From assembly GCF_003383615.1 (NCBI RefSeq), contig NZ_QNUL01000002.1:434001-498000 (forward strand): a stretch of 64,000 nucleotides of DNA, given 5' to 3'. Each line of letters starts with the position of its first letter. Within the stretch, counting starts at the first letter, position 1. This document shows positions 1 to 64,000 of the stretch, in pieces. The position numbers were made by a program, and so were the translations under genes. The DNA is from Dyadobacter luteus. GTDB taxonomy: Bacteria; Bacteroidota; Bacteroidia; Cytophagales; Spirosomataceae. The notes beneath the pieces are model-generated. The model saw only the letters and a list, made by a program, of their open reading frames with translations, had not been told where the DNA came from and did no database searches.

Positions 1-1515
1 TCCTCCGATACTTGCGTAACCATTGTTGTTAAGCAAAAGAATCGTAAACCTGATACCTTCCTGAATAGCAGTTACAATCTCATGATTGTTCATCAGATAG
101 CCTCCATCGCCACAGAGCACATATATTTCACGGGTCGGGTCAGCCATTTTTGCACCAAGTCCGGCAGCGATTTCATAACCCATGCAGGAGAACCCATATT
201 CCAGGTGAAAATTCTTCGGATCCGTAGCGCGCCATAATTTGTGAAGATCGCCCGGAGCACTTCCTGAAGCGTTGATCATCACATCTCTGTCATCCATAAA
301 GCTGTTCAGAGCACCAATGACCACGGCCTGGTCAATAGGGGAGATGGTTCCATTTCCTTCCTCATAAATACGGGTTACCTCATCGTCCCAAGCCTTGTTG
401 ATATCAGCAATTTTTTGACGGTAATCAGCACTTACTTCGAAATCTCCCAGCAATGCGGATAGCTCTTCAATTGTCGCTTTTGCATCTCCGACAACGGGCA
501 AAGCAGCGTGTTTGAAAGCATCGAATTCAGAGATATTAATATTAACAAACCTGACATCCGGGTTCTGGAAAATAGACTTGGATGCAGTGGTGAAGTCGCT
601 GTAACGTGTGCCTATTCCGATTACCAGATCAGCCTCATTCGCTACTTCAATAGCATATTTAGTACCCGTCGCCCCTAAACCTCCAACGCTGTAAGGCTGG
701 TCGAAACGCACGGCTCCCTTTCCCGCAAAAGTCTCGCCGACAGGAATACCTGTTTTGATGGCAAACTGATGAAGGACTTCTGAAGCATCGCTATAGATGG
801 CACCTCCTCCGGCAACAATTACTGGTTTTTTAGCAGATCTGATCCATTCTGCGGCTTCTGTTACGATGCCGGCATCCGGGCGGGGTCGGCCCACTTTCCA
901 GACTCTCTTTTTGAATAGTTCTTCCGGGTAATCGTAAGCATGGGTTTGTACATCCTGGGGCATAGATAGGGTGACAGCACCCATTTCAGCCTGAGAGGTG
1001 AGCACGCGCATTACTTCTGGAAGAGAATAAATAAGCTGCTCCGGACGGTTAATTCTGTCCCAATATTTAGATACGGGTTTAAAACAATCGTTGACAGATA
1101 TATCCTGAGTTCCGGCGCTTTCAAGCTGCTGTAAAACGGGATTGGGCTCGCGGGTAGCGAAAATATCTCCCGGAAGAAGTAAAACCGGCAGACGGTTAAT
1201 CGTAGCCAGGGCAGCTCCTGTAATCATATTTGTAGCTCCCGGACCGATTGAAGTCGTGCAAACAAATGCACCCAGACGGTTTTTTACCTTGGCATAAGCG
1301 ACCGCTGCATGCACCATCGACTGCTCGTTGCGAGACTGGTAGTAGCGGAAGTCAGGATTTTCGTGCAGTGCCTGTCCGAGACCAGCTACATTCCCGTGGC
1401 CGAAGATTCCGAAACATCCGCCGAAATACGGAGCTTCCTCGCCGTCACGCTCAATATACTGGTTTTTAAGAAAGGTTATAGTAGCCTGAGCTACGGTCAG
1501 TCTTCTGGTTTTCAT
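1..1515 (-). CDS. iolD: 3D-trihydroxycyclohexane-1,2-dione hydrolase IolD, 3' end outside the window
   Basis: A thiamine-diphosphate enzyme that hydrolyses the ring of trihydroxycyclohexanedione to 5-deoxy-glucuronate in cytosolic myo-inositol catabolism. The visible 505 residues start at MKTRRLTVAQ. The ThDP-activating glutamate lies in SRNEQSMVHAA (about residue 63), IGPGATN follows near residue 90, and the ThDP/Mg motif GDGG with its downstream NNN lies at about 469-498. The reading frame is open to the window edge, so roughly the last 120 residues expected for the family are missing. It is the last visible gene of the operon, only 8 bp after the aldolase gene, so the two are very likely cotranscribed. 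Identity as IolD rather than acetolactate synthase rests on the N-terminal sequence and the operon partners. Confidence 0.93.
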   Translation of the reverse strand, partial: MKTRRLTVAQATITFLKNQYIERDGEEAPYFGGCFGIFGHGNVAGLGQALHENPDFRYYQSRNEQSMVHAAVAYAKVKNRLGAFVCTTSIGPGATNMITGAALATINRLPVLLLPGDIFATREPNPVLQQLESAGTQDISVNDCFKPVSKYWDRINRPEQLIYSLPEVMRVLTSQAEMGAVTLSMPQDVQTHAYDYPEELFKKRVWKVGRPRPDAGIVTEAAEWIRSAKKPVIVAGGGAIYSDASEVLHQFAIKTGIPVGETFAGKGAVRFDQPYSVGGLGATGTKYAIEVANEADLVIGIGTRYSDFTTASKSIFQNPDVRFVNINISEFDAFKHAALPVVGDAKATIEELSALLGDFEVSADYRQKIADINKAWDDEVTRIYEEGNGTISPIDQAVVIGALNSFMDDRDVMINASGSAPGDLHKLWRATDPKNFHLEYGFSCMGYEIAAGLGAKMADPTREIYVLCGDGGYLMNNHEIVTAIQEGIRFTILLLNNNGYASIGG

Positions 1516-1523
1516 ACTCTATT

Positions 1524-2465
1524 TCAGTTTTGGAACTCAATAGCTTTACCTGTACTTCCGAACAGTTCAAACTTACTGATCATAAAATTTTTATAAGTCT
1601 CTATAAAAGTCTTTCCTGGTGTAGTCGGAGCGAATTCGTCCGGTTTGTCACGGAAAAATTCACGGTTGACCATCGTCCATACCAGGCGCATGTCAGTAGC
1701 AATATTGATTTTACATACACCCAGGGGAATAGCTTTTCGTATTTCATCATCCTGTACGCCACGGGCATCTGTTTTGATTTTCCCGCCTGCTGCGTTAATA
1801 CGCTCTACAACCTCACTGCTGACATTGGATCCGCCGTGCAGTACCAGAGGGAATCCGGGAAGGCGCTTCTGAATCTCATTCAGAATATGAAGCTGAAGTC
1901 CCTGCCCGCCCGAAAATTTGTAGGCACCATGGCTGGTACCGACGGCAATAGCCAGACTGTCGCAGCCTGTGGCAGCCACGAAATCTTCCACTTCCTGCGG
2001 ATTGGTATAGAACGAATGAGCTGCATCTACCGTCAGGTCGTCCTCTACGCCGGCGAGTACACCCAGTTCTGCTTCAACACTTATTCCCCGGGAATGCGCC
2101 AGTTCAACGATGGCTTTGGTTCGTTCGATATTCTTGTCAAAAGTATCATGTGAAGCGTCGATCATTACCGATGTATATCCTCCTTTGGCAACAGCATCAT
2201 AGATATGCTCCTCATAACCATGATCCATGTGAATGGCAAAAACTGTATCAGGATAAATCTTAGCTGCAGCGTTGATCATTGCCAGAAGCATTTCGGCAGC
2301 AGCGTAATCACGTGCGAAAGGCGTTGTCTGAACAATGAAAGGCGAACCTGTCTGCTGAGCAGCGGCAAAAAGTCCGTGTATCTCTTCCATGAAAAATACA
2401 TTGACCGCAGCAATCGCATAGCGACCATAGCATTTTTCAAAAAGTTGTTTGGTTGTTAGTAGCAT
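1524..2465 (-). CDS. iolJ: class II ketose-bisphosphate aldolase, probably the IolJ-type inositol aldolase
   Basis: A zinc-dependent class II aldolase of 313 residues. In this context it probably cleaves 6-phospho-5-dehydro-2-deoxy-gluconate into dihydroxyacetone phosphate and malonate semialdehyde, which the IolA-type dehydrogenase then uses. Seen in the sequence: the HMDH motif at residues 79-82 (catalytic Asp81, zinc His82), VEAELGVLAG near 130-139, the ligand His179 in VGTSHGAYKF, and His210 in VLHGGS. It lies between the symporter and iolD. The family alone cannot separate fructose-bisphosphate, tagatose-bisphosphate and inositol-pathway aldolases; the inositol assignment is inferred from the neighbours. 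ATG start at 2465. Confidence 0.85.
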   Translation of the reverse strand: MLLTTKQLFEKCYGRYAIAAVNVFFMEEIHGLFAAAQQTGSPFIVQTTPFARDYAAAEMLLAMINAAAKIYPDTVFAIHMDHGYEEHIYDAVAKGGYTSVMIDASHDTFDKNIERTKAIVELAHSRGISVEAELGVLAGVEDDLTVDAAHSFYTNPQEVEDFVAATGCDSLAIAVGTSHGAYKFSGGQGLQLHILNEIQKRLPGFPLVLHGGSNVSSEVVERINAAGGKIKTDARGVQDDEIRKAIPLGVCKINIATDMRLVWTMVNREFFRDKPDEFAPTTPGKTFIETYKNFMISKFELFGSTGKAIEFQN

Positions 2466-2605
2466 TTAGCTGTTAGCTGTAGGCTGTTAGCAATCTTCAA
2501 AATTCCATTTGATGAGAACAAACTAACCTTTTATAATTTATTAAATCAACGAGGTCTGTTATTGGGCAAGAGCTAAGCGCTATCAGCTAAAAGCTAATAG
2601 CCATT
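2466..2605. repeat. AGCTAA-rich intergenic repeat between symporter and aldolase genes
   Basis: The spacer has two runs of imperfect 6-8 base units. One at about 2466-2492 reads TTAGCTGTTAGCTGTAGG, and one at 2570-2600 contains ATCAGCTAAAAGCTAATAG. The same units recur at 31333-31416 before the ROK kinase gene. The second run stops just before the symporter stop codon. Confidence 0.6.
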
Positions 2606-4219
2606 CTACCAGAACACCGTATACAAAGCTGCCAATACACCACAGATCACAATCGATCCCACTACGAAACTTCTCCCTGCATTGAACATCGAACTTTCGA
2701 TTTCCAGGCCTTTCGGATTGTTTCTGCTGTTTTTATCTGCCAGGGTCATGATGATAATCACGGCGCTGAGGATCAGGAATATGATTCCCATTCTATCCAG
2801 GAACGGAATATCTGGCCAAAGGAATTTTCCGGCTGTCGAAAGTGGAATGGTCAGCAATGCGGCGGTAAGGGCTGCAGCCGACGTCGTTCTTTTCCAAAAC
2901 ATTCCAAAAATGAAAATGGCAAAAACACCGGGTGTAATAAAGCTGCTGTATTCCTGAATAAACTGATATGCCTGTTCCAGAACGCGCAGCTGCGGTGCGA
3001 TAAGTACACCTATTGCCATGGCTACCCAGATTGTAATTCTTCCGATTTTTACAAGTGTAGCTTCGGATGCTTTCGGATTTATATACTGTTTGTAAATATC
3101 AAGGGTGAAAATGGTTGATATACTGTTGGCCTTTCCTGCAAGTGAAGCAACAATAGCGGCGGTGAGTGCTGCAAATGCCATTCCTTTCAAGCCTGTCGGT
3201 AACAAATTCAGAAGAACCGGATACGCGTGGTCGGGTTTGATTACGCCTGCCGTATCAAGCATTTCCTGCTGAAACATTCCATTTTCATACAAAACAAAAG
3301 CAGCAATTCCAGGGATAACGACGATGATCGGGATCAGTAATTTGAGCACTGCCGCGAAAAGAATACCATTCCGTGCAGTTGAAAGATTTGCTCCGAGTGT
3401 ACGCTGAATGATATACTGGTTGCATCCAAAATAAGCAAGGTTGTTGATCCACATTGCACCTATAATTACAGACAAACCCGGAAGATCTTTGTAAAACGGA
3501 CTTTCTTTAGGCAGAATCATATGAAAATGACTATCCCCTTTTTCTTTCAGAAGGGCCAGTGCATTTAAAATGCCCGGTTCGTTGAAATGCTGTGATACAA
3601 GATCCAAAGCAAGATAGGTCGTCGCCAAACCGCCAAGTACCAGAACGATTACCTGAACGACGTCGGTATAGCCAATCACTTTCATACCACCCACCGTGAT
3701 AATTACTGCAAAAATTCCCAGACCGATGATCCCGTAGGTGAAATCAAGCCCCGCTGTTACCTCCAGCGCAAGTGCACCCAGATACAGAATCGATGTCAGG
3801 TTTACAAATACATACAGCAGCAGCCAGAATACAGCCATAATGGTGGCAACTGTCGGATTGTAACGCTGCCGCAGAAATTGCGGCATGGTATAGATGTTGT
3901 TTTTCAGATAAACGGGAAGAATGAAAAGGGCTACAACAATCAACGATGCAGCCGCCATCCATTCATAGGATGAAATGGCAAGCCCTATCGCGAAACCGGA
4001 TCCGGACATACCTATGAAGTGCTCGGCAGAAATATTTGAAGCAATAATAGAAGCTCCGATAGCCCAGAAGGTTAGCGAACCTTCTGCAAGAAAATAATCC
4101 GTTGCACTTACTTCCTTAGATTTTTTCTGATTGTAAATCCAGTAGCCGTAGGCCGATACTCCAACGAGATAGGTGAAAAAAACAACATAATCCAGCGTTT
4201 GTAAACCAGTGTTTGACAT
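2606..4219 (-). CDS. sodium/solute symporter, probable myo-inositol transporter
   Basis: A 537-residue inner-membrane protein with about 14 hydrophobic segments, of the sodium:solute symporter (SLC5/SSS) family that includes sugar and inositol carriers. The N-terminus LDYVVFFTYLVGVSAYGYWI and the family-typical SAEHFIGMSGSG near residue 65 support the assignment. It sits inside the inositol operon between iolG and the aldolase gene. It also has its own upstream LacI-type palindrome at 4255-4292, so it can probably be expressed from an internal promoter under the same regulator. The substrate is inferred from context; other polyols or sugars are possible. ATG start at 4219. Confidence 0.87.
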   Translation of the reverse strand: MSNTGLQTLDYVVFFTYLVGVSAYGYWIYNQKKSKEVSATDYFLAEGSLTFWAIGASIIASNISAEHFIGMSGSGFAIGLAISSYEWMAAASLIVVALFILPVYLKNNIYTMPQFLRQRYNPTVATIMAVFWLLLYVFVNLTSILYLGALALEVTAGLDFTYGIIGLGIFAVIITVGGMKVIGYTDVVQVIVLVLGGLATTYLALDLVSQHFNEPGILNALALLKEKGDSHFHMILPKESPFYKDLPGLSVIIGAMWINNLAYFGCNQYIIQRTLGANLSTARNGILFAAVLKLLIPIIVVIPGIAAFVLYENGMFQQEMLDTAGVIKPDHAYPVLLNLLPTGLKGMAFAALTAAIVASLAGKANSISTIFTLDIYKQYINPKASEATLVKIGRITIWVAMAIGVLIAPQLRVLEQAYQFIQEYSSFITPGVFAIFIFGMFWKRTTSAAALTAALLTIPLSTAGKFLWPDIPFLDRMGIIFLILSAVIIIMTLADKNSRNNPKGLEIESSMFNAGRSFVVGSIVICGVLAALYTVFW

Positions 4220-4254
4220 GCAGGGTTTTATATAATGAAAGTGAATATTAATTG

Positions 4255-4292
4255 TACTTTACGAATTGCAAACGTTTGCAATTCGTAAAGTA
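4255..4292. promoter_or_regulatory. 38-bp perfect palindromic LacI-type operator
   Basis: A perfect inverted repeat with no spacer, centred between 4273 and 4274, whose core reads GCAAACGTTTGC and whose arms extend 19 bp each way. It lies 36 bp upstream of the symporter ATG and downstream of the iolG stop. LacI-family regulators bind palindromes with a central CG like this core. The same core is at 9237, 18370 and 18670, which ties the site to the regulator at 9284. Confidence 0.85.
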
Positions 4293-4330
4293 TGCAATGT
4301 AATACATAAGATTCTAAGGACAGTCAGGGA

Positions 4331-5359
4331 TCAGACATGACTTAGTTCCAGTACCTCATTTATTTGCACAGTGCGTCCCTCCGTCAATGACTTCATAGCC
4401 GCGATACCAATGGCAGTTGCCATAAGCCCGTCATGCGCGTCTACCGGTGAAGGTTTGTCCTGAAGTACGCAGTCGATGAAGGATTTCAGACAAACACGGT
4501 AAGCGGTCTCGTATCTTTCAAGGAAAAAATGGAGCGGCAAAGCGCTGTGTCCGCCGGCGCTGTCGAAGTGTATCAGCGAATCGGTGGTATTGTTTTCAGC
4601 TTTAGCCATGCCTTTTGATCCGAAAATTTCCAGACGCTGGTCGTAGCCATATACAGCTTTCCTACTGTTGTCTATCACGCCAATTGCCCCGTTTTCGAAG
4701 GTCAACACGATTACTGCCGTGTCAATATCCCCGAATTCTTTGATTTCAGGGTGAATCAGCGCATCACCTTTGACAAATACTTCTTTTACTTCGCTGCCCA
4801 CGATGTAGCGAGCCATGTCAAAGTCATGAATGGACATGTCCAGGAATATACCCCCTGATATTTTCAGGTATTCTACAGGTGGTGGTGCCGGGTCGCGACT
4901 GGTGATTCGAAGAATATGCGGATCGCCGATTTTATTATTTTCCACAAGATTGCGGACGTTGCTAAAATTCGCATCGAAGCGACGGTTAAAACCCAGCATC
5001 AGTTTTACGCCGTTTTCAGCAACGGCTTTTTCTGCTGCCAGAATGGCTTCAATGGTAACATCGAGCGGTTTTTCACAAAATACATGCTTTCCCTGTTCCG
5101 CGGCTGCCACTGTGTAAGGAACATGGTACGGAGTAGGAGAGCAGATGATTACAGCTTCTACATCCGGATGGTTGATCACCTCGTAGGCGTCTGTTGTTAC
5201 TTGTTTTACGCCAAGACGTTTGGCGAATTCATGTGATGCTTCCGATACATCCGATGCAATGATTACCTCGGCATCAGGCATGTGGTGAAGCAGGTTACTC
5301 AGGTGTATCTGGCCAATACGGCCCAGACCAATCACACCGGTTTTAAGTTTTCGTGACAT
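4331..5359 (-). CDS. iolG: myo-inositol 2-dehydrogenase IolG (Gfo/Idh/MocA family)
   Basis: An NAD-dependent oxidoreductase that converts myo-inositol to scyllo-inosose, the first step of the pathway. The 342 residues show the dinucleotide motif GLGRIG at 11-16, the family motif EKP at 96-98 with the catalytic Lys97, and the Asp174-x3-His178 pair in FLDMSIHDF that is typical of inositol dehydrogenases. Length matches the family. It lies between iolA and the symporter gene in the operon. A related activity on D-chiro- or scyllo-inositol cannot be excluded from sequence. ATG start at 5359. Confidence 0.92.
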   Translation of the reverse strand: MSRKLKTGVIGLGRIGQIHLSNLLHHMPDAEVIIASDVSEASHEFAKRLGVKQVTTDAYEVINHPDVEAVIICSPTPYHVPYTVAAAEQGKHVFCEKPLDVTIEAILAAEKAVAENGVKLMLGFNRRFDANFSNVRNLVENNKIGDPHILRITSRDPAPPPVEYLKISGGIFLDMSIHDFDMARYIVGSEVKEVFVKGDALIHPEIKEFGDIDTAVIVLTFENGAIGVIDNSRKAVYGYDQRLEIFGSKGMAKAENNTTDSLIHFDSAGGHSALPLHFFLERYETAYRVCLKSFIDCVLQDKPSPVDAHDGLMATAIGIAAMKSLTEGRTVQINEVLELSHV

Positions 5360-5368
5360 TGGGGTAAG

Positions 5369-5480
5369 TTAGTTTAGGGATTTGGTCAAAGGGCATGGGG
5401 CAAAGGGTATGGGGTTCGAGTTAGGTGGGGCGGGTGTTTTCACCCTATTCCCCAGGCCCGAAACCCTGTGCCCTAAAACT
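5369..5480. repeat. nested stem-loop repeat in the iolA-iolG spacer
   Basis: A G-rich stretch (GGGCATGGGG, GGGTATGGGGTTCG) is followed by a C-rich complement ending CGAAACCCTGTGCCCTA, so the two sides can pair over about 110 bp. A perfect GGGTG-TTTT-CACCC hairpin lies inside at 5432-5445. The right arm overlaps the iolA stop codon (5473-5475). Confidence 0.6.
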
Positions 5481-6939
5481 TGCGGTTCCATTCTTTCAGC
5501 CAGCGTTCTATAACGACTTTTGTTTGTGTGAAAAACTCTACAGCATGTTTGCCCTGACCGTGCAAATCGCCGTAGAAGCTGTCTTTCCAGCCTGAGAACG
5601 GGAATTGTGCCACAGGAGCTGCAACACCTATATTGATTCCTATATTTCCGGCCTCGGCTTCATGACGGAATTTACGCGCGTTCAGACCACTGCTGGTAAA
5701 GACACAGGCCATGTTGCCATAACGTCCGGAATTGATAAACCGGATTGCTTCCTCGATTGTATTGATATGGACGAGACTCAAAACCGGACCGAAGATTTCA
5801 GTAGCTGCCAGTTCGCCATCCAAAGGAATGTCTTCAATGATCGTAGGGGCGATGAAGTTACCATTCTCAAAACCAGGAATGTTTGGGTTTCTTCCGTCAA
5901 CGATAACACGGCCGCCTTCCTTAATTCCTTTATCAAGTAGGTTGTTCACACGGTTTTTGCTTTCCGCCGTAATGACCGGACCCATTTGAACTTCACTGTC
6001 CAGACCAAATCCGGTTTTACGGGTTTTCGCTGACTCGACCAGGCTTTCTGTAATATCTTTATGATCACCGACAGTGATAATTGTAGATGCTGCCAGACAG
6101 CGCTGACCGGCACATCCGTACACGCTGTCGATCACGATCTGTGTAGTCATGTCTATATCTGCATCAGGCAATACTACCACCGGATTTTTTGCCCCTCCCT
6201 GTGCCTGTACGCGTTTTCCATGCGCCGCACCTTTGGAATAGACATACTTTGCAACATTTGAAGAACCCACGAAACTAATACCCTTAACGACAGGATGTTC
6301 CAGAATCGCATCCACCACTTCACGAGCTCCCTGCACAAGTCCGAGCACACCTTTGGGCAAATCCAGCTGATCCATCAGACCCACAATTTTCGTCATGGTA
6401 AGTGGTACCTTTTCAGATGGTTTGATGATGTAGCTGTTTCCGCAAGCCAGTGCATAAGGCAGAAACCAGAAGGTGATCATACCCGGGAAGTTGAAGGGCG
6501 CTATACATGCACATACCCCCAATGGCTGACGGATCATATACTCGTCAATTCCTTTTGCGATGTCTTCCGAGAATTCACCCTGCATCATGGCAGGCATGCC
6601 GCAAGCGTTCTCTACATTTTCAATTGCCCGTACCATTTCCGCTTTCGCTTCAAGGAAAGTCTTACCTGATTCGAGTACGATGGTTTTCGCTATATCATCC
6701 AGGTTATCTTCAAGCAGTGTTTTCAGTTTGAAAAGATACTGAACGCGCTTGGAAACAGGGGTGTTTTTCCATTCCTGGAAACCTTCGTGGGCTGCTTGCG
6801 CGGCATCTGCCACATCCAGGGCATTGCCCGAAGGAACCTGAGCAAGCACTTCCTGGCTGGCAGGATTGACTACGTTCAGGAATTGTTCAGAGCGGCTATC
6901 CACCCATTGCCCATTGATATAATTCTTTAATTTTTCCAT
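5473..6939 (-). CDS. iolA: (methyl)malonate-semialdehyde dehydrogenase IolA/MmsA
   Basis: An aldehyde dehydrogenase that oxidises malonate semialdehyde to acetyl-CoA, using CoA and NAD, as the last inositol-pathway step; it may also act on methylmalonate semialdehyde from valine breakdown. The 488 residues have PFNFPG around Asn150, IIKPSEKVP at about 171-179, and the nucleophile Cys281 in AGQRCLAAS. At the position where ordinary aldehyde dehydrogenases carry the general-base glutamate the sequence is QGGAKNP, as is typical of the CoA-acylating MMSDH group. It lies between iolC and iolG, with repeat-bearing spacers of 171 and 113 bp. ATG start at 6939. Confidence 0.92.
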
Positions 6940-7064
6940 TCTTGTTTTGTTTTGAAACGCTGTGTTCGGGAAGTTATCCGTAGCGTTGCGCCGTATTTTA
7001 TAAATTCTTACTGTTTGATAGAACCAAGCGAAACAGCGCGCCGAACTTCCCAGTTTTTAATGCT

Positions 7065-7106
7065 TTTGCGTAACTTCTACTAACTTCTACTAACTACTCT
7101 AACTTC
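7065..7106. repeat. short AACTTCT repeat in the iolC-iolA spacer
   Basis: Four imperfect tandem copies of a unit near ACTTCTACTA occur directly after the iolC stop. The complementary unit AGAAGTTAG recurs at 31168-31200 and 31265-31302. The spacer also has the separated complementary pair GGGAAGTT (6968-6975) and AACTTCCC (7044-7051). Confidence 0.55.
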
Positions 7107-7110
7107 TTCA

Positions 7111-8124
7111 TTAAAATCCTCCTCTATTCTCCACAAATGCCATTACCTCTTCGTTGGTCGGCATAAAATTGGCACAGCCTTCTCTGGTTACGATGATTGC
7201 ACCGCAGGCATTTCCCATGCGGACAGATTTGTATAAATCCCAGTTGTTCAGCAGACCGTAAGAAAAACCTGCACAGAATGCATCACCGGCTCCAAGTACG
7301 TTCAACACTTCAACAGGGAAACCGGGAACACGTATTTCTTCCTTATCTGGCTGGAAGATCGAAGCTCCCTCTTTACCTCTTTTCACCACAAGTGTTTCAA
7401 CACCCGAGCTCATAATTTCCTGAATGGCACTGTCAATATTTCCTCTGATTTCAGGAGCAGAAATTTGTTGATGCTTGATCAAAAGTTGCTCTTTGTCTGT
7501 CAGATAGGTAGCCAGAATTTCTTCTTCCGTGCCAACCACGATGTTGAACTTGCTCAAAGCAGCACGCAGCGTAATTCCGAATGAACGGGGATCATCCCAC
7601 TGATCGGCACGAAAGTCGATGTCCAGAAGCGTTTGTACATTGTTTTTCTTGGCCAGTTCCAATGCATAGAACATGGCAGTGCGGCTAGGGTCTTTGCTGA
7701 ATGCAGTTCCAGAGAAGGCAGCAGCCTTGAAATCTGCGAACGGAATGGCATCAACGTGATCAATATTCAGGTTGATATCTGCGCAGTTTTCACGGTAGTA
7801 AACCAGAGGAAAACGGTCGGGGGGCTCAATGCCCAGCACTACCGCAGAACTTCTGGTCCCATCGATGGTGGGTACGTACTCAGTAATTACGCCTTCCTTG
7901 TCGAGAAAATGTTTGATAAAATTGCCGACCTGATCAGGGCCTATACCTGTTAGTATCGCCGTGTTCAGTCCAAGACGTTTTGCTCCGGTCGCAATATTAA
8001 GCGGACAACCGCCAACAAAAGCGTTAAAGGATGATATCTGTTCAAACGGACTTCCGACGTTAGCGGAATACAAGTCTATAGACGAGCGCCCCAAGGTCAA
8101 AAGGTCAAATTTTTTGTTGGACAT
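7111..8124 (-). CDS. iolC: 5-dehydro-2-deoxygluconokinase IolC (PfkB family)
   Basis: An ATP-dependent sugar kinase that phosphorylates 2-deoxy-5-keto-gluconate. The 337 residues begin MSNKKFDLLTLGRSSIDLY, which is characteristic of IolC; an upstream in-frame ATG at 8148 would add eight residues encoded inside a repeat element and is unlikely. The anion-hole/catalytic-base motif GAGDAFCAGF starts at about residue 278, and the substrate-side VGGCPLNIA lies near residue 37. The gene is separated from iolB by 160 bp holding two REP-like repeat copies. Confidence 0.92.
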   Translation of the reverse strand: MSNKKFDLLTLGRSSIDLYSANVGSPFEQISSFNAFVGGCPLNIATGAKRLGLNTAILTGIGPDQVGNFIKHFLDKEGVITEYVPTIDGTRSSAVVLGIEPPDRFPLVYYRENCADINLNIDHVDAIPFADFKAAAFSGTAFSKDPSRTAMFYALELAKKNNVQTLLDIDFRADQWDDPRSFGITLRAALSKFNIVVGTEEEILATYLTDKEQLLIKHQQISAPEIRGNIDSAIQEIMSSGVETLVVKRGKEGASIFQPDKEEIRVPGFPVEVLNVLGAGDAFCAGFSYGLLNNWDLYKSVRMGNACGAIIVTREGCANFMPTNEEVMAFVENRGGF

Positions 8125-8139
8125 AGTATGGCGTTTTAC

Positions 8140-8170
8140 CGTCTGCACGCTTCTTCAGCGGGCTGAACGT
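8140..8170 (+). repeat. REP-like repeat R1, copy 1
   Basis: The unit begins GTCTGCACGCT and ends AGCGGGCTGAACG, around a TCTTC loop. It can fold into a 10-bp imperfect hairpin. It touches the upstream side of iolC. Confidence 0.65.
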
Positions 8171-8209
8171 TTATAAAATTATCTGTCACTTAGCATTCAG
8201 ACTGCATTA

Positions 8210-8240
8210 CGGTCTGCACGCTTTTTATCGGGCTGAATGT
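8210..8240 (+). repeat. REP-like repeat R1, copy 2
   Basis: Same unit as copy 1, reading GGTCTGCACGCT then ATCGGGCTGAATG, with a mutated inner stem. Flanking fragments with CATTCAGACTGCA (8194-8206) and TTCAGACTGCATGG (8284-8297) suggest a larger composite repeat that reaches the iolB stop codon. Confidence 0.65.
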
Positions 8241-8284
8241 AACGCAGTAGTTGTGCTCTTCGCATTCAGACCACCTGTCGGTGT

Positions 8285-9157
8285 TCAGACTGCATGGCCA
8301 TTCATCTCCGCAGTTACAATTGGCAACCTTGGATCAGCACCTTTCCATGACCCGTAGATCCAGTCATGATCCGGATCAGAGGTATTAGCCAGAGACTGAT
8401 CACTTCCCGCCAGGAAATTCAGGTAATAGACATTATAACCATGTCCTGCTACCACAGGATGATATCCTTTCGGAATGAGTACGGCCTCATTGTGCTTCAC
8501 CCTCACGATTTCGTCCAACGAGCGGTCATCAGTATAAACCTGCTGTATGGCATAGCCCTGAGGTTTGTCAATTTTATAGAAATATATTTCTTCCAGATTT
8601 GCTTCCAGTAATGTACCGTCTTCGGCTACTTTCCGTTCGTCGTGCTTGTGGGCGGGGAAGGAACTCCAGTTGCCGGAAGGCGTATAAACCTCAACGCAGA
8701 CAATTTTGTGACAGTCAAAACCAGGTTCGAGTAAGCTGTTAATTTGACGGTTTGCGTTGTCCCCACCACGATACTCTATCGCCGCTTCCTCCGGGCGTTT
8801 CATACGGGGAGGGTGGTCTTCATCGCTTTTCACCCAACAAATCGCAATGTCCGTATCAGGTGATTGAGCTGTCAAAATAAAGTCCGTATTGCGGGAGAGG
8901 TACATTGCATGGCCAATACCGGTGAAAACGTCTTTTCTCCCATTGCCTGTTTCCCAAACTTGCCCGTCGGCCTCCACTTTAAAATTTCCACCCAGCAATA
9001 CGATGCAATACTCATATTCACCGGTGTGTCTGCTAATTTGTTCGCCTGTATCCAGTACTTTCGCTTCAAAGTTCAGATAAGTCCAGCCAGCCTGTTCACT
9101 GGTAAGAGAATGGTAGTTTTTAGTGTCTGAAGATGGCTTGATCAGTAAATCACTCAT
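8285..9157 (-). CDS. iolB: 5-deoxy-glucuronate isomerase IolB
   Basis: A bicupin isomerase converting 5-deoxy-glucuronate to 2-deoxy-5-keto-gluconate in the cytosol. The 290 residues from MSDLLIKPSS include the cupin metal-binding stretch FPAHKHDERKV followed by EEIYFYK, conserved in IolB. An in-frame ATG at 9211 would add 18 residues with no family similarity, so 9157 is preferred. It is the first gene of the operon, divergent from the LacI-family gene, with a palindromic operator at 9235-9248 in the shared spacer. Confidence 0.92.
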   Translation of the reverse strand: MSDLLIKPSSDTKNYHSLTSEQAGWTYLNFEAKVLDTGEQISRHTGEYEYCIVLLGGNFKVEADGQVWETGNGRKDVFTGIGHAMYLSRNTDFILTAQSPDTDIAICWVKSDEDHPPRMKRPEEAAIEYRGGDNANRQINSLLEPGFDCHKIVCVEVYTPSGNWSSFPAHKHDERKVAEDGTLLEANLEEIYFYKIDKPQGYAIQQVYTDDRSLDEIVRVKHNEAVLIPKGYHPVVAGHGYNVYYLNFLAGSDQSLANTSDPDHDWIYGSWKGADPRLPIVTAEMNGHAV

Positions 9158-9234
9158 TGAGATATTTCGATTACATTTGCACAATATTAGCGTTGTATTA
9201 ATGAAGTACAAAATGTAAATATGTCGATACTGAA

Positions 9235-9248
9235 TGCAAACGTTTGAA
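9235..9248. promoter_or_regulatory. LacI-type operator in the iolB/lacI divergent spacer
   Basis: TGCAAACGTTTGAA, with the palindromic core CAAACGTTTG at 9237-9246. It lies 36 bp before the regulator ATG and 77 bp before the iolB ATG, so it is placed to control both directions, including autoregulation. Confidence 0.8.
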
Positions 9249-9283
9249 AAAATTTATAATTTTTAATTGTCAAAATCCTACTC

Positions 9284-10315
9284 ATGAATTCGTCTCGTCC
9301 GGTCACAATTAAGGACATTGCCAAGCGCTTCCGGTGCTCACCATCGACTGTTTCCAGGGCTCTCAACGACCACCCGGCCATCAATGAAGACACCCGGAAA
9401 AATATACAGGAATACGCCCGTACGGTAGGGTATCAGCGTAATGAGGTGTCTTTGAGTTTGCTTAATAAAAAGACCGCCACTTTGGGAGTAGTGGTACCGA
9501 CGATCAGCAACTATTATGAAACGGCAGTAATCGAAGGCTTGCATAATGTATTGCAGCCGATGGGGTACACGCTCAACATCTGCGTTACGAATGAGAGCTA
9601 TCTTCTGGAGAAAGAATATCTGTCCAAATTGCTCTCAAACCGGACGGAAGGAATATTTCTATCCGTTTCGCAGGAAACATATGATTCGGGTTATTACGAA
9701 CATCTCGAACAGGTAATTCAGAGGAAAACACCGCTTATTTTCATAGACAGGGAATATGAAGATTTCGAAACCAGTCGTGCAACTGTTGACGACTATCATG
9801 GAGCATTCGCGGCTGTGGAGCACCTGGTGAATATGGGTTACAAGCAAATTGCCCATTTGAAAGGCCCTAACGGACTGACTGTTTCTGAGCAGCGATTCAA
9901 AGGATACAGAGATTGTCTTATTAAATACGGTTTGCCGGTTCGTGAAGAGCTTATTATCAACACCAATTTCAAGGTTGAAAGTGCGATTCTGCCTGCCAGG
10001 CGCCTGCTTGAAATGGAGACTCCTCCGGATGCTATTTTTGGCGTGAATGATCAGGTTGCGATTGGTGCCATGCGTGTAGCAAAAGACAAAGGGTTACGTA
10101 TACCTCAGGATATCGGACTGGTGGGTTTTGATAACTCTCCCATATCTGCCTACACGTTTCCGTCGCTTACCACGGTAAACCGTCCGGGCAGGAAAATAGG
10201 TATGGAGGCGTCGCGTTTGTTCCTGAGCCAGCTGAATGCTTCCGACGATTACACACATGAAGGAATTGTTTTGCCTTCGGAGTTGATTATCAGGGAGTCG
10301 TCGCTGCGGTTCTAA
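9284..10315 (+). CDS. LacI-family transcriptional regulator, probable inositol repressor
   Basis: A 343-residue cytosolic regulator. The N-terminal helix-turn-helix reads VTIKDIAKRFRCSPSTVSRALND (residues about 6-28), followed by a hinge and a periplasmic-binding-protein-like ligand domain with TLGVVVPTISNYYE and the C-terminal pattern IGLVGFDNSPISAYTFPSLTTV. It is divergent from the inositol operon and next to an operator whose core recurs before the symporter and susC. The ligand (an inositol or a pathway intermediate) is inferred from this arrangement. ATG start at 9284. Confidence 0.92.
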   Translation: MNSSRPVTIKDIAKRFRCSPSTVSRALNDHPAINEDTRKNIQEYARTVGYQRNEVSLSLLNKKTATLGVVVPTISNYYETAVIEGLHNVLQPMGYTLNICVTNESYLLEKEYLSKLLSNRTEGIFLSVSQETYDSGYYEHLEQVIQRKTPLIFIDREYEDFETSRATVDDYHGAFAAVEHLVNMGYKQIAHLKGPNGLTVSEQRFKGYRDCLIKYGLPVREELIINTNFKVESAILPARRLLEMETPPDAIFGVNDQVAIGAMRVAKDKGLRIPQDIGLVGFDNSPISAYTFPSLTTVNRPGRKIGMEASRLFLSQLNASDDYTHEGIVLPSELIIRESSLRF

Positions 10316-10351
10316 AAGTTTTCAATGTATCTCTAATGAATATTTATCACA

Positions 10352-10930
10352 ATGAATTGGGAAATTAATCAGCCTGCTCCTGCACATTATGTCGCGATTG
10401 ATGAAGAGACAAAAGCCTCTGGTTTTACTATGGCTTCCGACGCATTAACCTGCTCGCTTTTACGAACTCTGGCTGTAAGTAAGCCCGGCGGGAAATTTCT
10501 GGAATTGGGAACCGGTACCGGACTTTCCACCTCATGGATTCTTGATGGGATGGACGCAAGTTCAACACTTGTGTCTATTGACAATGAAGGTCAGTTTCTT
10601 GAAATAGCCAAACGGTTTCTGGGCGAGGATGAACGTTTAACGTTAATTGAAACCGACGGAGCCGATTGGGTCGAAGCTAATAAGAACAGGAAATACGATT
10701 ACATTTTTGCTGATACATGGCATGGCAAGTATTTGTTGCTGGATGAAGTGCTTGCTATGCTGAACCCGGGAGGTTTGTACATCATTGATGATATGCTCCC
10801 TCAGCCCAACTGGCCGGAAGGACATGATCTGAAAGCCAGCCGCTTAATTGATTATCTGGATTCCAGAAATGATTTGTTTCTGACCAAGCAGGTTTGGGCA
10901 ACAGGAATTATTGTGGCGGTGAAGCGTTGA
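10352..10930 (+). CDS. class I SAM-dependent methyltransferase, O-methyltransferase-like
   Basis: 192 residues with the SAM-binding motif FLELGTGTGLSTSW (about 47-60), the acidic residue of motif II in TLVSIDNEGQFLE, and a motif IV-like DYIFADTWHGKY. The fold and length match small O-methyltransferase-like proteins. The substrate is unknown. It starts 36 bp after the LacI gene on the same strand and may be cotranscribed, but nothing in the sequence links it to inositol. Confidence 0.8.
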   Translation: MNWEINQPAPAHYVAIDEETKASGFTMASDALTCSLLRTLAVSKPGGKFLELGTGTGLSTSWILDGMDASSTLVSIDNEGQFLEIAKRFLGEDERLTLIETDGADWVEANKNRKYDYIFADTWHGKYLLLDEVLAMLNPGGLYIIDDMLPQPNWPEGHDLKASRLIDYLDSRNDLFLTKQVWATGIIVAVKR

Positions 10931-10953
10931 GTATTTCTTAATCCGATTCAATT

Positions 10954-11958
10954 ATGAATTTTGCCAAAGGAATCTTCATTGCGGTGTTCGCAGCGCTTTT
11001 GAGAAACCATGCAAGTGCCTGTTCCTGTGTAAATAATATCAGGGATTTAGAGAGTACCTCTCAGCTGGATCCTTATGAATTTGTCGCATTGGTGAAAATT
11101 ACGGATGACCAGGTATATAAGGAGTCAACGACAGCGGACTACAGGTCTATTGGTCTGTTGGGGATTAAAATAATAGAACTGTTTAAGGGAGTATCTGTTG
11201 ATAAAATATTTGAAGGAGATATACAAACATCCTGCGACATGGGTATTGAGAAAGGGCAGGAGTGGATGTTTTTTGGAAAGAAGATTGACGGTAAGCTCAC
11301 TGTAATTCCGTGCGATAGAAATGCAAAGTATAAAGATTTGAATGGGTTTCGGGAATGGAGGAGCCTCGGCTATACCGACTTGCATGCGCTCCGTAAAATT
11401 TACAAGCATCCGGTTAAAGAGTATCGCACTGAAAAAAGAATCGAATACTACACAAACAAACAGACCGAAATTGAGGAGAATTATGTAGATGGCAAACTGG
11501 ATGGAGTCCGTAAAATCTGGTATCCTGATGGCGTCCTGTTTGGAATACAGCATTATAAGATGGACAGTCTGCATGGAAGATCATCATGGTTTTATCCATC
11601 GGGTCAAATTCAGAAAGATGACTTTTATGTAAACGGGAAGTATGCGCAAGTCTCCCGGTTTTATTTCAAATCTTTGGAGCCAGAGTCTGGAAGAAACCCA
11701 AAGGTGCAATTTGAAACTGTTTTTGATTCCCTTGGTAATCCCATCATCTCCAGAGTATTTAGCTCCAGCGGAAGTTTACAAAGTGAAAGCTTGATTGATC
11801 TGGTGAAAAATACCAGAACAAACATACATTACCATGAAAATGGTATTATATCAGAAATTTCGTACAATAAAAATGATGAGAGCTCCGGGCAATACATCCG
11901 GTATGACGAAAACGGAATGCCTTTACGGAATGAGACTATGATGAAAAGGGAAGAGTGA
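10954..11958 (+). CDS. secreted protein with TIMP/netrin-like N-terminus and MORN-like C-terminal repeats
   Basis: A 334-residue protein with an N-terminal signal-like hydrophobic segment followed by ACSCVNN, a Cys-x-Cys start reminiscent of TIMP/NTR modules (further cysteines at TSCDMG and VIPCDRN). From about residue 165 it carries repeats of the YwqK/MORN_2 type: YVDGKLDGVRKIWYPDG, DSLHGRSSWFYPSGQI, YHENGIISE, YDENGMPL. It is probably exported or surface exposed. Function is unknown. It follows the methyltransferase gene by 23 bp. The domain naming is by eye and needs a profile search. Confidence 0.6.
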   Translation: MNFAKGIFIAVFAALLRNHASACSCVNNIRDLESTSQLDPYEFVALVKITDDQVYKESTTADYRSIGLLGIKIIELFKGVSVDKIFEGDIQTSCDMGIEKGQEWMFFGKKIDGKLTVIPCDRNAKYKDLNGFREWRSLGYTDLHALRKIYKHPVKEYRTEKRIEYYTNKQTEIEENYVDGKLDGVRKIWYPDGVLFGIQHYKMDSLHGRSSWFYPSGQIQKDDFYVNGKYAQVSRFYFKSLEPESGRNPKVQFETVFDSLGNPIISRVFSSSGSLQSESLIDLVKNTRTNIHYHENGIISEISYNKNDESSGQYIRYDENGMPLRNETMMKREE

Positions 11959-12015
11959 TAAAACGTAAGTGAGATTTTTGGGGTCATTGTTATGGGAGGG
12001 AAGAGGTGTATTTTT

Positions 12016-12768
12016 CTATAATTTGATACTCCCGTCAATGATTGAAGGTATTAGAAAAGTGGCTCGTTCGTCGTTTTTGTTAATTCTGTAGTACAAAAAG
12101 TAAAATAGATTACTTAATTGTGATACAGCCGAGTACAATTCTTTTTCTTCATCTGTACATCGTGATTCACGAAAAGGTGTACCCCGGAGGTCGAAATAAA
12201 GATATACATACCAGGCAACATTTGTGGGTTTGGCAGCAGGATTCACAATCCATAATCCATCTGTACAGTAAATATTGTCGAGAATTTTTGTTTGGACATC
12301 AAAGGGCAGATTTCCCCGGTAGGTAGTACTATCTACTTTTTTGCTGGTATTTACGCGAAAAGCAAAAATTCCCCACGAGGGTTTGCAACTGGCAGTCTGT
12401 AAAGGAACATCAGTTTCCAGCCTATCGGATAAGTTTTTTTTGTCAATGTCTGGAAATCGGAAGTACTCCGGTTTAAAATTAGCAGTATCAGATCGGAAAT
12501 GTTTAACAGGCAGAGATTCCAAGCCCGGTAATATTGATAAATTGATTTTACCAGCCACTTTAGCTCTCTCCAAAGCCCAGTTGACTGCCGAATCTTCTGG
12601 AGCTACTTTTTCCTGATTGGCCGGAGTGTGTAGAGGCGCTCGTTCTGTTCCTCGTCCAGGGAATTGGTCGGTGTCAGGTATGCGCAGGGGCTTATGTTGT
12701 GCCGGGCACTGGGTTATACACGTAAGTAGGATCAGTATCGCACCTATTACACTTTCTGTTAATTTCAT
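12016..12768 (-). CDS. hypothetical secreted protein
   Basis: 250 residues with a signal-peptide-like N-terminus (MKLTESVIGAILILLTCITQCPAQ). The family is not recognised. The mature part contains a Pro-rich stretch, then VNWALERAKVAGKINLS and a C-terminal region with aromatic residues. It ends 57 bp from the convergent 10954 gene. Confidence 0.55.
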   Translation of the reverse strand: MKLTESVIGAILILLTCITQCPAQHKPLRIPDTDQFPGRGTERAPLHTPANQEKVAPEDSAVNWALERAKVAGKINLSILPGLESLPVKHFRSDTANFKPEYFRFPDIDKKNLSDRLETDVPLQTASCKPSWGIFAFRVNTSKKVDSTTYRGNLPFDVQTKILDNIYCTDGLWIVNPAAKPTNVAWYVYLYFDLRGTPFRESRCTDEEKELYSAVSQLSNLFYFLYYRINKNDERATFLIPSIIDGSIKL

Positions 12769-12950
12769 ACACCTAAGTTCAGATTCCTAAGATGTTGTAA
12801 ATGTATAATTTAATTTTATATGCGCAATGTTTTGTGCTTTTGTGGTGCCAGTGGGGGTATCACGTGGATGGACAAATTAATTAGTTGGATTTGGAACAGC
12901 ATGTGTCACGGTCAATACGATAGGATAAAGGAGAGTTGAGTATATTAAGA

Positions 12951-13170
12951 TTCAACCCTTTTTACGGTTGGCAATTCGGAATGTGGAATTGATTTGACCC
13001 CTGGGTTTTAACCCGAGGTTATTCATGTTGAATCTCTCCGGGATTTCGGGTTATACTTGATTAGCCGTTTAACCCTTGTCAGGGTTGGCTATTACGGAAT
13101 GTCAGATTGATTTGCCGCCCGGGTTTCACCCGGAGTTATTCATGTTGAATCCCTATGGGATTTGGGGTTG
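12951..13170 (+). repeat. two tandem copies of a ~100-bp degenerate intergenic repeat
   Basis: Copy A (12951-13052) and copy B (13067-13170) share TTGATTTG, GTTATTCATGTTGAATC and GGGATTTGGGGTT-like blocks, each with short G/C-rich palindromes such as CCGGGTTTCACCCGG. The remainder of 12769-13464 has no credible gene. Related fragments in the inverse orientation follow at 13250-13350: AAAATCCCGTAGGGATT, CACGGATGCCAATCCGTG and CAACCCTGTAGGGGTTG. Confidence 0.65.
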
Positions 13171-13401
13171 CGGAGATTGTCCCTGTGCTAAGATGTTGCT
13201 GTAATTGAAGTTGTTTCACCATTAAGAACAGAAGGTACACATTTCGTCAAAATCCCGTAGGGATTAAATATGAGAAGCCACGGATGCCAATCCGTGGTTG
13301 AAAGAATACATCAGAATATCAGACAACCCTGTAGGGGTTGAATATTGATACCGTTAAAATCTCGCAATTTGTATTAATAACACTACCATACCTTAACCCC
13401 A

Positions 13402-13445
13402 AACAAAAAGGAGTCGACTCTTGCGAGCCAACTCCTTTTGCTTTC
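13402..13445 (-). terminator. hairpin terminator of the susCD operon
   Basis: AAAAGGAGT (13406-13414) pairs with ACTCCTTTT (13431-13439) around an inner CTC/GAG stem. On the minus strand it is followed by a T run, 20 bp after the SusD stop. Confidence 0.7.
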
Positions 13446-13464
13446 GATTCAGTTTAGGTTAAAA

Positions 13465-15159
13465 TCAATATCCGTCATTTTGTTGCATATAACCCGGTAG
13501 GTTAGATGCGCCATCAATGGCGTTTTGCGGGATCGGGAAAATACGTTTCTTCACATCACTGTTGGTTTTCTCTGTCCAGGTTCCTTCGTATTTTCCAAAA
13601 CGAATCATATCCGGGCGACGAACCATCTCCCAATATAATTCAAATCCGCGCTCACGATACAGAATATCCAGCGACATATTTGTCAGCGCCGGAGGAGGCG
13701 TAGTTTTAGTACGTGCCGCACGAACTGCGTTCACATCCGCCAAAGCTCCTGCCGCATCATTGCTCTTACGCAATTTCGCTTCAGCACGCATCAGGTAAAT
13801 GTCTGCCAGACGCAGGATCACGATATCTGCATCACCTCTGTTTCTTCCGGTGTTCGACTTCTTGCTGAATTCATATTTGGATACACGGTAACCACTGTTG
13901 TAGTTACTTCCAGCCGTTGTGAAGTCAATGTTTTGTGAGAAACTAACAGGAAGATCAGCTCTGTTACGAGTCAGATACGTAAGTCTTCCGACTTTCAGTT
14001 TTCCGTCAGGACATCTCAAAAATGCTCCGTTTACACGAATGGCACCATATTGCTGATCGCGTAGAATACCACGGTTGATTTTGTAGTCGGCGTCGTTAAT
14101 ACAGGTATCAGCCTTGTTGGAGTAGACTGACATATTCTCCTGATAGAATCTCGGATCTGCTTTAGGATCAACCGTTCCGTAGGCATCTGTCCAGGTTTTG
14201 TAGAAATCGCTGGTGATACCTGGCCCGTCCGTTCCGTTTGCGGCTGGAAATTCTGCAAGTGGGAATTGGTCACCAGATATGGAAAAATACGCCATACGGT
14301 TATGTCCGTTCAGTTCAGCACGCTGATCCACCGCAAAAATGAGCTCATCATTGCTATGGTTGTTGTCGTTGAAAATAGAGAAGTAATCAGCAGATAATTT
14401 AGCCTGACCAGACGCAATGATTTTATCAGTATACTGAATTACTTTATCCATATCAGCTGAAGCGAATGTGAAGGATGCTCCATAGATGTTGCGGTAAACA
14501 GCAGCATTCAAATACAAACGGGATAGCAATCCCCATACAGCCGCCTGGTTAAGACGTCCCGGTCCTACAACTGATTTAGGCTGAACAAGAGGCTCAATAG
14601 CCAACAGTTCGCTTTCGATGTATTTGATCGCTTCTTCTCCTCTTACAATTGTAGAAGTTGTTCCCGGATCTTCCTTAATAAATGCAATACCATACAGATC
14701 AAGCATGATCATGTTATAGTAAGCACGCATTCCCCGCGCTTCAGCCAGATATTGAGCGGCACCCGGATACGTAGAACTTTTGAAGCTGGTGATGGCAGTG
14801 ATACTTCTTGAAAGGGATTGTACCACGTTGTTCCATGTAGCGTTCACGTTCGGATCAGTACTGGTTGTGTTGTGACGATGCAAAGCCAGGTAGATCCCGT
14901 TATCGCCCCAGTCGGTTCCGCCGCGGTAAGGAAGAATAGCTTCATCTGTCGAGATTTCCTGCAATGCAAAGTATCTGGTATGCATGAAAATTTCTGGCAG
15001 AAGTGCATAGACCGGTGCCAGTAGGCCGTTGGCAGCTTCCTGTTCGGTGAGGTTTGCCGAAAGCGTTTCATCGAGTACCTGCTCGTTTAGGTCTGTACAG
15101 GCGTTAGACAGCAGAAGCATGCCTGCAGCAGTAAGTATGGTTGTTATTTTCTTTCTCAT
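13465..15159 (-). CDS. SusD/RagB-family outer-membrane nutrient-binding lipoprotein
   Basis: A surface lipoprotein that caps a SusC barrel and binds the nutrient. The 564 residues from MRKKITTILTAAGMLLL have a lipobox ending at Cys21 (LLSNAC) and a C-terminal SusD signature: DIVILRLADIYLMRAEA, DVNAVRAARTKT, LDILYRERGFELYWEM, RIFPIPQNAI. The ATG at 15159 is preferred over one seven codons upstream because it starts directly at the signal peptide. It follows susC by 10 bp. The ligand is not known from sequence; the shared operator upstream suggests an inositol-related compound. Confidence 0.93.
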   Translation of the reverse strand: MRKKITTILTAAGMLLLSNACTDLNEQVLDETLSANLTEQEAANGLLAPVYALLPEIFMHTRYFALQEISTDEAILPYRGGTDWGDNGIYLALHRHNTTSTDPNVNATWNNVVQSLSRSITAITSFKSSTYPGAAQYLAEARGMRAYYNMIMLDLYGIAFIKEDPGTTSTIVRGEEAIKYIESELLAIEPLVQPKSVVGPGRLNQAAVWGLLSRLYLNAAVYRNIYGASFTFASADMDKVIQYTDKIIASGQAKLSADYFSIFNDNNHSNDELIFAVDQRAELNGHNRMAYFSISGDQFPLAEFPAANGTDGPGITSDFYKTWTDAYGTVDPKADPRFYQENMSVYSNKADTCINDADYKINRGILRDQQYGAIRVNGAFLRCPDGKLKVGRLTYLTRNRADLPVSFSQNIDFTTAGSNYNSGYRVSKYEFSKKSNTGRNRGDADIVILRLADIYLMRAEAKLRKSNDAAGALADVNAVRAARTKTTPPPALTNMSLDILYRERGFELYWEMVRRPDMIRFGKYEGTWTEKTNSDVKKRIFPIPQNAIDGASNLPGYMQQNDGY

Positions 15160-15169
15160 CGTTAATTTT

Positions 15170-18100
15170 TTAGAAGCCAAGGTTTATACCGATAATCACA
15201 GTTTTTGCCTTCGGATAGCTCAGGTAATCTACACCGTATGAAGTGATACCATTTATTTGTCTGTCGTTGTTTACTTCAGGATCGTATCCGTTGTATTTTG
15301 TCCATACGAATAAGTTCTGTCCTGTTACTGATACACGTGCAGTCTGGATCCATCTGTGGATACCCAGCTTGCTTGTATTCAGGTTATAACCAAGGGCAAG
15401 GTTGTTCAGTCTAAGGAACGCTGCATCTTTCAGGAATTGTGTTGATACAGGTGCGGAGTTATTGATAGACTCGCGTGTATCTGCAATTGCTTCCGGTGTT
15501 ACGTTCAGGCCTTTCGCCAGACGCAGTTTGTAGAAATTAGAGTTGGCTGTATTGTCATAGATTTTATTTCCTGCAACACCATTAAAGTTGGCAGTAAGAT
15601 CAAATCCTTTGTAAGCAATGTTACCACTGAAATTGTACATTCTGGTAGGAAGTGCAGATCCTGCCACAACCCTGTCTTTATCTGTAACGATTCCGTCTCC
15701 GTCCACATCTCTGAAAGTACTGATACCTTTGTCGTCATATCCCGTAAACTCTTTCAGATAAAATGCTCCGATCGAGTGATTGTTCAGATACCCGTTGATG
15801 GTAGCTGAGGTAAGTCCCGAACCTTGGGCAGAACCTGATACGATTACAGAATATGGTGAATTCTCAACCCGGTTTTTAATGAAAGTCATGTTACCGCCTA
15901 TCGAGAACCTAAGTCCGTTGTCCAGCGTTTTTCTGAAGTTTAAATCCAATTCGAGACCCTTGTTGATAATGCGCATATTAGGAACGTTGGTCCAGAAGGT
16001 ACCCGCAGGTTGAACCGGGTCAGCAGGAATTACTTCCAGCAGTATCTTTTCTGATGTCTTTGAGAAGTAATCAATTTCCCCTGTCAATGCGCCTTTGAAG
16101 AAACCAAAATCTAAACCAATATCGGTCTGAGAAGAAACCTCCCATTGAATATCAGGATTAGCAAGACGTGAATACGTAGTTCCTCCCGGAAAAGTGGCTG
16201 AGTTATCCAATGGATAGCTGGTTGTTGGCGATACAGTCGACGTGAAACGCGCCTGTGTGATTTTTGAAGGAATTTCCTGGTTACCCGTTCTTCCCCAGCC
16301 AGCTCTCAGTTTCAGATCAGAGAAGGGGCCTGATTTAAGGAAATCCTCTTCAGAAAGCCTCCAGCCCAATGAGAACGACGGGAACGATCCGTACTTGTTG
16401 TTAGCCCCGAATTTGGACGAGCCATCCACACGTAGTGTCGCTGTAACCAGGTACTTATCTTTAAAACCATAGGTAGCTCTTCCAAAGAAAGATTGCAGCT
16501 CATTGATGGTAGCAAATCCACCAGGCTTGTTCAATACCAAACTCAAATCCTGACCAAGTCCAGGATTGTAAATAGGTTCAATATCCGAGATTGGGAATTT
16601 GTCGATACTGTAGTTGCTTCCCTGAATAAAAATGCGCTGGTAAGAATGGCCCGCAAGAGCAGAGAAACTATGATTCCTGTTATTGAATGTGTACGTCAGG
16701 TAGTTTTCTATCAGACGGTTACTGTTTGTCAGTCTGTAATCTTCCAATCGTCCGATTTCGAAAGGAACTGCGTTAGGCCTCGTCTGTTTGTTCTGTGCAG
16801 AAGTAGAGTGGTCAATACCGAAGTTCAGCTTGTAAACAAGTCCTTTGATAATCTTCACAGAAGGAGAGATACTTGCCAGAACGCGGTTGTTGACCAGTTT
16901 CTCCTTATACAGATTCATTGTTACCAACGGGTTTGTTCCGTCCTGGTATTGGAAAGGAGATCCATCCTCATTATAAGGAACATAAGTTGGATTTGCCGAA
17001 AGGGCAGAACCAATTACGCTCTGGTTATTGGGGCGGTTGTTCTGGGTATTGTTGGCATTCAGGTTCAGATCCAGCGTTACTCTGTCTTCAAACATTTTCT
17101 GAGAAATGTTGATACGTCCTGTGTAACGATCCTGCTGACTGTTTTTGATGATACCCTGCTGTTTCTGTGCCCCGAATGAGGCGTAGTAGGTCATTTTGTC
17201 GTTACCGCCGCCAAGTGATATATTGTGGTTGTGCGTATAAGCGGTACGGGAAATTTCCTTCTGCCAGTCAGTATCACCACCACCGTTGATTACAGTAGCA
17301 CCAAGTTTTGCGGCTTCAGCCAGAAACTCAGGTCCTGAGAATACATCCAGCGGACGAGCCATTTTGGATATACCGATGCTTCCTGAATAGTTGACGGTTG
17401 CCTGGCCGGACTTTCCTTTTTTAGTTGTGACAAGGATTACCCCATTCGCCCCACGAGATCCATAAATGGCAGTGGCGGATGCATCTTTCAAAACGTCAAT
17501 AGATTCGATATCCTGAGGATTCAGAAAATTAAGCGGGTTGGCATCTCCACCTGTTCCGCTGTTATCCAAAGCCATTCCGTCGACCACAAAAAGTGGAGTA
17601 CTTCCTGTGCGTACACCACCCGGTCCACGTACGGTGATACTCGTTTTTCCACCCGGCTCACCCGTAGCTGATGTGATGTTTACACCGGATACTTTTCCCT
17701 GAAGCAGCTGTTCAGGAGAGTTGATAATCCCTTGGTTGAATTCAGCGGCTTTTAACGATTTAACTGATCCGGTGATATCTTTTTTAGTACTGACACCATA
17801 GCCTACAACCACTACTTCGCCAAGGTTGGAAGCAGATTCCTTTAGATTAATTACTAAGGAGTTCGCGTTGGATTCGGTTACCAGAAAATCAGTTACCGAA
17901 TGTTTCTCATAGCCAATGTAGCTGAATTGCAGCGTGTATCGGTTGCCTGTTTGCAGACGGGGGAAAGAAAATTTCCCATTTTCGTCAGTAGTGGAACCCT
18001 GCTTGCCAGAACCGTCTGTATTGCTGAGTAGGACTGTTACACCTGGAAGGCCCTCGCTGGTACCATTGGCAACTACTGTACCGGAAAGTGTGATTTCCTG

Positions 18101-18241
18101 AAGCATTACCACACCAGATGGATTTCCCAGAGGCGCTGTTGCCGCGAAAGCTGTTGTGTACAGTCCGCATACCGCGGTGAGCTGACACAAGCTGTTTCGA
18201 AGTAATCGCCTTTTGATAGAAAAGGTCGAGGTTTTTTTCAT
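15170..18241 (-). CDS. SusC/RagA-family TonB-dependent outer-membrane transporter
   Basis: 1023 residues: signal peptide, a carboxypeptidase-D-like regulatory domain (LSGTVVANGTSEGLPGVTV, about 53-130), the TonB plug from LGEVVVVGYGVSTKKDITGSV, the SusC-typical KDASATAIYGSRGANGVI stretch, then a beta-barrel ending YPKAKTVIIGINLGF with a terminal Phe. With its SusD partner it imports a nutrient using TonB energy. Two copies of the LacI-type operator core lie upstream at 18370 and 18670. ATG start at 18241. Confidence 0.95.
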   Translation of the reverse strand: MKKTSTFSIKRRLLRNSLCQLTAVCGLYTTAFAATAPLGNPSGVVMLQEITLSGTVVANGTSEGLPGVTVLLSNTDGSGKQGSTTDENGKFSFPRLQTGNRYTLQFSYIGYEKHSVTDFLVTESNANSLVINLKESASNLGEVVVVGYGVSTKKDITGSVKSLKAAEFNQGIINSPEQLLQGKVSGVNITSATGEPGGKTSITVRGPGGVRTGSTPLFVVDGMALDNSGTGGDANPLNFLNPQDIESIDVLKDASATAIYGSRGANGVILVTTKKGKSGQATVNYSGSIGISKMARPLDVFSGPEFLAEAAKLGATVINGGGDTDWQKEISRTAYTHNHNISLGGGNDKMTYYASFGAQKQQGIIKNSQQDRYTGRINISQKMFEDRVTLDLNLNANNTQNNRPNNQSVIGSALSANPTYVPYNEDGSPFQYQDGTNPLVTMNLYKEKLVNNRVLASISPSVKIIKGLVYKLNFGIDHSTSAQNKQTRPNAVPFEIGRLEDYRLTNSNRLIENYLTYTFNNRNHSFSALAGHSYQRIFIQGSNYSIDKFPISDIEPIYNPGLGQDLSLVLNKPGGFATINELQSFFGRATYGFKDKYLVTATLRVDGSSKFGANNKYGSFPSFSLGWRLSEEDFLKSGPFSDLKLRAGWGRTGNQEIPSKITQARFTSTVSPTTSYPLDNSATFPGGTTYSRLANPDIQWEVSSQTDIGLDFGFFKGALTGEIDYFSKTSEKILLEVIPADPVQPAGTFWTNVPNMRIINKGLELDLNFRKTLDNGLRFSIGGNMTFIKNRVENSPYSVIVSGSAQGSGLTSATINGYLNNHSIGAFYLKEFTGYDDKGISTFRDVDGDGIVTDKDRVVAGSALPTRMYNFSGNIAYKGFDLTANFNGVAGNKIYDNTANSNFYKLRLAKGLNVTPEAIADTRESINNSAPVSTQFLKDAAFLRLNNLALGYNLNTSKLGIHRWIQTARVSVTGQNLFVWTKYNGYDPEVNNDRQINGITSYGVDYLSYPKAKTVIIGINLGF

Positions 18242-18367
18242 AAATGGATCTGATTAGTAAATAATTAAAGTGAATAATCCGCTTGAAAGATAGTGGCGGG
18301 TTTGAAATGTCCGACAATTTACAAATTGTATTATTGAAATAAATAATGTGAAATACCGAACAGTAAA

Positions 18368-18382
18368 TGCAAACGTTTGTAA
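18368..18382. promoter_or_regulatory. LacI-type operator upstream of susC (proximal)
   Basis: TGCAAACGTTTGTAA, core CAAACGTTTG at 18370-18379, 128 bp before the susC ATG. Same core as the iol sites. Confidence 0.8.
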
Positions 18383-18667
18383 TTTTTTAGAATGTGTAAA
18401 AAAATGTAAAATCGGATACATACAACCGATTTTCAGATGACATAATGGTGATAATTGGATGATGTGCTTAAATATTATAACTATTTGAGCTCTGTAAGTG
18501 TGTAGATATCCTTATTGATCAGGGCAGCGAAATAACTCGTTCTGTGTTACCTGAATGTTAACTACAGTTTATCGTTTTGTTATGCGGCGGTAAATTCCGG
18601 AAGATGGAGGCTTTTTGCGAAATTTAATTTTTTCAGGAAAAAACAAATAATATATATAACGTATTAG

Positions 18668-18682
18668 TGCAAACGTTTGCAA
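18668..18682. promoter_or_regulatory. LacI-type operator upstream of susC (distal)
   Basis: Contains the 12-bp palindrome GCAAACGTTTGC (18669-18680), identical to the centre of the 4255-4292 site. Its centre is 300 bp from the proximal site, which would allow looping. Confidence 0.78.
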
Positions 18683-18730
18683 TTAAGGAGCGTTCACGTA
18701 ACCGGAATGGTAATGGGCACAAACCTGTAT

Positions 18731-18778
18731 AAAAGCAAAAGCTATCCGCCCAATAATGGACAGATAGCTTTTGCTTTT
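18731..18778. terminator. strong hairpin terminator after the ABC permease gene
   Basis: Perfect 16-bp arms, AAAAGCAAAAGCTATC and GATAGCTTTTGCTTTT, with a 16-base loop. The A/T ends make it able to work in both directions; the nearest gene end is the permease stop at 18795. Confidence 0.85.
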
Positions 18779-18794
18779 AATGACAAGGTCAGGC

Positions 18795-21338
18795 TCAGGA
18801 TTCCTGTCTGAGCACTTCCAGTGGAGGTTGAGATAAAATGCCGCGGCTGTTGAGAAGGCCTATTAAAACAGTGAGCAAAGATACAGCTAGGAACAGTCCT
18901 ACCACGGGCAGAAGGGCTAGAGAGAATTCTGCTTCAAAGCTATAGGTCGCCAACGCCCAGCTTCCTCCCAGTGATAGCAAAATTCCTGTTAGCGCCGCCA
19001 GAGCACCAAGGAAAAAATATTCCAGAGCGGTGATGGCAAAAATCTGTTTGCGACTGGCTCCAAGCGTGCGAAGCAAAACACTCTCCTGCAGACGCTGGTA
19101 TTTGCTGATCAGCACCGAGGCAATCAGTACGATAATACCTGTCAGGATACTGAAGCCCGCCATAAAGCGGATCACAAAACCTATTTTCCCGAAAATCTCG
19201 TCGAGTACACGTAATACCAAAGCAAGATCAATTATCGAAATATTGGGGAATGCCTGTACGATAGCTTGCTGAAAACGAGCAGAAGAGGCCGCGTCGGGCA
19301 CATGCGTGAGCATAACATGAAACTGCGGAGCTTCTTCCAATACTCCGTTCGGGAAGACAACCAGAAAGTTGGTTTGCACTTCTCCCCAGTTCACATCACG
19401 CAGGCTGCCCACTATGGTTTGCATTATAGTTCCTTGTACATTGAAAGTCAAGGTATCGCCAAGTTTGATTCTGCTGCGGGTAGCAAAACCTTGTTCTACG
19501 GAAATAGGGACAGGAGTACCATTTTCGGTATAAATTCCCTGCCACTTGCCTTCTGTAATTTTTTCAGCTTTAGTAAGTGAATCCCTGAATGTTACCCGGT
19601 ACTCTCTCCCAAAAATTCTTGCCGACTGCTTGTCGGTGGTGTCCTTCTGGAAATCTGCGGCAGTTTTTCCGTTCACTTCTTCCAATCTCATATTGACGAT
19701 CGGCACGCTTTGGTTAACAGGGATTTTGTGTGATTGAGCTATTTTTAATACCTGCTCCTTCTGGCCCGGCTGTATATCAAACAGGACAATATTAGGCTGA
19801 TTTCCGCTGGTAGAAAGATTAACTCTTGTGAGCAGGATATCCTGTGTGAAAAGCAGTGTGCATATTAATGAAGTACCAAGTCCGATGGATACGATCAGAA
19901 TGGCAGTCTGGTTATTGGGGCGGAATAAATTGGCCAGTCCCTGCCGCCACAGGTAGCTCCATGAGGTAGGGAAGAACCGTCTGGTCAGATTAATCAGCAG
20001 TAACGCCGTCAGATACAATACCGCGAATGCGGCAAGGATACTTCCGGTAAAGATGAGCGCCTGCATCCACGACTGCATCTGTAGCCAGGCAAAGCCGAAA
20101 ACGAACAGAACGATCAGCCCATACAACAGCCAGGTGATGGGATCTTTCTCCGATTTTACCTCATCTGCATTAGACCGGAGAACATTCAGGGGAGAGACTT
20201 TTCTGATCGAAAGCAGCGGAGGAAGCGAAAAAAGAATGGAAATAAGCGTTCCGATCACAACACCCTGTCCTATCGACAGCCAGGAAATGTCGGTGGTCAG
20301 TTCAAATGGCAGGAAGTCTTTGATTACAATAGGCAGAAACTGTTGAATAACGGCTCCGAGTACCGCGCCGATTACAGAACCTAAAAATCCGATCCCGACA
20401 ATCTGTATCATGAAGATAAGCACAGCCTGATACGCTTTCACTCCCAGGCATCGTAATACTGCTATAGATTTGAGCTTTTCACGGATGTAGATATACACTG
20501 CGCTGGCTACTCCTATGCAGCCAAGAAGTAACGCTACAAATCCGACCAATGTCAGAAAGCGAGTCAGATCCCGGAACGATCTGCCGGTGTCTTCCTTCTG
20601 GCTTTCTACTGTTCTATAATCCAGATCCGCTTTTTCAAAATCATCCTTACGTTTTTCTACCAACGCCTCTACGTCAGTACCCGGCGCATATTTGATATAA
20701 TACCTGTAGGCCACCCGGCTGCCTTTTTGCATAAGCCCGGTTTGATCAAGGTAATCCATCGGAATATAAACACTTGGAGCAACCGTGCTCGTAATGCCGG
20801 TTTGTCCCGGAGCTTTTTGTAAGATTCCGGCAATGGCAAAGCTTACCTCACCGATCCTGATCGAATCACCCACCTGAGCACCATATTGAAGCATCAGCGT
20901 CTGATCCACCAAAGCTTCCCGTTTGTTTCTGAAAGTTTTACCAGCTTCGCCAGGAGTAGTTTCAAGCTCTCCGTAGTAGGGGTAGTTGCCTTTCAGGGCT
21001 TTAACCTGCGCGAGGCGGTTACCGCCATTTTTAGCAAATACGACCATAGAAGCAAAGCTTCTTTCTTCGGAGCGTTCTGTACCCAGCTGATTGACAAGTT
21101 TGGCTGTTTTGTCATCAAGCGGTTTGCCGCTGTAGAGCGCCAGGTCGGCGCCAATCAGTGTGGCAGCCTGGCTGTCAATATTGTCGCGCAGGTTCTCTCC
21201 AAGGGAATAAATGGCAACAAGCGCAGCAATTCCCAGAATAATGGAGGAGATAAACAGCAGCAGCCTGGACCGGTTTTTACGGCTATCCCGCCATGCCATT
21301 TTCAGCAACCACGGGAAATTTAAATCATATTGTTTCAT
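18795..21338 (-). CDS. ABC exporter permease, YbbP/FtsX-like
   Basis: 847-residue inner-membrane protein with an N-terminal anchor (WRDSRKNRSRLLLFISSIILGIAALV), a large extracytoplasmic MacB-like domain, and two four-helix FtsX-type bundles (for example FLTLVGFVALLLGCIGVASAVYIY and the C-terminal EYFFLGALAALTGILLS). The duplicated layout and length match YbbP/LolC-like permeases. Its partner ATPase gene ends 24 bp upstream and a TesA-like esterase gene is divergent. The exported substrate is unknown. Confidence 0.88.
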   Translation of the reverse strand: MKQYDLNFPWLLKMAWRDSRKNRSRLLLFISSIILGIAALVAIYSLGENLRDNIDSQAATLIGADLALYSGKPLDDKTAKLVNQLGTERSEERSFASMVVFAKNGGNRLAQVKALKGNYPYYGELETTPGEAGKTFRNKREALVDQTLMLQYGAQVGDSIRIGEVSFAIAGILQKAPGQTGITSTVAPSVYIPMDYLDQTGLMQKGSRVAYRYYIKYAPGTDVEALVEKRKDDFEKADLDYRTVESQKEDTGRSFRDLTRFLTLVGFVALLLGCIGVASAVYIYIREKLKSIAVLRCLGVKAYQAVLIFMIQIVGIGFLGSVIGAVLGAVIQQFLPIVIKDFLPFELTTDISWLSIGQGVVIGTLISILFSLPPLLSIRKVSPLNVLRSNADEVKSEKDPITWLLYGLIVLFVFGFAWLQMQSWMQALIFTGSILAAFAVLYLTALLLINLTRRFFPTSWSYLWRQGLANLFRPNNQTAILIVSIGLGTSLICTLLFTQDILLTRVNLSTSGNQPNIVLFDIQPGQKEQVLKIAQSHKIPVNQSVPIVNMRLEEVNGKTAADFQKDTTDKQSARIFGREYRVTFRDSLTKAEKITEGKWQGIYTENGTPVPISVEQGFATRSRIKLGDTLTFNVQGTIMQTIVGSLRDVNWGEVQTNFLVVFPNGVLEEAPQFHVMLTHVPDAASSARFQQAIVQAFPNISIIDLALVLRVLDEIFGKIGFVIRFMAGFSILTGIIVLIASVLISKYQRLQESVLLRTLGASRKQIFAITALEYFFLGALAALTGILLSLGGSWALATYSFEAEFSLALLPVVGLFLAVSLLTVLIGLLNSRGILSQPPLEVLRQES

Positions 21339-21362
21339 TAATTCAGTTGCATGAAGTGAGGG

Positions 21363-22058
21363 TTAGTTGATGTCAGCTCCAGCTGGTGCATCCTGGATAA
21401 TCCGACCACCTTTTACGCGGATAACCCGCTGTGTTTTCGCAGCCAGATCCAGATCGTGCGTTACGACAACCAGCGTAGTGCCTGCCTCTCTGTTAAGGTC
21501 GAAGAGTAATTTCACTACCTTTTCGCTGGTTTCGGCGTCCAGATTACCCGTAGGTTCATCAGCAAACAGAATCTTTGGTCTGTTGGAAAATGCCCTTGCC
21601 AGAGAAACGCGTTGCTGTTCTCCACCACTGAGCTGGGTAGGGTAGTGGTGACTTCTGGCAGCAAGGCCTACTTTATCTAGTAAGTCCAGGGCTCTGGGTT
21701 TAATATTTTTCTCTCCTCTCAACTCCAGGGGAACCATCACATTTTCCAGCGCAGTAAGCGTTGGCATGAGCTGAAAATTCTGAAATATAAATCCGATATG
21801 TTCATTGCGCACAGCTGCAAGCTGGTCTTCGGATAACTGGTTGAGTTCAGTGCCGTGGAGCTCTACGATGCCGTTGCTGGCACGGTCCAGTCCTGCGCAA
21901 AGGCCGAGTAAAGTTGTTTTCCCGCTTCCTGACGGGCCAACAATAGAAACAGTCGAGCCTGCTTCAATGGAAAAGTTTACGTCCTGTAAAACGGTGAGGG
22001 AATTACTGCCGCTCTGATATATTTTCCCAACATTCTGTAGGCGAAGTATGTTATTCAT
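21363..22058 (-). CDS. ABC transporter ATPase, YbbA/LolD-like
   Basis: 231 residues from MNNILRLQNVGKIYQ. Walker A GPSGSGKTT (about 42-50), Q-loop QNFQLMP, signature LSGGEQQRVSLARAF, Walker B ILFADEPTGNLD, and switch His in VVVTHDLDLA are all present. It is the first gene of a two-gene exporter operon. The ATG at 22058 is chosen; the codon just upstream in frame is TTG. Confidence 0.92.
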   Translation of the reverse strand: MNNILRLQNVGKIYQSGSNSLTVLQDVNFSIEAGSTVSIVGPSGSGKTTLLGLCAGLDRASNGIVELHGTELNQLSEDQLAAVRNEHIGFIFQNFQLMPTLTALENVMVPLELRGEKNIKPRALDLLDKVGLAARSHHYPTQLSGGEQQRVSLARAFSNRPKILFADEPTGNLDAETSEKVVKLLFDLNREAGTTLVVVTHDLDLAAKTQRVIRVKGGRIIQDAPAGADIN

Positions 22059-22256
22059 CAATTAATTACGTGGTTTAGATTAACGTGGTGCTAAGTTTTG
22101 GCAACCTGAATTACCGGGTTTTGGTTCTTAAGATAGGTCACTTTCGCCAATTTATGTTTTAAGTGGTTTGAAAAGGTAAATGAGCGGTTGTTGTTGAGGT
22201 GTAGTAATTGTTTCCTTACTTTTATAATCCTTAGATAACATGGTTCTTAAATTAAC

Positions 22257-22964
22257 ATGCCCGATATGGCTTTTAACCGCATTTTTGTAAAGCACGCACA
22301 AAGGGTTGGCTGGCTTTTTGCTTTTATGGTAGTGCTTTCGTCTTGTAATAGCGCGAAGGAATCCGAAGAGAAGACAGAAACAAAAAAGGAAACTACGTCT
22401 CCTGCCGCAACAAAGAAGACAATTGTATTTTTCGGGAATAGTCTCACAGCTGGCTATGGACTGGATGATCCTTCTGAATCTTTTTCAGGACTGATACAGA
22501 AAAGAATAGATTCTCTTGGGCTGGCTTATAAAGTGGTGAATGCCGGCGTGAGCGGGGAAACAACTGCAGGAGGCAACAGCCGCATCGACTGGCTTTTGAA
22601 ACAACATCTTGATGTATTTGTGCTTGAATTGGGTGGGAATGATGGTTTGCGGGGAATACCGGTTGCAGAAACAAAGAAGAATCTTCAGGCGATTCTGGAT
22701 AAGGTAAAGGCAAAATATCCGGACGCTCAGTTGGTATTGGCCGGAATGCAGATCCCGCCTAATATGGGAAAGACATATGCTGGTGAATTCAAAGCGGTAT
22801 ACAAGGAAATTGCTGACAAGAATAACATCAAGCTAATTCCATTTTTGCTGGAAGGTGTGGGTGGCGAGGCGAAACTGAATCAGGCGGATGGGATTCACCC
22901 TACTGCTGAAGGGCACAGAATTCTTGCTGAGAATGTGTGGGTAATCATTAAAGATTTGCTTTAA
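22257..22964 (+). CDS. TesA-like SGNH arylesterase/lysophospholipase lipoprotein
   Basis: 235 residues with a lipoprotein signal ending in VVLSSC, a low-complexity Lys/Glu/Thr linker, then an SGNH hydrolase: block I FFGNSLTAGYG (Asn in place of the usual Asp of GDSL), block III LELGGNDGLRG, and block V DGIHPTAEGH. It is probably anchored in the periplasm or outer membrane. It is divergent from the YbbA/YbbP-type genes. An alternative ATG nine bases downstream is possible. Confidence 0.87.
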   Translation: MPDMAFNRIFVKHAQRVGWLFAFMVVLSSCNSAKESEEKTETKKETTSPAATKKTIVFFGNSLTAGYGLDDPSESFSGLIQKRIDSLGLAYKVVNAGVSGETTAGGNSRIDWLLKQHLDVFVLELGGNDGLRGIPVAETKKNLQAILDKVKAKYPDAQLVLAGMQIPPNMGKTYAGEFKAVYKEIADKNNIKLIPFLLEGVGGEAKLNQADGIHPTAEGHRILAENVWVIIKDLL

Positions 22965-22971
22965 TAAACGA

Positions 22972-23280
22972 TCAGGCTGGTTTGATTTTCTGCCATAATT
23001 CCAGTTTGGCTTTCAGAATTTCTTCTCTGGTTACGTAATTATCAAAAGTGTCAGAATAGGGTCCGGACGGAAATTTTGGCTTTATAACCCTTGATATATA
23101 TCCTCTGTCGGAAAACGGATCAAGCCAGCGGTCAGAATTGGGTTCCTGCAAAAATATGAGATAGCCCCAATTAGATTTATTCTCATGGACATACAGCCAA
23201 ACAGAAATTTTGACCTGACTTCCGTCTTTTCTTTTGTATATTTTTTCGTGCGTCATGGATAAGTATTTTTCAGCAGACAT
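22972..23280 (-). CDS. hypothetical protein, 102 residues
   Basis: A small soluble protein with no recognised family. It contains YKRKDGSQVKISVWLYV and many aromatic residues. A second ATG at 23256 would give a shorter form starting MTHEKIYK. It ends 7 bp from the convergent esterase gene. Confidence 0.5.
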   Translation of the reverse strand: MSAEKYLSMTHEKIYKRKDGSQVKISVWLYVHENKSNWGYLIFLQEPNSDRWLDPFSDRGYISRVIKPKFPSGPYSDTFDNYVTREEILKAKLELWQKIKPA

Positions 23281-23281
23281 A

Positions 23282-23315
23282 AAAAACTCCGGAAATTAGA
23301 CGATTCCCGGAGTTT
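23282..23315 (-). terminator. hairpin terminator of the small membrane protein gene
   Basis: AAAACTCCGG (23282-23291) and CCGGAGTTTT (23306-23315) form a perfect 10-bp stem. It lies 16 bp after the stop of the 23332 gene on the minus strand. Confidence 0.75.
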
Positions 23316-23331
23316 TAACGCATCAATATTT

Positions 23332-23496
23332 TTATACGACCCTATCGCCGCGTATTACACGAAGAATAACTGCTACCACGGCAATTACCAATAGAATGTG
23401 AATGATGTTACCCATGCCGAAGCTCGCAAAACCGAAATAACCGATCAGCCACAGAATGACTAAAATGACAGCTATTGTATAAAGAAGATTTCCCAT
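23332..23496 (-). CDS. small Lmo0937-like (DUF5670) membrane protein
   Basis: 54 residues starting MGNLLYTIAVILVILWLIGYF, with two hydrophobic segments separated by a Gly-rich turn and a basic C-terminus (RVIRGDRVV). This matches the short Lmo0937-family pattern common in Bacteroidota. A longer frame to 23574 would add residues that spoil the N-terminal helix. Function is unknown; such proteins are often linked to stress in annotation. Confidence 0.75.
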   Translation of the reverse strand: MGNLLYTIAVILVILWLIGYFGFASFGMGNIIHILLVIAVVAVILRVIRGDRVV

Positions 23497-23753
23497 TGTA
23501 GTGATGTTTTGTTTAGTAGGATGATAATTTATTACGGTCTCTCCAATTAGGATGCCAGCCTGAAATAGAAGCAATTCAGGTTGGTTTTCTACATGTATTT
23601 GGATGGAGTTGTACGAGAAGAGCGGGAAGTTGTAGAAAAATTATCTCAGGGTTGACTAAAAGCAAATAGATATGCACTTCCAATAAGTATATCGACTGGC
23701 AATTTGTTTTAGATTAGAATCTCTAATGACAAAATACAATTAAACTTTTCAAT

Positions 23754-24572
23754 ATGATGAAAAAATACCTGACTGCTGTAATGCTATTGATGGGTTCGTT
23801 CGCAGCAGAAGCAGCTATCGTCGATACTGTAGATACATACAGCGCAGCAATGAAGAGAAATATTAAGGCAGTGGTAGTGAGGCCGGATAATTATGAAAAA
23901 ATAAAGGAAATGCCTGTTGTCTATCTCTTGCACGGGTACAGCGATGGTTACGACGGGTGGTTGAAGAAAGGCGATGGTTTTCAGAAAGCTGCAGATTTAT
24001 ATAACATAATGATCGTATGTCCGGACGGTGGCTACAGCAGCTGGTACTGGGATAGTCCGGTAGATGAAAAGTTTAAGTATGAAACATATGTGTCGAAGGA
24101 GCTGGTCAGTTTTATAGACGGTAAATACAAAACAATTAAGGACAGAACCGGGCGCGCCATTACCGGTTTAAGCATGGGCGGTCATGGTGGATTGTATCTG
24201 GGTATAAAACATCAGGATGTTTTCGGTGCCGCTGGAAGTATGAGCGGAGGTGTGGATATACGCCCATTCCCAAATAACTGGGATATGGCAAAGCGGCTGG
24301 GCAAATATGCAGATCAGAAAGAAGCGTGGGAAAAAAATACGGTGATCAACCTGCTGCATTTATTGACTCCCAATTCTCTGGCGCTTATTATTGATTGCGG
24401 GACTGATGATTTTTTCTATCAGGTAAATGAAAATCTGCATCAGCAACTTGTCTACAGAAATATTCCACACGACTACATATCCCGTCCCGGAGGACATACC
24501 TGGCCGTACTGGAAAAATGCGGTACAATATCAGATGTTGTTTATGAGCAACTATTTCAATAAAACGAAATAA
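23754..24572 (+). CDS. secreted alpha/beta-hydrolase esterase
   Basis: 272 residues with a signal peptide (MMKKYLTAVMLLMGSFAAEA). The oxyanion/HG region is VVYLLHGYSDGYDGW, the nucleophile is Ser140 in GLSMGGHGG, the acid is likely in LIIDCGTDDFF, and the histidine is in RPGGHTWPYW. This is the esterase D / feruloyl- or tributyrin-esterase-like group. It probably removes acyl groups from sugars or polysaccharides in the periplasm. It sits 5 bp before an SGNH hydrolase gene, indicating an operon of two secreted esterases. Confidence 0.85.
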   Translation: MMKKYLTAVMLLMGSFAAEAAIVDTVDTYSAAMKRNIKAVVVRPDNYEKIKEMPVVYLLHGYSDGYDGWLKKGDGFQKAADLYNIMIVCPDGGYSSWYWDSPVDEKFKYETYVSKELVSFIDGKYKTIKDRTGRAITGLSMGGHGGLYLGIKHQDVFGAAGSMSGGVDIRPFPNNWDMAKRLGKYADQKEAWEKNTVINLLHLLTPNSLALIIDCGTDDFFYQVNENLHQQLVYRNIPHDYISRPGGHTWPYWKNAVQYQMLFMSNYFNKTK

Positions 24573-24577
24573 TTGGC

Positions 24578-25324
24578 ATGAATAAAAGACGGGAATTTCT
24601 GATAAATATGCTTGTCGGCGGACTTGCTGCCGGTTATGGCAGTGAGGCACTGGCGTCTGTAACAAGTCCTACTGTAATACCTGCCCGTGTGAAAATTCTC
24701 TTCCAGGGAGATTCTGTAACAGACGGAAACCGCAGCCGCAATAGTGACTGGAACCACGTGATGGGCCATGGTTATGCCTATACTATAGCAAGCAAGCTCT
24801 GGCATGATTTCCCCGACAAAGGTTTCTACTTTTACAATAGAGGAGTGAGTGGCAATCAGGTAGGTGATCTTGCGGCACGTTGGCAGAATGATACCATTGA
24901 TATTAAACCCGACTGGCTGAGTATTCTGGTTGGGATCAATGATACCGAAGCATATATAAAAGGCAATCGTGAGCTGACGGCAGAAAGCTTTGAAAATACT
25001 TACAGAAAGCTGCTGCAGCAAACTCGCGAGCAATTACCTGATACGAAACTGGTGCTTGGTGAGCCATTTATCCTGCCGGTCGGGAGAGTGAAGGATCGTC
25101 TGGCATTGTATGAATCTGAGGTAGGTAAAAGACAGAAAATCGTCAAAAAATTGTCTGAGGAATTCGGGGCACTGTTTATTCCCTACCAGTCGGCTTTTAC
25201 GAAGGCTTTGGATAAGGCTTCGGCAGACTACTGGATTTGGGATGGAATACACCCTATGCCCGCCGGACATGAACTGATGGCCAGATTATGGCTCGAAATC
25301 GCAGGGCCGGAATTGGGGATCTGA
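24578..25324 (+). CDS. SGNH/GDSL hydrolase
   Basis: 248 residues with an N-terminal export-like signal (MNKRREFLINMLVGGLAAGYG). SGNH blocks are ILFQGDSVTDG, NRGVSGNQ, LVGINDTE and DGIHPMPAGHE. It is similar to lysophospholipase L1/acetylxylan-esterase-like enzymes that deacetylate carbohydrates. It is the second gene of the operon with the 23754 esterase. Confidence 0.85.
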   Translation: MNKRREFLINMLVGGLAAGYGSEALASVTSPTVIPARVKILFQGDSVTDGNRSRNSDWNHVMGHGYAYTIASKLWHDFPDKGFYFYNRGVSGNQVGDLAARWQNDTIDIKPDWLSILVGINDTEAYIKGNRELTAESFENTYRKLLQQTREQLPDTKLVLGEPFILPVGRVKDRLALYESEVGKRQKIVKKLSEEFGALFIPYQSAFTKALDKASADYWIWDGIHPMPAGHELMARLWLEIAGPELGI

Positions 25325-25332
25325 TCAAAAGG

Positions 25333-25358
25333 GCAGGACTGACGTTAATCAGTCCTGC
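25333..25358 (+). terminator. hairpin after the SGNH hydrolase gene
   Basis: GCAGGACTGA and TCAGTCCTGC form a perfect 10-bp stem with the 6-base loop CGTTAA, 8 bp after the stop. The T-tract is weak. Confidence 0.6.
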
Positions 25359-25376
25359 TGCTAATCAAGATCAATT

Positions 25377-25404
25377 TTTGCCGCGTACGGTTGCTTTATT
25401 TTTG
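25377..25404 (+). promoter_or_regulatory. Bacteroidota-type promoter for the 25435 gene
   Basis: TTTG (25377-25380) and TATTTTTG (25397-25404, matching TAnnTTTG) are separated by 16 bp, 30 bp before the ATG. The spacing is slightly short but both boxes match the known -33/-7 consensus. Confidence 0.6.
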
Positions 25405-25434
25405 GATCTTCAAATTTATTGCTTCCGGCAAATC

Positions 25435-27234
25435 ATGATCCAGACAAATCAAACGCATACATTTCATATCCCCGTTTTAGGACTGGGGTATTCTGTTGAT
25501 ACGCCCGTCAAAGTATCCCCTTTCGGTATTTCATCTGTTGCCTCTATCGTCGATGACGAGATGATAGAGCGTATGAGAAAACACCATACCCTTCAGGCTG
25601 GCGAGGAGTATATTCAAATACCGACCTCCGAAGAAGATTTCAGAAGTAAACGGATTACTGGTTACCTTAATCTGATTGACCGGATTATTGATAAACACTT
25701 TCAGGCTCTGAAAAATGAGCCCTTTGCACCCGGATCAGATATAAATCGTTATTTCGATCTGTTGCCTGAAAGCTCACCGCTGAAAGCTGCATATAATGCT
25801 ATGATTGAAATGGAGGACGGTGCGGAAAAACAGCAATTGCAGCAGCAGCTCAGGTCACAGATATCCAAAGGAGCCATTGATGTAAACATCATGTCGAAGG
25901 TCGATAAGCTCAATAAAGATGTTTTCGGTCAGCAATTGGATGATCGTTTCTCGGATGCATCCGCGGCGTTACGTGGCTTTGCCAACAGCACGCTGCAGTC
26001 CTCACTTGTCCTATCGGCGGGTATGAATCCGCGCCTGTACAACTATCTTGATCAGTTCGATGTGTTCTTTCCGGATGCAGATGGGAATCTGAGCAAAAGG
26101 ATAATTTTGAAAGTGAGCGATTTTCGTTCTGCTTTTATCCAGGCAAAGTATCTGGCTAAAAAGGGCATCTGGGTTTCAGAGTTTCGTATAGAGTCTGGTT
26201 TGAACTGCGGTGGTCATGCTTTTGCTACGGAGGGATACCTGCTCGGGCCTATTCTGGAGGAATTCAAGGCGAAACGCCAGGAAATGCTTACTGATCTTTT
26301 TCAACTTTATCAGACTGCCCTTGAAGCCAGGGAAATTATATTGAACAAAATTCCGGATTTACGCATCACCGTTCAGGGCGGCATAGGTACGGCAGATGAA
26401 AATAGTTTTCTGCTGGATCATTATCAGGTAGATGCGACAGGTTGGGGGAGTCCTTTCCTGCTGGTTCCTGAAGTTACCAGTGTGGATGAGCAGACATTAG
26501 CCGATCTGGCTTCAGCAAAACAGGAGGATTATTATGTAAGCAACTCGTCACCGTTAGGCGTGCTGTTCAACAATTTCAAACAAAGCAGCGCAGAAAAACA
26601 ACGATTGGAGAGGATCGCCAAAGGCCGTCCCGGCAGCCCTTGTAAAAAGAAATACCTTGTATCCAATACCGAATTTACACAGGAACCGATCTGTACAGCT
26701 TCAAGAGAATACCAAAGGCTGAAAATCAAACAGCTTGAAGCCCTGGAGCCAAGGCCCGCGGATTTTCAGCAACAGTTTGATGCCATTACGGAGAAACTAT
26801 GTTTGTGTGAAGGGCTGAGTACATCCACTTTGCTTAAAAATAAACTGTTATCCCCAAGAGAAAATCACGCGGTATCTATCTGTCCGGGACCGAACCTTGC
26901 CTGGTTTTCGAGGGTATATTCACTGGACGAGATGGTGAAACACATTTATGGAAAGGTGGATCTGCTCAACCATGTGAGTCGCCCGAATATGTTCATCAAC
27001 GAGCTGAATCTGTATGTGGAGCATTACCGTAAAGATTTGGAGATGCATGCTGCGGCTCTGAATGATAAAAAGAAGAAATACCTTCAGAAGTTTAAAGACC
27101 AGCTGCTGGTGGGTATTGAATATTATAAGGAGCTCGTGCCTCAGCTAGGCAATCAGACCAAGGCTTACAGGGATGAAATGTTTGCACAGTTAAGCGCGAT
27201 TGAAAGGCAGTTGCTGGGTGTGGAGGCATGTTAA
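25435..27234 (+). CDS. large unrecognised protein, possible flavin-type TIM-barrel enzyme
   Basis: 599 residues from MIQTNQTHTFHIPVLGLGYS. A longer frame from 25288 would overlap the preceding gene and start before the promoter, so it is rejected. Not recognised with certainty. The pattern FGISSVASIVDD near the N-terminus, SGLNCGGHAF (about 261-270), and ITVQGGIGTADE followed by VDATGWGSPFLL resemble phosphate- and substrate-binding loops of FMN-dependent barrels such as nitronate monooxygenase or glutamate synthase relatives. Cysteines cluster later: GSPCKKK, EPICTAS, EKLCLCEG, SICPGPN. The C-terminus is charged and helical. No signal peptide is seen. It ends 67 bp from the convergent HNH gene. 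Confidence 0.6.
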   Translation: MIQTNQTHTFHIPVLGLGYSVDTPVKVSPFGISSVASIVDDEMIERMRKHHTLQAGEEYIQIPTSEEDFRSKRITGYLNLIDRIIDKHFQALKNEPFAPGSDINRYFDLLPESSPLKAAYNAMIEMEDGAEKQQLQQQLRSQISKGAIDVNIMSKVDKLNKDVFGQQLDDRFSDASAALRGFANSTLQSSLVLSAGMNPRLYNYLDQFDVFFPDADGNLSKRIILKVSDFRSAFIQAKYLAKKGIWVSEFRIESGLNCGGHAFATEGYLLGPILEEFKAKRQEMLTDLFQLYQTALEAREIILNKIPDLRITVQGGIGTADENSFLLDHYQVDATGWGSPFLLVPEVTSVDEQTLADLASAKQEDYYVSNSSPLGVLFNNFKQSSAEKQRLERIAKGRPGSPCKKKYLVSNTEFTQEPICTASREYQRLKIKQLEALEPRPADFQQQFDAITEKLCLCEGLSTSTLLKNKLLSPRENHAVSICPGPNLAWFSRVYSLDEMVKHIYGKVDLLNHVSRPNMFINELNLYVEHYRKDLEMHAAALNDKKKKYLQKFKDQLLVGIEYYKELVPQLGNQTKAYRDEMFAQLSAIERQLLGVEAC

Positions 27235-27301
27235 ATATTATTTGATGTAGACTAATGGCAAATCTGTTGAACAATGGGTATGTCATTAGCCTGTATATTC
27301 A

Positions 27302-28159
27302 TCACAGCGTGCCCTTTAAAAACTGTTCAAACAAAAGTTTGACAGCATTTTTTTGCTTGGGCTCCAGGGAATTTGCAATAAACAGGTCAAATTTATAAAA
27401 CAAGAAATATCCAAAGCGGGAATACTGCTTGACCGGCGATTGTAGTCCAGCTAGTTTTTGGAACACTAACTTTATCGCATACCGACATTGTTCCGTAGTC
27501 ACTTTCTGTTCCAGAACATCCGTTAGTATGGTTTTAATATCGTCTCTGAACTCATTAAGTATTGATAATCTTTTAAAAACCAGCTCTTTTCTGTTAAGAC
27601 CACAAATTTTTATTGTTTCTAACGCCTGTGGAGTTCTGCCAACAATTTCCGCTTTTTCGTTATACAAAAAGTGATCTTCAACAATGTCAATTTCCGGATG
27701 TAATAAGAAGGTCCCTTCACTATTTAGAATTAAAGAATTAGCTAGTCTGTATTCGTCTGTTGGCAGTCCGTCGATATCTAATTGAGGTTCTGTCAGTCGG
27801 GTATTGAGAATTGGAAACCGATTTCTCTTCTTATTGTTACACTTGCTGCAACTAAGTATCAGGTTGCTCCATTCGTAAGCAAGCCAGTAATATCCCAGGT
27901 GGCTGGAATCTTCGGTAACCTTTGCTTTTGGTCTATAGTGTTCTACCTGCATGGGAGCTCCGGCAGCAGTGTCTGTTTCGCAGTAGGCACACTTGGATTG
28001 ATATAGTAGCTCCAGTTCCTGAAGAGTTGTATCCCTGTAAACCTTTGAAGCAAAAGCATGTTTATTCTTAGTGTTGATCGAATCAAGAATGAGATTATTC
28101 CTGTCTGAAGCAACCAGTAAGGCTGGAGAAATTTCGAAATCTTTCTTTACGCTAATCAT
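27302..28159 (-). CDS. HNH endonuclease, PtuB-like (TIGR02646-type)
   Basis: 285 residues. The zinc/HNH core is CAYCETD (Cys57, Cys60), VEHYRPK (His74), GYYWLAYEWSNLILSC, and CSKCNNKKRNRFP (Cys104, Cys107, Asn108). This order, with VEH(Y/F)RPK and WLAYEWxNL, is the pattern of PtuB nucleases of Septu and retron-Ec78 systems. It starts 9 bp after the ATPase stop, so the two form an operon. It probably cuts nucleic acid when the ATPase senses infection; this role is inferred from the family. No reverse transcriptase is nearby. Confidence 0.8.
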   Translation of the reverse strand: MISVKKDFEISPALLVASDRNNLILDSINTKNKHAFASKVYRDTTLQELELLYQSKCAYCETDTAAGAPMQVEHYRPKAKVTEDSSHLGYYWLAYEWSNLILSCSKCNNKKRNRFPILNTRLTEPQLDIDGLPTDEYRLANSLILNSEGTFLLHPEIDIVEDHFLYNEKAEIVGRTPQALETIKICGLNRKELVFKRLSILNEFRDDIKTILTDVLEQKVTTEQCRYAIKLVFQKLAGLQSPVKQYSRFGYFLFYKFDLFIANSLEPKQKNAVKLLFEQFLKGTL

Positions 28160-28168
28160 TTCTATACC

Positions 28169-29713
28169 CTATTTACTTTTAGCTTCAAAAAGTTCATCAG
28201 GGAATTGTTGATTGCTCTGCTCAAAGTCTTTTAAATAATTATCAACCTGATCATTTTTAATCATTTCAGAGAAAGTCTCTTCCGTGCGAACTGCGGTAAT
28301 GTCAGCAGACTGAGATGAAAAAATGTCGTCCATATCGAAAATGCCTGAGGTTAACAGTAGATTGGGAGTCAGTGATTTCAGATCGATTTCAACCCGCTGT
28401 ATGGTGATTCCTTCTTCTTTTGTTCTATTCACTTTAAGTATCACTGAGTTTTTAGGAGCACCCAATAAAGGTATAGGGCTATGCGTGGATACAATAAATT
28501 GAATACCGGGAAATACCTCTCCAAAGAGTTCAGGAATCTGTTTCTGTAACTTTGGGTGCCAGTGCAGATCGAGTTCGTCAATAATTACAATACCCTTTAA
28601 CTTCGTCGGATCTGTCACCTCTTTCTGACTTTCAGATAATCTTACAATCATGTCTCCAGCCATTCCCAGAATGCTACGGAAACCTGAGGCAATTTTTCCA
28701 AATGGTAGCGGTTCGAATTGCTGCTCATCATCCTGAATATCTTTTTCGATATACTCAATCCTGTTGCTGGTGGAATTGAAACGTACATCCGACAGGTTTG
28801 GAACCAAACGCAGAAATGCTTTGCGAACCAACTTGAAGCGATTGTCATTTTTGAGAGACCAAATAACCAGTTCACTTTCTATATTGCGAAGTACGCCGTC
28901 TGTTCTGAAAAGACTATATAAGGTTCCGTTTTTTTGAGCTGCATCTGTTGTACTCGCGTCTACCTGCATATTCAATCTTACCGGACCATAAGCCGCCAAA
29001 TGAGCGAGTGGAGATGGGTTTATCTTAAAATCATTGATCAGATTCTGAGTTTCACTTTTGTACTCCACCTTAATACGTGAGTTGGAGTCGGGAGCATAGT
29101 CATATGAACCATCTTTTGTCCCATGTAAGCCCAATACAATAGATTGCAGAATTGTACTTTTACCAAAGCCGTTTTCTCCGACCAAAAACACCCAACGCGT
29201 GTCTACCGGAAGGTTCTCTATTGTTGCCCGTTTGATGCCCTGAAAGTTTGAAACGGAAAGACTTTTGAGACAGTAATGGAGTATATCGCTCTTTTCTGAA
29301 AAGGTATCAGGTTCATTTTGGAGGAATTGCTCGTCTTGTTCAAGCTTGAAGAGGTCTTTCAGATTTACATGAGATAGGTCTTCGTAATCAGTTAACAGTG
29401 CCAGCCATTGATTGAACTCAACCATAATTCGGTCTTTGTACATTTCAGTGAACTCCTCCTTAGAGTCGTTGACTGATGTAGTAGGGTCCAGAGGAACAAT
29501 ATTGGCAGAGTAGAGTGGCTTTCCTTGAAAGATTCTATGGGATATAATGCTGAATTCCAGATCTTCCGATTTTCTGTAACTTACCTTGAATCCAAAATTG
29601 TCTCTTGGGCTCAAATCCAAATTCAAATGACTTTTTTCAATTGCTTCCTTAAGAAATTGGGAAATTTCTTTAAGCTCTTTTGTCACCTGTAACGGAAGAC
29701 TCTTAGCATTCAT
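28169..29713 (-). CDS. AAA/ABC-type ATPase, PtuA-like, with extra N-terminal domain
   Basis: 514 residues from MNAKSLPLQV. The SMC/OLD-like ATPase begins near residue 148 (CLKSLSVSNFQGIKRATIENL), with Walker A GENGFGKST at 179-187, a signature-like IASGFRSIL near 341-349, Walker B IVIIDEL with Asp379-Glu380, and the H-loop His411 in VSTHSPIP. Before it lie about 145 residues with no motif I know (FGFKVSYRKSEDLEFSI, VEFNQWLALLTDYEDLS). The C-terminus after about 440 is acidic. The ATG at 29713 is used; nine upstream in-frame codons begin with TTG inside a likely -7 box. It is the first gene of a cassette with the HNH nuclease. Confidence 0.78.
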   Translation of the reverse strand: MNAKSLPLQVTKELKEISQFLKEAIEKSHLNLDLSPRDNFGFKVSYRKSEDLEFSIISHRIFQGKPLYSANIVPLDPTTSVNDSKEEFTEMYKDRIMVEFNQWLALLTDYEDLSHVNLKDLFKLEQDEQFLQNEPDTFSEKSDILHYCLKSLSVSNFQGIKRATIENLPVDTRWVFLVGENGFGKSTILQSIVLGLHGTKDGSYDYAPDSNSRIKVEYKSETQNLINDFKINPSPLAHLAAYGPVRLNMQVDASTTDAAQKNGTLYSLFRTDGVLRNIESELVIWSLKNDNRFKLVRKAFLRLVPNLSDVRFNSTSNRIEYIEKDIQDDEQQFEPLPFGKIASGFRSILGMAGDMIVRLSESQKEVTDPTKLKGIVIIDELDLHWHPKLQKQIPELFGEVFPGIQFIVSTHSPIPLLGAPKNSVILKVNRTKEEGITIQRVEIDLKSLTPNLLLTSGIFDMDDIFSSQSADITAVRTEETFSEMIKNDQVDNYLKDFEQSNQQFPDELFEAKSK

Positions 29714-29862
29714 ACTTTTCAATTTTAGCTTCAATCCCAAAAATACAAATATCCGTCATTAACACACAGGAAGTTGAAACCCCTTTATTTCAAACGACAG
29801 GGCATTATTGGCTCCACACACCAAAAATTTCCCCTCAGAGCTGTTTTTTACTTTCTGTCACT

Positions 29863-29870
29863 TACATTTG
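29863..29870 (+). promoter_or_regulatory. -7 promoter box for the FucP-like gene
   Basis: TACATTTG matches TAnnTTTG exactly, 44 bp before the ATG at 29915. The -33 region is T-rich (CTGTTTTTTA) but without a clean TTTG. Confidence 0.5.
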
Positions 29871-29914
29871 CAAAAATAGAACCTACCTTACATTTAATTT
29901 TACTATTCAGCTAA

Positions 29915-31165
29915 ATGAGTAACTATTCCTCTTCCCAACAGGTGGCTACACCTGCCAAATTTACTGATAAGAAGTACCTGATTACCTTAATTTTCGTCAC
30001 TTCCCTGTTTATGTTCTGGGGAATTGCCATCACGATGGGAGATGTGTTGAACAAACATTTTCAACATACATTAAGCCTCACTAAAACACAGTCTGCATTT
30101 GTGCAGTTTGCCATTTTCGGCGCTTATGGTATCATGGGGATACCAGCTGGATTGTTTATGAAGCGTTTCGGCTATAAAAACGGGGTTCTGTTCGGGCTTG
30201 CGCTTTTTGCTACAGGTGCATTTCTATTTGTACCGGCTGCTGCTGCGGCTTCTTTCCCGTTCTTTGGCGGGGCGTTGTTTATCCTTGGCTGCGGACTGGC
30301 TACACTGGAGACTGTCGCTCACCCTTTCGTGGCGTCTTTGGGGGATCAGCGTACAAGTGATCTGCGCATCAATTTTGCACAGGCCTTTAATGCACTCGGG
30401 ACGATTATTGGTCCTGCGGTTGGTTCTTATTTTCTACTGAGAAACAACGTGGAGGGAAGTTCTGACCTTACTTCTGTTAAAACATTGTATATCGTCATTG
30501 GAAGCATTATCGCTACAATTGCTGTTTTGTTTTCTTTTGTAAAGGTTCCGACGCTTACAGACCCCCACGTTACTACCGATTCTGAATCGGTGAATGTGGA
30601 TGCTGCTCCGGGAAAATCGCTTTTTGAACACCGACACTTCAAGTGGGCAGTAATTGCTCAATTTTTTAATACCGCCGCACAGGCCGGAACATGGGCGTTC
30701 TTTATCAATTACGGTCATGAGAAAATGGGCTTCACCGACGAGGTAGCAGGTAATTACATGATTTTGTTTTTTGTATTGATGCTTACAGGTCGTTTTGTAG
30801 GAACATTCCTGATGAAATATATCGCACCGCATTCTCTGCTCGCCATTTTTGCTGCATGTAATATTGTGATGTGTCTGGTAATTGCACAGAGCTGGGGCTG
30901 GCCTTCGTTCATCGCACTTTTGATGCTTAATTTCTTCTTCAGTATCATGTTCCCGACTATCTTCAGTTTGGGATTGAAAAATCTTGGTGCGCACACGCAG
31001 CAGGCATCTTCATTTATTTCCATGGGTGTTGTAGGTGGAGCATTTTTCCCGTTTGCAATGGGAGCGGTTGCAGAACATAATGTTGCGACAGCCTACTATC
31101 TGCCAATTATCTGCTATACTGTGATTTTCCTATTCGGATATAAGTTTTATAAGGTTGAGAAATAG
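29915..31165 (+). CDS. FucP-type sugar MFS transporter
   Basis: 416 residues with about 12 membrane helices. The N-terminal LITLIFVTSLFMFWGIAITMGDVLNKHFQ and GAYGIMGIPAGLFMKRFGYKNGVL match the L-fucose/glucose-galactose:proton symporter family of Bacteroidota, and CGLATLETVAHPFVASLGD is a typical middle section. It probably imports a hexose across the inner membrane. A ROK kinase gene follows after a 256-bp repeat-rich spacer, which suggests uptake then phosphorylation of the same sugar. Confidence 0.88.
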   Translation: MSNYSSSQQVATPAKFTDKKYLITLIFVTSLFMFWGIAITMGDVLNKHFQHTLSLTKTQSAFVQFAIFGAYGIMGIPAGLFMKRFGYKNGVLFGLALFATGAFLFVPAAAAASFPFFGGALFILGCGLATLETVAHPFVASLGDQRTSDLRINFAQAFNALGTIIGPAVGSYFLLRNNVEGSSDLTSVKTLYIVIGSIIATIAVLFSFVKVPTLTDPHVTTDSESVNVDAAPGKSLFEHRHFKWAVIAQFFNTAAQAGTWAFFINYGHEKMGFTDEVAGNYMILFFVLMLTGRFVGTFLMKYIAPHSLLAIFAACNIVMCLVIAQSWGWPSFIALLMLNFFFSIMFPTIFSLGLKNLGAHTQQASSFISMGVVGGAFFPFAMGAVAEHNVATAYYLPIICYTVIFLFGYKFYKVEK

Positions 31166-31167
31166 GG

Positions 31168-31416
31168 AGAAGTTAGAGGAGTTAAGAAGTTAGAAGGAGT
31201 TAGCCATCCGGTCTGCACGCTTTTTAGCGGGCCGCGAAGGTGGGGCTGAACGGTTGGGCTGGAAGTTAAAGCAGTTAAGAAGTTAATAGAAGTTAGCCAT
31301 CCGGTCTGCACAGTTGAATACTACAAATTGTAAAGAGCTAAAAGCTAAATGCTAGCGGCTAAAAACTAAAAATATAAACGAGGGCTAACAGCTAAAGGCT
31401 GATAGCTAAAAGCTAA
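31168..31416 (+). repeat. composite repeat region between FucP-like and ROK genes
   Basis: Three repeat types follow each other: AGAAGTTAG units (31168-31200 and 31265-31302), REP-like R1 (31210-31239, plus a truncated copy CCGGTCTGCAC at 31301-31311), and AGCTAAAAGCTAA units (31333-31416). All three types also occur in the inositol operon spacers. No gene is seen here. Confidence 0.65.
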
Positions 31417-31421
31417 GAAAC

Positions 31422-32321
31422 ATGAAACTTTGGGGAATAGATTTAGGAGGCACTAAGATTGAATGTGCTGTTTTGGATTCGGATAAAGAACTGGAAGTAA
31501 TCGCCCGGAAGCGTCTGCCGACAGAATCCGCAAATGGGTATGAGCATATCCTCTCACAGATTAAAAAACTGATTGATCTGGTAGCTGAGGAAGTGGGAGA
31601 GCGTCCTTCCAAACTTGGATTTGCTACTCCGGGAGTGTTGGAACCGGATACGCAATTGATGAAAAATTCCAATACGACCTGCCTGAACGGAAAGGCTATG
31701 GGTAAAGATCTGGAAGCTTTGCTTGGCATTCCTTGCCAGCTGGCTAACGACGCCAATTGTTTTGCACTTGCCGAGGCGCTTATGGGTGCGGGTAAAGAAT
31801 ATCCGAATGCAGAAGTCGTGTTTGGTGTGATCATGGGAACAGGTGTCGGAGGCGGTTTGGTTGTAAACAGTAAAATTATCGGTGGGCATCATGGTATCGG
31901 AGGTGAATGGGGACATAATATTCTGGAAGAAAACGGAGACGATTGCTACTGCGGAAAGAAGGGCTGTGTAGAGCAGGTGATTGCAGGTCCTGCTTTGGAA
32001 CGTCACTATGAGAGAATCAGTGGTGAAAAGAAATCAATGAAAACGATTCTTGAAGAATATCAGAGCGGAAATAATGATCATGCCAATGCAACCATCGAAC
32101 GTCTGCTTGAATATTACGGACGAGCGATTTCGACTTTGGTGAATGTACTTGATCCCGGACTGATTGTAATTGGAGGTGGAGTAGGGAACATCGATATGCT
32201 GTATTCGGAAGGTTATGAGAGGATCAAAAAATACATTTTTAACAAAGGAGTAATTACGACTCCGATACTGAAACCAAGACTGGGAGATAGCGCCGGAGTA
32301 TTCGGAGCGGCCTTGTTGTAA
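31422..32321 (+). CDS. ROK-family sugar kinase (glucokinase/fructokinase-like)
   Basis: 299 residues. The N-terminal phosphate motif IDLGGTKIECAVLD, the ATP-side GVIMGTGVGGGLVV, the catalytic region GIGGEWGHN, and the zinc motif CYCGKKGCVEQ identify the ROK family. It phosphorylates a hexose in the cytosol; the sugar is not determined. It lies downstream of the FucP-like transporter gene on the same strand. Confidence 0.88.
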   Translation: MKLWGIDLGGTKIECAVLDSDKELEVIARKRLPTESANGYEHILSQIKKLIDLVAEEVGERPSKLGFATPGVLEPDTQLMKNSNTTCLNGKAMGKDLEALLGIPCQLANDANCFALAEALMGAGKEYPNAEVVFGVIMGTGVGGGLVVNSKIIGGHHGIGGEWGHNILEENGDDCYCGKKGCVEQVIAGPALERHYERISGEKKSMKTILEEYQSGNNDHANATIERLLEYYGRAISTLVNVLDPGLIVIGGGVGNIDMLYSEGYERIKKYIFNKGVITTPILKPRLGDSAGVFGAALL

Positions 32322-32341
32322 TACCAGATAAAAAGAATTCG

Positions 32342-32375
32342 AATCCCGGATGTGTCAGTTGGCGGGTCCGGGATT
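32342..32375 (+). terminator. hairpin terminator after the ROK kinase gene
   Basis: AATCCCGGA (32342-32350) pairs with TCCGGGATT (32367-32375), 20 bp after the stop, followed by TTCTGTT. Confidence 0.7.
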
Positions 32376-32490
32376 TTCTGTTAATAAATCGTTAGTTTCT
32401 CAAAAGTGAACAGTGGTGATGGATTTTACGGATTAAAATTGTCTAACTTGTATACGTTGTAATTAATTGAATCTATAAACACAGAAAACG

Positions 32491-33066
32491 ATGAAAAAGC
32501 TATTTATGATCGTGCAACTGGCATTGCTATCGGCCGGTGCATTTGCTCAATCGGTGTGGCAGAACGATAAGGCACACTCGCAGTTGAAGTTTGATATCAC
32601 GCACCTGGGGGTATCAACGGTGAGCGGCGCATTCACTGATTTTGATGCGACGATCTCTGGTTCAAAGGCGGATTTCAGTGACGCTGTATTTGAGCTGAAT
32701 GCCAAAACAAAGTCTGTCAATACCGGAATAGACAAACGTGACGAACACCTGAGGTCAGCTGATTTTTTCGATGTTGAGAAAAACCCGGAACTGACCTTCA
32801 AAAGCACCTCGCTTAAAAATGCAGGCAAGGATAAGTACACGCTTACAGGCAATTTGACCTTGCATGGAGTTACCAAACCGGTAACACTGGAGCTTTGGTA
32901 CAGAGGAACAATCACGAATCAGATGTCCAAAAAACCGGTAGCAGGTTTCCGTGCAACGGGAAAAATCAAAAGAGCGGATTTTAACATCGGAGGGAAATTT
33001 GCGCCTCCAATGCTGAGTGAAGAAGTAGTTATTATTGCTGACGGAGAGTTTGGACCCAAAGAATAG
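32491..33066 (+). CDS. YceI-family secreted protein
   Basis: 191 residues with a signal peptide (MKKLFMIVQLALLSAGAFAQ). The YceI lipocalin-like barrel is shown by WQNDKAHSQLKFDITHLGVSTVSGAF, SVNTGIDKRDEHLRSADFFDVEKNPE, and LTLHGVTKPVTLE. Members bind isoprenoid-type lipids in the periplasm. It appears monocistronic, with its own terminator. Confidence 0.92.
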   Translation: MKKLFMIVQLALLSAGAFAQSVWQNDKAHSQLKFDITHLGVSTVSGAFTDFDATISGSKADFSDAVFELNAKTKSVNTGIDKRDEHLRSADFFDVEKNPELTFKSTSLKNAGKDKYTLTGNLTLHGVTKPVTLELWYRGTITNQMSKKPVAGFRATGKIKRADFNIGGKFAPPMLSEEVVIIADGEFGPKE

Positions 33067-33099
33067 GTATCTAACTTTTTCTAGTTATAGAATTATTAC

Positions 33100-33124
33100 G
33101 GAGACGCGAAAGTGTCTCCTTTTT
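33100..33124 (+). terminator. intrinsic terminator after yceI
   Basis: GGAGACGC-GAAA-GTGTCTCC forms an 8-bp stem (one G.T pair) with a GAAA loop, followed by TTTTTG. Confidence 0.88.
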
Positions 33125-33250
33125 GTTACCTGAATAGGATAAATAGTTTATTTTGATACAATTTGGCTATGTTTTTGGACAATTGGAACAACTATAGCTC
33201 ATCGATATAAATCTTAATATATTCTTTACATGTCTCAAATTAGTATAGTA

Positions 33251-33258
33251 TATATTTG
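33251..33258 (+). promoter_or_regulatory. -7 promoter box of the secreted nuclease gene
   Basis: TATATTTG matches TAnnTTTG, 39 bp before the ATG at 33298. No clean -33 box at the usual distance. Confidence 0.5.
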
Positions 33259-33297
33259 ACTTTTTCACTTCGAATAAATTTAAATATATCAACAATT

Positions 33298-36200
33298 ATG
33301 AGACTAAAATTTCTACTGCTAAGTGTTCTTTTTATAAGTAGTTTCCTCGTCCGGGGGCAAGTTGCGGATCACGTTGTGATTAGCGAAGTTTATGGTGGTG
33401 GCGGTAATAACGGATCTACCTATAGAAATGACTTTATAGAGCTTTACAATCCTACCAGTTTGGATGTAACCGTATCCGGATGGTCTGTACAATATGCTTC
33501 TTCTGGCGGGTCAACCTGGCAGGTTACGACATTATCCGGTGTAATTCCTGCAAAAGGATATTATCTGGTTCAGCAGGATGCAGGTGCAGGCGGCTCGGTG
33601 AATCTTCCCACTCCAGATGCTGTTGGAACGATACCGATGTCGGCTACAGCTGGTAAAGTTGCACTATGTACAACAGCCACTACGTTATCAGGAGCTTCGC
33701 CGATTTCATCTGCGATCCTGGACTTTGTAGGATTTGGTACTGCAGCTAACTTCTCAGAAACTGCGCCGACCGCGACGCTGAGTGCTGCAAACTCTGCTCA
33801 ACGTAAAACAAATGCTACGCAAATCATTGTAGGACAGGGGAACGGGTGGGATTCCAATAATAACTCCGCAGACTTTTTGACCGGAGCTCCGACACCCATC
33901 AATTCAGGTTTAAAAGATTTACCGGGTATTACGTCCACACCAACATCTCTGGATTTTGGCAATACATTCGTGAATACAAATTCTGCTGAGCGTTCCGTTG
34001 TTCTGAGATTTTCTAACCTGAATTCAACAGCTGCTACCATTACAGCAACTGCCCCTTTTCAAATTTCGAAAACTGCTGGTGGGCCTTACAGTGCTTCAGT
34101 TGAAATAACGGAATCAGAGCGCACGCCTTCAGGTGTTAGCATATATGTGATTGTAAATCCCGTAGCAACAGGAGCTGTTTCAGGCTCGCTTACGTTGTCG
34201 CATGCCAGTCTGACTACTGCGGGAACGGTAGCGTTGTCGGCAAATGGTGTCATTCCTCCCACATCAGTAACCAAAATCAGTCAGATTCAGGGAACCGGCG
34301 CGCAGGCTATTTCAGGCGTGTATATGGTTGAGGCTATCGTGACTGGCGTTTACAGTACTTTGAGCCCGGCAGGTTTTTATATCCAGGAGGAAGATGCAGA
34401 TGCTGATGATGATATCAATACATCAGAAGGGATTTTTGTAGTGGCTGATAATCCAACAGTAGAAGTAGGCGATAAGGTATTGGTGACAGGCGAGGTTCAG
34501 GAAAATTCATCGGCTCCTTCATTCAATCAGGCGGTAATTACTTCGCCATCTATTTCTGTAGTTTCTCAGACAAACCCCCTGCCTTCCTTCGCCATCATCA
34601 ACAATACGGATTATTCAACTGCCGCTGCAGAAAAGTATGAAGGTATGCGGGTTCAGTTTGCATCTCCACTGATTGTTTCGGATGTAAGAAGTCTGGCTCA
34701 GTATGGTGAAATCAGTTTGTCTACCAATGGCAGTGTTTATGTGCCTACCCAGATTGTAGATCCGAATGATAATCCTGCTTCAGGAACAAGTTCAACTGGC
34801 ACTTCCAATGTAGCCGCAGTAAATGCTTATGCAGCTGCTAATGCTTCAAAAGTAATCCTATTGGATGATGGGTCAGGTCTTTCCAATCCTTCAGTGATTC
34901 CATATTTGGATCCAGCTCTGAAAACTGTTCGCGTAAACAGCACCATTGCTTCGTTAAAAGGAATCATGGGTTATGCTTTCAGCGCATACCGTATTCAGCC
35001 ACTGGAAGGTGCTGATGCTCCGGTTATTTCAGTAAGTCGTCCAACCGTACCCACCTTTACCAAAACTGATGTAAAACTGGCTAGTTTTAATGTTTTGAAC
35101 TATTTCAACGGAAATGGCCAGGGTGGTGGATTCCCAACCTCTCGGGGAGCAACAACAGCAGCTGCATTTGCTATCCAGAGGAGTAAGATTATCAAGGCAC
35201 TTGAAGAAATGAATGCAGACGTAGTTGGTCTGATCGAAATTGAAAATGACGGAGTGGGACAATATTCGGCAGTTCAGGATTTGGTGAACGGCTTAAATGA
35301 GGCTTTGAATATCCCTGGTGCTTATGCTATAGTAAATGACGGAGCAAACATTCAGAATGATAACACGGACGCGATCAGATGTGCGATTATTTATAAACCA
35401 GGAGTGGTAACTCCGGTTGGAGCCGCTGAGTTGGATGGATTGTCAGGTCAGCGACCGTTTCTGGGTCAGACTTTTGAAACTGTTGTTGCGCCAGGGCCTG
35501 AAAACAGAGTGTTGGCTGCAGAACGATTCAATTTTGTTGTAAATCATTTTAAATCTAAAAGTGGTTCTGGAACGGGAGCTGATGCTAATCAGAATGATGG
35601 ACAGAGCGCGTTTAACGCAACCAGAAAACTACAGGCAAGTGCATTGTTGACATTCATCAGCGGTTTGGAAACTTCGGGAAGTACCAATCGTACGGTGAGC
35701 GTAGGCGATTACAATGCTTATTATGAGGAAGATCCGATGGATATTTTGAGAGCCGGTGGATTACTTGTACCAAGTTCCGCTACAGACTATTCCTATCATT
35801 TTGATGGAGCGCTTGGTTCGCTGGATCACGCCGTTGTATCATCCACTATGGCCCCTTTCGTAAGTGTTAAAAAATGGAACATTAACTCTAACGAGCCTGC
35901 ATTCCTGCAATATACTAATGCTTCGTTAACGGATGTAAACAGCCCTTTCAGGTCATCTGACCATGATCCTATCTTGATCGGTGTTGATTTTTCAGGTGCT
36001 TTACCGGTAAGGCTTGTTTCTTTCAATGCAAAAGCTGTGGACAATGGTGTGCAGTTGGACTGGAGAACTACAGATGAAGTAAATAACAGTCATTTCACGG
36101 TGCAGCGCTCTGAAGATGGTGTTAAGTTTGAAGATGTAGCTGTTGTAGATGCAAAAGGAAATAAAGAATTGGCTACCTATCAGATTCTGGACAAAGAACC

Positions 36201-36555
36201 ATTGAAGGGACAATCCTACTACAGATTGAAACAAACTGATATGGACGGCACCTTCACTAATTCAAGAATTGTAACAGTAAAGTTGGGTGAGGCTTTGGGC
36301 ATGCAACTGATGATTCATCCTAATCCGGTCTCTGATCAAATTAACTTCAGCTTTACCGGAAAAGGTGCTTTTAACGGTGATCTCAATTATGTGATTTACA
36401 ATAAAGAAGGAGTTAGTTTGTTTTCCGGCAAGGGATCACTTGATAAAATCGGTGGACAGGCAAGCAGCATTCTTCCTAATCTAAAAACGGGATTATACAT
36501 GATCAGGATTTCCAACAATACAGACAGCCGCACGTTCCGGTTTGTGAAACAGTAG
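33298..36555 (+). CDS. secreted multidomain ExeM/NucH-like nuclease with T9SS sorting domain
   Basis: 1085 residues from MRLKFLLLSVLFISSF. Signal peptide; lamin-tail domain (HVVISEVYGGGGNNG to about 120); an Ig-like domain (about 210-320, SLDFGNTFVNTNSAERSVVLRF); an OB-like domain (about 325-440); an endonuclease/exonuclease/phosphatase domain (about 590-900) with LASFNVLNYF, VGLIEIENDG, VVNHFKSKSG, SVGDYNAY and SSDHDPILIGVDF; then a C-terminal type A sorting domain (MIHPNPVSDQINFSF, GLYMIRISN). It probably degrades extracellular DNA after type IX export. An in-frame TTG upstream is ignored. Confidence 0.9.
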   Translation: MRLKFLLLSVLFISSFLVRGQVADHVVISEVYGGGGNNGSTYRNDFIELYNPTSLDVTVSGWSVQYASSGGSTWQVTTLSGVIPAKGYYLVQQDAGAGGSVNLPTPDAVGTIPMSATAGKVALCTTATTLSGASPISSAILDFVGFGTAANFSETAPTATLSAANSAQRKTNATQIIVGQGNGWDSNNNSADFLTGAPTPINSGLKDLPGITSTPTSLDFGNTFVNTNSAERSVVLRFSNLNSTAATITATAPFQISKTAGGPYSASVEITESERTPSGVSIYVIVNPVATGAVSGSLTLSHASLTTAGTVALSANGVIPPTSVTKISQIQGTGAQAISGVYMVEAIVTGVYSTLSPAGFYIQEEDADADDDINTSEGIFVVADNPTVEVGDKVLVTGEVQENSSAPSFNQAVITSPSISVVSQTNPLPSFAIINNTDYSTAAAEKYEGMRVQFASPLIVSDVRSLAQYGEISLSTNGSVYVPTQIVDPNDNPASGTSSTGTSNVAAVNAYAAANASKVILLDDGSGLSNPSVIPYLDPALKTVRVNSTIASLKGIMGYAFSAYRIQPLEGADAPVISVSRPTVPTFTKTDVKLASFNVLNYFNGNGQGGGFPTSRGATTAAAFAIQRSKIIKALEEMNADVVGLIEIENDGVGQYSAVQDLVNGLNEALNIPGAYAIVNDGANIQNDNTDAIRCAIIYKPGVVTPVGAAELDGLSGQRPFLGQTFETVVAPGPENRVLAAERFNFVVNHFKSKSGSGTGADANQNDGQSAFNATRKLQASALLTFISGLETSGSTNRTVSVGDYNAYYEEDPMDILRAGGLLVPSSATDYSYHFDGALGSLDHAVVSSTMAPFVSVKKWNINSNEPAFLQYTNASLTDVNSPFRSSDHDPILIGVDFSGALPVRLVSFNAKAVDNGVQLDWRTTDEVNNSHFTVQRSEDGVKFEDVAVVDAKGNKELATYQILDKEPLKGQSYYRLKQTDMDGTFTNSRIVTVKLGEALGMQLMIHPNPVSDQINFSFTGKGAFNGDLNYVIYNKEGVSLFSGKGSLDKIGGQASSILPNLKTGLYMIRISNNTDSRTFRFVKQ

Positions 36556-36578
36556 TTGTTTTAGATAAAATTCAAAGT

Positions 36579-36620
36579 AAAAGCCACCGGGGGAAATCTA
36601 TTTCTTCTGGTGGCTTTTTT
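36579..36620 (+). terminator. intrinsic terminator after the secreted nuclease gene
   Basis: AAAAGCCACC (36579-36588) pairs with GGTGGCTTTT (36609-36618), followed by T residues. Confidence 0.85.
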
Positions 36621-36705
36621 ATGTATACATATTTGCAAGGCACGCAATTTGTAACCCGCTGAAACAAATTGCCTGATGAACAGGTCTTCATTAAAAAGTC
36701 AGTAT

Positions 36706-37275
36706 ATGTATAAACTAAAAGTAATTTCGTCAACGGTACGCCCGGGAAGGAAAGGTCCTATCGTAGCGGCCTGGATTCTGGAGGTTGCACGTCAGTATGG
36801 TTATTTTGATGTAGAGTTGCTTGATCTGGGAGAGATTAATCTTCCATTGATGAACGAAGCAAAGCATCCCTCACTACGGGAGTATGAGCACGAGCATACT
36901 AAAAAATGGAGTGCGGTCATTGATGAAGCAGATGCTTTTATCTTCGTAACCGGCGAGTACGACCACAATTATCCGGCTCCGTTGCGCAATGCGCTTGAAT
37001 ATCTGGTACATGAGTGGGGTTACAAGCCAGCTGGAATTGTGAGCTATGGAGGAGTCTCTGCCGGAACCAGGGCAGCTACGAACCTGAAAGGGGATCTGGC
37101 AGTTTTCAAAACGGTAGCACTGCCGGAAGCCGTGAACCTGCCTTTTTTCACGGAAAGTATCAACGAGCAAAATGAGCTCGTGGTAAACGACATATCAAAG
37201 AAGGCTGCCAAAACTATGCTCGACGAGCTACTGAAGTGGACCAAAGCACTCAAACCGATGCGATCCGGCGATTGA
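36706..37275 (+). CDS. NADPH-dependent FMN reductase family protein
   Basis: 189 residues from MYKLKVISSTVRPGRKG, whose STVRPGRKGP is the FMN phosphate loop. Later motifs are FVTGEYDHNYPAPLRNALEYL and PAGIVSYGGVSAGTRA, typical of flavodoxin-like NAD(P)H:FMN/quinone reductases. An upstream in-frame ATG at 36676 would add 10 residues. Cytosolic. The role may be redox protection or flavin reduction; the partner is unknown. Confidence 0.88.
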   Translation: MYKLKVISSTVRPGRKGPIVAAWILEVARQYGYFDVELLDLGEINLPLMNEAKHPSLREYEHEHTKKWSAVIDEADAFIFVTGEYDHNYPAPLRNALEYLVHEWGYKPAGIVSYGGVSAGTRAATNLKGDLAVFKTVALPEAVNLPFFTESINEQNELVVNDISKKAAKTMLDELLKWTKALKPMRSGD

Positions 37276-37300
37276 GAACATCACAAATGACAAATAAGAC

Positions 37301-37330
37301 AGGGAGGCAGTAAGTTGCCTCTCTTTTTTT
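37301..37330 (+). terminator. intrinsic terminator after the FMN reductase gene
   Basis: AGGGAGGCA and TGCCTCTCT form a 9-bp stem (one G.T) with a 6-base loop, followed by a T run. Confidence 0.85.
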
Positions 37331-37420
37331 GCCAAAATGGTTTTTAGGGCATTATAGATATCGTATCAGTTGCTTTATATACCAGATAACTACCGATTTA
37401 TCAAAAACTAAGTCCCAGCT

Positions 37421-38614
37421 ATGCCAGAACGGGTATCAACGTCGAGAGTGAATTCCATAGATATAATCAGGGGAGCCATTATGATTGTAATGGCGCTGGA
37501 TCATGTACGGGAGTATTTCTATATCACCGCATTATCCGCCGATCCTACAGATCCGGCCACGACGACTCCCATACTCTTTTTTACACGCTGGATTACCCAC
37601 TATTGCGCCCCGTCATTTTTATTACTTTCGGGAATATCGGCTTACTTGTCGGGCAGGAAGAAAACACTTTCTGAAAGCAGCAGTTTTCTGGCCAAGAGGG
37701 GATTATGGCTGATTTTTGTGGAGCTGGTTATCATCACATTCGCACTGACTTTCGATATTACTTATAAGTTCTTTATTCTGCAGGTAATATGGGCGGTCGG
37801 TATGAGTATGCTCGTTCTTTCTGTGCTGATCCGTATCGTTCCGACGAGAGTCATTCTGTATATAGGGTTGATCCTGATTTTTGGACACAATTTGCTTGGT
37901 TTAGTTAAACTCCCCGAGAATTCGGTTCCTGATATTGTATTGAATGTATTCTTTACCGCTGCCGGCAAGTTTTATCCGATCTATGCCAATCACGGTGTAT
38001 TGGTGCTGTACGTAATACTTCCGTGGACAGGCCTGATGCTGGTAGGGTATGGTCTGGGTAGTTTGTATGACAAAGAGGCTGATCCGGCCCAAAGGAAAAG
38101 GATGTTGCTGATATTGGGTAGCGTTGCCACGGCCTTGTTTGTTATATTAAGACTCATCAATGGTTATGGTGATCAGGCGCCGTGGAGCAGCCAAAGTGCC
38201 TCTTGGAGGACTTTTCTATCATTTCTGAATGTATCCAAATATCCGCCGTCACTGATGTATTGCCTGATGACGCAAGGCCCCGTTCTTCTGCTGCTGGCAG
38301 TTACTGAGCAGGTAGACAACCGCATCAGTCGATTCCTATCAGTCTACGGAAAAGTACCATTTTTTTATTATATTATTCACTTTTACCTGATCCACGGCCT
38401 TTGTGCCCTGGCGGTATTGGCATCAGGCTATACCTGGCGTCAGGCCACTAATCCTGAGATGTTCTTCCAGTTCAGACCCGACAATTTTGGCTTTAGTCTG
38501 GAGTATGTATATCTGATATGGATTGGAATTATTATATTGCTGTACATGCCGTGCCGTTGGTTTGGGAAGTACAAAACAAAACGTAAGAAAAAGTGGTGGC
38601 TCAGCTACCTCTAA
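37421..38614 (+). CDS. DUF1624/heparan-alpha-glucosaminide acetyltransferase-like membrane protein
   Basis: 397 residues with about 10 to 12 membrane helices. The N-terminal SIDIIRGAIMIVMALDHVREYF, with the conserved Asp-His after a helix, and RWITHYCAPSFLLLSGISAYL match the DUF1624/HGSNAT-like acyltransferase group. It probably moves acetyl groups across the membrane onto a sugar. A basic tail (KTKRKKKWW) is cytosolic. The acceptor is unknown. Confidence 0.85.
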   Translation: MPERVSTSRVNSIDIIRGAIMIVMALDHVREYFYITALSADPTDPATTTPILFFTRWITHYCAPSFLLLSGISAYLSGRKKTLSESSSFLAKRGLWLIFVELVIITFALTFDITYKFFILQVIWAVGMSMLVLSVLIRIVPTRVILYIGLILIFGHNLLGLVKLPENSVPDIVLNVFFTAAGKFYPIYANHGVLVLYVILPWTGLMLVGYGLGSLYDKEADPAQRKRMLLILGSVATALFVILRLINGYGDQAPWSSQSASWRTFLSFLNVSKYPPSLMYCLMTQGPVLLLLAVTEQVDNRISRFLSVYGKVPFFYYIIHFYLIHGLCALAVLASGYTWRQATNPEMFFQFRPDNFGFSLEYVYLIWIGIIILLYMPCRWFGKYKTKRKKKWWLSYL

Positions 38615-38714
38615 CGCTTGCTTTTGATGTGGAGATGGAATATTTGGCATGGCTTGATTTTTGTAATCCGACAAATAAATCTGTCCATCGCAGATTTCCT
38701 AATCTCATTTAAAC

Positions 38715-39851
38715 TTGAAGTACAGGTATTTTTTGCTGTTTCTGTTGGCTGTCAAGCCGGAAACGGACGTATTCGGACAGGAGCGGAAAAACTGGTTAAA
38801 ACGGTTTGTCAGCAAAACTATTTCAGATACAACAGCCCCGGGTAAACCAAGTTTCCGTGTTTATCCTACACTGGCTTATTCGCCCGAAACAAGTTTTGAA
38901 TTCGGGTTTTCGTCATTACTTCTTTTCCAGGCAAAGAATGACACCGTCAACAGACTGAGTGAGATCAATGCTTTCACATTTGTTACATTGGAAGGCCAGT
39001 ATGGAATATGGCTGGATAATGCGATTTATGGTGATAAGGATAACTGGTTTTTTCTAGGCAAAACTAAGTTTCAGCGCTTTCCGCTATTGTACTACGGAAT
39101 CGGACCTGAGACGCCTGGTAACGAACCTGCACTGATTGATGCCAATTATTTGCTTTTGAGGCAACGGATTTTGAGAAAAGTAGTCCGGAATGCTTTTATC
39201 GGTCCTGAGTTTGACTATCAGCAATTATATAACACAGACTTTAAACAACCAGAAGGTCATGATGTTTATGAGTTGCCTACTGGCAGCAATGGAGGTAAAA
39301 ACCTCGGACTGGGTATTGCCATGGTGTATGACAACAGGCACAATGTGCTGAACGTGCGTAAAGGCTTGTTTGCCGAGTTGTCATTTCTGTCGTATCGTAA
39401 GGCACTGGCGAGTGATCATAATTTTTTCGGCGTAAATCTGGACTTCAGATCTTCTCATTCCACAAGTAAACGTAACGTTTTCGCCTGGCAGGTATATGGT
39501 AATTTCATGTCAGGAGATGTGCCGTTCAATCAATTGGCATTGATGGGGGGAGAAATGATTATGCGCGGTTACTATTCAGGTCGCTACAGAGACAAGAACA
39601 TGGTTGCCGCCCAGGCAGAGCACCGCTGGCTTCCGTTTAAGTTTAGTCGTAGGTTTGGTGGGGCAGTATTCGGCGGTGCTGCTGTGGTGGCGCCCAAAGT
39701 AAACGAGTTTTCATGGAAACATATAAGGGCTTCCGGTGGGGTAGGGTTGCGTTATCTGTTATTTGCCAAAAAGGATATTTATCTGCGACTGGATGTAGGC
39801 TTCACAAAGGACGGTCCCGGATTTTACTTGTTTACGGGTGAAGCGTTTTAA
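38715..39851 (+). CDS. BamA/TamA-family outer-membrane barrel protein, TTG start
   Basis: 378 residues. The only credible start is TTG at 38715; an in-frame stop lies at 38700 and no ATG precedes the conserved region. This start gives a signal-like YFLLFLLAV. The body is rich in alternating beta strands and matches the surface-antigen D15 C-terminal barrel: YYGIGPETPGNE, LGIAMVYDNRHNVLNVRKGLFAE, MGGEMIMRGYYSGRYRDKN, GGVGLRYLLF, ending in Phe. No POTRA domains are present. It may assemble or export surface material; the function is not known. Confidence 0.78.
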   Translation: MKYRYFLLFLLAVKPETDVFGQERKNWLKRFVSKTISDTTAPGKPSFRVYPTLAYSPETSFEFGFSSLLLFQAKNDTVNRLSEINAFTFVTLEGQYGIWLDNAIYGDKDNWFFLGKTKFQRFPLLYYGIGPETPGNEPALIDANYLLLRQRILRKVVRNAFIGPEFDYQQLYNTDFKQPEGHDVYELPTGSNGGKNLGLGIAMVYDNRHNVLNVRKGLFAELSFLSYRKALASDHNFFGVNLDFRSSHSTSKRNVFAWQVYGNFMSGDVPFNQLALMGGEMIMRGYYSGRYRDKNMVAAQAEHRWLPFKFSRRFGGAVFGGAAVVAPKVNEFSWKHIRASGGVGLRYLLFAKKDIYLRLDVGFTKDGPGFYLFTGEAF

Positions 39852-39948
39852 ATAGAGCCTTCGAAAATACATTAAATAGCGTGCTGGTTACAACTATTTC
39901 GAGCTGAGAGGAATCCTTTGTTTGTATCTATTTAACAGGATAAGATTT

Positions 39949-40491
39949 ATGAAGAGGACCGTCACATTTGCATTGCTGTTAATAATGTTTGTATCCTGCA
40001 GGAAAAAGGATGTTCAGGTCGAGCCGGAACCCAGATATAAACCGACGGATGTTCTTGTAGGAATGAAAAATGATGCATCTATTGCGGATGTATTTCAATT
40101 TATCAATTCTTATGAGCACGAAGTTGAAACTATAACCGGTAGCTTTTATATATCTGATTTACCGGTAGATAGTCTCGAATATGTGTTGCTTGAACTAAAT
40201 CAGAAACCTTATCTGACAAATCCTGGCTGGAAGGTAGGAGGTTATGTGGCTGATAGACTTATTCACGTTTTTCCAAGAATGTACAGTATGAATCAACTAT
40301 CCAATCAGTCCGATTGGTTGAATACGGTTAGCCAGTTGAAGTTAAAACTGCTCAGACGGAGCAGTGGGGGAGTTGTGCTTTACCTGCATGTACCTGCTGG
40401 TGCTGAAAAGGATTGGGTGGAAAAGTTTAAGGAGCAAAGTGATGTTCAGTGGGCAGATTTAAACTATTATGCTGACATCGTCTTGAATTAA
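39949..40491 (+). CDS. hypothetical lipoprotein, prodomain/inhibitor-like
   Basis: 180 residues from MKRTVTFALLLIMFVSC, with a lipobox Cys at 17. The family is not recognised. Two short stretches, VLVGMKNDASIADVFQFI and the end DVQWADLNYYADI, look like the fold of subtilase prodomains or I9-type inhibitors, which end near a VxxAxPN strand; this is a weak resemblance. An upstream in-frame TTG at 39922 is less likely. It is convergent with the AbiEii gene. Confidence 0.55.
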   Translation: MKRTVTFALLLIMFVSCRKKDVQVEPEPRYKPTDVLVGMKNDASIADVFQFINSYEHEVETITGSFYISDLPVDSLEYVLLELNQKPYLTNPGWKVGGYVADRLIHVFPRMYSMNQLSNQSDWLNTVSQLKLKLLRRSSGGVVLYLHVPAGAEKDWVEKFKEQSDVQWADLNYYADIVLN

Positions 40492-40578
40492 ATCTCGGTC
40501 CGGGCGGTAATGCAAGCTGGAAGTTTATGGAAAGTGTTGAAAGCAGATTTTTTTGGTTTGAATCGGACGGTGTTGGAT

Positions 40579-41436
40579 TTATTCACCAGCTATTTTCAAT
40601 TTGGAAACCAGATGATGAAAGTATTCTGCATCCCAGATATCCAGTACGCCTGCATCGGGAATAAATCTGCTGATATCATCTTTTATCCGACCAAAATTCA
40701 CTTCGTCGATTTTGTTTCGGAGTAATTCCCGAAAATCTTCCTGTACTATAGTATCTTCATTCCAATCACCGCTGTCTTTTGCTCTTGATAGAAAATGTTC
40801 GAGATTCATTGATGCACCTCTGCGGATATACCATTCCAGATCATACCAGTCTCGTCCTTTGACATTATTTTTCCATTTTCTAAAAAGTAGAGCGTGCATT
40901 TTTCCGGCAAACAAATCCGGTAGACTGAAACACTTTACATAAAATGAGAAAGGTTTTAACAAAAGCTTTTCCTCGGTGTGGAAGTCAAGAGGAGGCATCG
41001 TGTCGACTTCAATCTTAATTTTAATATTTGCAGTTTGTTTCAGACTCTGTTGAGGAATTACACTTTCAAGAACCAATTCTTTCCAGATTGTTTCTGATTT
41101 TAGAAATGCGGAATCAATGCTACTTTGTGTTGTTTTCTTTTTTTCTTTGATAGACACATGCATGCCCAACGCTTCAAATTCGTCAATAATTGCCGATAGA
41201 TATCCGTTGATGGAAAAATCTGGCTTTACTTCTAATAACGAAAAATCCAAATCTTCTGAATATCGGTCTAATCCGTAAAAAAGCCGGAGTGCTGTACCAC
41301 CATAAAAGGCCGCTTTTTCAAAAAAGCCTTTCCGATAGAGCCCGGCTAGCGCTACCTCTTGCATGATTTCCCGCAAAGCTTGTGTGGCATCGTCTTGATT
41401 TGCAGGATTATATTCGGTAAGCCACTGTTTTATCAT
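40579..41436 (-). CDS. AbiEii/AbiGii-type nucleotidyltransferase toxin
   Basis: 285 residues. The nucleotidyltransferase motif is AFYGGTALRLFYGLDRYSEDLDFSLLE (GGTALR plus the DxD pair) near residues 43-69, followed by KMHALLFRKWKNNVKGRDWYDLEWY, typical of AbiEii. Known AbiEii toxins transfer nucleotides and block growth; in type IV toxin-antitoxin systems this gives abortive phage infection. The ATG overlaps the antitoxin stop by 4 bp, so translation is coupled. Confidence 0.88.
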   Translation of the reverse strand: MIKQWLTEYNPANQDDATQALREIMQEVALAGLYRKGFFEKAAFYGGTALRLFYGLDRYSEDLDFSLLEVKPDFSINGYLSAIIDEFEALGMHVSIKEKKKTTQSSIDSAFLKSETIWKELVLESVIPQQSLKQTANIKIKIEVDTMPPLDFHTEEKLLLKPFSFYVKCFSLPDLFAGKMHALLFRKWKNNVKGRDWYDLEWYIRRGASMNLEHFLSRAKDSGDWNEDTIVQEDFRELLRNKIDEVNFGRIKDDISRFIPDAGVLDIWDAEYFHHLVSKLKIAGE

Positions 41437-42071
41437 AGGGTTCTGAGCAGTTTAAGTACCATTGTAAGGCTTGTTTGTTTCGGTGAATCTTCCAGCCAGG
41501 TTTCCATAGCGTCTGTATTTAATTCTTTTAACTGGTGTTCATCCATTCTCAGATTATCCAGTAGGTATTCAGCTGCTGCCGTTTGGCTTCTGAGTATAAT
41601 TCCGGCAGAGTAGGCTACTTTGTCAAACAAGGCTTTCTCTGGTGTTGCGATGATAACATTTTGTTTTTCTGCAATTGAAAGAGTCTGAATCCCTAAGCTA
41701 TAATAAGGCAATGGTAGCCGTGTATAAGAGAAAGAGCCTACAGGCGTTTGGAATTGCCTTGCAACTTTTGTCGTTCCCGAAGAAATTTCAAATACTCTTT
41801 CAGGAATGAGTCCGTAATAGGATAAAGCAGTGTCAAATGAAATGTAGCTTGGTCCCAGCAGATGGTTGGCCAAAAGAAACGGCTCAGTGCGTACGTTTGT
41901 GAGGTTTTTGGTGGGAAGGTAAATCCCTTTTTTTACAGATTGAATAATACCAGCTGAAATGAGCTCGTGAATTTTATCATTAGGACGTTTATAGTCTTTC
42001 AAAAAGGAAGTCAACAGCTGATGAGTTAGCGGCTGGTGAGCAATATTTCGTATGTTTTGCAAGAGATCCAT
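41433..42071 (-). CDS. AbiEi-family antitoxin/autoregulator
   Basis: 212 residues. The N-terminal winged-helix part (LTSFLKDYKRPNDKIHELISAGIIQSVKKGIYLP) is followed by the AbiEi core LLGPSYISFDTALSYYGLIPE and ATPEKALFDKVAYSAG. AbiEi proteins repress their own operon and neutralise the toxin. A perfect inverted repeat lies directly upstream at 42079-42119. ATG start at 42071. Confidence 0.88.
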   Translation of the reverse strand: MDLLQNIRNIAHQPLTHQLLTSFLKDYKRPNDKIHELISAGIIQSVKKGIYLPTKNLTNVRTEPFLLANHLLGPSYISFDTALSYYGLIPERVFEISSGTTKVARQFQTPVGSFSYTRLPLPYYSLGIQTLSIAEKQNVIIATPEKALFDKVAYSAGIILRSQTAAAEYLLDNLRMDEHQLKELNTDAMETWLEDSPKQTSLTMVLKLLRTL

Positions 42072-42078
42072 GTATAAA

Positions 42079-42119
42079 TTTAACAGGATAATCGGAATTT
42101 ATCCGATTATCCTGTTAAA
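42079..42119. promoter_or_regulatory. 18-bp perfect inverted repeat upstream of abiEi
   Basis: TTTAACAGGATAATCGGA (42079-42096) is fully complementary to 42102-42119 across a 5-base ATTTA gap, ending 7 bp before the AbiEi ATG. Known AbiEi proteins bind inverted repeats in their promoter, so this is the likely operator. Confidence 0.75.
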
Positions 42120-42198
42120 AATTTACAATAGCTTATTTTATTGTGAGTTAGTTAGCAACGATTTGCCATCTTTAAGTTAGTTGCCAGCCTGATGTCAA

Positions 42199-43338
42199 TT
42201 AGCTCCGGTGCCGGTACGTAAATGCCACCAGCAAAAGCAAAAATCCAACAAAAGCGAGTGCAATAGGCAATGAAAAGCCTTCGGCAATAAAGCCGATCAG
42301 TGCAGGGCCGGCGAGCTGTCCGGCGTAACCAAGCGTAGTTACAGCGGGGAGTGAGACCGAAGGTGGAATGTTGGGAATGTTACCGGCAGCTGTGAAAAAG
42401 ACCGGCACTACGTTGGCTGCTCCGAGCCCTACCAATACAAAACCCAACAATGCTGCTGCCTGTGAAGGAACAAAAGAGGCGATCAGAAAGCCCGCGGAGG
42501 AAATCAGTGCCCCGTATAACACGACTTTTCCAGCTCCGATCTTATGAACGATTTTGTCCCCTGTCAATCTCATGACGGCCATTGCAACCGAAAATGCAGC
42601 AAAGCCTAAGCCGGCCATAGAAGGATCGAATCCTCTGTTGAACTGAAGAAACACAGCGCTCCAGTCGAGCAGAGAGCCTTCTGCAAGAAAAAATACAAAA
42701 CACATCAAACCTAAAACAAGTACGGGCCCTCGTGGCACTGCAAATGCAAATGAATCTACTTTGTCTTCCAGAGCATGTGGCAGCAGGTTTTTATACTGAC
42801 TTACAGCAATCAGAAACAGCAGTGCGGATATGCATACAGCAGCGATAATCGGAGACAATCCGAATTTGATCAGAAAGCCCAAACCTATAGAGCCAACCAG
42901 TCCGCCGACGCTGAACATTCCGTGGAAGGAGGACATGATATGTTTGCCTGTGCGGTTCTGAACTACAACTGCGTGGCTGTTCATTGATACATCAATAGAG
43001 CCAATTGCAGAACCGAATATGAAAAGTGCTATGGCCAGTTGCCATGAAGATGTTGTCAATAAAAGCACAGGAAGGATAATTGCAATCACTGTAGCGGCGG
43101 CCAGCATGACTTTTCTACTGCCATAATTATTGATAAACATTCCTGTGAAAGGCATGGTAATAATGGCTCCTGCTCCCAGCGACAGCAATACCAGACCTAA
43201 GGTGGCATCATCCAGTCCGAGGTTGACTTTGGCTACAGGTACCATTGGTGCCCAGCTGGAAAGCCCAATTCCACAAACCAGAAATATAAGTAAGCAAGCC
43301 TTTCTGGCTGCATTTGTTTGCTGAGTACGCTGATCCAT
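42199..43338 (-). CDS. MFS transporter, YbjJ/fucose-permease-like
   Basis: 379 residues from MDQRTQQTNAARKACLLIFL, with about 12 membrane helices. It has the MFS loop FINNYGSRKVMLAAA and SSFHGMFSVGGLVGSIGLG. The start at 43338 is favoured; a frame from 43401 adds an unrelated 21-residue extension. The substrate is unknown. The spacer to the GMC gene carries a terminator, so it is probably separate. Confidence 0.83.
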   Translation of the reverse strand: MDQRTQQTNAARKACLLIFLVCGIGLSSWAPMVPVAKVNLGLDDATLGLVLLSLGAGAIITMPFTGMFINNYGSRKVMLAAATVIAIILPVLLLTTSSWQLAIALFIFGSAIGSIDVSMNSHAVVVQNRTGKHIMSSFHGMFSVGGLVGSIGLGFLIKFGLSPIIAAVCISALLFLIAVSQYKNLLPHALEDKVDSFAFAVPRGPVLVLGLMCFVFFLAEGSLLDWSAVFLQFNRGFDPSMAGLGFAAFSVAMAVMRLTGDKIVHKIGAGKVVLYGALISSAGFLIASFVPSQAAALLGFVLVGLGAANVVPVFFTAAGNIPNIPPSVSLPAVTTLGYAGQLAGPALIGFIAEGFSLPIALAFVGFLLLLVAFTYRHRS

Positions 43339-43387
43339 TCTGATGATGTTTCCTGCAAAATAAGATTTTAACGTAGCCCAACAAAAC

Positions 43388-43421
43388 AGAAAGCCGGACA
43401 CGTGTTTGCGACCGGCTTTCT
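43388..43421. terminator. hairpin terminator between GMC and MFS genes
   Basis: AGAAAGCCGG (43388-43397) and CCGGCTTTCT (43412-43421) form a perfect 10-bp stem, downstream of the GMC oxidoreductase gene on the minus strand. Confidence 0.72.
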
Positions 43422-43487
43422 ATTTCTATTTTTAGTGGTTAGGATCTCTCCGATTATCAACCGCTACTGCTTGAAAATCAGCAGTAA

Positions 43488-45203
43488 TTACAGATTCTTC
43501 TTTTTTGACTCTTTCACCGCAAAATCAACCGCGCGGGCTGTCAGTGCCATGTAGGTTAATGATGGATTAACACAGGATGCTGAAGTCATGGCAGCTCCGT
43601 CGGTAACAAACACATTTTTAACCGCATGAAGCTGGTTGTTTCCGTTCAGAACCGAAGTTTTCGGATCACGGCCCATTCTTGCTGTTCCCATTTCGTGAAT
43701 TGCCATGCCCAGGTAAGAGCCATTGTCGTATGTTTTTACATTTTTAACACCCGACTTTTCAAGCATTTCAGCAGCGTCGTTCGCCATATCCACACGCATT
43801 TTCTTTTCGTTTTCTCTCAGGTCTGCATCAAAAACAACAGTTGGCATGCCAAATTTGTCCTTCTTATCTTTATTCAGATACATGCGGTTTTCATGGTAAG
43901 GAAGCGTTTCACCGAAGCCGCCGAAGCCCATCGTCCAGTTGCCCGGGGTAGTCAGTACTTCTTTGAAATCAGCACCGAAAGCAAGTTCTGCAATGTTGCG
44001 CTGCCATCCCTGACGGCCACCACCTCCCTGGTAGCCGAAGCCACGCAGGTAATCGCGCTTGTCGTTTCCGACATTGCGGTAGCGCGGTACGTAAATGCCA
44101 TTCGCTCTTCTTCCAAAGTAATATTTATCCAAATCACCTTCCCACACACCGCTTGCTCCGGTACGGAAATGGTGATCCATCAGATTATGACCCAGCTCTC
44201 CGGAATCATTACCCAGTCCATTCTGGAAACGGGCAGAGGTAGAATTTAACAGCAATGCTGCAGAAGCAATTGCGCTTGCGCATACGAAAATGATCTTGGC
44301 CAGATACTCCCGTTCCTGCAATGTTACAGCATCAATGACACGGACGCCAGTCGCTTTTTTGGTCTTATCGTCGTACACAATTTCTTTTACTACTGAATCA
44401 GGACGAAGCGTAAGTAGCCCCGTTTTCATAGCAGGAGGCAGCGTACTCGACTGCGTACTGAAATACGCTCCGTAAGGGCAACCCAGGGAACATTTATTGC
44501 GGTACTGACATGGACCGCGACCACCATCCAGCTGTATTTTGGTGGGTTGGGAAAGGTTGGCAACGCGTCCGATCGTCATATGTCGGCCGGGAAATTCTTT
44601 TTCAAGTCTCTTACGAACCTCTTTCTCCACGAAATACATTTCCATGGGCGGAATAAAATCGCTGTCGGGTAGTTGAGGAAGATTGAGTTTTTCTCCCGAG
44701 ATACCTACATGCTTCTCAACATAGGAATACCAGGGTGCTACATCTTTATACCGGATAGGCCAGTCAACGGCAATCCCGTCTTTCAGGTTGGCTTCAAAAT
44801 CAAGATCGCTGAGTCTGTAAGACTGCCTTCCCCACATGATCGATTTACCTCCGACAATATTTGGTCTGAACCAGTCGAAACGTTTCTTCTCCTCGTAAGG
44901 AGCATCCATGTCATTCATCCAGTATTTTTCCGTCATTTCATTGTACGGGTAATCGCGTGACAGGAAAGGATGCGTTTCCTTCTGCTTTACAGTCAACCGC
45001 CCGTTGTATTGTGACTCCCAAGGTGCTTTTAGTGCATTCTCATAACCTGTAACGTGCTCCAGGTTTTTGCCTTTTTCGAGCATTAATACTTTTAGTCCTT
45101 TGGCAGTGAGCTCTTTTGCTGCCCATCCGCCGGATACTCCCGAACCAATGACGATTGCGTCATAGGTTATATCTTTTACTGCATCAATATTTAAGTTCGC
45201 CAT
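43488..45203 (-). CDS. GMC oxidoreductase, gluconate 2-dehydrogenase-like large subunit
   Basis: 571 residues. The FAD-binding VIGSGVSGGWAAKELTAKGLKVLMLEKG is at the N-terminus; GGKSIMWGRQSYR and the Cys-rich GPCQYRNKCSLGCPYGAYF follow; the C-terminal substrate domain has EMGTARMGRDPKTSVLN and VTDGAAMTSASCVNPSLTYMALTARA. The Cys cluster (CxxxCxxxC) fits a 3Fe-4S ligand set seen in some GMC dehydrogenases. It oxidises a sugar or polyol at the membrane side. The small subunit gene is 73 bp upstream. The sugar is unknown. Confidence 0.87.
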   Translation of the reverse strand: MANLNIDAVKDITYDAIVIGSGVSGGWAAKELTAKGLKVLMLEKGKNLEHVTGYENALKAPWESQYNGRLTVKQKETHPFLSRDYPYNEMTEKYWMNDMDAPYEEKKRFDWFRPNIVGGKSIMWGRQSYRLSDLDFEANLKDGIAVDWPIRYKDVAPWYSYVEKHVGISGEKLNLPQLPDSDFIPPMEMYFVEKEVRKRLEKEFPGRHMTIGRVANLSQPTKIQLDGGRGPCQYRNKCSLGCPYGAYFSTQSSTLPPAMKTGLLTLRPDSVVKEIVYDDKTKKATGVRVIDAVTLQEREYLAKIIFVCASAIASAALLLNSTSARFQNGLGNDSGELGHNLMDHHFRTGASGVWEGDLDKYYFGRRANGIYVPRYRNVGNDKRDYLRGFGYQGGGGRQGWQRNIAELAFGADFKEVLTTPGNWTMGFGGFGETLPYHENRMYLNKDKKDKFGMPTVVFDADLRENEKKMRVDMANDAAEMLEKSGVKNVKTYDNGSYLGMAIHEMGTARMGRDPKTSVLNGNNQLHAVKNVFVTDGAAMTSASCVNPSLTYMALTARAVDFAVKESKKKNL

Positions 45204-45276
45204 TTTTAAAATAATTCATGATGGATTTGAGGAATGAAACTACAGGCTGTTTTTGAGACAACCTTTGTTAGCGAAA

Positions 45277-45807
45277 TCAGATCGCCCAGCTTTTCTGCCC
45301 TTTAGGTAAAGGCCATGATCCTTCGAAGCGGCCGGGTATCGGAAGATAGTCCAATGCCTGGGTAGCGCCGATTTCAGAAGTGAAATAACCGGTGACAGTA
45401 AGTCCTTTCATCTGAAGAAAAAACGGTTTGTCAGATTTTGTAGCTCTTGTCAGTATCTCCTTTTTCTGGCCGGCATCCAGATTCACGAACGCTTTCTGGT
45501 ATACTTCCTGACTATCCTTGTTGAGTCTTTCAACTCCATCATAGAATTTCTTTTGCTCGTCAATCTGATAGCAATCACGGACAACGCGTACTATAAACTT
45601 TTCTACACCCGCGGCTTTGGCTCCGGGAGTACCTGTGGTGGGGATAATAACATCTGCAATTTCTGATAGTAAGGCTTCCTGATCGGCAGTAACAGAAAGG
45701 GATGGCCCGAAATTCAGTTTTTCACCCATGGCTCCTGCCATCAGTGGCGCAGCAAGAACCCCGCCCATCATGAGGGTTATTCTTTCAATCGCTTCTCTAC
45801 GGTTCAT
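45277..45807 (-). CDS. gluconate 2-dehydrogenase subunit 3-like protein
   Basis: 176 residues with a Tat-like N-terminus (NRREAIERITLMMGGVLAAP). The family pattern LLSEIADVIIPTTGTPGAKAAGVEKFI and the later VTGYFTSEIGATQALDYLPIPGRF are present. This small subunit accompanies GMC large subunits and supports their export and assembly. It is the first gene of the pair. Confidence 0.88.
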   Translation of the reverse strand: MNRREAIERITLMMGGVLAAPLMAGAMGEKLNFGPSLSVTADQEALLSEIADVIIPTTGTPGAKAAGVEKFIVRVVRDCYQIDEQKKFYDGVERLNKDSQEVYQKAFVNLDAGQKKEILTRATKSDKPFFLQMKGLTVTGYFTSEIGATQALDYLPIPGRFEGSWPLPKGQKSWAI

Positions 45808-46004
45808 TGTGTTATTTATGGTTTAGAATAGGTTCCGGTTGAAGGGATACTATACAAGAATACAATCGTTTTAACAAATCAAGAAATAAAAGGATAAAAT
45901 CTATTTTTCTCTTTTATCAAAAACGATCCAATTTACAGAAGTTATTGATGAACCGAATCTTTATTAACGAAATTAACATCCGGTTTTAGCAAAGATTTGA
46001 AATA

Positions 46005-46042
46005 CAAATCCCCCGGATCATAAAACATAACCGGAGGATTTG
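46005..46042 (-). terminator. hairpin after the small HMA-like gene
   Basis: CAAATCCCCCGG (46005-46016) and CCGGAGGATTTG (46031-46042) pair with one mismatch around a 14-base loop, 19 bp after the stop of the 46062 gene. Confidence 0.65.
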
Positions 46043-46061
46043 AAGGTTTGAAAGGCAGGTA

Positions 46062-46337
46062 TCAGCAAACCGGATAAAATTTGGTTTCGTGCATCATCAT
46101 TTGCACCGCAGTGGGCTGTTCGTCCTGTAAAATCTCTGCTAAATAGCCCATTCCCCCAAGTAAACGGATAATTCCTGCGGCAGGTACGGTACCCGATTCG
46201 GACTGGATACGAAGTACTTTATCGCAATCCTCCAGATCAAAACTGGCTTTCAGAATGCGAAAATGCAGATGTATTACTTCCATCACAATGCCTGCAATAT
46301 GTGGCTCGACGATATTTGTTTTAAATACTTCAATCAT
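46062..46337 (-). CDS. small HMA-fold-like protein without CxxC
   Basis: 91 residues. The N-terminal EVFKTNIVEPHIAGIVMEVI and FDLEDCDKVLRIQS have the beta-alpha-beta spacing of heavy-metal-associated domains, but the metal-binding CxxC is absent. Part of the C-terminal region may be an extra tail. Function is unknown. It follows the DoxX gene by 41 bp on the same strand and may be cotranscribed. Confidence 0.5.
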   Translation of the reverse strand: MIEVFKTNIVEPHIAGIVMEVIHLHFRILKASFDLEDCDKVLRIQSESGTVPAAGIIRLLGGMGYLAEILQDEQPTAVQMMMHETKFYPVC

Positions 46338-46378
46338 TTGAAATGGATTTACGGTCAGATCAAAGCAAGTTGTCCGGG

Positions 46379-46759
46379 CTACTGTTTTGCTTTGAACAGA
46401 GGCACATAACTTTGACGGTGATAATAGGCCAAAAACAGATGAGCAATCAGCAGGAATATTGCCACAGGAAGCCCGTCAGGCATCATGACAAGGTGATAAA
46501 CAAAAATGTGGACGGTGACAGGGAACAAAACCACCAATGCAAGAGGAATAAAGAAACCGGAAAGCAGTGCCAGTCCGCACACAAGCTCTATCACCTTTAG
46601 CATAGGAATAAAGTAGCCGGTTACCATCAGACCATCATTGAAGGTTTTCACATCGCCGGTCAACGGCGGGGCTTGTACCAGATTAAAAAGCACGACAACT
46701 GCCGAAGCGACGTAAATAAAACCCAGCAGGCTTCGAACAATGATTACGGCGATTTTCAT
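46379..46759 (-). CDS. DoxX-like four-helix membrane protein
   Basis: 126 residues with four hydrophobic helices. RSLLGFIYVASAVVVLFNL, MLKVIELVCGLALLSGFFIPLALVVL and FPVTVHIFVYH match the DoxX/DoxD-like family. Its role is not certain; members are linked to redox or respiratory membrane functions. Confidence 0.78.
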   Translation of the reverse strand: MKIAVIIVRSLLGFIYVASAVVVLFNLVQAPPLTGDVKTFNDGLMVTGYFIPMLKVIELVCGLALLSGFFIPLALVVLFPVTVHIFVYHLVMMPDGLPVAIFLLIAHLFLAYYHRQSYVPLFKAKQ

Positions 46760-46861
46760 AAATGTTCAGTTTAAGTGTTGAAAAAGAGCTTTGTAAGACT
46801 CCTGCATCATAATGGTCTGATAAATTGCGGAGCTGTTTATAATAAGTTCAGGTTATGCGGT

Positions 46862-47266
46862 TCAGTCTGCTGTGAGGCGTACCAGGCAGAGTACATGGTC
46901 GTCGTAATACCACTCCAAACATGGGAAAGTGACATCTAGACGCGGATCAGAGAGCATTTTCATAAAAGTTTCACCGATTTGAGCAGGGTTTTTCATCCAA
47001 TCACGAATTTCTTCGGAAAGATATGTGCCTGTAGTAACCGTAAAGTCTTCAAAATGATGATGTTCGTCTGAAAAAAGCTTGTTTATGGCAGCTTTATAGA
47101 TTATCTCACCGTTAGGTCCCTGATACGATATTCCGTACCAATCTCTTTTATCACATTCTGAAATATTTTGCTGTAGTGTATCGAAAGCCTCCTGAATGCC
47201 GTCCGGGAATTTTTTAGCCTGAAAGCAGATCAATTCCACGTTTTGTTTCCATTCGTATTTTTCCAT
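46862..47266 (-). CDS. hypothetical protein, GyrI-like ligand-binding candidate
   Basis: 134 residues, cytosolic. The pattern WYGISYQGPNGEIIYKAAINK and the ending LEWYYDDHVLCLVRL resembles small effector-binding proteins of the GyrI/AraC-ligand type, but only weakly. No partner is evident. Confidence 0.5.
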   Translation of the reverse strand: MEKYEWKQNVELICFQAKKFPDGIQEAFDTLQQNISECDKRDWYGISYQGPNGEIIYKAAINKLFSDEHHHFEDFTVTTGTYLSEEIRDWMKNPAQIGETFMKMLSDPRLDVTFPCLEWYYDDHVLCLVRLTAD

Positions 47267-47574
47267 GGTTTATCTGGTTTAGAATTTTCGAAATATATCT
47301 CTTTTATCAAAACGTTGTTGTCACATAGTCAGTCAGATGTGGAATAATTTACGGCTCTCTGATGATACTGGTATTGTTATGCAAACTAACAATACTGTCA
47401 ACAGATTTGCGGATGGAATTCGAGACAACGAAAGGGGGGAGACAGGACATCTGTGCGAGGAATATCTCAATATCAAGTACTGGATTTATGCAGTACTCTT
47501 AACATTGAGGTAATATATAAATATAAAAAAATGCTGAACTTTGTTAGTTACTACTGACACTGATATATCTAACT
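47267..47574. other. 308-bp intergenic region before the porin gene
   Basis: AT-rich near the porin. It contains the inverted repeat GTATTGTTA (47371-47379) / TAACAATAC (47387-47395) with a 7-base gap, a possible regulator site. No gene was recognised. Confidence 0.45.
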
Positions 47575-48897
47575 ATGAAGAAGTGGATCTTCGGACTCCT
47601 TTTTGCAATTTCTTTTCTTAATTCTTCCCAATTACGCGCTCAGCGATTTCTAATGGATCTGGTGGATACCACCAATCAAATGGGTAAGGGAATGTTATCT
47701 ATCTACGAACGCTACGACCGGGTGAGAATGAGTGGTTATATTCAGCCACAATATCAGGTGATTAGCAGCGAGGGTGCTGAGTCATTTAACGGCGGAAATT
47801 TCTCTCCGGCTTCCAATAATCGTTTTATGTTGAGAAGGGGCAGGCTCAGGGTTGATTACGCTCACCTGAACAAGCAGGGAAATGCTACATCCTATTTTGT
47901 TTTTCAATTTGACGGTACCGAACGTGGGGTGGTAATCCGGGATTTCTGGGGCAGGTTCTATGAGAATAAATTTAAGGTGTTTGCTCTTACTACAGGGATG
48001 TTTGCGCGCCCGTTTGGTTACGAGGTCAATCTTTCGTCGGCCAACAGGGAAACGCCTGAGCGGGGACGTATGTCACAGCTGCTGATGAAAACAGAACGTG
48101 ATATAGGTGCGATGCTTACCATTAATGACCGCAAGGCAGGCAGCAATTGGGCAAATTGGAAGTTGGATATAGGTGTTTTCAACGGACAGGGTATGGCAGG
48201 ACCTGTTGATTACGACAGTCATAAAGACTTTATTGGCAGGGTCAGTCTGAAACCAACCAAAATGAAATTTCTGTCAGGAGGTATCTTGTCAGCGGGTGTT
48301 TCGGGTTATGCCGGAGGTATTACAAGCCAATCGAATGTGTTATATGAGACCCGCGATAAAGGGGGGAGATTTGTGATGCAGCGCGATTCATCATTAACCA
48401 ACAACCGAAAGATTGCACCACGGCAGTATGCCGGAGCTGATTTTCAGCTTGTGTTTCCCAATCGCAAAGGAGAGACAGAGTTCAGGGCGGAATACATGCG
48501 GGGAAAGCAAACGTCCACTTTTGGAACCAGTGAAACTCCCGGTACCTATCCTGCGACCAACGGGATCAAGGATCCTTTGTACATCAGAAATTTTGACGGC
48601 GCGTATCTTTATTTTTTACAACATCTGGGCAGCGAAGAGCATCAGGTTGTTTTTAAGTATGACTGGTACGACCCAAATAGGCAGGTTTCTGGTCAGGAAA
48701 TTACCAGCGAAGCCGGTTTCAGTAAGGCTGATCTGTTGTACAAAACACTTTCAATGGGATATGTTTATTACGCCAATCCATCTTTGAAATTTATGTTTTT
48801 CTACGATGTAGTTAAAAATGAAAAATCTGGATTGGAAGGATTCACTTCTGATGTTCCTGACGATATATTTACCTGTAGGGTTCAGTATAATTTTTAG
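47575..48897 (+). CDS. phosphate-selective porin O/P family protein
   Basis: 440 residues with a signal peptide (MKKWIFGLLFAISFLNSSQLRAQ). The OprO/P pattern is GYIQPQYQVISSEG, NRFMLRRGRLRVDYAHLN and TTGMFARPFGYEVNLSSANRETPERGRMSQLL; the last strand ends TCRVQYNF with a terminal Phe. An outer-membrane channel for phosphate or similar anions. It ends 6 bp from the convergent YjbQ gene. Confidence 0.88.
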   Translation: MKKWIFGLLFAISFLNSSQLRAQRFLMDLVDTTNQMGKGMLSIYERYDRVRMSGYIQPQYQVISSEGAESFNGGNFSPASNNRFMLRRGRLRVDYAHLNKQGNATSYFVFQFDGTERGVVIRDFWGRFYENKFKVFALTTGMFARPFGYEVNLSSANRETPERGRMSQLLMKTERDIGAMLTINDRKAGSNWANWKLDIGVFNGQGMAGPVDYDSHKDFIGRVSLKPTKMKFLSGGILSAGVSGYAGGITSQSNVLYETRDKGGRFVMQRDSSLTNNRKIAPRQYAGADFQLVFPNRKGETEFRAEYMRGKQTSTFGTSETPGTYPATNGIKDPLYIRNFDGAYLYFLQHLGSEEHQVVFKYDWYDPNRQVSGQEITSEAGFSKADLLYKTLSMGYVYYANPSLKFMFFYDVVKNEKSGLEGFTSDVPDDIFTCRVQYNF

Positions 48898-48903
48898 AGA
48901 AGT

Positions 48904-49326
48904 TTACTCACCCCAGATTGTCACCACAATATTTCGTGCTCCGCCTTGATCGCGGTGTTCGCACAGGTATATTCCCTGCCACATGCCAAGGGCAAGACGG
49001 CCATTTCTAACGGGTATCATTACAGAGCTCCCCAAAATGGAAGATTTAAGATGTGCAGGCATGTCGTCTGAGCCTTCGTAGTCGTGTTGATACTCAGGAT
49101 CATTTTCAGGCACCGACTTGCTGAAATACATCTCAAAGTCCATTCTCACGGTCGGGTCTGCATTTTCATTAATCGTAAGAGATGCGGAAGTATGCTGTAT
49201 GAAAACCTGACACATGCCCATTCTGAAAGTACCCACATCAGACAGCTCGCTCAAAATTTCTTCTGTGATCAGATGAAATCCTCTTCTTCTTGCACGTAGC
49301 CTGATTGATTTTTGCGCGATTCTCAT
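48904..49326 (-). CDS. YjbQ/UPF0047 family protein
   Basis: 140 residues. The conserved metal-site sequences QVFIQHTSASLTINENADP and EGSDDMPAHLKSSILG, with RLALGMWQGIYLCEHRD, are complete. Members have thiamine-phosphate-synthase-like activity in vitro; the cellular role is unclear. It starts 23 bp after the NYN gene stop, on the same strand. Confidence 0.92.
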   Translation of the reverse strand: MRIAQKSIRLRARRRGFHLITEEILSELSDVGTFRMGMCQVFIQHTSASLTINENADPTVRMDFEMYFSKSVPENDPEYQHDYEGSDDMPAHLKSSILGSSVMIPVRNGRLALGMWQGIYLCEHRDQGGARNIVVTIWGE

Positions 49327-49349
49327 AATTGTACCAGATGTATTGCCTC

Positions 49350-50105
49350 TTATCTTGCCTTTACATAAAAATGGGATGTATTGTTTTTGCCGGTTGGCCG
49401 CTCCTCAACCTGGAAAACCTTGATTGAACGTATCAGGTCCAGCAGCTTTTTGTGTCCGTAGTTTCGGGGGTCAAAATCGGGCATCTTTTTCAGGATCATG
49501 TTACCTAACACGCCAAGAAAAAGCCAGCCATCTTCGTCGGCAATATCGTTAATACTTTCTGAAATGAGTCGGATCAACCTTTTGTCGATCTTTGCGACCG
49601 GATTGGCTTCCTCTTTGGTAACTGTTTTTGCAGCTTCCGGAATTAAAGTTTCCTGTTTAGCCTCTTTTTTGAGAATTTCAATGTATATGAACTTGTTACA
49701 GGCAGCAATGAAGGCAGCGGGCGTTTTTTTCTCGCCTATGCCAAAAACCAGCATTCCGGCCTCGCGCAGACGTGTTGCCAATCTGGTAAAATCGCTGTCG
49801 CTCGAAACGATACAAAAGCCATCTACCCGGCCCGTGTAGAGAATATCCATTGCATCAATGATCAGGGCGGAGTCAGAAGAGTTCTTGCCCGTCGTGTAGC
49901 TGTACTGCTGAACAGGTGTGATCGCGTTTTCAAGAAGAACAGTCTTCCAGCCTGAGAGCGTCGGCTTTGTCCAATCACCATATATGCGCTTGAAGGTTGG
50001 AGTGCCATATATGGCAAGCTCTTCCAGCATTCCTTTGACGTTGGAATACGGCACGTTGTCGGCATCTATCAATACTGCCAGCTTTAATTCCTTCGGATTT
50101 TCCAT
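49350..50105 (-). CDS. NYN-domain RNase-like protein with LOTUS/OST-HTH domain
   Basis: 251 residues from MENPKELKLAVLIDADNVPY. The PIN-like NYN nuclease has acidic residues in IDADN, SDSALIIDAMDIL and VSSDSDFTRLA. The C-terminal OST-HTH/LOTUS domain spans about 170-245 (LIRLISESINDIADEDGWLFLGVLG). LOTUS domains bind RNA, often G-rich. It probably processes RNA; the target is unknown. An upstream in-frame TTG is rejected in favour of the ATG at 50105. Confidence 0.87.
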   Translation of the reverse strand: MENPKELKLAVLIDADNVPYSNVKGMLEELAIYGTPTFKRIYGDWTKPTLSGWKTVLLENAITPVQQYSYTTGKNSSDSALIIDAMDILYTGRVDGFCIVSSDSDFTRLATRLREAGMLVFGIGEKKTPAAFIAACNKFIYIEILKKEAKQETLIPEAAKTVTKEEANPVAKIDKRLIRLISESINDIADEDGWLFLGVLGNMILKKMPDFDPRNYGHKKLLDLIRSIKVFQVEERPTGKNNTSHFYVKAR

Positions 50106-50144
50106 AACCAAAGTTAAAGGAAAGAGGATAGAAATGATAAGGGT

Positions 50145-50183
50145 ATGAAAAAAGGGAGAAAAAGACGATTGCCAGTTTCTCCC
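50145..50183 (-). terminator. hairpin between S9 peptidase and NYN genes
   Basis: GGGAGAAA (50154-50161) and TTTCTCCC (50176-50183) with an A run at 50148-50153 that reads as a T run on the minus strand. It ends the S9 peptidase transcript. Confidence 0.6.
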
Positions 50184-50209
50184 TATTTGAAGCTCAATTG
50201 TATATTACC

Positions 50210-50240
50210 CGTCTGCACACTTTCTAGTGGGCTGAACGGA
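50210..50240 (+). repeat. REP-like repeat R1, copy with compensatory change
   Basis: CGTCTGCACACT then AGTGGGCTGAACGG around a TTCT loop. The inner stem CACT/AGTG replaces the CGCT/AGCG of other copies, preserving pairing. Confidence 0.7.
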
Positions 50241-50262
50241 TAGTTGACGCCTTAATTCCTGC

Positions 50263-52617
50263 CTACATCTTCTCCTCAAACAATTTCAGAATTCGCTTGT
50301 ACTCATCCGTCCACGAAGAAGGCTCTACAAAACCGTGGTCTTCCATAGGGTAGGAGGCAAGTTCCCAGTTGTTTTTGCCCAATTCGATAAGTCTTTGAGA
50401 CAGGCGTACCACATCCTGATAATGCACGTTTACATCGACCATCCCATGACAGATCAACAAATGGTTCTTCAGCCCTTCCGCATGATAGATCGGAGAGCTT
50501 TTACGGTAAGCCAGACTGTCAGTTTGCGGTTCATTCAGAATATTGGCAGTGTATCCGTGGTTGTAAGCTGCCCAGTCAGTAACAGGACGAAGTGCAGCCC
50601 CGGCTTTGAATACATCAGGAGTAGTGAACAGGCCCATCAAAGTGATAAATCCACCGTATGATCCACCGTAGATACCGATTTTCTGTGGGTTAATTCCATA
50701 TTTTTTTACAAGCCATTTTGCGCCGTCTGTATTGTCGGTAAGATCTTTTCCACCCATAAAACGGTAGATGCCCGTTCTCCAGTCGCGGCCGTAACCTGCA
50801 CTGGCACGATAGTCCATGTCCAATACAGTGTAGCCAAGATCAGTCAGCAGGTTATGGAACATATACTCACGGAAATACTGGCTCCACCATTTATGCGCAT
50901 TTTGAAGGTAACCGGCTCCGTGAACAAATATCACCGCTTTGCCATTCGATTTTTTTGGTTCATACACGCGGGCATAAATGTCTTTACCATCCGTTGCTTT
51001 AATGGTCACAACCTTCGCTTCCCGCCATTTGTAGGAAAAGAATTCTTCCGATGTTGACTTGGTAATCTGCTCGGCTTTGGCGGCAGGTTTGTTTTCCATA
51101 ACAAACAGTTCCCATGGATTGGTACTATTGGAGTACCGTACTGCAAGTTTGGTTTCATCAGGTGATACTTTCACTTCATATGCACCAGTCAGTTGGGTGA
51201 TCCGCGTGCGTGCTCCGCCTTTCACAGACATACTGTAGAAGTGTTTTTCTCCCGGATGAACCTCATTGGTAATCAGGTAAAATGTTTTCTTGTCATTCGA
51301 AAGTTGCACGTCCTGAATTTCGAAGTTACCGTTGGTGAGTTGTGTTTTCTTACCGGTTTTAATATCAACTGTATACAGGTGAGAGTAACCTGTTGCTTCG
51401 CTTTGGAAGTAGAAGGTATTGTTGTCGAGCCACCCCAGTTGTCCACCCGAAAATCCGCCTATGCCGGGTCCGCCGATCCATGCTTCATCGCGCTGACGGT
51501 CCAGTAGCCTTAATGTCAGCGAGTCAGCATTAAGTGCCATGATCCAACGGTCTTTGTTGTCCTGAGCGGTGACAACGACAATAGCACTAGCCCCATCTTC
51601 GGACCAGATCGGGGCGGCGACCATCACTTCACGCTCTTTCTTTTTCCAGGCGCTGTCCTGTTTTGGATAATCTTTCAGGTAATCAGGTTTGTCATTAATT
51701 CCAGGAATAAGCTTCATGCTTACCTTTCTCGCTGTATCTTTTTTTACATCATACACCCAGAACTCGTGGCTCGTGGCAGGCGCGCCTACTTTGGTTCTTG
51801 CAGGAAGATCTTCCGTAAATCCGGATTCAGTTACGTAATTAGGTACAATTGTGGATTTAGCTGCTTTATCAGGTTGAGATAAGCGGTAAGTAACAAATCT
51901 GCCGTCGGGACTCAATTTTACGTTACTGGCTCTTTTCTCACCAATATAAATCTCCTTTGGAGAGTCGGCCTTCTCTGCCTCATCGATTTTTTTACCGGCA
52001 TCCTTTTTCTCTTTGCGCTCTTTCAGAACCTGAAACATGGCGAGCTGATCGGTCTTCAGGAACTTCTCTTCGTCACTTAATTTCGGATCTGATTTTTTAC
52101 TGCCTGTTTTGAAATCAGTATGCTGAGCCAAGGTGCCACTTTCCAGATCAACACTGAATAGATTATTGTTTTTTTCGAAAACAATCTTTTTTTCATCACC
52201 GCTAAATGACGGGTTACTTTCGCGTTCAACAGTTTTGGTCAGCTGTTTTGTGCTGAAGTCTTTACAATCTGTTACGAAGATGTCTCCGTTTTTAGCATAA
52301 ATACGAAGTGTACGGGCGCGGTTGTAAATTCCTTCGGAGGAAGGGATTTGTTTCCTGTCGGTAGCACTTACTTTGCCCGTTTTTTTCTCTGAAAGGTTGT
52401 AGGAATAAAGCGAGTCCGACAAATTTTTGTCCGGATTCCAGTCAAAGTAGATTTGCTTTGAATCAGCAGACCAGGAAACGTTCGAAGGAGAAGTTCCGAT
52501 CCACATTTTGGGATCCCGCATGATTTTCTCTACAGTGAGTTTAGAGAGTTTTTGTGCCTGCACACTGGCAGAATGCAGAAGAAAAAGTAGTAAAATGGAT
52601 TTTAAAAAGTATTTCAT
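50263..52617 (-). CDS. S9-family prolyl peptidase (DPP-IV/acylaminoacyl-type), secreted
   Basis: 784 residues from MKYFLKSILLLFLLHSASVQAQ, a signal peptide. A WD-like beta-propeller covers about 60-540, then the alpha/beta-hydrolase domain has Ser653 in IYGGSYGGF, Asp in HGMVDVNVHYQD and His in YPMEDHGFVEP. It cleaves peptides in the periplasm. The longer frame from 52794 adds 59 residues unrelated to the family. The gene is divergent from the 52735 gene. Confidence 0.9.
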   Translation of the reverse strand: MKYFLKSILLLFLLHSASVQAQKLSKLTVEKIMRDPKMWIGTSPSNVSWSADSKQIYFDWNPDKNLSDSLYSYNLSEKKTGKVSATDRKQIPSSEGIYNRARTLRIYAKNGDIFVTDCKDFSTKQLTKTVERESNPSFSGDEKKIVFEKNNNLFSVDLESGTLAQHTDFKTGSKKSDPKLSDEEKFLKTDQLAMFQVLKERKEKKDAGKKIDEAEKADSPKEIYIGEKRASNVKLSPDGRFVTYRLSQPDKAAKSTIVPNYVTESGFTEDLPARTKVGAPATSHEFWVYDVKKDTARKVSMKLIPGINDKPDYLKDYPKQDSAWKKKEREVMVAAPIWSEDGASAIVVVTAQDNKDRWIMALNADSLTLRLLDRQRDEAWIGGPGIGGFSGGQLGWLDNNTFYFQSEATGYSHLYTVDIKTGKKTQLTNGNFEIQDVQLSNDKKTFYLITNEVHPGEKHFYSMSVKGGARTRITQLTGAYEVKVSPDETKLAVRYSNSTNPWELFVMENKPAAKAEQITKSTSEEFFSYKWREAKVVTIKATDGKDIYARVYEPKKSNGKAVIFVHGAGYLQNAHKWWSQYFREYMFHNLLTDLGYTVLDMDYRASAGYGRDWRTGIYRFMGGKDLTDNTDGAKWLVKKYGINPQKIGIYGGSYGGFITLMGLFTTPDVFKAGAALRPVTDWAAYNHGYTANILNEPQTDSLAYRKSSPIYHAEGLKNHLLICHGMVDVNVHYQDVVRLSQRLIELGKNNWELASYPMEDHGFVEPSSWTDEYKRILKLFEEKM

Positions 52618-52734
52618 GGATTTGGGAAATGGTTCATTGAGACAGTTGGTGTCTTTTCTATTTTGGTTTCCTAAATGTACAGATTTCGGTGTTATTTTTA
52701 CCTCATAGTTACATGAATGACGATTCCTCATCAA

Positions 52735-53706
52735 ATGAAAAAAGCCGTATTCAGCTCGATTCTGATCATATTCGCTTCTCTCGCCCAGGCTCAAACCTTA
52801 GAGTTTACTTTTCTGGACAGCACCTTCACTACCATGAAGCCAGCCGGTCAGTTGCATGGCATTTCAGCTATTGAGTATCTGCCCGCCAGCAGCCAATGGC
52901 ATTTGGCAACAGACCGCGGAGCCTATTTTGTTTTGGATAATATCCGGGACCTAAGGGATTTCGATAAAAGGGCCAATACTACCTTTGCCAAATCAACCAA
53001 TAATTGGTTTGAATCGATCAGGTTCGATAAGAAAACTGGGCGGTTTTTCTATTCTGTTGAAAATGAATTCGAGCCGGGATGGGAGAATTTGGATACAACC
53101 ACATTCGTGGCTTACTACGATAATTTTCCTCCAAAAGGTAAACCTCACTACCTCATTCCTCCCATGCACTTACCTTTCGATAACAAAGGAATCGAAAGTA
53201 TGGCAGTGACGGATGACGGAACGGTTTGGATAGCGCCGGAGTCTGGTTGGGCTGGTGAAACCAAGGTGGAGCAGGATACGATCCATTTCATGCGATTTGA
53301 CAAACAGGGAGATGGCTATCAAACAGCAAAACCGTATAGCTACCTGATTGACAGAAAGGGTTGTCCAAACAGCCCGACAGAATATCTGGGAGCGATATCA
53401 GAGATTCTATCTGTTAATGAAAATCAGCTTTTGGTGCTGGAACGATGTTTTGACAACGGTCCGGGAGGTAGCAATGTAGTGAAGGCGAAACTCTGGAATG
53501 TAACCATACAGGGAACTCATTTGAAGAAGGATAAAGAACCAGCTTTTGATTTTGACACGGGACTGCCCTTCGTGCCCGACAATCTGGAAGGAATGGCATG
53601 GTGGCCTACGGAAGATGGTAAACGCAAACTGATATTGGTGAGTGATGACAATCCGGGTCTGAAGAATAATCAGCGTACACAGTTTATTCTTTTACAGGAA
53701 AAGTAA
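52735..53706 (+). CDS. secreted esterase-like-phytase family protein
   Basis: 323 residues from MKKAVFSSILIIFASLAQAQ. The pattern GISAIEYLPASSQWHLATDRG, KGIESMAVTDDGTVWIAPESG and LPFVPDNLEGMAWWP is the esterase-like activity of phytase (phytase-like beta-propeller) family. It is probably periplasmic or secreted. Whether it releases phosphate from inositol phosphates is not shown; the link to the iol operon is only suggestive. Confidence 0.82.
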   Translation: MKKAVFSSILIIFASLAQAQTLEFTFLDSTFTTMKPAGQLHGISAIEYLPASSQWHLATDRGAYFVLDNIRDLRDFDKRANTTFAKSTNNWFESIRFDKKTGRFFYSVENEFEPGWENLDTTTFVAYYDNFPPKGKPHYLIPPMHLPFDNKGIESMAVTDDGTVWIAPESGWAGETKVEQDTIHFMRFDKQGDGYQTAKPYSYLIDRKGCPNSPTEYLGAISEILSVNENQLLVLERCFDNGPGGSNVVKAKLWNVTIQGTHLKKDKEPAFDFDTGLPFVPDNLEGMAWWPTEDGKRKLILVSDDNPGLKNNQRTQFILLQEK

Positions 53707-53739
53707 GTTGTTATAATACATTGAGATTTCGAATTAGAA

Positions 53740-54010
53740 TGGTGGCATTCCTAAATGCGGTCAGGCATGTATCGACCCATGTTTGGATGCCTCTATTTTC
53801 TATCCGAGATTACATCCCTACTGGATTCAGGCTTCAATTAGGGTATGTGTTTCTACCAAAATAACATCGCTACGCGATTGCCTTAGTTGATAATTGGTGA
53901 TGTTAGAAATGCCGTCAGGCATGACATTTCGGTAGTACGTATAACAGGTGTACGATACAAAATGCCGTTAGGCATGTAATCGACATTAGTGTCCGAAACG
54001 ACATTATTTT
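53740..54010. repeat. block of small GGCAT hairpin repeats between two genes
   Basis: Three imperfect copies with the palindromic core ATGCCGTCAGGCAT occur at about 53751-53776 (ATGCGGTCAGGCAT), 53906-53928 and 53959-53985 (ATGCCGTTAGGCAT). Other hairpin elements of a related style, ATCCCTACTGGAT (53815-53827) and ATCGCTACGCGAT (53867-53879), lie between them. The 459-bp gap from 53707 to the M1 gene holds no credible gene. Confidence 0.65.
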
Positions 54011-54165
54011 ACATCAAAAACATAACTCCAAACAGCTCCTACTGCTTTAAATGGCACAAAAAATCAAGTTGCAGACCTTTCTAAAGGGAAAAAACCTTAA
54101 CTTGCTATTTGCCTGGATTGAGAGCCAGTCCGGGCGAATACCTGTAATTTAATAGTTTGTTACCC

Positions 54166-56733
54166 ATGTGTCGTTTCCTTTTGTATTGCTCCGCTACCTT
54201 TTTATGTCTCTTCGTTTTCATTAGCTGTAAAACTGCAAATACCGAAATCCCGGAAGCAGGGGTTTCCTTCCAATTGAATCAACAAAGACAAAAATCAATT
54301 TCAGGAATAGAATATACCCTGGAGTTAGATATACCAAAGGTGAAAAGTGAAGCTATTAAAGGAAAAGAGATTGTCTCATTTGCTTTAACAGATATATCAA
54401 AACCGGTTGTTCTTGATTTTACAGCAGATTCATCCCATTTGTTATCAGTGAAGATAAAAGGGGAGGAGGCTGACTATCAGTTTGAAAACGGGCATATTGT
54501 GCTGGCTGAAAGTAGTCTGCAAAAGGGACGTAATGAGATCGAGATTAATTTTGTTGCAGGTGATATGTCTCTTAATCGAAGCGATGATTATCTGTACACA
54601 CTTTTTGTGCCAGACCGCGCTTCAAGCTGTTTTCCACTTTTTGACCAGCCTAATTTAAAAGCGGTTTATACGTTTTCCTTAAAAACACCTGCCGAATGGG
54701 AAGCGGTGGCCAATGGCGCTTTGTTGAATCAGACTACCGAAGGCAAAAAAAAGGTTTACCACTTCGCCAAAACGCAACCGATCAGCTCCTACCTTTTCGC
54801 ATTTGCTGCGGGTAAATTTTTTAAAACTACGGAAACTGTGAAGGGAAGGGAAATGACCATGTACTACCGTGAAACTGATGCCGGGAAAGTAGCAAAAAAC
54901 AGAACCGAAGTGTTCAGGTTGCACGCAGAGTCATTGGCATGGCTGGAAGATTATACTTCCATCAAATATCCCTTTGATAAGTTTGATTTTGCTCTGATTC
55001 CTTCTTTTCAATATGGAGGAATGGAGCATCCGGGAGCTGTTTTTTATAATGAGTCAGCACTTTTTCTGGACGAGAATGCTTCTGTCAACAAGAAAATGGC
55101 AAGGGCCAGCGTAATTGCTCATGAGTCGGCGCACATGTGGTTTGGCGACTTGGTGACTATGGATTGGTTTAACGACGTTTGGCTGAAAGAAGTGTTTGCC
55201 AATTTTATGGCTGCCAAAATCGTACATCCGAGTTTTCCTGAAATTAATCATGATTTACGTTTTCTGTTGGCGCATTATCCTGCAGCCTACGAAGTAGACC
55301 GGACCGCAGGCACAAATCCTATTTTGCAGGATCTTGGAAATATGCGTAATGCCGGAACGCTGTATGGTGCAATTATTTACCAAAAAGCACCGATTGTGAT
55401 GCGGCAGCTGGAGCGTAAGATCGGGGAAAAGCTGATGCGTGAGAGCCTTGCGGAATATTTGAAAAAGTTCTTTTTTGGTAATGCCCGCTGGGACGATCTG
55501 ATTGGTATTATTGATAGTAAAACGCCCCTCAATATTACGGAATGGAGTAATGTGTGGGTGAAAACCTCCGGGATGCCGGAGTATAACCTGCTTTCTGAAA
55601 ACGGCCCGTTAAGTATTCAGCAGGCGACAGATTCTGTGTCAGCACGTATATGGCAGCAATCGTTACATGCAAGGTGGAAGAAAGATGATACTTACAGCGA
55701 AAGTAGCCTCAATCTGGTCAATGCCAAGCCTTTGTTGGTAAGTGGATCGAAGGCAATGGTGTTCCCAAATTCGAGTGGCGTAGGTTACGGCTATTTCCGG
55801 ATGGACACTTTGAGCCGGAATTATTTCATCAGACATTATTACGATAAATCTGAAGCAGGTATGGATGATCCTGTATTCCGTGGAGCGATGCTTGTCAATA
55901 TCTGGGAGGCATTCCTGCGCAGCGATGGCGCAGAGCCGGAAGTCATGATTACGGCAATATCAGACATGCTTGTGAAAGAGGACAACCCGCTGCTGACAGA
56001 CTATCTGCTGGGAAATCTTCATTCGTTGTGGTGGAATTTTATATCTGATACCAACCGTCAGGGCCTGCAGGAGTATATGGAAACATTACTTTGGAAAAGA
56101 CTTACAACCATACCTGACAAGGGTATTAAAACATCTTATTTCAAAGCTTTTAAAAATGTGGTCAGAACGGCAGACGGATTGGCTAAACTTGAAAATCTCT
56201 GGAATGATAAACTGAAAGTAAAAGATCTGGTACTGTCGGAGGATGATAAAATAGGGCTTGCCTGCGAACTGGTTCTGAAGGGTGGGGATCAATATAACCG
56301 GATTTTGGAGAAGCAACTCGGTGAAACTAAAAATCCTGACCGAAAAGCAAAATTGAAATTTGTTGTACCCGCGCTTAGTAATGATCAGACGCAGAGAGAT
56401 GCGTTTTTCGAATCCTTAAAACTGGAAGAGAATCGGGAAAAAGAAGCCTGGGTTTTGGAAGGGTTGTCTTATCTGCATCATCCATTACGTCAGCAGAGCG
56501 CTGTGAAATACCTGAAACCTTCTTTGGATATGTTACAGGAAATTCAGCTTACCGGAGATATATTTTTCCCGACGCGCTGGACGAACACCACCTTTGCCGG
56601 TCATTCAGGGGCGGAAGCACAGAAAGTGGCTCAGACCTTCCTCTCAGAGCATCCGGATTATCCTTACTACCTCAGAAATAAAATTCTGCAGGCAACAGAT
56701 ATGCTGGATAGATCCGTTAAGTTGAAAAGGTAA
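54166..56733 (+). CDS. M1-family aminopeptidase lipoprotein
   Basis: 855 residues with a lipoprotein-like signal (MCRFLLYCSATFLCLFVFISC). The exopeptidase motif GGMEHPGA precedes the zinc site HESAH at 319-323, and the third ligand lies in WLKEVFANF 18 residues later. The C-terminal helical part is long and normal for M1. It trims N-terminal residues from peptides in the periplasm. Start: ATG at 54166; an in-frame TTG three codons before is unlikely. An AraC-family gene follows 24 bp later. Confidence 0.9.
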   Translation: MCRFLLYCSATFLCLFVFISCKTANTEIPEAGVSFQLNQQRQKSISGIEYTLELDIPKVKSEAIKGKEIVSFALTDISKPVVLDFTADSSHLLSVKIKGEEADYQFENGHIVLAESSLQKGRNEIEINFVAGDMSLNRSDDYLYTLFVPDRASSCFPLFDQPNLKAVYTFSLKTPAEWEAVANGALLNQTTEGKKKVYHFAKTQPISSYLFAFAAGKFFKTTETVKGREMTMYYRETDAGKVAKNRTEVFRLHAESLAWLEDYTSIKYPFDKFDFALIPSFQYGGMEHPGAVFYNESALFLDENASVNKKMARASVIAHESAHMWFGDLVTMDWFNDVWLKEVFANFMAAKIVHPSFPEINHDLRFLLAHYPAAYEVDRTAGTNPILQDLGNMRNAGTLYGAIIYQKAPIVMRQLERKIGEKLMRESLAEYLKKFFFGNARWDDLIGIIDSKTPLNITEWSNVWVKTSGMPEYNLLSENGPLSIQQATDSVSARIWQQSLHARWKKDDTYSESSLNLVNAKPLLVSGSKAMVFPNSSGVGYGYFRMDTLSRNYFIRHYYDKSEAGMDDPVFRGAMLVNIWEAFLRSDGAEPEVMITAISDMLVKEDNPLLTDYLLGNLHSLWWNFISDTNRQGLQEYMETLLWKRLTTIPDKGIKTSYFKAFKNVVRTADGLAKLENLWNDKLKVKDLVLSEDDKIGLACELVLKGGDQYNRILEKQLGETKNPDRKAKLKFVVPALSNDQTQRDAFFESLKLEENREKEAWVLEGLSYLHHPLRQQSAVKYLKPSLDMLQEIQLTGDIFFPTRWTNTTFAGHSGAEAQKVAQTFLSEHPDYPYYLRNKILQATDMLDRSVKLKR

Positions 56734-56757
56734 TCGGTGCAAGGAAATTCATTGAAA

Positions 56758-57618
56758 ATGGAAGTAAAGCAATCCATTCCACTTCATGTTCTGAGTGAAG
56801 ACAGCCATGATGGCGTATATCTGCACAAGATCCGGGTAATTGATCCCGAAAGACTGGATGCTATGGAGGCACACCGCGATGATCACTGTAACTTTTTCTT
56901 TCAGTTACAGGGCGAGAGCACGTTTATGGTGGACTTTCGGCAAATCTCCTTAAACGGGCCCGGCATATTCTGCATTTTTCCCGGACAAGTGCATTGGCCT
57001 GTTTCCATTGTGAACGCAAGCGGGTGGCTGTTGGCAGTGGACATGATGCTCTTGGGAGGTGTGTACCGTGAAACATTTGAAGAATACGTGATAAACGGAG
57101 ATGCGATCTCCGTAAAGTCTGAGCAGGCAGAGCAGTTGACCAGCAGTCTGACTATGCTTGAAACATTCAGGACCGATGATGGTATGCCAGGATTCAGACA
57201 ACAGCTCATTGCCGATATGATACAGGTTTGTCTGGGTGTTTTTGCTGCGATTATTCAAAGCAGCAAACAGGACAGAAGTACCGACCATACACGCCCTGCC
57301 AGGATCGCGCAACAGTTCAGGCAACTTTTGCGGAAAGAATATAAATCCGTAAAAAGTCCTGCTGCTTATGCCCATCTGTTGAATATCTCTCCATCGTATC
57401 TGACTGAAGCGGTGAGTCTTGCTACCGGTTTTCCCGCAGGATATTGGATACAGCAGGAAGTGATGATGGAAGCAAAACGGCTGCTGTATTACACAAATCT
57501 GGGTGTTAAAGAAATTGCCTTTTCATTAGGCTATGAGGATCATACCTACTTTTCGAGATTATTCAAAAAGGTAATTGGAGTGTCTCCGGGCCAGTTCAGA
57601 AGTGAATACCATAAATAG
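56758..57618 (+). CDS. AraC-family transcriptional regulator
   Basis: 286 residues from MEVKQSIPLHVLS. An N-terminal cupin-like sensor (GPGIFCIFPGQVHWP) precedes the two HTH repeats (SPAAYAHLLNISPSYLTEAVSLATG and GVKEIAFSLGYEDHTYFSRLFKKVIGVSPGQFR), clear AraC features. A GTG codon at 56737 could extend it by seven residues. It follows the M1 peptidase gene by 24 bp. Its downstream neighbour is a siderophore-interacting flavoprotein gene, a plausible target. Confidence 0.88.
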   Translation: MEVKQSIPLHVLSEDSHDGVYLHKIRVIDPERLDAMEAHRDDHCNFFFQLQGESTFMVDFRQISLNGPGIFCIFPGQVHWPVSIVNASGWLLAVDMMLLGGVYRETFEEYVINGDAISVKSEQAEQLTSSLTMLETFRTDDGMPGFRQQLIADMIQVCLGVFAAIIQSSKQDRSTDHTRPARIAQQFRQLLRKEYKSVKSPAAYAHLLNISPSYLTEAVSLATGFPAGYWIQQEVMMEAKRLLYYTNLGVKEIAFSLGYEDHTYFSRLFKKVIGVSPGQFRSEYHK

Positions 57619-57792
57619 TCCAATCATTACCCGCCTTTCTCTATTTGTGAATAGCTCGTTCAGGTATTGTTTTGTAAGCGCTTTGAAACAGACGGATGAG
57701 TGATCTGTCGCTATGCAGTTGATGAACTGATCGGTTTGTCTGCGGATTGTAGAGCAGTTGATTCAGAGCGATTTGAAAAAACAACTTATCGT

Positions 57793-58476
57793 ATGAATAT
57801 TATAAAACAAAAGGCACTGAGTTTAATAGAAAATGCATTTGGGAAAAGTGGCAGAGTACTTGCAGTAAGGGCCTGGGAGTCGGCTGGCTTCGTGGAGATA
57901 GATGTGCATTTTCCGGAAATGGTGATGTCGGGCTGGGAGAAAGTACAACACGCCAAGATAAAAGTAGGAGAGGGTGTTTACCGCGATTATACACCCGCAG
58001 GATGGGACAACGAAACCCATACCTGCACACTCTATGTGGATACGATGCACAATGGTCCGGGCAGCACATGGGCAAGCTCACTGCAAGTGGGAGATCCGAT
58101 AACTTACGTAGGGGTGAGCAACACATTTCACAAACCGCTATCGGGCAAAATGATTGTATTGGGGGATATGAGTGCACTCGGACATTATCTGGCTTTGCAA
58201 CAACTGGCCGCCGGACAATCAATTTCAGGAGCTATTGCGGTAGACGAGGAAGATATGGCCGAATTTGAGTCTACATTCAGGTGGAATGTCAAAGCAGTGA
58301 AAAAGAATGATGCGGGTGGCCTGGCATCCCTGCTACAGTGGACTCAGGATATAGACCTGACCAATACCGAAGTTTTCATAGCAGGACATATTCCGACAGG
58401 GATTCAGCTCAGAAAGGAATTAAAAAAGCGTAAGGACCAGCCCAACAGTGTGAGGGTACAGGGATTTTGGTCATAA
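57793..58476 (+). CDS. siderophore-interacting FAD protein (SIP) family ferric reductase
   Basis: 227 residues from MNIIKQKALSLIENAFG. The flavin motif RDYTPAGWD and the NADPH-side LGDMSALGHYLALQQL fit the SIP/FAD-binding-9 fold, which reduces iron in siderophores. A frame beginning at 57700 adds 31 unlikely residues. It is downstream of an AraC-family gene, a common regulator arrangement for iron genes. Confidence 0.85.
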   Translation: MNIIKQKALSLIENAFGKSGRVLAVRAWESAGFVEIDVHFPEMVMSGWEKVQHAKIKVGEGVYRDYTPAGWDNETHTCTLYVDTMHNGPGSTWASSLQVGDPITYVGVSNTFHKPLSGKMIVLGDMSALGHYLALQQLAAGQSISGAIAVDEEDMAEFESTFRWNVKAVKKNDAGGLASLLQWTQDIDLTNTEVFIAGHIPTGIQLRKELKKRKDQPNSVRVQGFWS

Positions 58477-58480
58477 ATGC

Positions 58481-58508
58481 AACAAGGCCGGTGTATGCCG
58501 GCCTTGTC
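58481..58508. terminator. bidirectional terminator between convergent SIP and S9 genes
   Basis: ACAAGGCCGG (58482-58491) and CCGGCCTTGT (58498-58507) pair perfectly with a 6-base loop. It lies 5 bp after the SIP stop and 20 bp from the S9 stop. No T run is present. Confidence 0.72.
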
Positions 58509-58527
58509 GTACTCATTCAGAATAAAC

Positions 58528-60696
58528 CTATTTCTCTCCTACGTACCTCTCAAAAAACTCATAAATACGAAGTGTTCTATCTATACGCTGGCGAGGATTA
58601 CCTGTACGGCTCAGCTCATGAGTTCCGCCTGGCATTCTTACATACTCCACATCCCTTCCCAGAATCTTCAGGCTTTTGTACAAAAGCTCGCTTTGGATCA
58701 CGCCGGTTCTCAAATCATTTTCGCCGTGTTTGATCAGCAGCGGTGTATGGATATGCTCAACAAATGACTGAGGAGAATTGGCATCCATGATTTTCTTAAT
58801 CTCGTTTTGCCATGGGTAACCGCCGAAGTAGTTCGGAACCAGATTCCAGGCATTGCCTTCTCCCATAAAAGTAGTCAGTTCATAAACACCGCGTTGAGCG
58901 TGTGCTGCTTTAAACCGGTTGTCGTGCCCTACAATCCAGGCGGTAAGATAGCCGGCATATGACCCTCCCGTAATGACCTGTCGTGCAGTATCGGCCCATG
59001 ATTCCTTTGCTGCATCCGAGGCCGCAGCCAGTACATCCGAAGCTGGACCCGTGCCCCAGTCCTGGAAGTTGGCTTTCATGAAATCAAGACCGTAACCTCC
59101 CGAGCCGCGCGGGTTGGCGTAAACCACTCCATATCCCTGTGAGCAGAAAAACTGGAATTCATGCCACATCGAAATTTCGCCAGGTCCCCACATGGCCGTT
59201 GGTCCACCGTGCATTTGTACAAGCAGAGGATATTTTTTACCCGCTTCGGTTTGTGATGGCTTCATCACCCAATATTCAATCGTCTGCCCTTTGGTGTTGG
59301 TCAGAGTTCTTTTCTCCGGATAACTGAGTAGTTTCCCTTTCAACCATTCGGTATTGTGATTGCTTCTTTTTGTTTCAGTCTGAAAACTTGCATCTGCCGT
59401 GTATAATTCGCTTGGATTTGCCACTTCGGTTTTTGAGAAAATTACCAAATTGGATGCTACATCGAAGCTGTTGATGCCAATATTATAACCAGTAAGCTGG
59501 TTGATTCTTTTGCTTACCACATTCATACGGTACACTGGAAATCCACCATTCGAAGCTGCAGTGAAATACAACGACTTACTGTCGGGTGACCAGGTGAGGT
59601 TAGCGGCACTGCGATCAAAGGCCGAAACGTAAGGACGTGCTTCCGAGCCCAAAGTAAGCACACCTATATGTCCCTGATCCAGTGTAGCCGGTTTAAGAGC
59701 AGCAGCGGAAGTGATATAGGCCAGATATCTGTTGTCTTTGGAAATAGTCGGCTGACTGAAGCTATAGTTGGGATCACTCAACAGTGTTACCGGAGCACTG
59801 CCGTCAGCATTGGTGCGTATAATACGGCTGGTTTTGCTGCGGTCAGGATGTTGCAGACTGTCGCCTTGTGTTACCATGATGATTTTGCCATCGGGCGTCC
59901 AGCTGGCCTGGGTATAGCTGTAAAAACCCCGTGTTACAGGTTTTGGCCTGGCACCTTCTTTTACTTCTACTGTATAAAGGTGAGAGAAACTTAGTTCAGG
60001 CTGAGTCGTAGATTCGCCCTGAAAGTTAAGCCTGTTGATCACCTTGGCTTTTTTGTCTTCGATATCTTTATTCAGATATGCCCTGATTTCTTCTATGGAA
60101 CCGTCAGGGTTAGGTTTGGTGTCTTTGGCTGGTTTGATAAAATTATTGTCCGAAAAGCCTGGTTTTTCCAAGGACCAGACAGGGACTTTACCTGTCGGAT
60201 TCAAGACGGAGTCCTTCAATATTTCCTGCAATGATAAACCTGCTGAAAAAAGAATCCTGCTTCCGTCGGCAGACCATTTCGGGTTGCCAGCCCCATAAGG
60301 CAAACTTGTCAATTGCCATGCTTCACCACCGTTAATGGGAAGAATAAAAAGCTGATTTTTTTCCTTCACTTTTCTGACAAAAACGAGCTTGCTACCGTCA
60401 GGAGACCAGTCTGGTTGGGAAGCACTTTCGCTTCCACGCGTTAGGGCCACGGGTTCATTTTTATTATCCAGATCCACCAGATAAAGATGCGTACGGTATT
60501 CATACTCGAATGGCGTATCAGCCTGGGGTTCCGTGGTGAGCAGGGTGTATACAGCGCGCTTTTCACCTGGTGCTATGGCCACATTGCCGACCTGTTTGAT
60601 TTTGGTAAGGTCACTTGCTTTGATTTTTTCTTTGGACTGCGCTCTCGTAGAGAAGCTCAGAGTAGTTAACAGAAAAAAAACATATAATTTCTTCAT
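58528..60696 (-). CDS. S9-family peptidase, secreted
   Basis: 722 residues from MKKLYVFFLLTTLSFSTRAQ (signal peptide). The propeller part contains repeats such as QPDWSPDGSKLVFVRK and NPKWSADGSRILFSAG. The catalytic domain has Ser579 in ITGGSYAGY, Asp in HGENDLRTG and His in MPGGTHELSRTG. It hydrolyses peptides in the periplasm. A frame from 60747 is longer but lacks support. It is the second S9 peptidase in this window. Confidence 0.9.
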   Translation of the reverse strand: MKKLYVFFLLTTLSFSTRAQSKEKIKASDLTKIKQVGNVAIAPGEKRAVYTLLTTEPQADTPFEYEYRTHLYLVDLDNKNEPVALTRGSESASQPDWSPDGSKLVFVRKVKEKNQLFILPINGGEAWQLTSLPYGAGNPKWSADGSRILFSAGLSLQEILKDSVLNPTGKVPVWSLEKPGFSDNNFIKPAKDTKPNPDGSIEEIRAYLNKDIEDKKAKVINRLNFQGESTTQPELSFSHLYTVEVKEGARPKPVTRGFYSYTQASWTPDGKIIMVTQGDSLQHPDRSKTSRIIRTNADGSAPVTLLSDPNYSFSQPTISKDNRYLAYITSAAALKPATLDQGHIGVLTLGSEARPYVSAFDRSAANLTWSPDSKSLYFTAASNGGFPVYRMNVVSKRINQLTGYNIGINSFDVASNLVIFSKTEVANPSELYTADASFQTETKRSNHNTEWLKGKLLSYPEKRTLTNTKGQTIEYWVMKPSQTEAGKKYPLLVQMHGGPTAMWGPGEISMWHEFQFFCSQGYGVVYANPRGSGGYGLDFMKANFQDWGTGPASDVLAAASDAAKESWADTARQVITGGSYAGYLTAWIVGHDNRFKAAHAQRGVYELTTFMGEGNAWNLVPNYFGGYPWQNEIKKIMDANSPQSFVEHIHTPLLIKHGENDLRTGVIQSELLYKSLKILGRDVEYVRMPGGTHELSRTGNPRQRIDRTLRIYEFFERYVGEK

Positions 60697-60841
60697 GCGT
60701 TTATGAAAAAGTAGTTTTAGGATTAAATCATGATGACAATCCTTCAATTTAGTAAAAACAGCTTACAAAACTCTCCGGGATAAGTAAACAAGGATTTGAT
60801 AAAGCGTTTTGCTGTTGAGCCCCGCCAAGTGCATGGATGGA

Positions 60842-61822
60842 CTAAAGAAAGGAAACGCCTACATCCGGATATTTGACTTTACCCTTAGTTTTATCAAGAT
60901 GTTTCAGTACCCTCAGCGGGTCTCCGATAGGCTCATCAGCCAGATCAAAAGTGCCATAGTGCATCGGAATCATGTAACTGGCACCCGTATCCTGAAAAGC
61001 CCTGAAAGCATCCGCAGGAGAAGTATGACTCTGTGCCATGATGAATTCGGGCTTGTATGCGCCTATGCCTACCAGACAATAATCTATTTCATGAAAAATT
61101 TGTCCGGCCGTTTTGAAATGACTGCCATAACCGGAGTCTCCACAGAAATAAATGGTTTTGCCTGCGCACTGAATCATGAACCCACCCCAGAGCCGGAGGT
61201 TTGTATCTCCGATCAGACGTCTACCCCAATGTCTGGAAGGCATGTAAGTAATTTTTAATTCAGGTTGTGTATTGTATTGCTGATACCATCCGGCTTGCTG
61301 AATCCTGCTACTTTTTGTGAAAGAGAAAAGCAGCTTTTCCATATTGAGCCCCGACAACCAAGTCGTGTCAGGATTATTTTCTGCTAAAAAACGTATGGTT
61401 TTTTCGTCGCAATGATCGCGGTGATCATGAGAAATAAGAATATAATCCAGTTGGCGGAAATCCTCAGGCGCTACAGGTAACGGACTTAGCCGGCGAAGAA
61501 AGCGGCTGTCAAAGAATAATGGATCAATCAGCATGGTGATTCCGCTCAACCGTATAAAGAAAGACGCATGTCCAAGCCATACGCATACATCTTTGTCATG
61601 CTTCAAAAAATCGCAATGTTCCGCCTGGTTCAGTCTCCACTTGTCATTTTGCTTTTCGACCTTTTGAGGATTTTTCTGCAATTGCCATTTAAACAGAAGT
61701 TTTAAAGAATCGTTGAAAGGAAATTCCTGATTTAAAAATCGGCCTTTTTCATTAACAGGTGTGCCCTCCCAGTCAAAAGGAAGGGGTACATATGGTAGAT
61801 CAGGGTTGGATATGAAAGGCAT
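60842..61822 (-). CDS. metallo-beta-lactamase-fold hydrolase, NAPE-PLD/UlaG-like
   Basis: 326 residues. The zinc motif YILISHDHRDHCDEKTI carries HxHxDH; the earlier VWLGHASFFIRLSGITMLIDPLFFD and the later YFCGDSGYGSHF, IPMHYGTFDLADEP fit the NAPE-PLD-like group of phosphodiesterase/lactonase proteins. It is cytosolic as far as visible. The substrate is unknown. Confidence 0.87.
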   Translation of the reverse strand: MPFISNPDLPYVPLPFDWEGTPVNEKGRFLNQEFPFNDSLKLLFKWQLQKNPQKVEKQNDKWRLNQAEHCDFLKHDKDVCVWLGHASFFIRLSGITMLIDPLFFDSRFLRRLSPLPVAPEDFRQLDYILISHDHRDHCDEKTIRFLAENNPDTTWLSGLNMEKLLFSFTKSSRIQQAGWYQQYNTQPELKITYMPSRHWGRRLIGDTNLRLWGGFMIQCAGKTIYFCGDSGYGSHFKTAGQIFHEIDYCLVGIGAYKPEFIMAQSHTSPADAFRAFQDTGASYMIPMHYGTFDLADEPIGDPLRVLKHLDKTKGKVKYPDVGVSFL

Positions 61823-61915
61823 TGGCGGCTAAGGGACTGAATGAACAATAGTTTTTACAGCGTGGGCGTCCGGGCCTCCACTGTATCTCCCTTAAAGCTC
61901 GTTAAAAATCTCAAT

Positions 61916-61957
61916 TCTAAAAAACACAGCAGGATTTCGCGGATGAAATCCTGCTGT
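61916..61957 (-). terminator. strong hairpin terminator of the VOC gene
   Basis: ACAGCAGGATTTC (61926-61938) and GAAATCCTGCTGT (61945-61957) form a perfect 13-bp stem with a 6-base loop; an A run at 61919-61924 gives a T run on the minus strand, 17 bp after the VOC stop. Confidence 0.88.
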
Positions 61958-61974
61958 ATAAATATATCCGGATC

Positions 61975-62439
61975 TTAGTTCGGGGATGGAGCATATCTGA
62001 CGATGTCTATTGCAATGCCATTGGGATCAGAAATCGCAAAATGCCTGTCTCCCCAGGGCTCGTCCCGCATGTCGATTCTGATTTCAACGCCTTTCTTTTT
62101 CAGTTCTTCATGTAGTTCATCTACGTTTTCTACCTCTATAGTCAGGTACATGCCCTTTCCTGCAAAGGGAGCGTGGAATAGAGGTTGCTGTGAAGCGTGT
62201 TCAGGTAAAAGAAAACTGATCTCAGAGCTCTTATCGGGCGTGTGCAGCAACAAATAAAAGTCATTTTCGAATGTGATGCCGAAATGAAGAACTGACGTAT
62301 AAAACTCTTTGGTCTCGGCTAATTTTCCGGTTACAATTCCTGCGTTTAGTTTCATCTTACGAATGGTTTTATCGGGTGACTGAGAAAAACTATGAGCAGC
62401 TGTGCCCACAATCAGAAAAAGAGAAAGTATGTATTTCAT
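61975..62439 (-). CDS. exported VOC (glyoxalase/bleomycin-resistance-like) protein
   Basis: 154 residues. A signal peptide (MKYILSLFLIVGTAAHSFSQ) precedes a VOC fold (GIVTGKLAETKEFYTSVLHFGI, EVENVDELHEELKKKGVEI, ISDPNGIAIDIV). Most VOC proteins are cytosolic, so export is unusual. The activity is unknown. Confidence 0.82.
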   Translation of the reverse strand: MKYILSLFLIVGTAAHSFSQSPDKTIRKMKLNAGIVTGKLAETKEFYTSVLHFGITFENDFYLLLHTPDKSSEISFLLPEHASQQPLFHAPFAGKGMYLTIEVENVDELHEELKKKGVEIRIDMRDEPWGDRHFAISDPNGIAIDIVRYAPSPN

Positions 62440-62530
62440 GTTACAATAAGGCTGATGGTTGACTCTGCAAAGTTGCGAAGGTCAACAGTGCCACGATTGT
62501 AAAAATCGGACATAATTACTTTGGAAATGG

Positions 62531-63334
62531 CTATATCACCGAAGGAGTCAGGCCTGAGAAATGTTTGAATTCTTTAATAAAGTGAGCCTGATCATAATAA
62601 TGGTCTTCTGTAGGAATGCTTTGATTCCTGTCAGTAGACTCATTCACCTTTTGCTCCAATGCATTTTGAAAACGAATGATTTTGCTGAAAGTTTTGGGAG
62701 AGTCGCCTATGTAGCGATCAAATAACCTGCGTAGTTGCCTGCTGCTTAGGCCGGTATCGAGCTGTGTTTCGATATTGACGGCTCCATTTGTAGACATGAT
62801 GATTTCCAGGGCAGCGTAAAAGCGGCAGTCCTGCTGAATGCTTAAGCCGGATATAAGCCTGCTGAAATAACTGTCCAATATGGTGCTGATCTCAGTTGTT
62901 GTATTTTTATGAGAAAACTGATTTTCAATAAACTTCGATGTATCCGGTGCTACGTTCGCAAGGTGCTCAAAGCGGTCGGTGAGATCCGAAGCATCTGTGC
63001 GGAAAAGTACGGGAAATGCAGACGGGAAAAACCGGATTCCCACATAATCGAATGTGTGGCCAATACTGAACTCGGTATATTTATTACAAAGTCCCATTAC
63101 AAAATTCTCCGACGGATTATTCAGCTCAAAGAAAATATCAATACATCCGTCTGCGACAATCCGGTATTGAAAATTTTCGGTCAGTGGGCTTTGTGTCCGA
63201 AGTCTCCAGTAGCAGTAAATATAACGGCTGACCGGTTCGCAGGGGCACACTTCCTGATAAGCCACCTGGCTTGCCGGCAGAAGTAATGGCTGCAGCGGCC
63301 GGTACAATTTTCGAAGATCCGTTTCCTTATTCAC
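62531..63334 (-). CDS. AraC-family regulator with DUF6597-like sensor, GTG start
   Basis: 267 residues from a GTG start (no ATG upstream in frame near the family start). The N-terminal YCYWRLRTQSPLTENFQYRIVADGCIDIFFEL matches the DUF6597 sensor domain; the C-terminal LSSRQLRRLFDRYIGDSPKTFSKIIRFQNAL is the AraC DNA-binding end. It follows the CatA-like gene by 17 bp on the same strand, so it may be cotranscribed. Targets are unknown. Confidence 0.82.
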   Translation of the reverse strand: MNKETDLRKLYRPLQPLLLPASQVAYQEVCPCEPVSRYIYCYWRLRTQSPLTENFQYRIVADGCIDIFFELNNPSENFVMGLCNKYTEFSIGHTFDYVGIRFFPSAFPVLFRTDASDLTDRFEHLANVAPDTSKFIENQFSHKNTTTEISTILDSYFSRLISGLSIQQDCRFYAALEIIMSTNGAVNIETQLDTGLSSRQLRRLFDRYIGDSPKTFSKIIRFQNALEQKVNESTDRNQSIPTEDHYYDQAHFIKEFKHFSGLTPSVI

Positions 63335-63351
63335 AACAATGGTTTTATATC

Positions 63352-63978
63352 TCAGACTTCATTCATCAGTCTCTGAAAAGTGTCCACATACTCGCCTACA
63401 TGTATACCGTCCATGAGTGCGTGGTGCACGTGTATGGAGACGGGCATAGTCAACTTATCACCCTGTTTTGTCATTTTCCCAAATGAAATTTTGGGCACGC
63501 TATCAGGAAATGAAAAATTGCGTGCGTGCGACATAGATGTAAATTTAAGCCAGGGCAAAGATGAATAATGAATCACATCATCTGCAATATGTTCCGGGAA
63601 AATGGACGGAGCAACTTGTATTCTGGCAATTTCTTCATCACATGCCTGCTTAAAAATACTGAAATCAGCATGGTAAGGCATGTAGCTGAATGCGAAAGTT
63701 CCATTCTCACGCCCTATGGTTGCAGACGCGGACACTACATCGTGTACCACAATCTGTTTTTCAGTATTGATCCGGTAGCGGAACGGTTCAGTCAAATTGA
63801 CTGCAGTGAGGGACTTATGCAGATAATGAAGGAAAAACGAATGGTTTTGTTCCTTTGCGGTTCTGTAAGCTACTGTGCAGTCAATATCCACGCAAACGCC
63901 GAAAAACGGCTCGTCAAACTGGCTGAAAAACTGAAAATGTTCTTTTCGCGGCCAGTTATCCAAATCAAGTAATTTCAT
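63352..63978 (-). CDS. CatA-like chloramphenicol acetyltransferase family protein
   Basis: 208 residues. The catalytic motif HVHHALMDGIHVGEYVDTF carries the HHxxxDG signature of type A chloramphenicol acetyltransferases; PKISFGKM and the N-terminal DLDNWPRKEHFQFFSQF are also typical, and the length is near the usual 210-220. It moves an acetyl group from acetyl-CoA onto a hydroxyl. Whether it gives chloramphenicol resistance cannot be told. The active-site neighbourhood (HHALMDG) differs from the classical HHAVCDG. Confidence 0.85.
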   Translation of the reverse strand: MKLLDLDNWPRKEHFQFFSQFDEPFFGVCVDIDCTVAYRTAKEQNHSFFLHYLHKSLTAVNLTEPFRYRINTEKQIVVHDVVSASATIGRENGTFAFSYMPYHADFSIFKQACDEEIARIQVAPSIFPEHIADDVIHYSSLPWLKFTSMSHARNFSFPDSVPKISFGKMTKQGDKLTMPVSIHVHHALMDGIHVGEYVDTFQRLMNEV

Positions 63979-64000
63979 AGGTTAGTTAATATAATCAAGT

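Follow-up and report, generated by a model that had tools for sequence, protein, structure and literature searches.

For the gene pair at positions 27302 to 29713 of the Dyadobacter luteus window (the whole stretch of 64,000 nucleotides that was analyzed), we favor, with a probability of about 0.5, a two-gene type I Septu system in which the ATPase PtuA carries an exchangeable recognition module that would gate the PtuAB core. We refer to this module as N145, a label coined in this analysis for the front domain of the window ptuA. The pair, the parts of PtuA, and a neighboring open reading frame (ORF) are placed as follows.

25288 to 27234, plus strand: ORF of 648 aa, convergent with ptuB; no Pfam match above the cut-off
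27302 to 28159, minus strand: ptuB, HNH nuclease of 285 aa (PADLOC PDLC00316, HNH residues)
28169 to 29713, minus strand: ptuA, Septu-type ABC ATPase of 514 aa with an extra N-terminal domain (PADLOC PDLC00287, fold match to 8eea_C)
28172 to 29275, minus strand: PtuA ATPase core, residues 147 to 514 (PADLOC, Pfam, fold comparison, and motifs)
29276 to 29365, minus strand: low-confidence, probably flexible linker, residues 117 to 146 (pLDDT blocks of 65 to 42 from residue 111 on)
29366 to 29713, minus strand: N145 domain, residues 1 to 116, predicted helix, strands, and helix (AlphaFold2 segment model)

The ptuA start was set at the ATG at 29713 (514 aa) rather than at the TTG at 29740 that opens the longest mechanical ORF (523 aa), because homologues start at the same M..(K/Q).xP position. 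PtuA displays a Walker A motif (GENGFGKST at residue 179), a Walker B motif (IVIIDE at 375), a signature-like ASGFR at 342, and STHSP at 409. Homology to the core sets in at residues 146 to 149, a point on which the Pfam, PADLOC, PDB-sequence, and fold comparisons agree; an earlier interpretation made from the letters of the window, hereafter the sequence-only reading, had placed the onset near residue 148, and every comparison covering the region bears this out. The tight coupling to an HNH gene that it described is likewise found in the ORF coordinates, with a gap of 9 bp (28160 to 28168). In the HNH protein, Cys57, Cys60, Cys104, Cys107, His74, and Asn99 are present, and the same residues are invariant in 66 of the 66 partner PtuBs of at least 180 aa.

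The profile matches, the predicted fold, and the order of the genes identify this pair as a type I Septu (PtuA-PtuB), in agreement with the Septu-like assignment first made. PDLC00287 (PtuA1) matches the ATPase over residues 147 to 502 (E 6.1e-80), and PDLC00316 (PtuB1) matches the HNH protein over residues 1 to 280 (E 3.8e-72). The full-length PtuA model, of moderate confidence (mean pLDDT 64.4), superimposes on the E. coli Septu PtuA (8eea_C) with a Z of 21.0 (282 residues, 3.5 Å); retron PtuA proteins mostly scored between Z 18 and 21, with two rows at 16.5 and 14.9, and the best row other than PtuA was the cohesin Smc1 head (Z 16.9). In this fold comparison, residue 1 of 8eea_C aligns to residue 147 of the window PtuA, and the front domain is therefore additional to the E. 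coli architecture. Type I Septu is distinguished from type II by an operon without a reverse transcriptase gene. Since none was seen adjoining ptuA-ptuB, as judged from the ORF list rather than from a reverse transcriptase profile, we assign the pair to type I Septu and not to a retron.

Other assignments were considered and rejected. For retron type I-A, the NCBIfam models NF041760 and NF041761 gave 130.3 and 52.4 bits against cut-offs of 500 and 150 bits, respectively, and the ORF list holds no unexplained ORF of reverse transcriptase size adjoining the pair; only about 200 bp separate the ptuA start from the next gene. For OLD, Gabija, and PARIS, neither protein retrieved a Toprim domain from Pfam at E values up to 1. 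For ptuXYZ, the adjoining partner is PtuB, and the Pfam matches of the neighbors include neither DUF262 nor PIN-BECR.

The segment preceding the core matches no family in PADLOC or NCBIfam when residues 1 to 146 are searched alone, and in Pfam it retrieves only Sec20 (E 0.0048; 17.2 bits against a cut-off of 27). A front segment lacking any known match had been claimed, and the profile search indeed gave no database match above cut-off. With the segment alone and 10 relatives as input, AlphaFold2 yielded a model with a mean pLDDT of 80.9, ten-residue blocks reaching 87 to 97 over residues 11 to 110, in which one helix, four to five strands, and a second helix precede the low-confidence linker. 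Because the segment is common to 11 distinct relatives (among the best 80 of 218 core relatives plus genome hits) and is predicted to fold, we regard it as more than chance: the structure prediction argues for a real folded domain of about 115 aa followed by a linker, and the extra N-terminal domain originally proposed thus finds support.

The nearest solved fold is that of frataxin/CyaY (Z 8.3, 89 residues, 3.2 Å, 8% identity), close to the level expected of a common arrangement, followed by the TriTu immunity protein (Z 7.2, 76 residues, 2.5 Å), YjbR (Z 6.0), and the MotA C-terminal domain (Z 5.8). Foldseek returned no match at E 0.001 in the PDB, nor was there one at this threshold among viral structure models, where the best was Gp643 of Bacillus phage G (E 0.05). 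The predicted fold of N145 is accordingly taken as a common alpha-beta arrangement and not as a family assignment; the frataxin-like match is too weak to use, and the fold search offers no hint of function. A worn-down copy of HNH or PtuB was rejected, given the predicted helix-strands-helix order and the clustering of N145 apart from HNH fronts. The extra segment had been suggested to be a sensor or an effector. The second half of this suggestion fell, since residues 1 to 146 match no catalytic domain in PADLOC, Pfam, or NCBIfam, while the first is plausible, and we put the chance that the front domain is a sensor at about one half.

What suggests an exchangeable phage detector is that relatives carry many different domains at the front position. 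Starting from 96 loci, 8 with a core E value above 1e-17 were not used and 4 duplicates were removed, leaving 84; three more (L050, L058, and L079), having no Walker A that fitted the search pattern, were dropped, which left 81 distinct relatives. This sample, the best 80 of 218 core relatives plus genome hits, is biased towards the window query, and within it at least 60 aa precede the core in 56 of 81 relatives. PtuA ATPases had been said to start near the core, which does hold for the E. coli Septu PtuA; it fails as a rule, given these 56 relatives and the extended PtuAs included in the PADLOC models. Extensions in general are thus a feature of ordinary PtuA proteins, while the N145 domain is not. 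In the other 25 relatives, including one truncated by the end of its contig, fewer than 60 aa precede the core. A PtuA core apparently need not have a front domain, because 22 of the 24 relatives counted as having none still keep PtuB alongside. Across all 81 loci, ptuB adjoins ptuA in 74, is missing in 4, and would lie beyond view at contig ends in 3.

The 56 fronts fall into an unnamed family of about 190 aa (14 relatives), which is the one in PDLC00287, N145 (11), PtuB-like HNH domains (7), leucine-rich repeats (LRR; 6), two groups of 3, a pair, and ten singletons, among them a tetratricopeptide repeat (TPR) and a pentapeptide repeat front. Each of the six LRR fronts matches Pfam LRR_4 above its cut-off; L064 and L070, with no Pfam match, were counted in the tree as a group of their own and not as LRR. 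Below the Pfam cut-offs lie NERD-like (E 0.049), STAND-like (best E 0.0051), and EAD11 (24.0 bits against 26) matches. The TPR locus (L093) and L029 are cut at contig ends. The EAD11 match occurs in a 962-aa PtuA (L034:144-3029, plus strand) that also has pentapeptide repeats before the core. Near one frontless ptuA (L048), two ptuB-like genes are found, at 5125-6006 and 7778-8728 on the plus strand. Viral contigs gave 46 distant ATPase relatives.

On a quick tree of the cores, in which two long HNH rows (L005 and L014) joined directly, 17 front labels require 25 changes, against a least possible 16 and a shuffled mean of 51. The labels are therefore clustered on the tree, yet they change repeatedly: the minimum numbers of changes imposed by its starred branches are 4 for the 190-aa family, 4 for HNH, 6 for the absence of a front, and 2 for LRR. 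Cores that share 77% identity bear an HNH front in one case (L032) and a TPR front, cut at the contig end, in the other (L093), and the frontless L016 shares 74 to 75% core identity with L041 and L054, both of the 190-aa family. N145 itself forms a single clade (SH-aLRT 99), so it is not seen hopping between PtuA cores.

Seven relatives (L005, L014, L032, L047, L065, L084, and L092) have the PtuB-like HNH front fused to PtuA, six of them with a separate ptuB adjoining. The catalytic His is lost in 3 of these 7 fused fronts, whereas it is kept in 66 of 66 partner PtuBs. These lost histidines would fit front domains that serve as decoys or guards when phages deploy inhibitors of Septu. We consider this explanation very improbable for the window, as the argument covers HNH fronts only and N145 resembles no part of PtuAB. 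The same seven fronts could indicate that the front position lies close to PtuB, and N145 might then be a structural domain aiding PtuA assembly or PtuB docking. Such a role appears distinctly unlikely to us: frontless relatives keep PtuB, and docking surfaces should be conserved together with the core, while the front is the less conserved part in every comparable pair.

The N145 profile matches 16 of 222 genomes of the host family at E 0.01. Thirteen are strong matches (E 1.3e-19 or better), each lying within an open frame of 500 to 573 aa, and three are weak (E 0.002 to 0.009). At the same threshold, 7 of 395 class genomes match, namely, the window, L159 (E 1.8e-6), and five at 0.001 to 0.007, about the level of chance; at E 0.001, 2 of 395 phylum genomes match, the window and a second genome whose weak match is interrupted by stops. 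Whether the extra domain always travels with the HNH gene had been posed as a check, and N145 indeed lies beside an HNH gene at 11 of 11 distinct loci, the HNH gene being split in one (L002/L025). One relative of N145 stands alone, outside the host family.

L159:1501-2205, plus strand: stand-alone N145 relative of 234 aa, residues 1 to 138 matching N145

In addition to the E value given above, which was obtained for that genome with 395 searched, hhalign assigned this match a probability of 92 over 100 columns. The C-terminal part of the protein differs and looks helical, with no ATPase; PADLOC has no match for the protein, nor does Pfam above its cut-off. This single case suggests, at the level of sequence comparison, that N145 is a portable module. 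The L159 protein is possibly another defense protein using the same sensor.

The upstream neighbor of ptuA is an MFS transporter gene that is present in 48 of 48 genomes of the genus; among the 30 of 48 genus places returned, the window and L188 (Leaf189) are the only two where ptuA adjoins it. In four relatives (L166, L167, L170, and L174), the 648-aa ORF lies directly before the transporter gene, without ptuA. Since the homology of these four to the window ends at 27157 to 27213 and restarts at 29821 to 29843, around the pair, the extra part in the window is ptuA plus ptuB, a two-gene insertion. At another genomic place in D. frigoris (L025), the 648-aa ORF also adjoins ptuB (75% identity over 594 residues), and given this arrangement, a link between the ORF and ptuAB is possible. 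Near ptuA, however, a search of 81 loci matched only L025 and a shorter copy, L002; the ptuA locus of the same-genus Dyadobacter sp. Leaf189 (L018) is among those without the ORF. Because it is absent near other ptuA loci and found without ptuA in the four relatives, we regard the 648-aa ORF, with some doubt, as a neighbor and not as part of the system. Scans of the locus found 4 promoter sites against 6.2 in shuffled sequences and 0 terminators against 1.7. In D. frigoris, ptuB is split into two frames of 187 and 90 aa (L025:5555-6416, plus strand, identical with L002:3055-3916), through either a frameshift or a sequencing error.

Within the N145 family, the front is less conserved than the core in 55 of 55 pairs, with mean identities of 30% and 64%, respectively. 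Across front types, 62 of 62 pairs that qualified for comparison (a front in both members and cores at least 58% identical) behave likewise, and 16 of these lie outside the N145 family; in the group of L004, L082, and L088, fronts are 27 to 45% identical and cores 81 to 87%. Two Runella loci, L021 (R. defluvii) and L108, have cores that are 98% identical, differing at 9 of 369 residues. In their N145 domains, the two ends differ at 3 of 34 and 5 of 39 residues and the middle at 25 of 51, with a dN of 0.38 and a dS of 1.0 in the middle, compared to 0.010 and 0.15 in the core. Moreover, 54 of the 106 nucleotide differences between the two genes fall inside one stretch of 51 codons, against a maximum of 29 in 2000 shuffles. 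This 51-codon block was probably exchanged by recombination, because dS is raised too; for the same reason, the block does not speak directly for selection. The exchange rests on one pair, since the other close pair, L019 and L020, has no such block (dN 0.018 and dS 0.075 in the front, 0.012 and 0.137 in the core).

Low conservation alone can equally mean weak constraint. N145 might then be a dispensable remnant, an explanation with which its poor conservation and the retention of PtuB by relatives without an extension are in keeping. We nevertheless find it hardly probable, the least so of the explanations considered: in both close pairs the front domain has a lower dN than dS, the predicted model is confident, and N145 has been kept as an open frame without stops, with strong matches in 13 of 222 genomes of the host family.

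If N145 is the recognition module that we favor, the following course of events may be envisaged. At rest, PtuA, an SMC/RecF-like ATPase, would assemble with PtuB and keep the HNH nuclease switched off. N145 would bind a phage cue (the likeliest candidates being a phage protein and a phage-altered host component), and the resulting change would travel via the linker to the ATPase and activate PtuB. Active PtuB would then cut nucleic acid, either DNA or host tRNA, both of them reported targets of other PtuAB pairs, and the infection would be stopped. That the module senses, that its cue is of phage origin, and that it gates PtuB are the parts of this scheme that we infer.

Several published observations frame this scheme. 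PtuAB of retron-Eco7 degrades tRNA-Tyr and is neutralized by the reverse transcriptase together with msr-msd, and published PtuAB is toxic when unrestrained (PMC11555353). In Ec83, msDNA restrains PtuAB until phage infection (PMC12948488), and the Septu of E. coli strain B88 needs the PtuA Walker motifs (K43 and D316) and the PtuB HNH motif (PMC13096335). The literature passages covered do not state how stand-alone (non-retron) Septu detects phages. As retron PtuAB is held by msDNA, a stand-alone Septu would need another gate, for which a variable fused front is a natural candidate.

The presence of LRR, TPR, and pentapeptide repeat domains at the position of N145 in relatives was counted for a recognition role. 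In a different proposal, N145 is a substrate-specificity domain that positions the target (tRNA, a DNA end, or the ribosome) for PtuB, its variation reflecting changing targets. PtuAB targets do vary, with tRNA-Tyr reported for retron-Eco7 and not for Eco4, and nicked DNA for a Septu (PMC11555353), and the MotA domain that N145 weakly matches (Z 5.8) binds DNA. We hold the proposal to be unlikely, since the E. coli Septu PtuA, which begins at the equivalent of window residue 147, acts without such a domain, the nuclease PtuB is conserved, and repeat fronts fit protein binding at least equally well.

Returning to the recognition module, we extend the idea tentatively, and with somewhat less than an even chance, beyond the window. 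In Bacteroidota and some other bacteria, Septu may be a modular receptor system with NLR-like logic, in which a conserved PtuAB core would be combined with sensors that can replace one another at the front (N145, LRR, TPR, pentapeptide, STAND-like, dead HNH copies, and others). In this picture, N145 would represent a new sensor fold, its variable sheet being exchanged in blocks between strains to keep pace with phage change.

An undescribed defense variant had been suspected at this locus. N145, with no database match above a cut-off, would be the new element, while Septu and extended PtuAs are already known. The extension as such is not new, because the PADLOC PtuA1 models, whose descriptions read simply "AAA ATPase domain," already cover PtuAs that begin with other domains. 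For the pattern of many unrelated, repeatedly changing PtuA fronts, we found no description: the literature matches listed include no account of variable PtuA N-terminal domains, although an earlier description is possible. If the PtuA front is an exchangeable sensor, phage recognition by Septu becomes directly testable via front swaps, with the near-identical Runella pair and other relatives as natural swap partners. Defense catalogues that file such proteins as one PtuA would then hide the part that sets specificity.

Among known systems, type I Septu (PDLC00287 and PDLC00316) shares with the window the ATPase core, the HNH partner, the gene order, and the fold. In PDLC00287, too, about 195 positions precede the core, but this front belongs to another family and does not align to N145; L015 and L067 match almost the full length of that model. 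PDLC00292, PDLC00288, and PDLC00291 resemble the window PtuA in combining the core with an added N-terminal domain, which in their case is a PtuB-like HNH domain and not N145. The effectors of type I-A retrons (Ec78/Eco7 and Ec83), termed "Septu type II" in PADLOC (PMC8565338), have a homologous ATPase and HNH protein, but their PtuA chains carry about 60 residues before the core compared with 146 in the window. In the putative defense operon ptuXYZ, the ATPase PtuY is PtuA-like and the partners are DUF262 and PIN-BECR proteins (PMC11980606), whereas the window partner is an HNH PtuB. Finally, PARIS (AriA/AriB) is similar in outline, an ABC ATPase sensor freeing a nuclease upon binding of a phage protein (PMC12409363); its effector is a Toprim nuclease, while that of the window pair is HNH.
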